A DNA stretch of 25,300 nucleotides. It comes from a virus. Both the position numbers and the translations under genes were made by a program. The DNA is taken from the IMG/VR virus record IMGVR_UViG_3300028364_000134, positions 1 to 25,300 of that record; one strand, written 5' to 3'. Position 1 is the stretch's first letter; each line of letters starts with the position of its first letter. Shown one piece after another: positions 1 to 25,300 of the stretch. The notes under the pieces are model-generated. The model was not told the DNA's origin. It worked only from the letters and a program-made list of their open reading frames with translations, and did not search any database.

Positions 1-35
1 AAATTCTCTATGCGACCCTCTGAGCTACATCTCCG
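1..35 (-). tRNA. partial tRNA (5' end only, cut by window edge)
   Basis: Read on the minus strand this begins CGGAGAT-GTAGCTCAGAGGG, the usual acceptor 5' strand followed by a D-arm. The rest of the gene, including the anticodon, lies outside the window, so its identity cannot be given. Confidence 0.5.
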
Positions 36-53
36 TTTTTAATCTTAATCTAG

Positions 54-125
54 TAACCCCAACGGGATTTGAACCCGTGACTTCACCTTGAAAGGGTGAT
101 GACTTAACCGCTTGTCGATAGGGCT
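54..125 (-). tRNA. tRNA-Glu(TTC), copy 1
   Basis: A full cloverleaf of 72 nt. The acceptor AGCCCTA pairs with TGGGGTT allowing wobbles, the anticodon arm is TCACC-CTTTCAA-GGTGA and the T-arm is ACGGG-TTCAAAT-CCCGT. Anticodon TTC reads GAA and GAG. No CCA is encoded. It is almost identical to the copy at 1294-1365, with one difference in the T-loop, so the gene has been duplicated within the array. Confidence 0.9.
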
Positions 126-213
126 AGTTGGGTAGAATCATGATGCACCATGTCTACCGTGTCCAAGTTGCATGTTCTAAAACTTCACAGAACAGAGGCT
201 TACTTGACCCAAT
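126..213 (-). ncRNA. structured, tRNA-sized segment of unknown role
   Basis: Directly 5' of tRNA-Glu copy 1 is an 88-nt segment that is not a recognisable tRNA but folds well by eye. A closing stem TTGGGT/ACCCAA encloses CAAGT/ACTTG, which itself encloses TGTTCT/AGAACA. An alternative hairpin GGTAGA/TCTACC is present at the 3' side. It has no T-loop TTC and no open frame. It could be a degenerate tRNA or a separate small RNA cut from the array transcript. Confidence 0.3.
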
Positions 214-259
214 TATTTATTATGATACAAATATAACACTTTTATTTAACCTAATTATT

Positions 260-892
260 TTAAATTATTTTTCTGCCCAATCTCCAACCATCTGGTATTA
301 AATCACCTTTCATTATCTTTTTACTCTCGATTTCATTGGTTATCCAACATGTACCAAATTGAGAATTTATCCCCCCCTTACCTTGGCCAGTCTTGATTTT
401 ACTAATTTTTAATTTAGTTTCTTCAGAATGTTGTTTACCAGTGAAAGTATCATATTTAATTTTACCATTTTTGTGATTATCTTTCATAGTGTTAGATGAT
501 ATTTTACTAATTTTAGCTCTGTGGTCCAAGTCATTTTTTAATTTTAAAGCATTTGCTAAACCACCAGCCTTTGAACATCTAAAATGATGGTCATCTAACA
601 TGAATCCTCCCCCACCAACAACTAAATTCATACAATCAATCTTAACTACCTCATTTAGAGTGACTAATTCCTCTTCTCGTTTCTTTAATTCTTCCCTAGA
701 AACACAATATTCAAGTATTTCTCTAATAAAATTCTCTTTACCATGTTTTCTTACAGCTAACCTTAATCTATTTCCACTACCTAAATAACCATCATCTAAA
801 TTTGATGTACTATGCATCCCTATATAATAACGACCACTTAATACATTTGTGGTCTTATATATGAAATGATATTTTTTTTCTTTTCTCGCCAT
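260..892 (-). CDS. GIY-YIG homing endonuclease with NUMOD3 repeats
   Basis: This 210-residue protein is a free-standing phage endonuclease of the T4 Seg / I-TevI group. The GIY-YIG core is near the N-terminus (FIYKTTN...RYYIGMHST, about residues 10-30). A NUMOD3-type DNA-binding repeat follows at about residues 150-170 (GKQHSEETKLKISK), with a short basic tail ending in a W-R motif. Such enzymes nick or cut DNA at an empty allele so that their gene is copied in. It sits inside a tRNA array between a structured RNA segment and tRNA-Asp. The start is preceded by the minus-strand motif GATATTTATA seen before other endonuclease genes here. Confidence 0.88.
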   Translation of the reverse strand: MARKEKKYHFIYKTTNVLSGRYYIGMHSTSNLDDGYLGSGNRLRLAVRKHGKENFIREILEYCVSREELKKREEELVTLNEVVKIDCMNLVVGGGGFMLDDHHFRCSKAGGLANALKLKNDLDHRAKISKISSNTMKDNHKNGKIKYDTFTGKQHSEETKLKISKIKTGQGKGGINSQFGTCWITNEIESKKIMKGDLIPDGWRLGRKII

Positions 893-952
893 ATCTATAT
901 CTTTTTAATATAAATATCCAGAAAAACGTTAAAGTACAAAAACGTGTCCAGG

Positions 953-1026
953 CGGTTTAGACGGGAGTCGAACCCGCTCCATACACCGTGACAGGGTGAT
1001 ATCATTAACCATTTGACCTATATTCC
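953..1026 (-). tRNA. tRNA-Asp(GTC)-like with a mismatched acceptor stem
   Basis: The D-stem GTCA/TGAT, the anticodon loop CTGTCAC (GTC, Asp) and the T-arm GCGGG-TTCGACT-CCCGT are good. The acceptor strands GGAATAT and CTAAACC pair at only four of seven positions. The gene is therefore either decaying, a mosaic of two tRNAs, or dependent on editing. A sound tRNA-Asp(GTC) lies next to it at 1035-1106. Confidence 0.55.
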
Positions 1027-1034
1027 AATTTTAG

Positions 1035-1106
1035 CGGTCTATGAGGGAATCGAACCCTCAGCCTCTGAGCGACAGTCAGAAATGTTAGCCGTTACACCAA
1101 TAGACC
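1035..1106 (-). tRNA. tRNA-Asp(GTC)
   Basis: A 72-nt cloverleaf with a perfect acceptor stem (GGTCTAT/ATAGACC), anticodon arm TCTGA-CTGTCGC-TCAGA with anticodon GTC, T-arm GAGGG-TTCGATT-CCCTC and discriminator G, as expected for Asp. CCA is not encoded. Confidence 0.92.
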
Positions 1107-1135
1107 ATTTAATAGTCTTTCCTATTAGTCAATTG

Positions 1136-1209
1136 CGGTCTTTGAAGGATTCGAACCAACATCTCCCCCAGGATGTGAGGGTATCCTATCCCAATTTAGA
1201 CGATAGACC
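1136..1209 (-). tRNA. tRNA-like gene, anticodon unclear
   Basis: Acceptor GGTCTAT/AAAGACC has one mismatch and the D-stem TCTA/TAGG is intact, but the T-stem GTTGG/CCTTC has two mismatches. The anticodon arm CCCTC-ACATCCT-GGGGG lacks U33 in its best fold. It may be a decaying or non-canonical tRNA; its amino acid cannot be assigned by eye. Confidence 0.45.
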
Positions 1210-1216
1210 ATTTAAT

Positions 1217-1287
1217 TAAACCATACAGGAATCGAACCTGTGTAAGTAAGCTGTTAGCGAACCGTCCTACCACTAGACGAATGACTT
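1217..1287 (-). tRNA. tRNA-like gene, possibly degenerate
   Basis: The acceptor AAGTCAT/ATGGTTT pairs at all seven positions with wobbles, and the T-arm ACAGG-TTCGATT-CCTGT is good. The D-arm is TCGTCTAGTGGTAGGACG. The anticodon region (GTTCG-CTAACAG-CTTAC in the expected register) has two mismatches in its stem; the register would give AAC (Val), which is doubtful. Confidence 0.5.
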
Positions 1288-1293
1288 AATTTG

Positions 1294-1365
1294 TAACCCC
1301 AACGGGATTCGAACCCGTGACTTCACCTTGAAAGGGTGATGACTTAACCGCTTGTCGATAGGGCT
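1294..1365 (-). tRNA. tRNA-Glu(TTC), copy 2
   Basis: Same sequence as 54-125 except for one T-loop base (TTCGAAT here). All stems pair, anticodon TTC, no CCA encoded. A structured segment lies directly upstream on the minus strand, as for copy 1. Confidence 0.92.
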
Positions 1366-1370
1366 ATAAT

Positions 1371-1483
1371 TAGTAGGTGGAAAGGGATTTGTTTTTGCCC
1401 TTATTACATGCACGACTTTGTGCAAAACTCACTAATGCCGATAAACTTAATTATCACTACCCTAAGGCATTTCGACAACTACT
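1371..1483 (-). ncRNA. expanded cloverleaf-like structured segment
   Basis: These 113 nt between tRNA-Phe and tRNA-Glu copy 2 hold no ORF but fold into four stems by eye. They are a closing stem AGTAGTT/ACCTACT with one mismatch, a long arm AATGCC/GGCATT carrying an inner GATAA/TTATC hairpin, a hairpin TGCAC/GTGCA, and AAGGG/CCCTT at the place of a T-arm but with an 11-nt loop. The order resembles a tRNA with enlarged loops. No anticodon loop is evident. Confidence 0.3.
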
Positions 1484-1485
1484 TG

Positions 1486-1558
<73 letters not shown>

Positions 1559-1560
1559 AA

Positions 1561-2064
1561 TTATTCCTTGAAGATTAAATCTTCACTTTTTTTATTGGCA
1601 ATCTTCAAAAATACTTCATTATCATAATCACTATGTTCTAACCTATGACATAATGCACATAATAACTCACATTTATCTAACTCTTTTTTAATTTCTTTCC
1701 ACTTTGTGTTCGCCATTTTAGCTGCACCTAAATTAAAATTCTTTTCATCTATATGATGAAAATCAAAACCAGATAAATCTCCAGACCAACCACATCTATT
1801 ACACTTATAACCCAAATATTCAACACCAGCTTTTTTAGCTCTGTATCTTCTTATTTTAGTGTTACATGTATCACACCTATTTCTTCTCGATGTGGTTTCA
1901 TTATCACAAATCAAACAAATGTTATCACTCTCTGGTCTTTCTATTCCATATTTTTTCATCTTCTTTGGAACAGTTGTCCTGTGACAATTTATTATTTCAG
2001 CAATCTCTGAATTATTAAGACCCTCTTCTACTAAATTTTTAATTTTTTCTTTTTCGATTTTCAT
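1561..2064 (-). CDS. HNH homing endonuclease with N-terminal helix-turn-helix and zinc fingers
   Basis: The 167-residue protein starts with a resolvase-like helix-turn-helix (about residues 9-40, GLNNSEIAEIINCHRTTV). A CxxC..CxxC zinc site follows at about 50-70, and then an HNH core in which a second CxxC (YKCNRCGW) precedes FHHID and ends in CALCHRLEH, about residues 87-145. It is a free-standing endonuclease within the tRNA array. On its upstream side is a tRNA 5' fragment broken at the anticodon (2112-2147), and its stop abuts tRNA-Phe, so the gene probably inserted into or replaced a tRNA. The 10-mer GATATTTATA lies just upstream of its start, as for the GIY-YIG gene. Confidence 0.88.
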   Translation of the reverse strand: MKIEKEKIKNLVEEGLNNSEIAEIINCHRTTVPKKMKKYGIERPESDNICLICDNETTSRRNRCDTCNTKIRRYRAKKAGVEYLGYKCNRCGWSGDLSGFDFHHIDEKNFNLGAAKMANTKWKEIKKELDKCELLCALCHRLEHSDYDNEVFLKIANKKSEDLIFKE

Positions 2065-2111
2065 AATACTTTTTTATATAAATATCACAAAAACAAAAAA
2101 GTGACACTAAT

Positions 2112-2147
2112 CTTTACAAAGTGCTCTACCAACTGAGCTAAGGTACC
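2112..2147 (-). pseudogene. truncated tRNA 5' fragment, Thr(TGT)-like
   Basis: Minus-strand GGTACCT-TA-GCTCAGTTGGTAGAGC is a sound tRNA 5' end through the D-arm, followed by CTTTGTAAAG, which resembles an anticodon arm with TGT. No variable loop, T-arm or 3' acceptor strand follows; the HNH gene begins about 50 bases further on. This looks like the leftover of a tRNA cut by insertion or deletion. Confidence 0.55.
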
Positions 2148-2155
2148 TTGTTTTG

Positions 2156-2228
2156 TGAGGGCAGTTGGTACCGAGCCAACATCTTTCGGTTTTCAGCCGA
2201 ACGCATAGACCATCTTTGCTATACCCCC
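2156..2228 (-). tRNA. tRNA-Phe(GAA), divergent second copy
   Basis: Acceptor GGGGGTA/TGCCCTC pairs at all seven positions with wobbles, the anticodon arm is TTCGG-CTGAAAA-CCGAA (GAA) and the T-stem is GTTGG/CCAAC. The T-loop is CTCGGTA in place of TTCRANY, which is unusual. Body sequence differs strongly from the Phe gene at 1486-1558, so this is not a recent duplicate. Confidence 0.7.
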
Positions 2229-2234
2229 TTATTA

Positions 2235-2480
2235 CTAATCAAATTCTCCCCCACAAATATCACATTGCTTGAACATAAGTTCCCCTTGTGAATTATAACA
2301 AGGTGTGTAATCAGATTTATGTTTACAATCTACAATAGGTGACTCAGCTAATACTTTGTAAGCACTTATTAATTCAAATACGGCTTTTGCTGTACCACTT
2401 GAATCGTACATAAATTTTTCTTCTAAATGTTCGATATATTGTTCTATCGTTAAACCATTCCAATCTATAATTCCTTTCAT
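2235..2480 (-). CDS. small phage protein with a C-terminal zinc-binding pattern
   Basis: This 81-residue protein was not recognised. The first half is predicted helical (LTIEQYIEHLEEKF, then AKAVFELISAYKVLAES). The second half has CKH, a lone Cys and a terminal CDICGGEF, suggesting one bound zinc. It lies between tRNA-Ala and tRNA-Phe and would be co-transcribed with them. The stop is TAG followed directly by TAA. Confidence 0.6.
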   Translation of the reverse strand: MKGIIDWNGLTIEQYIEHLEEKFMYDSSGTAKAVFELISAYKVLAESPIVDCKHKSDYTPCYNSQGELMFKQCDICGGEFD

Positions 2481-2495
2481 AATTTATTACTTTAG

Positions 2496-2568
2496 TGGAG
2501 CTACTGAGAATCGAACTCAGGACTGGGATTTGCAAAACCCCTATTTTAGCCAATTAAACTATAGCCCC
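2496..2568 (-). tRNA. tRNA-Ala(TGC)
   Basis: Acceptor GGGGCTA/TAGCTCC includes the G3:U70 wobble that marks tRNA-Ala. The anticodon arm is GGGGT-TTTGCAA-ATCCC with anticodon TGC, and the T-arm is CTGAG-TTCGATT-CTCAG with discriminator A. The D-stem is AT-rich (GTTT/AAAT). Reading the loop as GCA (Cys) would break the stem. Confidence 0.85.
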
Positions 2569-2588
2569 ATTAATTATTAAAACAAAAA

Positions 2589-2612
2589 AAACTCGATATT
2601 TCTATCGAGTTT
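2589..2612 (-). terminator. intrinsic terminator after the short ORF at 2644-2733
   Basis: A 10-bp perfect hairpin (AAACTCGATA, loop TTTC) is followed on the minus strand by a run of T residues. It separates the small ORF from the tRNA array downstream. Confidence 0.85.
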
Positions 2613-2643
2613 ATTAATTAGTTATTTAGTTTTTTTAGAACAC

Positions 2644-2733
2644 TTAACTTTTATCAATACTCGACCTCCCCAGGCTAAAATCCGCCTCGGCTGCTTCTAT
2701 AGCAAAATCAAATATGTTGTTAAATGTTTTCAT
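2644..2733 (-). CDS. short ORF between promoter and terminator
   Basis: A 29-codon frame starts MKTFNNIFDF and ends in a DKS tail. It is short, but it has its own promoter at 2828-2858, an AT-rich leader before the ATG and a terminator at 2589-2612, which makes real expression likely. Its first residues (MKT-NNI) and its setting match the short lipoprotein ORF at 8698-8781, also placed ahead of a tRNA array. Function unknown; it could be a leader peptide. Confidence 0.45.
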   Translation of the reverse strand: MKTFNNIFDFAIEAAEADFSLGRSSIDKS

Positions 2734-2827
2734 AATTTCTATTATTTATTCGTTAATGGATATTAATATCCTTTTTAATTAAATATGTGCTTTTTCTTTA
2801 AAAGTACATTTATTTTTTAATACACTG

Positions 2828-2858
2828 CAAATATACTACATTAAAATGTAATAATCAA
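2828..2858 (-). promoter_or_regulatory. Bacteroidota-type promoter
   Basis: Minus strand: TTG, 20 bases, TATATTTG. This matches the primary sigma factor consensus of Bacteroidota (TTG-N19-21-TAnnTTTG). It drives the short ORF at 2644-2733 and possibly the tRNA array by read-through. Confidence 0.75.
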
Positions 2859-2902
2859 GCTTTTTTGAAATTATTTTTAATTTGTTTCAATGCTCTAGTG
2901 AA

Positions 2903-4105
2903 CTACCCACCCACGGCAGAGCCGATGGGATGGGCTTCGGAGGTCATAGACTCACCTAATGGCAACGCCTTACTCCGTTTTTGTTTTATATCCGAGTCAG
3001 TTCCTGAACCAGATAGTATTTTTAAACCTTGTTTTTTAATATTAATGCTTGCGTTAAAATCTCTGTCGTGTATTGTATTACAACTTAGACAAGTCCATTC
3101 TCTATCTTTTAGAGTTAGGTCTTGGTTAATGTAATTACACACGTTGCAGTTTTTGCTACTCGGAAAGAATCTGTCAATTTTAACAACTACTTTATCATTC
3201 CAATTAGCTTTATATTCAAGCATTGTGTAAAAAGTACCCAACGAAACATCAGAAAATGCTTGTGCCAACTTATGATTCTTCATCATATTCTTAACAGCTA
3301 AATCTTCAATACAAATTACATCGTGATTTTTGATGATTTCTGTACTGACCTTATGCAAATAGTCTTTCCTGATATTGGTTACTTTTTCGTGTACTCTTGC
3401 AAGTTTTGATTTTTGTTTTAATCTGGAATTGCTTCCCTTTGTTTTTTTAGATAATTGTCTTTGTTCGTATTTTAAAGTCTTTAAATTGGCTTTGAGTGTT
3501 TTAATATTCTCATACACCTTGCCATCTGAAAGTATTGCCAAATCCTTAATCCCTGTATCAATACCAACCTTTGAGTTTGTTTTTTCAAATGGTGTATATT
3601 CTACCTCACAGGTTATACTCACATAGTAATTCCCTGTTGTTGATTTAGATATTGTGGCGAATAGAAGTTTGCCTTCAATTTCTCTGTGAATATTAATATC
3701 AATTCCTTTATTAAATTTAGGAATACACAATTTACCCTCTTCAATAGATACTGATTGAGGTATGGTAAAACTTTGCTTGTCGTATTTGCTTTTAAATCTT
3801 GGGAACTGGGTTTGCTTTCTGAAAAATTTATTGTAAGCCGTATCAAGATTTCTCAAAGAAGATTGTAAACTTTGACTATTGATTTCCTTCAACCAAACAA
3901 ACTCTTCTTCTTTTTTAAGTTTTGTTAAGTCATTCGCATTATCATAGTAGTTAAGTGATTTCTTTTCTTCAAGATAAGTTTCTTTTCTACTATTCAGGTA
4001 ACGATTAAACACAAATCGAGTTGCTCCAAAATGTTTGGAGAGAAGTATCTTCTGCTCATTGTCAGGAGAAATTCTAAACTTATATGACTTATGTATTAAC
4101 TTCAT
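2903..4105 (-). CDS. tnpB: TnpB, RNA-guided nuclease of IS605 family
   Basis: A full-length TnpB of 400 residues. It has the N-terminal helix-turn-helix region (YKFRISPDNEQ), the split RuvC core with D183 (GIDTGIKDLA), E267 (ICIEDLAVKNM) and D349 (DRDFNAS), and a zinc finger with C320, C323, C339 and C342. All catalytic residues are present. TnpB uses a guide (omega) RNA transcribed from the 3' end of its own gene to cut the empty donor site and keep the element. The gene's last codons overlap the element's terminal hairpin, where that RNA would start its structured part. The stop is TAG. Confidence 0.95.
   Translation of the reverse strand: MKLIHKSYKFRISPDNEQKILLSKHFGATRFVFNRYLNSRKETYLEEKKSLNYYDNANDLTKLKKEEEFVWLKEINSQSLQSSLRNLDTAYNKFFRKQTQFPRFKSKYDKQSFTIPQSVSIEEGKLCIPKFNKGIDINIHREIEGKLLFATISKSTTGNYYVSITCEVEYTPFEKTNSKVGIDTGIKDLAILSDGKVYENIKTLKANLKTLKYEQRQLSKKTKGSNSRLKQKSKLARVHEKVTNIRKDYLHKVSTEIIKNHDVICIEDLAVKNMMKNHKLAQAFSDVSLGTFYTMLEYKANWNDKVVVKIDRFFPSSKNCNVCNYINQDLTLKDREWTCLSCNTIHDRDFNASINIKKQGLKILSGSGTDSDIKQKRSKALPLGESMTSEAHPIGSAVGG
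2906..2934. repeat. IS end hairpin, tnpB side
   Basis: CCCACCCA-CGGC, loop AGA, GCCG-A-TGGGATGGG. Shares its outer stem with the hairpin at 4643-4669 and lies within the last codons of tnpB. Confidence 0.7.
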
Positions 4106-4161
4106 TCTATTATTAAATAGTCTAATATTTTGTAAAGATACAATTATTTTTACAATTACGC

Positions 4162-4214
4162 AATTTTTTTGTAAGTGTTTCCATTCATTTTGAGAAACAC
4201 TTACAAAAAAAATT
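4162..4214. promoter_or_regulatory. 20-bp inverted repeat between tnpB and tnpA
   Basis: The arms at 4162-4181 and 4194-4214 are nearly perfectly complementary (AATTTTTTTGTAAGTGTTTC and its complement, with one extra A), with a 12-nt loop. The T and A runs on the two sides make it a terminator-like structure in both directions. It ends eight bases before the tnpA start codon. In IS200 a comparable leader structure blocks outside transcription and restricts tnpA translation; a similar role is inferred here. Confidence 0.7.
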
Positions 4215-4221
4215 ACTTCGT

Positions 4222-4632
4222 ATGTCTAAAAAATCTAATTACATCAGTACAAATCGCTCTAAACATTACTTAAAATGTCATTTAATCTTTGTCTGCAAGT
4301 ATCGTAAAAAGTTACTTATAGGTCAATTAAATAATGATATTAAACAAATATTTCAATCAATAGCTGATAATTCGGATTTTGAAATTGAGGTAATGGAGTC
4401 TGATATTGACCATATCCATTTCTTAATTCAATACATTCCTCGTTTGTCTGTTTCACAATTAGTTCGTAGGTTAAAACAAGAATCTACTCGTCAAATATGG
4501 TTGTTACACTCTACATCACTTCGTAAAGAATATTGGTACAAAGATATGTTTTGGAGTGATGGGTATTTCGTTTGTTCAATAGGTGAAGCATCACCTGATA
4601 CTATTCGTGAGTATATCCTTAATCAGGGTTAG
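4222..4632 (+). CDS. tnpA: TnpA, Y1 HUH transposase of IS200/IS605 family
   Basis: 136 residues, close to the usual 130-155. The metal-binding HUH motif is H64-I-H66 in DIDHIHFLI, and the nucleophilic tyrosine is Y131 in IREYILNQG near the C-terminus. The enzyme cuts and rejoins single-stranded DNA at the element's hairpin ends. The gene is divergent from tnpB, and its leader holds a strong inverted repeat. The stop is TAG. The protein seems intact and active. Confidence 0.95.
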   Translation: MSKKSNYISTNRSKHYLKCHLIFVCKYRKKLLIGQLNNDIKQIFQSIADNSDFEIEVMESDIDHIHFLIQYIPRLSVSQLVRRLKQESTRQIWLLHSTSLRKEYWYKDMFWSDGYFVCSIGEASPDTIREYILNQG

Positions 4633-4642
4633 TCGCTTACAT

Positions 4643-4669
4643 CCCACCCACGTAAAAACGATGGGTGGG
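4643..4669. repeat. IS end hairpin, tnpA side
   Basis: CCCACCCA-CG-TAAAAA-CG-A-TGGGTGGG, ten bases after the tnpA stop. A second hairpin, GGTTTTAC/GTAAAACC with inner CCGTT/AACGG, follows at 4667-4700 and may act as the tnpA terminator. Confidence 0.7.
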
Positions 4670-4721
4670 TTTTACGCTCCGTTAAATAAACGGTAAAACC
4701 AAATAATTTTGAATAAAGTTT

Positions 4722-5288
4722 TTACATATTGTACTCTACGAAACGTTTTAAGTCATTGTAACCCAGCTTACTTATACCGTTTGGATACCCAACCGCCATG
4801 AAGTCTTGGTTTAATTCGTCATAGTCCATGTCCTTGAACTGGTTTACATATTCTAAGAACTCATCATTGTTCAAGTGTTTAATCTTAACAACTGGAATAA
4901 GACTACAATCGTTCATCATTGCCGCCATAGCTCTGTGTCTACCTTCCTGACTTGAGTTATCGTGAGTGTAGAAACCAACTGGGGCCTTCTCACCGTTTCT
5001 CATTCTCTCGGCATACTTAGCAGCTCTTTCCTTATCATAACCACCACCTAAGGCATCCTCATAAGATATTCCGAAACCGTTTGCTATTCTATATATGTAT
5101 TGTTTTGGTGATATGTATTCAATGATACCAACCCTTCTTTTAGCCACAATGGAGTAAAGTGGTTTTTCAATTTCAATATAATCGTTTACTGTGTTCATAT
5201 CAAAGTACTTACAACAGTCACAATCGTTTGACAGGTTTTCCCTGATTAACTTTTTAATTAATGTTTTTGTTTCTGATAGCTGTTTCAT
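4722..5288 (-). CDS. ParB/sulfiredoxin-fold protein
   Basis: A 188-residue protein. The central stretch at about residues 108-135 (DNSSQEGRHRAMAAMM then IPVVKIK) has the Q/D-G-x-HR-x-x-A pattern and following strand of ParB-type nuclease or nucleotide-binding domains. The N-terminal 30 residues include CDCC. It is the last gene of a tight group with the kinase-like and ADP-ribosyltransferase-like genes (gap of four bases to the former). Whether it binds nucleotide, DNA or protein is not shown by the sequence. Confidence 0.6.
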   Translation of the reverse strand: MKQLSETKTLIKKLIRENLSNDCDCCKYFDMNTVNDYIEIEKPLYSIVAKRRVGIIEYISPKQYIYRIANGFGISYEDALGGGYDKERAAKYAERMRNGEKAPVGFYTHDNSSQEGRHRAMAAMMNDCSLIPVVKIKHLNNDEFLEYVNQFKDMDYDELNQDFMAVGYPNGISKLGYNDLKRFVEYNM

Positions 5289-5292
5289 ATTT

Positions 5293-5961
5293 TTAAGAAT
5301 AATATGAGGTATATGTATTTTTATCTAATCCATAATCTATTATTACAATAGTATCTTCACCATTTCTTTGTACAATACCATATGAATTTAATCTAACTAA
5401 ATCGCCAACGGGTAAGTCGTAATTACCCACATAATCCAAAATACCGCTAACAAACTCATCGTCCCACATGGCATCAGATAATTCTGGGTCTACCTTAGGA
5501 TATGTGGGTCTAGGTTTATCCCTATCACTATAACTAAGAAGTACCGAAGAATAATCCTCAAAACTAAAACCAGTTATACGTTTAAAGTCATTAAGTCTAA
5601 CTTTTCTTGCTAACTCCATTTCCGACCATAAGTCTTGTGGATGATAATCGAATACTTGTGCAACCACATCTTCTATATCGTGATATTGTGAGTGTGATAT
5701 TTCTATTTCGTTTTGAGCGACACCTTTTTTATTTTTGGCTAACTTTAAAACTTTTTCATCATCTATTTTATAAACTATCCTACCAGAACCAGATGATATT
5801 CTTTGTAAATTTTCTTGACAATATCTTATCCTAGCATTAAAAGAGTTTAGTTTTTTAAACTCATCCATATTAAAGCTAGATGGGTAATCTTCACCTATCA
5901 TGTTTTCTAGTACTTCAAAAACCAAGGATTCACTTAGTAACTTTTTTATATTATCTTTCAT
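5293..5961 (-). CDS. divergent protein-kinase-like fold protein
   Basis: A 222-residue protein with the layout of a minimal kinase N-lobe. It has a glycine loop GSGRIVYKI at about residues 58-66, a VLKLA strand with the candidate ATP-binding lysine at about 71-75, and a candidate helix-C glutamate in QNEIEI. Near the C-terminus VIIDYGL at about 207-213 could replace the DFG motif. No clear HRD catalytic loop is visible, so it may be a pseudokinase or an unrelated nucleotide-binding protein. Its start overlaps the end of the upstream ART-like gene by 11 bases, so the two are translationally coupled. Confidence 0.5.
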   Translation of the reverse strand: MKDNIKKLLSESLVFEVLENMIGEDYPSSFNMDEFKKLNSFNARIRYCQENLQRISSGSGRIVYKIDDEKVLKLAKNKKGVAQNEIEISHSQYHDIEDVVAQVFDYHPQDLWSEMELARKVRLNDFKRITGFSFEDYSSVLLSYSDRDKPRPTYPKVDPELSDAMWDDEFVSGILDYVGNYDLPVGDLVRLNSYGIVQRNGEDTIVIIDYGLDKNTYTSYYS

Positions 5962-6364
5962 ATAAATTAGATTCTTTGAGCAATTTTATAATTATTGATT
6001 TACCCTCACCTATATCCAACATAAATTTTGAATTAGGAAATAATACTATTTCCCCAGTGCCATACTTTTTATCTCTAGTTATAATTGAATCATAACCTTG
6101 TGACATTAATTTTTTAGTTAAATTTGCACCCTTTGCCTTAAATTTAGTGGATAAATCCATCTTATAGTCAATTGGGTTATTGTATTCATCTAAGTCAATG
6201 TATAATGGTTTGGTTAAATTGGCCATACCACCTATCCAACCTGGAAATAGTTTGATGTTTCGGTCCCATTCTAACACATATGTACCCTTAGGTTCCACAT
6301 CCTGTCCAAATTCGGAACCGTGGTATTCAGCGGCTTCCATATTTTTCATTATACTTAACTGCAT
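5951..6364 (-). CDS. possible ADP-ribosyltransferase-fold protein
   Basis: 137 residues. The N-terminal AEYHGSEF and the C-terminal GYDSIITRDK followed by GEIVLFPNSKF resemble the first strand and the catalytic-glutamate strand of ART folds (compare GYDGI...EYVVF in phage and toxin ARTs). The middle (YVLEWDRNI, PLYIDLDEY) does not clearly give the second motif. If correct, it would transfer ADP-ribose from NAD+ to a host target. It is the first gene of the trio with kinase-like and ParB-like proteins. Motif GTATTTATAA lies ten bases before its start. Confidence 0.4.
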   Translation of the reverse strand: MQLSIMKNMEAAEYHGSEFGQDVEPKGTYVLEWDRNIKLFPGWIGGMANLTKPLYIDLDEYNNPIDYKMDLSTKFKAKGANLTKKLMSQGYDSIITRDKKYGTGEIVLFPNSKFMLDIGEGKSIIIKLLKESNLYER

Positions 6365-6393
6365 TTGTTTTATTTATAAATACTTTATAAAAC

Positions 6394-6421
6394 AAAAAAG
6401 GCTGGTAAATACCAACCTTTT
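6394..6421 (-). terminator. intrinsic terminator downstream of tRNA array 2
   Basis: Minus-strand AAAGG-T-TGGTA, loop TT, TACCA-G-CCTTT followed by a T run. It ends transcription of the array coming from higher coordinates before the ART-like gene. Confidence 0.75.
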
Positions 6422-6425
6422 AATG

Positions 6426-6508
6426 TAACTCAGAAGGGATTCGAACCCTTAAAGGTCTGGCCTTCTTAGGGCCAATGCTCTGCCATTCGCTTTTTTACCC
6501 ACTGAGCA
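6426..6508 (-). tRNA. odd Leu-anticodon tRNA (AAG) with enlarged D region
   Basis: The anticodon arm TGGCC-CTAAGAA-GGCCA gives AAG (Leu, CTT), and the T-arm AAGGG-TTCGAAT-CCCTT is perfect. The acceptor 3' strand CTGAGTT pairs with (T)GCTCAG, the bases that would usually be a D-stem. That leaves about 25 nt for the D region, including an A6 run. The variable region is only about seven bases, unlike bacterial tRNA-Leu. A sister copy with anticodon TAG lies at 7157-7239. Confidence 0.5.
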
Positions 6509-6516
6509 ATATAACA

Positions 6517-6600
6517 GGATGAGATTGTTAGTGGGTTTGAACCACCGAAAATAGAGTATAAGTCTAGTTTTTTATCCGTTTTCTTTTGCTGTAATCATCC
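6517..6600 (-). tRNA. tRNA-like gene, possibly Ile(TAT)
   Basis: Ends pair as GGATGA/TCATCC, and an anticodon arm TAGA-CTTATAC-TCTA gives TAT (ATA codons). A T-arm GGTGG-TTCAAAC-CCACT is present. About six extra bases lie between T-arm and acceptor, and the D-arm is a long A-rich loop, so the gene may be degenerate. Confidence 0.4.
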
Positions 6601-6604
6601 TTTG

Positions 6605-6655
6605 TAACCTAGGTGAGATTCGAACTCACACGCCCTTTCGAGCATTGGTTTCTTA
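6605..6655 (-). pseudogene. 3' half of a tRNA-Leu-type gene
   Basis: Minus strand: TAAGAA-ACCAA (anticodon loop and 3' stem strand), a long variable arm GCTCGAAAGGGC, T-arm GTGAG-TTCGAAT-CTCAC and acceptor strand CTAGGTT-A. The 5' half is missing here; the HNH stop codon TAA lies in the anticodon loop. A matching 5' half stands at 7248-7273, beyond the HNH gene and another tRNA. Confidence 0.65.
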
Positions 6656-7102
6656 TTTATTATAGTTTCCTTTATTTTTACCAGAATTATTTTCTGTTAA
6701 TGAATGACAATTAGGACATAAAATCTGTAAATTAGTAAAATTATTGTTATATTTATTACCATCAATGTGGTGTAATTCTATAGGTATTAATTTACCCATC
6801 CACATATGTAAGTCACAATTTTCACATTTATGTTTTTTTACATTATCTTCTATTAACTTATTTTTTAATAAATTACTTTTAACACATGTTGACTTTGAAT
6901 ATTCTAGAGCTGTTTTTCTATCGTTACTAATTTTAATATTTTTACCACCTTTATTACCACCATAAATAATACCCATTTTATCTAAATAAGAATTTAATGT
7001 TTCTGGTTTACACTTTAATTCTCTACATATAAACGCTTTAGATTGATTAATATCAATCCACCCATTAATTTCATCTTTTCTTTCTAATATATCTATTCTC
7101 AT
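6653..7102 (-). CDS. HNH homing endonuclease
   Basis: With the start at 7102 (MRIDILERKDEING) the protein has 149 residues. A helix-turn-helix region (INQSKAFICRELKCKPETLNSYL) leads to a basic linker, a CENCD zinc pair and the HNH core ELHHIDGNKYNNNF...LCPNCHSLTENNSGKN. An ATG 21 bases further upstream is in frame, but the conserved motif GTATTTATTA lies between the two ATGs, which favours the inner start. The gene sits between the 5' and 3' halves of a tRNA-Leu, with its stop codon inside the anticodon loop, so it probably invaded that tRNA. Confidence 0.88.
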   Translation of the reverse strand: MRIDILERKDEINGWIDINQSKAFICRELKCKPETLNSYLDKMGIIYGGNKGGKNIKISNDRKTALEYSKSTCVKSNLLKNKLIEDNVKKHKCENCDLHMWMGKLIPIELHHIDGNKYNNNFTNLQILCPNCHSLTENNSGKNKGNYNK

Positions 7103-7156
7103 ATTAATAAATACGGTACACATTAATGAAAGGCTACTTTAGTGTATAATAATTTG

Positions 7157-7239
7157 TAACTCAGAAGGGATTCGAACCCTTAAAGGTCTGGCCTTCTAAG
7201 GACCAATGCTCTGCCGTTCGCTTTTTTACCCACTGAGCT
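7157..7239 (-). tRNA. odd Leu-anticodon tRNA (TAG) with enlarged D region
   Basis: Sister of 6426-6508 with a few substitutions. The acceptor AGCTCAG/CTGAGTT pairs at all seven positions, the anticodon arm is TGGTC-CTTAGAA-GGCCA (TAG, codon CTA) and the T-arm is AAGGG/CCCTT. It shares the long A-rich D region (GGTAAAAAAGCG) and short variable loop. Change of anticodon between copies (AAG versus TAG), with the stem kept paired, suggests selection rather than decay. Confidence 0.55.
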
Positions 7240-7247
7240 ATTTTAAA

Positions 7248-7273
7248 CGTGTCTACCATTCCACCACTAAGCC
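7248..7273 (-). pseudogene. 5' half of a tRNA-Leu-type gene
   Basis: Minus-strand GGCTTAG-TG-GTGGAATGGTAGACACG matches the acceptor and D-arm of the intact tRNA-Leu genes nearby. Its acceptor strand pairs with CTAGGTT of the 3' half at 6605-6655. It runs straight into the next tRNA with no anticodon arm of its own. Confidence 0.6.
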
Positions 7274-7281
7274 ATAATATG

Positions 7282-7367
7282 TGGGCCAGAAGGGAGTCGA
7301 ACCCTCACGCCCCTTACGAGGCACAGGGGCTTAAACCCTGTGTGTCTACCAGTTCCACCACTAGGGC
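7282..7367 (-). tRNA. tRNA-Leu(TAA), copy 1
   Basis: Class II tRNA with long variable arm (GCCTCGTAAGGGGC), anticodon arm CAGGG-TTTAAGC-CCCTG (TAA) and T-arm GAGGG/CCCTT. The acceptor strands GCCCTAG and CTGGCCC mismatch at two positions, where copy 2 pairs fully. Copy 1 may therefore be a mosaic or partly damaged. Confidence 0.75.
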
Positions 7368-7379
7368 AATTTGTGGGGG

Positions 7380-7553
7380 TTAACCCCACTGTTTATTTTT
7401 ATAATTCTTCCAGTTATCATCTATACCATATTTCTTTCCATTACACCCTTTATTAGGTGGACAAAAATCACAGTGTAAATGTACTTTTCTCATAGTCATT
7501 TTATACACACGACTATCTGTTGTGTTTTCGACAATTATTTTGTGTCTTCCCAT
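7380..7553 (-). CDS. small protein with zinc-type cysteines
   Basis: 57 residues, starting MGRHKIIVEN, with a central HCDFCPPNKGC cluster (three Cys, His) and a C-terminal WKNYKNKQWG of the kind seen in small phage proteins. Not recognised. It lies between tRNA-Leu copy 1 and an endonuclease gene, inside the segment bounded by the 14-bp direct repeat GGGCAATTTGTGGG, and so may belong to that inserted segment. Confidence 0.5.
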   Translation of the reverse strand: MGRHKIIVENTTDSRVYKMTMRKVHLHCDFCPPNKGCNGKKYGIDDNWKNYKNKQWG

Positions 7554-7612
7554 AGTTTTGATGTGCTTTTATTTGCACTAACCAAAACCGTAAATTTTTA
7601 CATACATAATCA

Positions 7613-8305
7613 TTAATTTTGTACCCCCAATTTTATTATAAATCTAACAAACTCATCATAAGTTTTAATTATTTTTACATTTATCCCCTCTCTTTTATAT
7701 ATTTCTAATTTATTTAACCAATACTTATAATTTTCACCTAACCATTTTTTTCTCTTTTCTCTATCAACCCCATCTAATTCAATCCATAATTCAAAATCAT
7801 TTAAATAAACATCACTAATTTTACTAGAATTAGGTATTGGTTTATGTGGTATAAATTTAATTGATTTTGAATCTAAAAACTCAAAACATTTTTTTTCAAA
7901 ATTAGATTCAAAATAAACACCATTTTTAGTATATCCCTTTTTACCAAAACCACCTTTTCTACCTATTTCCTTAAGTCGTTCTCTCTCTTCATCATTATCA
8001 CATCGCTCTCTAATAATGGCTATCTGACGCTTTCGGTAGTCTTCATCACTCCAGTTATATTTAGCCCTACATTTATTACTACAATATAAAACATTTTTAT
8101 TTTTATAACTCTTATATTCTTCACTACAAAATCTACATTTTCTATTGAATAAAGAGTCTTCTCTTGTTAAGGTTTTACTAATCTTTTTATTAATTTCACC
8201 TCGTTTATTTTTAGTTGAGAAACCTCTAGCGCATTTAGAATCACAAAACCTCCCAGAACCATAAGAACTATTTTGTAATTTATCGCAATTTTCACAATTT
8301 TTCAT
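7613..8305 (-). CDS. zinc-finger plus PD-(D/E)XK (Vsr-like) homing endonuclease
   Basis: 230 residues. The N-terminal half carries two treble-clef-like Cys4 zinc sites (CENCDK...CDSKC and CRFC...CSNKC). The C-terminal half has a restriction-type nuclease core: a leading glutamate in YFESNFEKKCFEFLD, then SDVYLNDFELWIELDG with D and E of the metal site, at about residues 125-185. This layout fits free-standing phage endonucleases rather than a repair enzyme. Upstream is a broken tRNA 5' end (8345-8370). Motif GTATTTATAA lies 14 bases before the start. Confidence 0.75.
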   Translation of the reverse strand: MKNCENCDKLQNSSYGSGRFCDSKCARGFSTKNKRGEINKKISKTLTREDSLFNRKCRFCSEEYKSYKNKNVLYCSNKCRAKYNWSDEDYRKRQIAIIRERCDNDEERERLKEIGRKGGFGKKGYTKNGVYFESNFEKKCFEFLDSKSIKFIPHKPIPNSSKISDVYLNDFELWIELDGVDREKRKKWLGENYKYWLNKLEIYKREGINVKIIKTYDEFVRFIIKLGVQN

Positions 8306-8344
8306 ATTATATTTTTAATTATAAATACTCGAACTAATGCTTTA

Positions 8345-8370
8345 TGCATGGTTTTATTACACTATAGGGG
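8345..8370 (-). pseudogene. tRNA 5' fragment next to endonuclease gene
   Basis: Minus-strand GCCCCTATAGTGTAAT has the look of an acceptor 5' strand plus the beginning of a D-arm, after which tRNA features stop. No partner 3' half was found downstream. Confidence 0.35.
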
Positions 8371-8377
8371 CAATTTG

Positions 8378-8463
8378 TGGGCCAAGAGGGATTCGAACCC
8401 TCACGCCCCTTACGGAGCACAGGGGCTTAAACCCTGCGTGTCTACCAGTTCCACCACTGGCCC
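8378..8463 (-). tRNA. tRNA-Leu(TAA), copy 2
   Basis: Fully paired class II tRNA of 86 nt: acceptor GGGCCAG/TTGGCCC, anticodon loop TTTAAGC (TAA), long variable arm with CTCCGTAAGGGG and T-arm GAGGG-TTCGAAT-CCCTC. Discriminator A, CCA not encoded. Confidence 0.92.
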
Positions 8464-8469
8464 AATTTG

Positions 8470-8544
8470 TACCTTTAGAGGGAGTCGAACCCCCGACCTT
8501 CACCTTGTAAAAATGTTGCTCTAAACCAACTGAGCTATAAAGGT
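8470..8544 (-). tRNA. tRNA-Val(TAC)
   Basis: Acceptor ACCTTTA/TAAAGGT is perfect, the D-stem is GCTC/GAGC and the anticodon loop TTTACAA gives TAC. The anticodon stem ACATT/GGTGA contains one A-A mismatch and two wobbles. The T-stem pairs with one wobble. Confidence 0.75.
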
Positions 8545-8557
8545 ATTTCACTATTTG

Positions 8558-8640
8558 AGCCTAATGTTGGATTCGAACCAACGTGAGATTTCTCTAGCGG
8601 TTTTGCAGACCGCCCCATTCGGCCACTCTGGCAATTAGGC
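8558..8640 (-). tRNA. tRNA-Cys(GCA) with a long variable arm
   Basis: Acceptor GCCTAAT/ATTAGGC, anticodon arm GCGGT-CTGCAAA-ACCGC (GCA), T-arm GTTGG/CCAAC and discriminator U73, the base typical of tRNA-Cys. Between anticodon and T-arms is a 14-nt variable region with a GAG-AAAT-CTC hairpin. The D-arm GCCAGAGTGGCCGAATGG is like tRNA-Tyr/Ser. Ordinary bacterial tRNA-Cys has a short variable loop. Confidence 0.8.
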
Positions 8641-8646
8641 ATAAAA

Positions 8647-8676
8647 AAAGTCCGATGCTTTACAGTATCGGACTTT
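8647..8676 (-). terminator. intrinsic terminator after the short lipoprotein ORF
   Basis: Perfect 10-bp hairpin AAAGTCCGAT/ATCGGACTTT with a T run on the minus-strand 3' side. It lies between the short ORF at 8698-8781 and tRNA-Cys, mirroring 2589-2612. Confidence 0.85.
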
Positions 8677-8697
8677 GTATATTAATTAAAATTTAGT

Positions 8698-8781
8698 TCA
8701 ATTAATTCCACAGCCCGACACGCTCACTAAGACTAGTAAACATAAACAAAGGACAGATAGTATGTTATTAATTGTTTTCAT
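8698..8781 (-). CDS. 27-residue lipoprotein-like peptide
   Basis: The whole frame is a signal peptide: MKTINN, a hydrophobic stretch (ILSVLCLCLLVLVSV) and a lipobox SGC, with only GIN after the cysteine. After processing by signal peptidase II only a lipidated CGIN tetrapeptide would remain, unless it acts uncleaved. It has its own promoter (8831-8861) and terminator (8647-8676). Short lipopeptides of this kind can act in lysis or membrane disturbance; that is only a guess here. Its setting parallels 2644-2733. Confidence 0.55.
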   Translation of the reverse strand: MKTINNILSVLCLCLLVLVSVSGCGIN

Positions 8782-8830
8782 TTTTATTTTTATTTTATTA
8801 AAGGTTTAACCCTTTGTTATTAAATATAAG

Positions 8831-8861
8831 CAAATATAGTAAAAGTATTCTTATTAGTCAA
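8831..8861 (-). promoter_or_regulatory. Bacteroidota-type promoter
   Basis: Minus strand TTG-N20-TATATTTG, about 50 bases upstream of the short lipoprotein ORF and ahead of the tRNA array. Confidence 0.8.
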
Positions 8862-8879
8862 GTTTTTTTATAATTATTT

Positions 8880-9197
8880 TTATTTATTTCTATAATTGGA
8901 GTCTAAATGGTGTGTATAATTGCCCCAATGGAACCTATCGGTAACTTCACTCCTGAATTTATCCAAATCACATAGGTCTATCATATTCAAAGCATCTTCA
9001 AGGGCATCTTCATATTCTATAAATGAACCTGAAAATTCACAATTACCATTAAACTCGGAATAACCTAAATCGGTTCCACTATCCACCATACACATACTCC
9101 AAAGGAATCCTGATGCGTTAGTATAAATAGAGACAATAATATTCTTAGTGTCCATTATCACCTTATGTCTCTTTGTTAGTTCAATTAATCTTTCCAT
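8880..9197 (-). CDS. uncharacterised phage protein
   Basis: 105 residues, not recognised. Mixed strand and helix, acidic in the middle (EYEDALEDALNMIDLCDLDKF), with an N-terminal segment (TKNIIVSIYTNASGFLWSM) that looks like two beta strands. No signal peptide or membrane segment. It is the last gene of the group 8880-10046 and follows the 40-residue ORF by 11 bases. Confidence 0.65.
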   Translation of the reverse strand: MERLIELTKRHKVIMDTKNIIVSIYTNASGFLWSMCMVDSGTDLGYSEFNGNCEFSGSFIEYEDALEDALNMIDLCDLDKFRSEVTDRFHWGNYTHHLDSNYRNK

Positions 9198-9208
9198 ACA
9201 TTTATATT

Positions 9209-9331
9209 TTAAAGATGCTTATCGCACCACTCCCATTTTTCTTTTAGCGTTGGATTGTCGTTTGGCTTTCCAGCCAATTTGTACTTGTTGCCCCTACATG
9301 GGCATTTAAAAATTCTAACTGGTTGTTCCAT
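9209..9331 (-). CDS. small protein with CPC and C-x-K motif
   Basis: 40 residues, MEQPVRIFKCPCRGNKYKLAG to WEWCDKH. The CPC and a later WC..H could bind one zinc. The ATG lies one base after the stop of the upstream gene at 9333-10046 (TAATATG), which supports translation as part of the same operon. Confidence 0.6.
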   Translation of the reverse strand: MEQPVRIFKCPCRGNKYKLAGKPNDNPTLKEKWEWCDKHL

Positions 9332-9332
9332 A

Positions 9333-10046
9333 TTATTTTGTTTTTTTAGGTCTGGTCCTGAAACCATATTTAGGGTCAAAACCCTTGCTGTTAATAATCA
9401 CTTTATCGTCACCTACTGGCATCTTTGGGGTTGATACGTCAACTAATGTTGAACCTAGAAACATGCTTATCTCTTGGAATGCCTGATACTCACCGACTTT
9501 CCTATAAAAATCGATATCACTTAATTTTTTGTTAATATTAACTTCCCAAACCCCCGTTTCATAATAATATAGTGTGGGTGACTGGTATTTAATATGTTCA
9601 TCAAGAATTACTTTATCAGTTAATGATGAAATAACTAAATTAAATAACTCAACTCTATTCCACTTACTCCAATTTACTTTGAAATCATATTCTATCTCTT
9701 TGAAGAACTCTAAACACTCGTCAACCCCTATTATTCTTTTGGTTATTAACTCAGAATTAAATTTCTTTTTGCTTTTATAGGTATAAATTACCTCTGGATA
9801 TACTTTACCACAAAAAAATAAGAATCTGGTGTGATAGGATTCTAAATTATGACCATTAAATAATGTATTCTTATCCGTATAAGAATAACTTTGTTTTAAT
9901 GTTACCCAACCAGGGGGTGATAATAAATCATCCATTTCTTTACTCGCCCTTTCACTATTTGAGGTCCTAACGTAATGTATTGATTTGTCAATACCCAAAG
10001 ACATACCTATGTCATAATAATCCTTAAATTTAGATATAATTTTCAT
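9333..10046 (-). CDS. conserved-looking phage protein of unknown function
   Basis: 237 residues, soluble, beginning MKIISKFKDYYD and ending in a basic tail GFDPKYGFRTRPKKTK. The mid part has CGKVYPEVIYTYKSKK, which looks like a beta hairpin. I recall proteins with this kind of start and basic C-terminus as common in large phages, but no function can be inferred. First gene of a small operon with 9209-9331 and 8880-9197. Confidence 0.7.
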   Translation of the reverse strand: MKIISKFKDYYDIGMSLGIDKSIHYVRTSNSERASKEMDDLLSPPGWVTLKQSYSYTDKNTLFNGHNLESYHTRFLFFCGKVYPEVIYTYKSKKKFNSELITKRIIGVDECLEFFKEIEYDFKVNWSKWNRVELFNLVISSLTDKVILDEHIKYQSPTLYYYETGVWEVNINKKLSDIDFYRKVGEYQAFQEISMFLGSTLVDVSTPKMPVGDDKVIINSKGFDPKYGFRTRPKKTK

Positions 10047-10102
10047 AATTAATATTTAAGTTACGCCTTTACTAATTACTATCCCAGGGTTATATTTTAA
10101 AC

Positions 10103-10423
10103 ATGGGAATAGTATATTTATTAAGAGCTGATAACGGTGATTGTGATTTACATAAAATAGGAATCACAAAATATAGTAATGCCGATAAAAGATTGAAAAG
10201 TCTTAAAACAGGTAACGGTAACGAAATCACGGTTATAGAAACCTTTCAATCTAAATTTAACAATAAAATAGAACGTGCACTGCATAACAGATACGTAAAT
10301 AAACGGGCAAAGGGTGAATGGTTTGAACTAACCAATGAGGAAGTGAAATCATTCGTGGTTGATTGCCAAAAATTACACGATAACTTTCAATTATTGGTGA
10401 AATCTGGCAACCCCTTTATTTAA
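10103..10423 (+). CDS. T5orf172 / GIY-YIG-like domain protein
   Basis: 106 residues made of one domain. GIVYLLRAD followed by LHKIGITKYSNADKRLKSL corresponds to the GIY and YIG-like strands of the T5orf172/MUG113 family. It continues with IERALHNRY and GEWFELTNEEV, both typical of that family. Such proteins belong to the GIY-YIG nuclease superfamily; their role in phages is not settled. It is transcribed against its neighbours and its 3' end overlaps that of the nucleotidyltransferase gene by eight bases. Confidence 0.75.
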   Translation: MGIVYLLRADNGDCDLHKIGITKYSNADKRLKSLKTGNGNEITVIETFQSKFNNKIERALHNRYVNKRAKGEWFELTNEEVKSFVVDCQKLHDNFQLLVKSGNPFI

Positions 10424-11339
10424 CAATATTATTTGCCTGTTCAAAAGTCCCATAAATATAGTCAATTGATGAGGCTACTATAAACTCATTAAAACTTATC
10501 TCATGAACCTTATCTACGTAAAGTTTAAAGTTAATAATACTTTCACCTAAATCCTTACCATTAAGGTTATACTTATCCTTGATGATTTGACCATTGAATT
10601 TAAGGCTGATTAACTTTTTTCTAGCGGTATTATATTCGATTTCAGCTAAGTGAAGGTCAATATTAGCTAATGGAAATTCAGTACGAATCACATTGATAAT
10701 ATTGTTCTTAATTAACTTAATCCTACCTTTATCATATTCGGGGTGTGAATCCTTTCCATCGATATATTCAAGAAATGACATATAAGATTTACGCTTAACA
10801 TTACGTTCTCGGTTAATCTTATTGAGTTCGCTTAACTGGAACATTGGTGCATTAAAATACTTGGATGTTATTACATATTCAAAGATATCCTCTAGGGTAT
10901 CGAAACCAGTAATCCATCTATTATAATTCAAGTCCAAAAATTTAAATATCTTTGGATAGTCCTTACTTATGATAATCTTGGTCTTGGTGGCTTTATTATC
11001 ACTGTAATGGTTATACCAAAGACCTTCTTGCCCATATTTTAAACCAATTGATTGCGCTAATCTACCAATAAAATTTCCAAGGTCATTAAAGGCCATATAA
11101 TGATAGTTTGAATCAAAATCTTCTGGTGCACAAGTAATGAAATCAACCTGGATTTCCTTGTAATCAAATGACCAAACATTTCCATTATGAAAAATCTCAT
11201 TAGGGTTAAAAGTCTTTTTGATATATTCGTTCATGTTTTGGTTGAACGATTCCATTGATACGATAATGTCGATATCTCCGAAGGTTTCTTTTTTATGGTA
11301 GAATCTTGGGATGTCATATTTATCGAACGTAAAAGACAT
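10416..11339 (-). CDS. nucleotidyltransferase-fold protein (5' end interrupted)
   Basis: 307 residues from the ATG at 11339. The NTase signature is present as TFGDIDIIV (two metal-binding Asp) near residue 20 and VDFITC with the third Asp near residue 67. The C-terminal part (FNGQIIKDKYNLNGKDLGESI) resembles the tail of CCA-adding/poly(A) polymerases. The reading frame continues upstream of this ATG to another ATG at 11504. The upstream part encodes VNVIGGAALKNTFTRRYERK, which fits the missing first helix and strand of an NTase, but one TAA codon (11460-11462) interrupts it. A role in maturing the CCA-less phage tRNAs is possible but not shown. Confidence 0.65.
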   Translation of the reverse strand: MSFTFDKYDIPRFYHKKETFGDIDIIVSMESFNQNMNEYIKKTFNPNEIFHNGNVWSFDYKEIQVDFITCAPEDFDSNYHYMAFNDLGNFIGRLAQSIGLKYGQEGLWYNHYSDNKATKTKIIISKDYPKIFKFLDLNYNRWITGFDTLEDIFEYVITSKYFNAPMFQLSELNKINRERNVKRKSYMSFLEYIDGKDSHPEYDKGRIKLIKNNIINVIRTEFPLANIDLHLAEIEYNTARKKLISLKFNGQIIKDKYNLNGKDLGESIINFKLYVDKVHEISFNEFIVASSIDYIYGTFEQANNIVK

Positions 11340-11568
11340 GATTTGAAAAAGTTCTTCACAAACTTCCTCAAACTCTTTTCTTTCGTAACGTCTTGTGAAC
11401 GTATTTTTTAGTGCTGCGCCCCCTATGACATTAACCCCCTCTCGGATAGGCCCTCGTATTTAATTAATTTTTTCATCACTTAACTCTTTTAGTGGATACT
11501 CCATTGGAGATTAAAATCTTTTTGACTTTATTTCTCGGATATCTTTTAATAAATTAATATTATATATT

Positions 11569-12207
11569 TTAATTACATAACCTCGATGTAAATACGACTT
11601 CATCACCATCTGTTAACGTGTCGCTATTATCTTTATCTATTCCGAATATTATTACATTACCCCCGTTAGGACATTCTTCGGGTGTTGGTTTGTTTGATAT
11701 ACTTACAAGTTTAGAATTGATATTAATTAAACAAAATCTAAATACCCCCTTAACTTCCGATGATTCTATAATTTTATTTAAATTTACGTCAAAACCCCAA
11801 GTAACCGAAACTAAACGACCAGTACAAGTGATTTCGGATGGTAGAAGTTCTTCTTTATATATTACTGATAAACCATTATCACCTTGTGGACCTTGTGGAC
11901 CTTGTGGACCTTGTGGACCTTGTGGACCTTGTGGACCTTGTGAACCTTGTGGACCATCAGTACCTTCTGGGCCTTCTGGGCCTTGTGGACCATCAGTACC
12001 TTCTGGGCCTTCTGGGCCTTGAACTCCTTGGGGGGCGTTACAATCAAGAGTATTATATTGACCATCACCATTGATGTCCTCATTTGTATCGCCATCACCG
12101 TTAGCGTTTAAATCCCAACAACTTAAACCATCTATACCATCTTTACCATCTTCTGGTGTACAGCCCAACATTAAGACCATTAAAATTATTTTTAAGACTA
12201 TTTTCAT
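11569..12207 (-). CDS. collagen-like lipoprotein
   Basis: 212 residues. It starts with a lipoprotein signal [16 protein letters not shown] (Cys16 would be lipidated). An Asp/Asn-rich segment ([16 protein letters not shown]) that may bind calcium follows, then about 17 Gly-X-Y triplets at residues 61-112, mainly GPQ and GPE. A globular C-terminal domain with four Cys comes last, containing a second Asp-rich loop [16 protein letters not shown]. Proteins of this layout form trimeric stalks. In a phage it may be a surface protein expressed in the host, or a moron gene. It has its own promoter at 12270-12300. Confidence 0.85.
11881..12022. repeat. 9-bp and 36-bp tandem repeats encoding Gly-X-Y triplets
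   Basis: About seven copies of GGACCTTGT are followed by two copies of a longer unit that contains ACCATCAGTACCTTCTGG. All units keep the reading frame of the collagen-like gene. Copy number is likely to vary by slippage. Confidence 0.9.
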
Positions 12208-12269
12208 TTTATTTATTATTATTTTAATAATTTTTCTTTTTCAACCATTTTTAATTGATTTAAGTTATA

Positions 12270-12300
12270 CAAATATACTAATTTATTTTTTGGTACACAA
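12270..12300 (-). promoter_or_regulatory. Bacteroidota-type promoter
   Basis: Minus strand TTG-N20-TATATTTG, 63 bases before the ATG of the collagen-like lipoprotein gene. It gives that gene an independent transcript. Confidence 0.8.
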
Positions 12301-12321
12301 ATAAAAGTTTAGTTTTTTAAT

Positions 12322-12534
12322 TTATATTTTAAATGGTCTTAATCTTTTAAAATTATAATTAAATATTTGTACTGATTTAACTTTTTTAATTCTTTCAGAA
12401 AATCTTAATACTTTTTTATCGGTTCTGATAATTCTAAACCCATCAAATTTTTTATTAGATAAGAATTTTAACCTTATCCAGAATTCGTTATCCATTATAC
12501 AAGCGTGAAATACTTTATTTTCGTAAAATTTCAT
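12322..12534 (-). CDS. small basic protein, unknown
   Basis: 70 residues, highly basic, with short strand-forming segments (EFWIRLKFLS, DGFRIIRTD, VQIFNYNFKRLRPF). No known motif recognised. It lies 15 bases downstream of the membrane-protein gene and is probably in the same transcript. Confidence 0.5.
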   Translation of the reverse strand: MKFYENKVFHACIMDNEFWIRLKFLSNKKFDGFRIIRTDKKVLRFSERIKKVKSVQIFNYNFKRLRPFKI

Positions 12535-12549
12535 AATTAAAAATTTTTA

Positions 12550-12882
12550 TTATTCCTGTTTTAAAATTTTAAAATTAATCACACCACTTATCTGAGTGTT
12601 CCAATACCCACCTATCCCCATGAATAAATCACCAGAAACATATTGTAAGTCGCAATCCTGAAATTCACGTTTACTTGAATGACAATTAATTTGGAAGTGT
12701 ATATCCTTAGGTTGACTGACCACAATAGTATCCTTTGAACCATTCATTAATTCAATCTCGATAGTATATTTTGAATACTCCGATGAATGATGATAATAAT
12801 ATAGTTCAGAACCTATCGCCATCCAGATTAAAGCCAGATAGAAACAAGTTAGACCAAATATGGTACGTCTTTTAAAATTCAT
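12550..12882 (-). CDS. single-span membrane protein, unknown
   Basis: 110 residues. A basic N-terminus (MNFKRRT) is followed by one hydrophobic segment (IFGLTCFYLALIWMAIG) and a beta-rich outer part of about 85 residues containing two Cys. The topology suggests an N-terminal anchor with the rest in the periplasm. Function not recognised. Confidence 0.6.
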   Translation of the reverse strand: MNFKRRTIFGLTCFYLALIWMAIGSELYYYHHSSEYSKYTIEIELMNGSKDTIVVSQPKDIHFQINCHSSKREFQDCDLQYVSGDLFMGIGGYWNTQISGVINFKILKQE

Positions 12883-12937
12883 AATTATTTCATTTCAATT
12901 ATATATGTAATGGTACATTGACTACTATCACCGAATT

Positions 12938-13303
12938 TTATAAGTTTTCACACAATTTATTAGCTAGTGAAGTTATATATGTTTTAACTATTGTGTCAGC
13001 ATCGTCAAATGAAATTGGGTCACGACCCAATTCTTTAAAAATTATAACTGTACTAAACCATGTTAAATCAATTATAATTTTATTTTCTGGTTTATTAATA
13101 TTATATTCACCAGAACAATAGAACATTAACTTAGAACTCAAAATATCCACATCTAAAGTTTTTAATTTATCAGGTTTTTCAAAATTAAGTTCACTTTTAT
13201 AAAAATACCCCACTTCGACGTATTTTTTTGTTAACATAATATATTTTCCTTCATTATCATCATATATTATTTCATATAACGCTTTAATTATATTTTCTTC
13301 CAT
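12938..13303 (-). CDS. uncharacterised acidic phage protein
   Basis: 121 residues without signal peptide or known motif. Begins MEENIIKALYEIIYDD and ends SLANKLCENL; likely mixed alpha/beta. A clear promoter at 13321-13351 lies just upstream, so it heads the group 12322-13303. Confidence 0.6.
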   Translation of the reverse strand: MEENIIKALYEIIYDDNEGKYIMLTKKYVEVGYFYKSELNFEKPDKLKTLDVDILSSKLMFYCSGEYNINKPENKIIIDLTWFSTVIIFKELGRDPISFDDADTIVKTYITSLANKLCENL

Positions 13304-13320
13304 TTAATTTAAATTTTATA

Positions 13321-13351
13321 CAAAAATACTAAATATTTATCTAAGATACAA
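13321..13351 (-). promoter_or_regulatory. Bacteroidota-type promoter
   Basis: Minus strand TTG-N20-TATTTTTG, 18 bases before the ATG of 12938-13303. A plus-strand promoter with the same spacing (TTG-N20-TATATTTA, 13363-13390) overlaps this intergenic region and points to the small gene at 13396. Confidence 0.75.
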
Positions 13352-13395
13352 GTTTTTACTTGACTTTATTAACCGTTTTACCTATATTTATTATT

Positions 13396-13512
13396 ATGAA
13401 ACATGAAAAAACTAAAATATCAGTGGCGTTAGATAAAGACCTTCTAAATAAATTAGAAGAAGGTAATTACAATAAATCTAAATTAATCGACTCACTACTT
13501 ACCGAACACTAA
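13396..13512 (+). CDS. ribbon-helix-helix-like DNA-binding protein, 38 residues
   Basis: MKHEKTKISVALDKDLLNKL followed by NKSKLIDSLLTEH has the strand-helix-helix outline of Arc/MetJ-type repressors, at about the minimum length. In the -1 frame the DNA continues with LKEELGIIVGPQTLTNFYRG, which looks like a helix-turn-helix. The gene may therefore once have been longer and lost its C-terminus by a frameshift. A plus-strand promoter lies just upstream. Confidence 0.55.
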   Translation: MKHEKTKISVALDKDLLNKLEEGNYNKSKLIDSLLTEH

Positions 13513-13602
13513 AAGAAGAACTAGGGATAATTGTTGGTCCACAAACTTTAACTAATTTTTATAGGGGTAAAACCAAAACCAATAAAATGAAATGTGGAAT
13601 TT

Positions 13603-14901
13603 CTAATATTCAAATTCAACTAAATACGCAATAGTACTTTGCTTTGAATTGTAAACAATGAACTCATCTTTTCTTAGACTAGGACCTTTTTTAGCATGAA
13701 CACTATCATAACCACCCTTTTTAACTTGTTCATTAATTCTATAACAACTAGAATCGTGTTTATCTTTAACTAATTGTTTACCGACACGCACATCAAACAA
13801 CCCTAAATATACACTACTAGTCCTATTACTACCACTAGCCCATCGGCCACCATTAGTATAACCCAATGATTTATCGGCTGATGACGCATAATATATTCCA
13901 TCATCCCACATGCTCCCAGTATGAACAGCACCTGAAGGTCTAATTAGCAATCCACTCTGTAAAATATTGAACCAATTTTCTGAGCGAGACCCATGCCAAT
14001 ATAATCTACGTTTTTTATTCTTAGCTAATTTTAAATCTTTATCAAAAAGTAACTGAGTTTCATTATTAATTGTTTTGTAAATTTGTCTAATTTTATGTGC
14101 GTTACTACCAGCCAATTTGTTAATCAACGCAATTTTTTCTGAATCAGTTTCCTCGGATACTTCAAGACCCATTTGTTCTAATATTGTAATTTCATCACCT
14201 CTTTGAGTGTCTTTAGTATCGTCATTAACCGTAACCGATTTTTGTTGTTTAAGTAATTTAACCTGACCAGCCATAGTGTCCAATGTATCTTGTTCACTAC
14301 TTAAAAATTCGTTTACCCATTTAATATCGGCATCGGTATCACTTGAATTAGCTAGATAATCACGTACATCTTTCATGTTTCTTGGTATAATCGTATATAA
14401 TTCGATTAATACTTTATTGAAACCCTTAACATCCATACCTTTAACAACCATAGCTGATGCCCTATCAATAACTTCCTGGGCCGCATTAACTTGGGTCTCG
14501 GTTACCGATTCTTGCGTAACTTTATAATTTTTCTGAATAGATTTATTCGCAAAAGACATTAAGTCATTAAATAAAGACCTTACCTTTTGGCATTTAATAT
14601 CAACGGTTTTACTATTTGAGGTGGAATTAATCGTTGGGTCTGAAACTGATTCAACTATCATATCTGTAACATCGGTATAACCCTTTCTTGGGTTAACTTT
14701 AGATTTATATACTTTGTTCCACTCATGCGAACTCTTATACACTGTAGTCATAGATTGACCTACACGACCGTATTCACACTTGATTTTGCCAGTACTTTCC
14801 TCTTCCATGATGTATACTTTATTACTCTGTGCCGTTGAACCATTATCAACTGATACGTGAATAAGCTTTGCATACCTAAGACCATTATCCCTTGTTATCA
14901 T
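13603..14901 (-). CDS. PARP1-like poly(ADP-ribose) polymerase (WGR + catalytic domain)
   Basis: 432 residues with the layout of the C-terminal half of eukaryotic PARP1. A WGR domain lies at about residues 25-85 (IKCEYGRVGQSMTTVYKSS). A helical regulatory region lies at about 105-290 (PRD-like, with KGFNKVLIELYTIIPRN), and an ART domain from about 298 to the end. The H-Y-E triad is visible: H303 in LYWHGSR, Y337 in GIYYASSADKS and E413 in RKDEFIVYNSKQ. It should bind NAD+ and attach ADP-ribose, possibly in chains, when its WGR domain senses DNA ends. Such enzymes are uncommon in phages. Its own promoter is at 14920-14950. The stop is TAG. Confidence 0.88.
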   Translation of the reverse strand: MITRDNGLRYAKLIHVSVDNGSTAQSNKVYIMEEESTGKIKCEYGRVGQSMTTVYKSSHEWNKVYKSKVNPRKGYTDVTDMIVESVSDPTINSTSNSKTVDIKCQKVRSLFNDLMSFANKSIQKNYKVTQESVTETQVNAAQEVIDRASAMVVKGMDVKGFNKVLIELYTIIPRNMKDVRDYLANSSDTDADIKWVNEFLSSEQDTLDTMAGQVKLLKQQKSVTVNDDTKDTQRGDEITILEQMGLEVSEETDSEKIALINKLAGSNAHKIRQIYKTINNETQLLFDKDLKLAKNKKRRLYWHGSRSENWFNILQSGLLIRPSGAVHTGSMWDDGIYYASSADKSLGYTNGGRWASGSNRTSSVYLGLFDVRVGKQLVKDKHDSSCYRINEQVKKGGYDSVHAKKGPSLRKDEFIVYNSKQSTIAYLVEFEY

Positions 14902-14919
14902 AATTTTTATATTAAGTTA

Positions 14920-14950
14920 CAAATATACTAATATTTTTTAAACTACACAA
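14920..14950 (-). promoter_or_regulatory. Bacteroidota-type promoter
   Basis: Minus strand TTG-N20-TATATTTG, 18 bases upstream of the PARP start codon. Confidence 0.8.
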
Positions 14951-14984
14951 GTTTTTTTAATATTTATTAAAAAACATTTATATT

Positions 14985-15164
14985 ATGGAAGAAATTAAAA
15001 AGTGGCTTAATGAAACTGGAATTACCAACTTAGGTTGGCTTGGTGGTTTTATAGTTGGTTTGGCTATTGGTTGGCCAATTATTGCTGGGTTCTGTTTGGG
15101 AATATTTGCTTGTCACAATTATGTTGTGATAAGAAATATAATTAAGACTAGAATCGAAAAATAA
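14985..15164 (+). CDS. small membrane protein
   Basis: 59 residues: a short amphipathic start (MEEIKKWLNETGITN), then a glycine-rich hydrophobic region of about 30 residues (LGWLGGFIVGLAIGWPIIAG...) that could form one long or two short spans, and a basic tail. The size and shape would fit a phage membrane-active peptide, but nothing identifies a function. A terminator follows directly. Confidence 0.6.
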   Translation: MEEIKKWLNETGITNLGWLGGFIVGLAIGWPIIAGFCLGIFACHNYVVIRNIIKTRIEK

Positions 15165-15165
15165 T

Positions 15166-15188
15166 AAAAGCCCCAATTCGGGGCTTTT
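15166..15188. terminator. bidirectional terminator
   Basis: AAAAGCCCC-AATTC-GGGGCTTTT with T runs on both strands, between the converging small membrane protein gene and the 2H phosphoesterase gene. Confidence 0.9.
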
Positions 15189-15690
15189 ATTTTATTATAC
15201 CTTTTTCAATCAACCTATGTAAGTATTTACTATGGTCTATTACTTTATCGTTACAATGACCTATAGACATGTGTAAACCATAATAAGGTCTACCAAGACC
15301 TAACTCGGTTCGAATTGCGTGTAAGCTCTCCCTAGCCTCTTCTGGGACTCTTAACCACCAATGACCAGTACTACCTTCATCATTTGAATCGGTTCTTGGT
15401 TCTAAATCGATTTCAACAGTTATTTCCTTACCGTGCCATTTGGTTTTAATTTCTTCCCATTTACCGTTGGTATCTGATTCTCTGTCATTAATAAATGTAA
15501 TGTGACCGTCTCTTAATGGTTTATTTAGTTTTAAATTAAATCTCCTATTAATAAACCAAGCATAATATTCTGGAACATCACCCTTAAAGATTACCATAGC
15601 AACCTTCTTCCAACTTGATTGGTTTTTATGTTTTTTGGTTCTGTCTGGTACATCAAATTTTATGACACCAACTAGTTTAATTATATTCAT
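15187..15690 (-). CDS. 2H phosphoesterase superfamily protein
   Basis: 167 residues with two H-x-(T/S) motifs spaced as in LigT/2H enzymes: H63-I-T in DGHITFIND and H140-M-S in GLHMSIGH. Members open or hydrolyse 2',3'-cyclic phosphates or cyclic oligonucleotides. In phages, relatives include the anti-CBASS enzyme Acb1, and others take part in RNA end repair. The sequence does not tell which substrate applies. A promoter (15695-15725) lies just before the start, and a truncated copy of its promoter and first 20 or so codons stands at 16664-16770. Confidence 0.72.
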   Translation of the reverse strand: MNIIKLVGVIKFDVPDRTKKHKNQSSWKKVAMVIFKGDVPEYYAWFINRRFNLKLNKPLRDGHITFINDRESDTNGKWEEIKTKWHGKEITVEIDLEPRTDSNDEGSTGHWWLRVPEEARESLHAIRTELGLGRPYYGLHMSIGHCNDKVIDHSKYLHRLIEKGIIK

Positions 15691-15694
15691 GATG

Positions 15695-15725
15695 CAAATA
15701 TAGAATAAAAAAATGACTTCTACAA
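15695..15725 (-). promoter_or_regulatory. Bacteroidota-type promoter
   Basis: Minus strand TTG-N20-TATATTTG, five bases upstream of the 2H phosphoesterase start codon. With that spacing the transcript would be nearly leaderless. Confidence 0.75.
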
Positions 15726-15739
15726 GAATTTCACATATT

Positions 15740-15756
15740 TATTTGTATAACAAATA
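15740..15756. promoter_or_regulatory. palindromic operator-like site
   Basis: TATTTGT-ATA-ACAAATA, a perfect palindrome ending nine bases before the ribbon-helix-helix gene at 15766. It suits autoregulation by that protein. A site with the same half-sites in opposite order lies at 16767-16781. Confidence 0.45.
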
Positions 15757-15765
15757 TTATACATT

Positions 15766-15915
15766 ATGAAAGAAGAAAAAAAAGATGTGGTATGGCCAAT
15801 TAGAATGTCACAAGAATTAAAGAATAAATTTAAAAAACATTGTGATGATAATGGTTATTCAATGAATAAATTAATTAAGATACTAATAGAAAAAGAATTT
15901 AAAAATGGTGAGTAA
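15766..15915 (+). CDS. ribbon-helix-helix (Arc-like) repressor
   Basis: 49 residues: a strand DVVWPIRMS, helix QELKNKFKKHCDDN, turn GYS and helix MNKLIKILIEKEF, the Arc/MetJ outline. The gene overlaps the next (HNH) gene by 11 bases, so the two are translated as a pair. A perfect palindrome lies directly upstream. It probably controls expression of the endonuclease operon. Confidence 0.7.
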   Translation: MKEEKKDVVWPIRMSQELKNKFKKHCDDNGYSMNKLIKILIEKEFKNGE

Positions 15916-16660
15916 AAAATGTGGTACGTGTGGTGAACTAAAATCAGTAACGGAATTTCATAAAAATAAAAAGAAAAAAGATGGTCACCATGGTACATGT
16001 AAAATGTGTAGAAAAAAGGAATGCAAAAAATATTATCAAGAGAATAAAAATGAAATTTTAAAAGTGGATAGAGATTCTTACGACAAAGAAATTAAAAAAA
16101 AATATTATGTAAATAATAAAAATGAGATATTAACTAAAATGAAGTTATATTATCAAGATAATAAAGAAGAATTAATTTCATATAAAAAAGTACATTATCA
16201 GAAAAATAAGAATGAGATATTAACTAAAATGAAGTTATATTATCAAGATAATAAAGATAAAATTACCTCATACCACCAAAATAGAAAATCATTAAGGAAC
16301 GAACATAAACGATATAAATATAAAAATGATATTCTATTTAATTTAAAAGAAACAGTGAAATCTAGAATTTATAATTCTTTTAGTAATGAAGGTTATTCTA
16401 AAAAATCAAGAACACATGAAATACTTGGTTGCTCGTATAAACAACTTAAAGAACACTTGGAAACACAGTTTGAGGATTGGATGACTTGGGATAATAAAGG
16501 AAATCCATCTGATGGTATTCTTGAACCTGATAAGACATAGGACATAGACCATATTATACGTCTTTCCTCATGCGAAACCGAGGTAGACGTAATTAGGTTA
16601 AACCACTATACCAATTTACAACCTTTATGCAGTTATTATAATAGAATAATTAAAAGGTGA
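15905..16660 (+). pseudogene. HNH endonuclease interrupted by a TAG codon
   Basis: The frame runs 251 codons but has TAG at codon 212 (16538-16540). Before it are a zinc motif (CGTCGE...CKMCRK), a Lys/Asn/Tyr-rich repeat region and a DNA-binding segment KKSRTHEILGCSYKQLKEHL. After it, in the same frame, comes the catalytic HNH part: DIDHIIRLSS...LNHYTNLQPLCSYYN. The related gene at 16809-17513 has Trp (TGG) at the aligned position (FGWEMDHII), so a single G to A change explains the stop. The truncated product would lack the nuclease core unless TAG is suppressed. Confidence 0.85.
16121..16257 (+). repeat. 47-bp direct repeat, 90-bp period
   Basis: The 47 bases at 16121-16167 recur exactly at 16211-16257, within the HNH pseudogene. 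They encode a repeated NEILTKMKLYYQDNK segment, part of a 30-residue internal repeat unit. Confidence 0.85.
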
Positions 16661-16663
16661 GTT

Positions 16664-16723
16664 CTTAGTTTTATCCTTTGGGTCAAATTTAATAACTCCA
16701 ACTAGTTTAATTGTATTCGCCAT
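16664..16723 (-). pseudogene. truncated copy of the 2H phosphoesterase 5' end
   Basis: Minus strand from the ATG at 16723 reads MANTIKLVGVIKFDPKDKTKN, clearly related to MNIIKLVGVIKFDVPDRTKK of the gene at 15187-15690. Homology stops at the 3' end of the HNH gene; both catalytic histidine motifs are absent. The promoter of the copy is kept at 16740-16770. Confidence 0.8.
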
Positions 16724-16739
16724 TACTATATATTTTTCA

Positions 16740-16770
16740 CAAATATAGTGAATTTATTTGACCTTTACAA
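16740..16770 (-). promoter_or_regulatory. Bacteroidota-type promoter of the truncated 2H copy
   Basis: Minus strand TTG-N20-TATATTTG. Overlapping it on the plus strand is TTG-N20-TATATTAT (16758-16788), which would serve the HNH gene at 16809. Confidence 0.7.
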
Positions 16771-16781
16771 ATATTATTTGT
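16767..16781. promoter_or_regulatory. palindromic operator-like site 2
   Basis: ACAAATA-T-TATTTGT, a perfect palindrome inside the divergent promoter region, built from the same heptamers as the site at 15740-15756. It may be a second target of the ribbon-helix-helix protein. Confidence 0.4.
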
Positions 16782-16808
16782 ATATTATTAAAATAAACTA
16801 GATTAATC

Positions 16809-17513
16809 ATGAAAAATAAGATTTGTTGTAAATGTAAATTGGATAAAGAATATTCCATGTACCATAAAGATAAAACACATAAAGATGGTTATAGGAGTAT
16901 ATGTAAATCTTGTGTTAAAATTTATGCCGATTCTAGATATGTAAAGGTCATTAAAAAAGATTCACCTAAAATTAACATTAAAGAGTATCGCAAACAATAT
17001 TATCTAGATAATAAAGATAAACTAAAATTAAAGAGTAGAGAATATTATAAAAATAATAAGGAATCCGTAAAATTAACTAAGATTAAATATAAACCTAAAA
17101 AGCGTATACAAGACAAGATTTATAGGGAAAATAATAAAACAAAACGAAACGAAAAAGAGCGTGAAAGAAGAATTAATGACCCACTATATAGACTAACCAC
17201 TAATACTAGAAAATTAATTCTGAAATCATTTAAAGATAAAAAATATTCAAAACAATCTAAAACTTATCAAATACTTGGGTGTTCTTATGATGAATTCAAA
17301 ACCCATATAGAATCACAATGGGAATCATGGATGAGTTGGGATAATTACGGGTTATATAATGGTGAATTAAATTTTGGTTGGGAGATGGACCACATAATAC
17401 CACTATCATCAGCGATAACTGAAGCTGAAGTTATTGAATTAAATCATTATAGTAACTTTCAACCTTTGTGTGGATATACAAATCGTTATATAAAAAAAGA
17501 CCTAATATATTAG
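16809..17513 (+). CDS. HNH homing endonuclease, intact
   Basis: 234 residues. N-terminal zinc motif (CCKCKLDKEY...CKSCVK), Lys/Asn/Tyr-rich linker, DNA-binding segment KQSKTYQILGCSYDEFKTHI, then the HNH core GWEMDHIIPLSS...LNHYSNFQPLCGYTNRYIKKDL. It is a paralogue of the interrupted gene at 15905-16660. The last codons lie within a perfect palindromic terminator. The gene is probably autonomous, with a plus-strand promoter at 16758-16788. Confidence 0.88.
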   Translation: MKNKICCKCKLDKEYSMYHKDKTHKDGYRSICKSCVKIYADSRYVKVIKKDSPKINIKEYRKQYYLDNKDKLKLKSREYYKNNKESVKLTKIKYKPKKRIQDKIYRENNKTKRNEKERERRINDPLYRLTTNTRKLILKSFKDKKYSKQSKTYQILGCSYDEFKTHIESQWESWMSWDNYGLYNGELNFGWEMDHIIPLSSAITEAEVIELNHYSNFQPLCGYTNRYIKKDLIY

Positions 17514-17523
17514 GTCTTTTTTA
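17492..17523. terminator. bidirectional terminator
   Basis: AAAAAAGACCTAAT followed by its complement ATTAGGTCTTTTTT forms a perfect palindrome with A and T runs. It serves the plus-strand HNH gene and the long minus-strand repair operon that converge here. Confidence 0.9.
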
Positions 17524-18273
17524 TTATGCCAACTTAAATTGACTTAGAAATTCCCTCAAGAAAGCATTCTTGGGTCCACCAACTTTCTCAACCCATTTTT
17601 CATAGTTAAGTTGATTCTTTTCCCCCAATTCCTTTATAACATTTTCACTTGGTTTCGTTCTAGAATAAGGGGGTGTTTCTTTTTCAAAATTCCCATACAA
17701 ATCCCTATTCCAAACTCTCTCATCAACTAGGAAAACAACAGCTGTAAGTGTGTTATTCAAGTCTGGCTCTCTAAATTCTGATATAAGAACATCATTTTCC
17801 TTAAGGGTGTCTCTATGTTTCTGTAATGAACCATACCACTTGTTATCCACATTTTCATTGGTGGTTCCACCATTTAATATGATGAATGTCTTGTCATATT
17901 TAGCCCACTTATTGTATAATTCAAATAGACCAGAAATACCACATGCGTTCTGACTATACTCAACAACGGCATGACCGAATTGAATACCCTTTTGAATTTC
18001 AGATATATTATATGGTACTAGACCGTACATTCTGTATTCTAGGAAGTATGGTGTTTTTCTTGGTGTTGAGTTATACTTAACCTTACATGACTTAAGTGCA
18101 TTTAAGAATTCAGCTTCTTCCAATAGGGGAAACTGAAAATAATGCTTCTCTTTAGAGTCATACCATTTAAGGGGCCACTCATTTAAGTCCATCACCCTTA
18201 TCTTAAAATCCAAACACCACTCGTATGCTGTTTTAGTAATTTTATCCTCTGTTTTTAAAAAATTGTAATCCAT
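17524..18273 (-). CDS. possible peptidyl-tRNA hydrolase II-like fold protein
   Basis: 249 residues, with about 80 N-terminal residues not recognised. The centre has YGLVPYNISEIQKGIQFGHAVVEY, then LYNKWAKYDKTFIILNGG. This recalls the Pth2 fold, in which a strand is followed by K..G.(I/A)..Q..HA and a KW...G....V strand. I recall phage proteins with the SEIQ-GIQ-GHA pattern, but activity on peptidyl-tRNA is not shown. It is the last gene of the operon with the DNA and RNA ligases, nine bases after its neighbour. Confidence 0.5.
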   Translation of the reverse strand: MDYNFLKTEDKITKTAYEWCLDFKIRVMDLNEWPLKWYDSKEKHYFQFPLLEEAEFLNALKSCKVKYNSTPRKTPYFLEYRMYGLVPYNISEIQKGIQFGHAVVEYSQNACGISGLFELYNKWAKYDKTFIILNGGTTNENVDNKWYGSLQKHRDTLKENDVLISEFREPDLNNTLTAVVFLVDERVWNRDLYGNFEKETPPYSRTKPSENVIKELGEKNQLNYEKWVEKVGGPKNAFLREFLSQFKLA

Positions 18274-18282
18274 GTTTTATAT

Positions 18283-18516
18283 TTAATGATTTCTAAATAT
18301 TCTGGTGTCACCAATGAATAAGTTTGGGTTATCCGCAATCCATTTTATCAACTTGTTCTGCATATCGATTGGCACTGGGTGACCGCTCATATACAATACG
18401 TCATTAACTATGTGAAATTCCTGACCACCTGGAAACTTAAGTTTCTGGTTGTAACCTTCTAATTGTATTTCTTTGTAATTCCTAAGTCTGAAGACTTGAT
18501 TCTCTATTTTTGCCAT
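18283..18516 (-). CDS. small uncharacterised protein
   Basis: 77 residues when started at MAKIENQVFRLRNYKE (18516); an upstream in-frame ATG would overlap the DNA ligase gene and is less likely. Contains KFPGGQEFHIVNDVLYMSGHPVP, probably a small beta fold. It lies between DNA ligase and the Pth2-like gene in the same operon. Function not recognised. Confidence 0.6.
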   Translation of the reverse strand: MAKIENQVFRLRNYKEIQLEGYNQKLKFPGGQEFHIVNDVLYMSGHPVPIDMQNKLIKWIADNPNLFIGDTRIFRNH

Positions 18517-18532
18517 TATCCTAATAATTTTT

Positions 18533-19948
18533 TTATTTAAGACCCATTGCGGAGTCATTTATTTTAATACATTCTTCTAGTGAATTAGCTTCCGTTTTAT
18601 CGTCTCTTAGTTCAACCACTGATGGATGAAGTGTTGAGTAACCCCCATCACTATTTTGTGATAAACCACAACATCTGATTTCAACTATAGAACCTAATAA
18701 CTTATCTTGGTTATTAGTCACATATCTCATCATATCTTCTTTCATACCAGCTGGATTTGTAGCTAATTTACCACAAGAACTTTCAGCGATTAATGTTGAT
18801 ATAACATCTTCATTCTTACTACCTTTAGTTCCATACTTAAACCCAACGATTTTAAGGTCTAAATCAATATTTAGCTTCATTTTTATAGAAGTGTTAGGTT
18901 TACCGTTTTTCCAAGTCGCTGTTGGTGCTTTAAGGATAGTTCCTTCTTCACCTCTTAATAAAATTTCTTGAAAGTGAGTCATAGCTTCTTCATAAGAATA
19001 TACTTTCTTACATTCAACAACTGAAACCCTTGTACAATTATTGATTGGGGTTCTATTAAATATATAATCTAATCTATCTTTATATTGAATATCAGATTTT
19101 TTGTTGAAGTAATCATCTAAAGTGATTGAATCCCATATGGTATATCTTATTTTGTCAACCGCTTCTTTATAGTTACCATGTTTTTTAGTGAATGCCATTT
19201 TTTTCTTAGCGGTTTCAGCATCACTCCTACCATTAACTTTACCCCCGCCTTCAATATCAACTATTGAAGCAATGATACCATTACTTGTATATCGGTTCAT
19301 TATCGAACCATCATCATTTAACATTGTCAATTCACCATTTAATACTCCATCACCAAATTTAGATAATTCTTGCACTAAAACAGAATCTACTGGGATAAAT
19401 GTAGTTTCACCTTGTCTTGATTCAAATTCTACTTCCCCATTTTGGATTATAGCATTTGCGTACCTCCCATCCATTTTTATATCACTATAAGCGTAATCAC
19501 ATTTATTGAATATGTCTCTAACCAATTTATCACTAAATGATTTAGCACCTTGATATGGGGTACTCTCAATTAAATTTGGTATCACTTTATTTATGTTTGA
19601 TGTTCCCATACCAATCTTAAGGTCTTTCTCGATAATACGCTCGATAATATATGCATTATTAACACTTACGGAGGATAATAAATGAGATAAGAAACCTATC
19701 GCAGAGTAACCACTAACTTTTCTAGTATAAATATCACTTAAAGCTTCTAGTGCCGAATCTAACCCCATCTCACCTCTAGGTGTTTCATATTCTGGGATTT
19801 GCTTTAGATAAAACTTAATTTTCTTAGAACAAGCCATATAAATAACTTCCTTTAATAAATCGTTGTCCTTATACTTTCTAAGGATATCCATCTTGGCGTT
19901 ACTACCACCCTCGGTGGCAATTTCATCTAATATTTCTTTTACATTCAT
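18533..19948 (-). CDS. ATP-dependent DNA ligase
   Basis: 471 residues from MNVKEILDEI, whose ATG lies four bases after the RNA ligase stop; the longer start at 19990 would overlap that gene. An N-terminal helical domain (about 1-145) precedes the nucleotidyltransferase core. There K158 in SDIKMDGRY accepts AMP, ESRQGE and NGELTML are motifs Ia and III, EEGTILK is motif IV and SIKMKLNID is motif V. An OB-fold follows. Size and domain order fit T4 gp30-type ligases, which seal nicks in replication and repair. Confidence 0.93.
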   Translation of the reverse strand: MNVKEILDEIATEGGSNAKMDILRKYKDNDLLKEVIYMACSKKIKFYLKQIPEYETPRGEMGLDSALEALSDIYTRKVSGYSAIGFLSHLLSSVSVNNAYIIERIIEKDLKIGMGTSNINKVIPNLIESTPYQGAKSFSDKLVRDIFNKCDYAYSDIKMDGRYANAIIQNGEVEFESRQGETTFIPVDSVLVQELSKFGDGVLNGELTMLNDDGSIMNRYTSNGIIASIVDIEGGGKVNGRSDAETAKKKMAFTKKHGNYKEAVDKIRYTIWDSITLDDYFNKKSDIQYKDRLDYIFNRTPINNCTRVSVVECKKVYSYEEAMTHFQEILLRGEEGTILKAPTATWKNGKPNTSIKMKLNIDLDLKIVGFKYGTKGSKNEDVISTLIAESSCGKLATNPAGMKEDMMRYVTNNQDKLLGSIVEIRCCGLSQNSDGGYSTLHPSVVELRDDKTEANSLEECIKINDSAMGLK

Positions 19949-19952
19949 ATAT

Positions 19953-20930
19953 TTACAATTTTTCTTGTTCAAAAAAGTATTCCTTGGCAATGACAGAAAC
20001 TTTACCGCTAATATCCTTTGGTTCTAGACCAGCATCTACGATGATGTCTGAATCTTCATCCAATACATCCTTGATTACCATCTTGATGTAAGTACCAATA
20101 TGCTTACGTTCTATTTCAGTACCATTCTTAGTAGCTTCGTTGAACATTTGCTTAAGTCTCCAGATTGGAGTAACCTTATCGGCTACTTCATTAACTAGGG
20201 TAACCTTACCCTCATCAACTGGTCTTAGGGTCTTAACCTTTGAAACACCACAGTGTTTTTCACCCTTAGCTTTGAACAATAATCTATTATTCATAAAATC
20301 AGCAACAAAAACTAATCCTTCACCAATTCCACTAAAACCAAAATGTTTAGCCACTGGACACTCATTTTCAACCTCGTTAACAAGCTCTATAATTTTATTC
20401 TGGGCTATGTGTGGGTTTTCAAAGTCAATATCAATATCAAACGTTTTAAATTCATGAATATTCCAAATATCTTTAGATTCTGGAAATGTTAAATCGGAAA
20501 TATCGACCCAATATGATGTAAACTCTGGGTCCGATGGTTTAGATATCTTACACCCGAAAATATAAAATGCCTTATCAATTTCTGAAATTCCCACATTTTT
20601 TTGAATTCCCTTTCCAGCCCATTCACCATATATGGTAATTGTATGTTCAGATGTATCTACATTATATATTTCCTTAACAGCATTTATAATATTAAGAAAT
20701 AATTGTTCTTTTGATTTAACCAGAAAAGTAAACCCCATGTGTGATTCACCCTGGTCAAACCCAAAAGCGTTATTTCTTGATTGTGTATAAACACCATCGG
20801 AATCATTATAACTTACACCAGCGTTAGAATTGTGCACTAAAACCCCATTGGCAAAATAATTATGAAAACCCTCAACTTCTATATCATATGATGTTTCATT
20901 CTCAATTTTTTTAATTTCCCTTAATTTCAT
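19953..20930 (-). CDS. RNA ligase, C-terminal part, with N-terminal split-intein fragment
   Basis: 325 residues. Residues 1-34 are a C-intein (block F SYDIEVEGFHNYFANG, block G VLVHN). Ser35 is the +1 residue that takes part in splicing. From residue 35 the protein is the body of an Rnl2-type RNA ligase: SNAGV completes motif I, SRNNAF is motif Ia, YGEWAGKGIQ and AFYIFGCKI are motifs III/IIIa, EGLVF at about 204-208 is motif IV and LLFKAKGEKH is motif V. The catalytic lysine is missing here and is supplied by the gene at 21050-21499. The start is preceded by an AT-rich leader typical of this genome. Confidence 0.92.
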   Translation of the reverse strand: MKLREIKKIENETSYDIEVEGFHNYFANGVLVHNSNAGVSYNDSDGVYTQSRNNAFGFDQGESHMGFTFLVKSKEQLFLNIINAVKEIYNVDTSEHTITIYGEWAGKGIQKNVGISEIDKAFYIFGCKISKPSDPEFTSYWVDISDLTFPESKDIWNIHEFKTFDIDIDFENPHIAQNKIIELVNEVENECPVAKHFGFSGIGEGLVFVADFMNNRLLFKAKGEKHCGVSKVKTLRPVDEGKVTLVNEVADKVTPIWRLKQMFNEATKNGTEIERKHIGTYIKMVIKDVLDEDSDIIVDAGLEPKDISGKVSVIAKEYFFEQEKL

Positions 20931-20958
20931 TTTTATTTTTATTTAAAATTAATTTCAT
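20921..20958 (-). repeat. short direct repeat creating the second start codon
   Basis: The 14-mer TTAATTTCATTTTT at 20921-20934 recurs at 20949-20962, offset by 28 bases. On the minus strand this repeats ATGAAATTAA. The downstream copy is the start of the C-terminal ligase gene; the upstream copy is in the frame of the intein relic. Confidence 0.8.
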
Positions 20959-21049
20959 TTTTTTAGGTATCCAAAAATTAACGTCAGTAACATCAATTTT
21001 ATTTTTTTTAGTAATATTAATAAATTTAATAAAGTGTTCATGATACAAA

Positions 21050-21499
21050 TTATAGGGTTTTAAATTTGTCGGTAATTAACAAATCTTTAGCCATAATCCA
21101 ACCCCTATTATGAGTAAAAAATGTATGGTCTTCGGTACATTTTATCGTTCTATCATCAAAAATTAATTCAACCCATTTTTTATTATTGTCGAACTTAAAT
21201 GTGTTTGTTACACTACCACTATTTATTCTATTATTTTCAATGTCATATGTTAATACCACGTCACCCTTAGTTATTTCAGATATTTTTTTTTCCTCACCAT
21301 TAACTAACATAACCCCAGTATTTTTACTAAAACAACCATGAAGTTTTACCGTACCTTTAAATGTTATTGTTGGTTTTGATACATTTTCATTATAAATTGC
21401 ATCACCATTTTCATCTAAACCAACGAATGTAATCATTCTATTGACATTTGCTACGATGTTTCTAAATTGTAATGTTTTTGGATAACTAATGTGTTTCAT
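21050..21499 (-). CDS. RNA ligase, N-terminal part, with C-terminal split-intein fragment
   Basis: 149 residues. Residues 1-55 are the start of an RNA ligase, ending in FKGTVKLHG with the AMP-accepting K52. Residue 56 begins an N-intein: CFSKNTGVMLVNGEEKKISE with Cys1, GDVVLTYD of block A, then CTEDHTFFTHNRG with the block-B T..H. It stops after 94 intein residues, the usual place where split inteins are divided. Splicing with the gene at 19953-20930 would join KLHG to SNAGV and make a 346-residue ligase. The gene overlaps the P-loop gene upstream by 14 bases. Confidence 0.92.
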   Translation of the reverse strand: MKHISYPKTLQFRNIVANVNRMITFVGLDENGDAIYNENVSKPTITFKGTVKLHGCFSKNTGVMLVNGEEKKISEITKGDVVLTYDIENNRINSGSVTNTFKFDNNKKWVELIFDDRTIKCTEDHTFFTHNRGWIMAKDLLITDKFKTL

Positions 21500-21737
21500 A
21501 TTGTCTTATATTTTTTATGGCCTGAACCTCGTTAATAGTAATTTTTTTATTCATTAATCGAATTGATTCTTTTCTATCGATTAATCCCTTTGTGGTGGGT
21601 ATTGGTTCGTCATTATAACGAGTATCAATATTAAAACCCTCTTTAACTAACATTTCCTGAATCATTTGGATTATGGTGCTCTTACCACTGGCACTAAGGC
21701 CACATACATTTATGACTAGTTCTTCTCTATCTTTCAT
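21486..21737 (-). CDS. small P-loop protein (kinase-like)
   Basis: 83 residues with a Walker A motif, GLSASGKST at about residues 13-21, and an EGFNIDTRYNDEP strand. The length allows only the first third of a normal nucleotide kinase, so it is either a minimal phage P-loop protein or a fragment. It is first in the RNA ligase/DNA ligase operon and its 3' end overlaps the ligase N-gene, so a role in RNA end phosphorylation can be imagined but is not supported by a second motif. The promoter is at 21756-21786. Confidence 0.65.
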   Translation of the reverse strand: MKDREELVINVCGLSASGKSTIIQMIQEMLVKEGFNIDTRYNDEPIPTTKGLIDRKESIRLMNKKITINEVQAIKNIRQYETH

Positions 21738-21755
21738 ATTTAAGTTTTTATATCA

Positions 21756-21786
21756 CAAATATAAATAAAATATATTAAATACACAA
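21756..21786 (-). promoter_or_regulatory. Bacteroidota-type promoter of the repair operon
   Basis: Minus strand TTG-N20-TATATTTG, 18 bases before the P-loop gene. No other clear promoter is seen down to the terminator at 17492-17523, so P-loop protein, both ligase halves, DNA ligase and the two last genes are probably one transcript. Confidence 0.8.
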
Positions 21787-21787
21787 C

Positions 21788-21970
21788 TTATTTTGTAAAT
21801 TTATTTACATGGTCGATAATAATTGGGTTATATCTATTTTTAATTACCTTTAAATTACGTATGGTATCTGGTTTTGAATGTTGTTGGGCCGTCATTATAA
21901 TAATATTATGCTTAACACTTAAATCCCTTAATTTATCAAATAATTCTAAATTTTTATCATATTTATTCAT
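21788..21970 (-). CDS. small RecA/DnaB-like fragment protein
   Basis: 60 residues. FDKLRDLSVKHNIIIMTAQQ followed by NPIIIDHVNKF resembles the helix-strand region with the sensor glutamine and neighbouring strand of RecA/DnaB-type ATPases, without a Walker A motif. It may be a detached piece of a helicase used as a separate small protein. It overlaps nothing and follows the gene at 21974 by three bases. Confidence 0.45.
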   Translation of the reverse strand: MNKYDKNLELFDKLRDLSVKHNIIIMTAQQHSKPDTIRNLKVIKNRYNPIIIDHVNKFTK

Positions 21971-21973
21971 AAC

Positions 21974-22438
21974 CTACATTTTTTTTGATGTTTTACCATC
22001 CCATCCATCCGCTATTGCTTGATTTGGGAATAGTTTATAAAAATTTGACCAGGTTTTCCTTGACCTGTTCTTTTTAGGGTATCTAATTTTATTTGAGTGA
22101 CTACCACCACTACCGACATGTACAGCTTTATTATCACGACCCTCTAATTTTGGTCTTTGAGTTAAAAATTCATTATTTTTTTGAGATAACTTCTTATGTT
22201 GGGCGATAATCAAATTTATTATATCAACACTGAATTCAAACTTAATACAAAGTTTAAAAAATTCAATTGATTCGGAATATCTTTCCTTTAACTTTTTATC
22301 CCAACCGTAACTTTTTAAATATTCATTTAGTATTTCTATTTCCGCTTGAATAGTCGAATCTTTATCAATATATAAAGATTGCTGATATTTATGTAGTAAA
22401 AAAGCGAACCGCCTTTTATTTTTTCTTTTAGCTCCCAT
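21974..22438 (-). CDS. basic phage protein of unknown function
   Basis: 154 residues, strongly basic at both ends (MGAKRKNKRRFAFLLHKYQQ; RYPKKNRSRKTWSNFYKLFP). The middle is helical. The segment HVGSGGSHSNKIRYPKK is distinctive and probably conserved, suggesting RNA or DNA contact. Its ATG overlaps the end of the zinc-ribbon gene upstream. Confidence 0.6.
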   Translation of the reverse strand: MGAKRKNKRRFAFLLHKYQQSLYIDKDSTIQAEIEILNEYLKSYGWDKKLKERYSESIEFFKLCIKFEFSVDIINLIIAQHKKLSQKNNEFLTQRPKLEGRDNKAVHVGSGGSHSNKIRYPKKNRSRKTWSNFYKLFPNQAIADGWDGKTSKKM

Positions 22439-22646
22439 AATATCGTTTCTTTACTTCAACACTAGTTAAATGATATTGGTGACAATGATTACATTTATAA
22501 GTAACTAATTTTTTATCATCTTCTGGATAGGTTTTATTAATATATTTTGCATTAGATATAGCCTCGTCTTGTGAATCCCAAGCACTCTTAGGTTTACCAC
22601 TACGTGAAATACAACTAAATACACCATAATCCTTACCTTTTATCAT
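22428..22646 (-). CDS. small zinc-ribbon-like protein
   Basis: 72 residues. After a short beta/helix part with KSAWDSQDEAISNAKYIN it ends in YKCNHCHQYHLTSVE, a C-x2-C-x3-H pattern. This type of small phage protein is familiar to me without a known role. It overlaps the next gene by 11 bases. Confidence 0.6.
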   Translation of the reverse strand: MIKGKDYGVFSCISRSGKPKSAWDSQDEAISNAKYINKTYPEDDKKLVTYKCNHCHQYHLTSVEVKKRYYGS

Positions 22647-22683
22647 AATCTTAAATTTTATGTGGTTTTTATAATTTTTAATT

Positions 22684-22911
22684 TTAAAAGGGTAATATTT
22701 CTTTTTTGGGTATTTTTTCTAATTGACTTCTTAAATTATTCAATGTTGTAAATTTACCTTTTATCCAGTACCCTACACTTCTTCCATTTACTGTCTTCTT
22801 TATTCTCCTACCTGTTTGGGTATTAAATAATTTACCACAAGTAGACCACTTGTAATGAGTTAATATTTTTATTTGCCATTTCAAATCGTAAGTAACTGAT
22901 AATCTGGTCAT
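22684..22911 (-). CDS. small protein resembling NUMOD-like DNA-binding tails
   Basis: 75 residues. WSTCGKLFNTQTGRRIKKTVNGRSVGYWIKGKFTTLNNLRSQLEKI reads like one NUMOD-type module (a short hairpin that recognises DNA, followed by a helix). It has no nuclease domain attached. It may be a stand-alone regulator or the remnant of a homing endonuclease. It is the last phage-type gene before the methyltransferase cassettes. Confidence 0.5.
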   Translation of the reverse strand: MTRLSVTYDLKWQIKILTHYKWSTCGKLFNTQTGRRIKKTVNGRSVGYWIKGKFTTLNNLRSQLEKIPKKEILPF

Positions 22912-22930
22912 TTTGCTTTGGTATTACTTG

Positions 22931-22950
22931 TTATATACAGTTGTTACCTG
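22931..22950 (-). repeat. half attC-like site at the end of cassette 1
   Basis: TTATATACAGTTGTTACCTG here is a near-perfect inverted copy of 23955-23974. The nine bases 22942-22950 are exactly complementary to 23955-23963, the other end of the same cassette. Only one arm of a hairpin is evident. Confidence 0.55.
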
Positions 22951-22966
22951 TAATTAAAAAGGCGAC

Positions 22967-23887
22967 TTACTCGGTCGGCTCACTCATTCCTTTAAAAATA
23001 TGAGCAATTACGTCTACTGTCCAGCCATTACCTAGCATTCTATACCTTTCTGTATCACTAACAATGTTTGTATAGTTTAACGGCACAGTTTGTAAAGATT
23101 CAACTTCATTTGGTGTTAATCTTCTATAATAACCCAATACATTAAATATTTCAACTAACGCTTTTGGGTAAAAATTCTTTCCAGTACTATGTGCTAATTC
23201 AGTTGTCAATGTTGGTACTTTTCCACACGCTTTATAATTTTTACTTAAAAACTTCATAAGTGTTTTTACTCTTACGTCTTTTATTGCGTATTTTTTAGGA
23301 GCATCTAATTCCATTATGTTTTTCAGCATAACCCCTTTATCTTTAGGTTGTGAAACATTAGGTATATTAGTCCAGTATAATCTTGGTCTACTTTGTGCAG
23401 ATACACTTTCGCTATTAATTAAAATAGGTTCTACTCCAATAGCATTTGTTAAAATACTTTTCCACTTATTACTCATTTTTACATTTTCAAGTAAAAAATA
23501 TTTAGGCTTAATTGTATTTAAAGCATACATATATTCCCAAAATAGATATGACTGTCCTTGAAACTCAAAACCACTTTGTTTTAATTCTAAATAATGCGCT
23601 AATGTTAATATTTCAACATTATCTTTTGTGCTCATACCTTTTTGTTTTCCAGCGAATGAAAAAGATTGACAAGGACTTCCGCCTATCAATAAATCAATTT
23701 TTGGTAATTCTTTATAGTTAATATTTTTAACATCTCCTAAATGTTTAGTATTTGGGTAATTGTGTGTAGATACTTTTATGCCAGGTTCGTCAATCTCACT
23801 TGCAAAATAATTATCTACTTTAATTCCTAATTTATCGAGTGCTATTTGTCCGCAACTCATCCCATCAAATAAACTTAATACATTCAT
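22967..23887 (-). CDS. DNA cytosine-C5 methyltransferase 1
   Basis: 306 residues with the ordered motifs of C5 methyltransferases. They are I (LSLFDGMSCG), IV (GGSPCQSFSF, C73 being the catalytic cysteine), VI (LLENV at 132-136), VIII (SAQSRPRLYW) and IX/X (RRLTPNEVESLQ, RMLGNGWTVDVIAH). The spacing between VIII and IX is short, like DNMT3-type and single-protein phage enzymes. It lies beside a paralogue (24026-25081) with no restriction gene nearby, so it probably protects phage DNA. No promoter was seen; it is flanked by inverted repeats like an integron cassette gene. Confidence 0.93.
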   Translation of the reverse strand: MNVLSLFDGMSCGQIALDKLGIKVDNYFASEIDEPGIKVSTHNYPNTKHLGDVKNINYKELPKIDLLIGGSPCQSFSFAGKQKGMSTKDNVEILTLAHYLELKQSGFEFQGQSYLFWEYMYALNTIKPKYFLLENVKMSNKWKSILTNAIGVEPILINSESVSAQSRPRLYWTNIPNVSQPKDKGVMLKNIMELDAPKKYAIKDVRVKTLMKFLSKNYKACGKVPTLTTELAHSTGKNFYPKALVEIFNVLGYYRRLTPNEVESLQTVPLNYTNIVSDTERYRMLGNGWTVDVIAHIFKGMSEPTE

Positions 23888-23954
23888 ATTTTTAATTTTA
23901 GTTTGTTCTTACTATTGTGTATTTGGTTTTTGCAAAACCACGCATTTTAAAAAA

Positions 23955-24020
23955 CAGGTAACACCGTATATAATTAATTGGCAAAAAGCCAACTAACCAT
24001 ATACAAACCGTTGTACACAA
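23955..24020 (-). repeat. attC-like palindrome between the methyltransferase genes
   Basis: Minus strand GTGTACAACGG ... GTTAGTTGGC-TTTTT-GCCAATTAATT ... CGGTGTTACCTG folds into a long imperfect hairpin, with outer AAC/GTT triplets as in integron attC sites. Its left end (GTGTACAAC) is the exact complement of the start of the cassette for methyltransferase 2 (25102-25110). Confidence 0.6.
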
Positions 24021-24025
24021 TATGG

Positions 24026-25081
24026 CTACGTTCCAGTTTTAATTGAAGGTTCGTGCATATCAGTCGTAATAATATTTTTTTCTTCCCTCGCTTTTTTCTT
24101 ACTCATACTTTTAAAAATGTGTGTAATCATTCCAACTTCCCAACCGTTTCCAGTTGCTTTTACTGTTTGGTTCAGGCTTACTTCATCACAATAATTATCG
24201 GGCAAATTCATTAATCTACATCTTTCAATTTTAGTGTAATTCCTGTAAGGGAGTTTTTTATTAAAAGCGTCAGGGTGTCGCCCTATCTCCATTGTGGTTA
24301 AAACCGTGTCTTTTGCTACCGTAGTAAGGCAGTTACTTTTATCTCTGTTAGTTGCTCTTACTTCAAGGCATTGGGTTATCGGTACGGTTTTATCATAGTC
24401 TTGGCGTTTACCACGTTTATCTAATCTTCTTCCTAAAATAGTTGCTTTATTTAATCTTCTTCCACGTATCGCACTTGGTCCAATCATTTCGGTATGTTCC
24501 AATACATCTTCAAGTTTTATACCTTGGTCAGTTGGCTCGGTTATGTCAAAGTTTGCCCAGTATAATCTCACACGGTTTTGAGCAGAAGTTAAAGAACTAT
24601 TATATTTTACAGGTTCAACGCCTAAATGTTGGCTTATTACGTCTTGGTATTCTTGCTTCATTACTACGTTTTCAAGTAGCCAATATTTAGGTTTTACTTC
24701 TTCGATTAATCGTACAAATTCAAAAAATAATTTACTTCTCGGGTCATCAAAGTTTAGTTGCTTACCACTAAAACTAAATCCTTGGCACGGGCTTCCACCC
24801 ATCAATAAATCTATGTTTGGTAAGTCAGTACCTTTAACTTTCGTTACATCACCAATTTGTATTGTAGTGGGGTAATTGCTTTGTGTCACCTTAATAGCGT
24901 GTTTATCAATTTCAGAAGCAAAGTATTTGTTTACATCCATTCCTGCACGTTCCAAAGCAACTTGTCCGCAACTTATTCCATCAAATAAAGATAGCACGTT
25001 TATTTTGCTTCCTACGTCAGCAATTTTGCTACCGCTCAAAAAAATATTATTACTCATTTCATTTTTCATTTTAAAGTTCAT
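24026..25081 (-). CDS. DNA cytosine-C5 methyltransferase 2
   Basis: 351 residues, a paralogue of its neighbour. It has an extra N-terminal 28 residues, then INVLSLFDGISCG (motif I), GGSPCQGFSF with catalytic C99 (IV), LLENVV at 135-140 (VI), SAQNRVRLYW (VIII), and RNYTKIERCRLM and ATGNGWEVGMITH (IX/X). Base composition is higher in G+C than the surrounding phage genes, suggesting recent transfer. Codons 1, 5 and 9 are all Met, so the exact start is uncertain. Its target is probably different from that of the first enzyme, since the recognition region differs. Confidence 0.93.
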   Translation of the reverse strand: MNFKMKNEMSNNIFLSGSKIADVGSKINVLSLFDGISCGQVALERAGMDVNKYFASEIDKHAIKVTQSNYPTTIQIGDVTKVKGTDLPNIDLLMGGSPCQGFSFSGKQLNFDDPRSKLFFEFVRLIEEVKPKYWLLENVVMKQEYQDVISQHLGVEPVKYNSSLTSAQNRVRLYWANFDITEPTDQGIKLEDVLEHTEMIGPSAIRGRRLNKATILGRRLDKRGKRQDYDKTVPITQCLEVRATNRDKSNCLTTVAKDTVLTTMEIGRHPDAFNKKLPYRNYTKIERCRLMNLPDNYCDEVSLNQTVKATGNGWEVGMITHIFKSMSKKKAREEKNIITTDMHEPSIKTGT

Positions 25082-25100
25082 TTCTATTTAACCGCCATAC

Positions 25101-25163
25101 AGTGTACAACACGTGCTATAATGCATTGCGAAAAGCAACGCACCATAGCACCATTCGTTAGCA
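25101..25163 (-). repeat. attC-like palindrome upstream of methyltransferase 2
   Basis: Minus strand TGCTAACG ... GTGCTAT ... GTTGC-TTTTC-GCAA ... ATAGCAC ... GTTGTACAC. Stems GTGCTAT/ATAGCAC and TTGC/GCAA lie between an outer AAC and GTT. Size (about 60 nt) and shape match integron attC sites. Confidence 0.6.
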
Positions 25164-25292
25164 TTAATTAGTGACAACCTCACAGTCACGTAAATAAAAT
25201 GATTTGTGATTATTTATACCATCAGTTTCTACTATATAGCCTCCATCTTCCCACTTAGCAAAGTAGGCAGCTAATTGACCTGTATCAAACAT
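25164..25292 (-). CDS. small ORF at the window edge, possibly partial
   Basis: 42 codons from ATG at 25292: MFDTGQLAAYFAKWEDGGYI, ending RDCEVVTN. The frame is open upstream to the window edge, so the true start may lie outside. The stop codon is directly followed by the attC-like site, as expected for the gene of a preceding cassette. Not recognised. Confidence 0.45.
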   Translation of the reverse strand: MFDTGQLAAYFAKWEDGGYIVETDGINNHKSFYLRDCEVVTN

Positions 25293-25300
25293 TATTTTAC

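What the first reader, a model, noticed from the sequence alone, without database searches (positions are those of the whole stretch)
19953..21499. RNA ligase active site assembled by a naturally split intein
Two consecutive genes encode complementary parts of one Rnl2-type RNA ligase. The first ends with KLHG (catalytic K52) plus a 94-residue N-intein starting at Cys; the second starts with a 34-residue C-intein ending HN, followed by Ser and SNAGV. The insertion point lies inside nucleotidyl-transfer motif I, so neither half can form the adenylation site alone. Cys1, block-B T..H, His-Asn and +1 Ser are all present. Split inteins are known in phage genes, but I know of none described inside an RNA ligase. 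Ligation would require trans-splicing, which could delay or gate the enzyme.
Basis: partly seen in the sequence, partly recalled or inferred. Interest (0 to 1): 0.93.

Follow-up and report, generated by a model that had tools for sequence, protein, structure and literature searches.

The report
Phage RNA ligase with split intein
A phage gene for an RNA-repair enzyme is cut in two inside its active site, and each piece carries half of a self-splicing protein element (a split intein), so the enzyme probably has to be stitched together after translation; this is a new host gene for a selfish arrangement already known in phages.

Summary
The N-half (21050-21499, minus strand) is 55 aa of Rnl2-type RNA ligase ending ...TVKLHG plus a 94-aa N-intein. 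The C-half (19953-20930, minus) is a 34-aa C-intein ending HN, then Ser and the rest of the ligase. The cut lies in nucleotidyl-transfer motif I: Lys52 aligns with the adenylated lysine of T4 Rnl2. Two other contigs carry identical DNA here but differ by single bases elsewhere, so a frameshift artefact is unlikely. Eight lineages of viral contigs have an intein at this site; all seven readable to the second half are split, and five encode a Vsr-like endonuclease between the halves. This is the 'fractured gene' arrangement. The window's 119-bp spacer has no endonuclease gene, which was most likely lost. Mobility is supported by two alleles whose cassettes are 99.92% identical but whose ligases are 88-90% identical, and by a scattered distribution on the ligase tree. 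Inteins in RNA ligases are already in databases: cis inteins lie at the same residue in mycobacteriophages and at motif III in phage KLEP7. I found no report of a split one, but the key 2009 paper was not readable. Splicing itself is inferred. Nothing supports regulatory gating.

The parts
21335..21499 (-). N-extein: first 55 aa of Rnl2-type RNA ligase, ending TVKLHG; catalytic Lys52 codon at 21344-21346
   Evidence: Translation; alignment A1; the uninterrupted relative L010 aligns to T4 Rnl2 with this Lys at Lys35
21053..21334 (-). N-intein, 94 aa, Cys1 to KFKTL; block B TEDH; stop codon 21050-21052
   Evidence: Pfam PF14890 6.7e-10, TIGR01445 9.6e-6; N-inteins of seven other split-ligase loci are 32-55% identical to it
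20931..21049 (-). 119-bp spacer, stops in all frames; five relative lineages have a 259-278-aa endonuclease gene here, the window has none
   Evidence: no endonuclease match in the window
21034..21046 (-). GTATCATGAACAC element 3 nt after the N-half stop; near-same sequence follows the N-half stop, before the endonuclease gene, in four relative lineages
   Evidence: Only match in the 25.3-kb window at up to 1 mismatch, expected 0.28 on both strands; leaders listed
20911..20958 (-). 15-codon mini-ORF MKLILNKNKNEIKGN whose stop overlaps the C-half start by 20 nt, as the endonuclease stop does in L061; possible endonuclease C-terminal relic (weak)
   Evidence: similarity is partly due to the overlapping C-intein codons
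20829..20930 (-). C-intein, 34 aa, MKLREIKK...FANGVLVHN
   Evidence: TIGR01443 3.4e-7; C-inteins of the other split ligases
19956..20828 (-). C-extein: Ser+1 and the rest of the RNA ligase, 291 aa in all (SNAGV..., GEWAGKGIQK motif III region); stop 19953-19955
   Evidence: PHROG 548 RNA ligase 9e-35, TIGR02307 1.2e-6, 34-37% identical to phage RNA ligases in the best rows
18533..19948 (-). Context: ATP-dependent DNA ligase gene directly downstream, uninterrupted (motif I SDIKMDG)
   Evidence: PHROG 114 8.1e-101, Pfam DNA_ligase_A_M 6.1e-11
21486..21737 (-). Context: 83-aa P-loop ATPase-like ORF overlapping the N-half start by 14 nt
   Evidence: weak matches

Best explanation
This is a naturally split intein of the phage 'fractured gene' type, inserted directly after the Gly of KxHG in motif I of an Rnl2-type RNA ligase. 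The two genes are translated separately. The N-intein (94 aa) and C-intein (34 aa) associate, and the Cys1 / His-Asn / Ser+1 chemistry joins the 55-aa and 291-aa exteins into a 346-aa ligase with motif I restored as KLHGSNAGV (uninterrupted relatives have KLHGTNAGV). The arrangement spread as a mobile element: in relatives a Vsr/EDxHD-like homing endonuclease gene lies between the halves. The window's phage kept the split intein but has most likely lost that gene, leaving a 119-bp spacer. Shown: gene anatomy, conserved splicing residues, family-wide recurrence, presence/absence polymorphism, and a cassette far more conserved than its flanks in one pair. Inferred: trans-splicing, ligase activity after splicing, homing by the endonuclease, and its loss from the window lineage.
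For: Intein and ligase profile matches on both halves. Identical DNA in two more contigs with single-base differences elsewhere. A scan for GTVK[LIMF]HGC in IMG/VR gave eight ligase lineages on 19 contigs. Seven lineages are readable to the C-half and all seven are split; five of the seven carry a 259-278-aa endonuclease ORF between the halves. N-inteins are 94-98 aa and C-inteins 34 aa throughout, the canonical split position. L007 versus L062: cassette 1262/1263 identical, N-extein 89.7%, C-extein 88.3%. Ligase tree: the split state needs 5 changes, at least 4 forced by well-supported branches, and the window's sister L010 is uninterrupted. dN/dS of the window intein against three others is about 0.19-0.32, with dS near saturation. 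Endonuclease: Pfam MTES_1575 1.1e-7 and a conserved E[YF]NGDxxHCNP core. Loss elsewhere: L074 keeps an endonuclease C-terminal relic. Leader element kept in the window.
Against: No splicing was observed. The structure model of the N-half is poor (pLDDT 61.9), with only weak Hint/intein fold matches. Similarity of the window spacer to endonuclease loci is not significant by alignment shuffles (5' side 19/300, 3' side 74/300), so endonuclease loss rests on the leader element, on L074 and on distribution; an ancestral endonuclease-free state is not excluded. The endonuclease family call is below Pfam's cut-off, and the match to the mobile-intron endonuclease structure 3R3P is weak (E=0.11).
Confidence: 0.87

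Rival explanations
1. The two halves assemble without splicing, as in the Aeromonas phage Aeh1 NrdA 'genes in pieces', and the intein is dead.
For: Genes-in-pieces enzymes that work without splicing exist (Aeh1 NrdA, discussed in PMC3653736).
Against: Splicing residues are invariant over the lineages, the window intein is under purifying selection similar to its extein, and the cut separates the catalytic Lys from the rest of the active site by intein residues on both pieces.
Confidence: 0.05
2. The ligase is a pseudogene: a broken intein that no longer splices, with the phage relying on other repair genes.
For: The endonuclease gene is absent and the spacer looks degenerate.
Against: Both halves are open full-length frames, identical in three contigs, with all motifs present; dN/dS is well below 1; no second RNA ligase matches PF09414 in the 161-kb contig.
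Confidence: 0.05
3. It is an ordinary cis intein broken by sequencing or assembly frameshifts.
For: The spacer is A-rich with homopolymers and holds a third open frame.
Against: Three contigs that differ by single bases elsewhere agree exactly here; two frame changes would be needed; all seven readable lineages are split, five with a separate gene between the halves.
Confidence: 0.02
4. The split intein is a regulatory gate: trans-splicing times RNA repair during infection.
For: The cut is in the adenylation motif, so activity should depend on splicing; a conserved leader element follows the N-half stop.
Against: Related phages have uninterrupted ligases; near-identical cassettes move between ligase alleles; the same phage has several other split or cis inteins in unrelated genes, as expected of selfish elements.
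Confidence: 0.05

Closest known systems
Fractured genes with split inteins and Vsr-like homing endonucleases (Dassa et al. 2009, doi 10.1093/nar/gkp095; gp41-1, NrdJ-1, IMPDH-1 class)
   Same: Phage enzyme gene broken by a split intein, with a free-standing Vsr-like endonuclease gene between the halves in relatives; canonical split position and lengths; NrdJ-1 and gp41-1 are among the solved-structure matches to the N-intein.
   Different: Host gene is an RNA ligase (from memory the 2009 set was described as eight types of DNA synthesis and repair enzymes; the paper was not readable); insertion inside the catalytic motif; the window copy lacks the endonuclease gene.
Cis intein of mycobacteriophage cluster J RNA ligases (Phoebus gp158; also KashFlow, Bobby, Dallas, Beem, Hannaconda)
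   Same: Inserted at exactly the same residue, KLHG^C...HN^S, in an RNA ligase; N-intein region 35.5% identical to the window's.
   Different: One continuous protein with a LAGLIDADG endonuclease inside; ligase of another, actinophage group; the records annotate it as RNA ligase or HNH endonuclease, not as an intein.
Cis intein of Pseudaeromonas phage KLEP7 'intein-containing RNA ligase' (UNY40322.1)
   Same: Rnl2-like phage ligase interrupted by an intein.
   Different: Inserted at motif III (GEWAG^C...HN^SNIQK), cis, LAGLIDADG type; motif I intact. L009/L074 has both sites occupied.
T4 RNA ligase 2 (Rnl2; PDB 1S68, 2HVQ)
   Same: Motif I KIHGTN and the GE-AG-GIQK stretch align with the uninterrupted relative L010; catalytic Lys35 corresponds to Lys52 here.
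   Different: Uninterrupted single gene.

Membership tests
Naturally split inteins | N-intein beginning with Cys/Ser and block-B TxxH on one protein | tested here: met
   C56 and T122-x-x-H125, invariant in 8 loci; profile matches
Naturally split inteins | C-intein with terminal His-Asn and +1 Ser/Thr/Cys on a separate protein | tested here: met
   VHN then S35 in a separate ORF
Naturally split inteins | Protein trans-splicing | not testable with these tools
   Needs expression and mass spectrometry
Rnl2-type RNA ligase | Sequence relationship to Rnl2 and motif I K-x-H/D-G | tested here: met
   PHROG 548 9e-35; TIGR02307 1.2e-6, far below that model's full-length cut-off; motif alignment to T4 Rnl2
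Rnl2-type RNA ligase | RNA-sealing activity | not testable with these tools
   Needs an assay
Fractured gene (split intein plus free-standing endonuclease) | Enzyme gene broken by a split intein | tested here: met
Fractured gene (split intein plus free-standing endonuclease) | Free-standing endonuclease gene between the halves | tested here: not met
   Absent from the window; present in five of seven readable lineages, so the window copy is best called a derivative of such a locus
Vsr/EDxHD homing endonucleases (for the relatives' gene) | Vsr-like nuclease core | tested here: inconclusive
   Pfam MTES_1575 1.1e-7, below the cut-off; conserved E[YF]NGDxxHCNP core; best solved structure 3R3P, E=0.11

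The most novel reading that the evidence does not exclude
A split intein sitting in the adenylation motif of an RNA-repair ligase has lost its endonuclease and been kept as a post-translational switch, so that the phage's RNA repair turns on only after trans-splicing.
Probability: 0.06. Interest if true: 0.75.

Novelty: new member of a known kind. Interest (0 to 1): 0.5.

Why it matters
It extends fractured genes to an RNA-repair enzyme and shows one family at several stages: empty site, split intein with endonuclease, decayed endonuclease (L074) and no endonuclease (window). Inteins at the same motif I residue in two different ligase groups, cis in mycobacteriophages and split here, suggest that ligase catalytic motifs are repeated intein targets. 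The seven readable split pairs are also candidate new trans-splicing reagents.

Tried and rejected
Frameshifted cis intein: rejected because three contigs agree and the relatives are split too. Endonuclease scar by plain DNA or protein similarity: not significant on the DNA, and the protein signal is confounded by the overlapping C-intein codons; only the 13-bp leader element stands out, and it was chosen after seeing the leaders. AlphaFold models of the halves: low confidence, little used. A first structure search used an N-extein typed loosely; only its intein part is used. Search of bacterial and archaeal genome contigs for the same motif: 12 hits, none a ligase. Full-text searches for an RNA ligase with a split intein found none; the 2009 fractured-gene paper is not held.

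Full report
What is there. On the minus strand, 21499-21050 encodes 149 aa: 55 aa of RNA ligase ending FKGTVKLHG, then CFSKNTGV... for 94 aa, then a stop. After 119 bp with stops in all frames, 20930-19953 encodes 325 aa: a 34-aa segment ending FANGVLVHN, then SNAGV.... The N-half matches Pfam Intein_splicing (6.7e-10) and NCBIfam intein_Nterm (9.6e-6). The C-half matches intein_Cterm (3.4e-7), the Rnl2 model TIGR02307 (1.2e-6) and PHROG 548 'RNA ligase' (9e-35). An uninterrupted relative (L010) aligns with T4 Rnl2 so that the Lys of KxHG falls on the adenylated Lys35 (the numbering of T4 Rnl2 is my own knowledge).

Is it an artefact? Two other IMG/VR contigs, one of 161 kb, carry identical DNA over the whole region and differ from the window by 1 and 3 bases elsewhere. 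A frameshifted cis intein would need two frame changes shared by all three.

Relatives. A scan of IMG/VR for GTVK[LIMF]HG followed by Cys found eight lineages of ligase on 19 contigs (window type, L061, L007/L062, L064, L066, L074, L077, L076). Seven can be read to the C-half and all seven are split, with N-inteins of 94-98 aa and C-inteins of 34 aa; L076 is cut off by the end of the stretch. Five of the seven (L061, L007/L062, L064, L066, L077) have an ORF of 259-278 aa between the halves, on the same strand, its stop overlapping the start of the C-half. L074 has a 42-residue relic of the same protein's C-terminus, and the window has none. The ORF resembles Vsr-like endonucleases: Pfam MTES_1575 at 1.1e-7 (below cut-off), a conserved E[YF]NGDxxHCNP core, and the mobile-intron endonuclease structure 3R3P as best but weak solved match. 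This is the fractured-gene arrangement of Dassa et al. 2009, known to me from memory and from citing papers; the paper itself is not held.

Mobility. L007 and L062 come from related phages. Their cassette from Cys1 to the end of the C-intein differs at 1 of 1263 positions, while the N-extein is 89.7% and the C-extein 88.3% identical. The flanks are mosaic, so part of the contrast could come from recombination of the exteins, but it fits recent movement of the cassette. On a tree of 39 ligases the split state needs five changes, at least four forced by well-supported branches; the window's sister L010 is uninterrupted. Several rows have long branches, so the exact count is soft.

The window's spacer. 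Plain similarity of the 119 bp to endonuclease loci is not above shuffles. However, GTATCATGAACAC, 3 nt after the N-half stop, is the only place in the window within one mismatch of GTTTCATGAANAC, an element that follows the N-half stop in L007, L061, L066 and L077 with small variations. Expected matches in the whole window are 0.28. I chose the pattern after seeing the leaders, so this is supporting rather than decisive. Endonuclease loss is the likeliest history; an ancestral endonuclease-free form is not excluded.

Is the intein maintained? Codon comparison of the window intein with three others gives dN/dS of about 0.19-0.32, close to or below the exteins' values, though dS is near saturation. 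The splicing residues are invariant in the loci compared, except that L064 has Thr at +1. Splicing was not tested.

What is known. Inteins in RNA ligases are already in public records. Six cluster J mycobacteriophage ligases have a cis LAGLIDADG intein at exactly KLHG^, in an actinophage ligase, with 35.5% identity to the window's N-intein region; many related phages match only outside the intein. KLEP7's is annotated and lies at motif III; L074 also has a cis intein there. I found no report of a split intein in an RNA ligase. The finding is a new member of the fractured-gene kind in a new host gene.

Gating. The 161-kb contig that shares the window's DNA also carries split or cis inteins in a DnaB-type helicase, NrdA, an SbcC/gp46-type ATPase and an SNF2-type helicase (gene names by reading the sequences, not by profile). 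That fits selfish spread. I see no evidence for a regulatory role.

Noticed in passing
L105 (G001:43500-53500), L106 (85500-91500), L107 (6500-12500): The 161-kb contig IMGVR_UViG_3300012269_000002 has several other inteins: a DnaB-type helicase split with a Vsr-like endonuclease gene between, NrdA with a cis and at least one split intein (GIY-YIG-like gene between), an SbcC/gp46-type ATPase split at Walker A, and an SNF2-type helicase with a cis intein.
   Followed up: partly
L074:4560-5966 (= L009): One ligase with two inteins: split at motif I and cis at motif III (GEWCG^C...HD^SGVQK), the latter at the site used in KLEP7.
   Followed up: partly
window:13603-14901(-); L014, L019 downstream of the ligase: Phage protein with a PARP catalytic domain (Pfam 7.8e-20); by eye preceded by a WGR-like stretch, and a similar gene lies near the RNA ligase in L014 and L019.
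   Followed up: partly
window:2903-4105(-) and 4222-4632(+): IS200/IS605-type element: TnpB-like OrfB (8.7e-31) and Y1 transposase (6.9e-35) in a phage contig.
   Followed up: no
window:260-892, 1561-2064, 6653-7123, 10103-10423: Many endonuclease-like genes: GIY-YIG/NUMOD3, HNH (two, weak), T5orf172/MUG113.
   Followed up: no
window:11569-12207(-): Collagen-like repeat protein (Pfam Collagen 2.8e-9).
   Followed up: no
leaders after the N-half stop in L066, L077, L007, L061 and window:21034-21046: Conserved element GTTTCATGAA(A)AC, a perfect 12-bp palindrome GTTTCATGAAAC in L066 and L077; role unknown.
   Followed up: partly
L058:1141-3954: Salicola phage SCTP-2 hypothetical protein gp4 has an intein-like segment (CVTGDTFVTLEDGS...IVHN^C) in what looks like a tail or fibre protein.
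   Followed up: no
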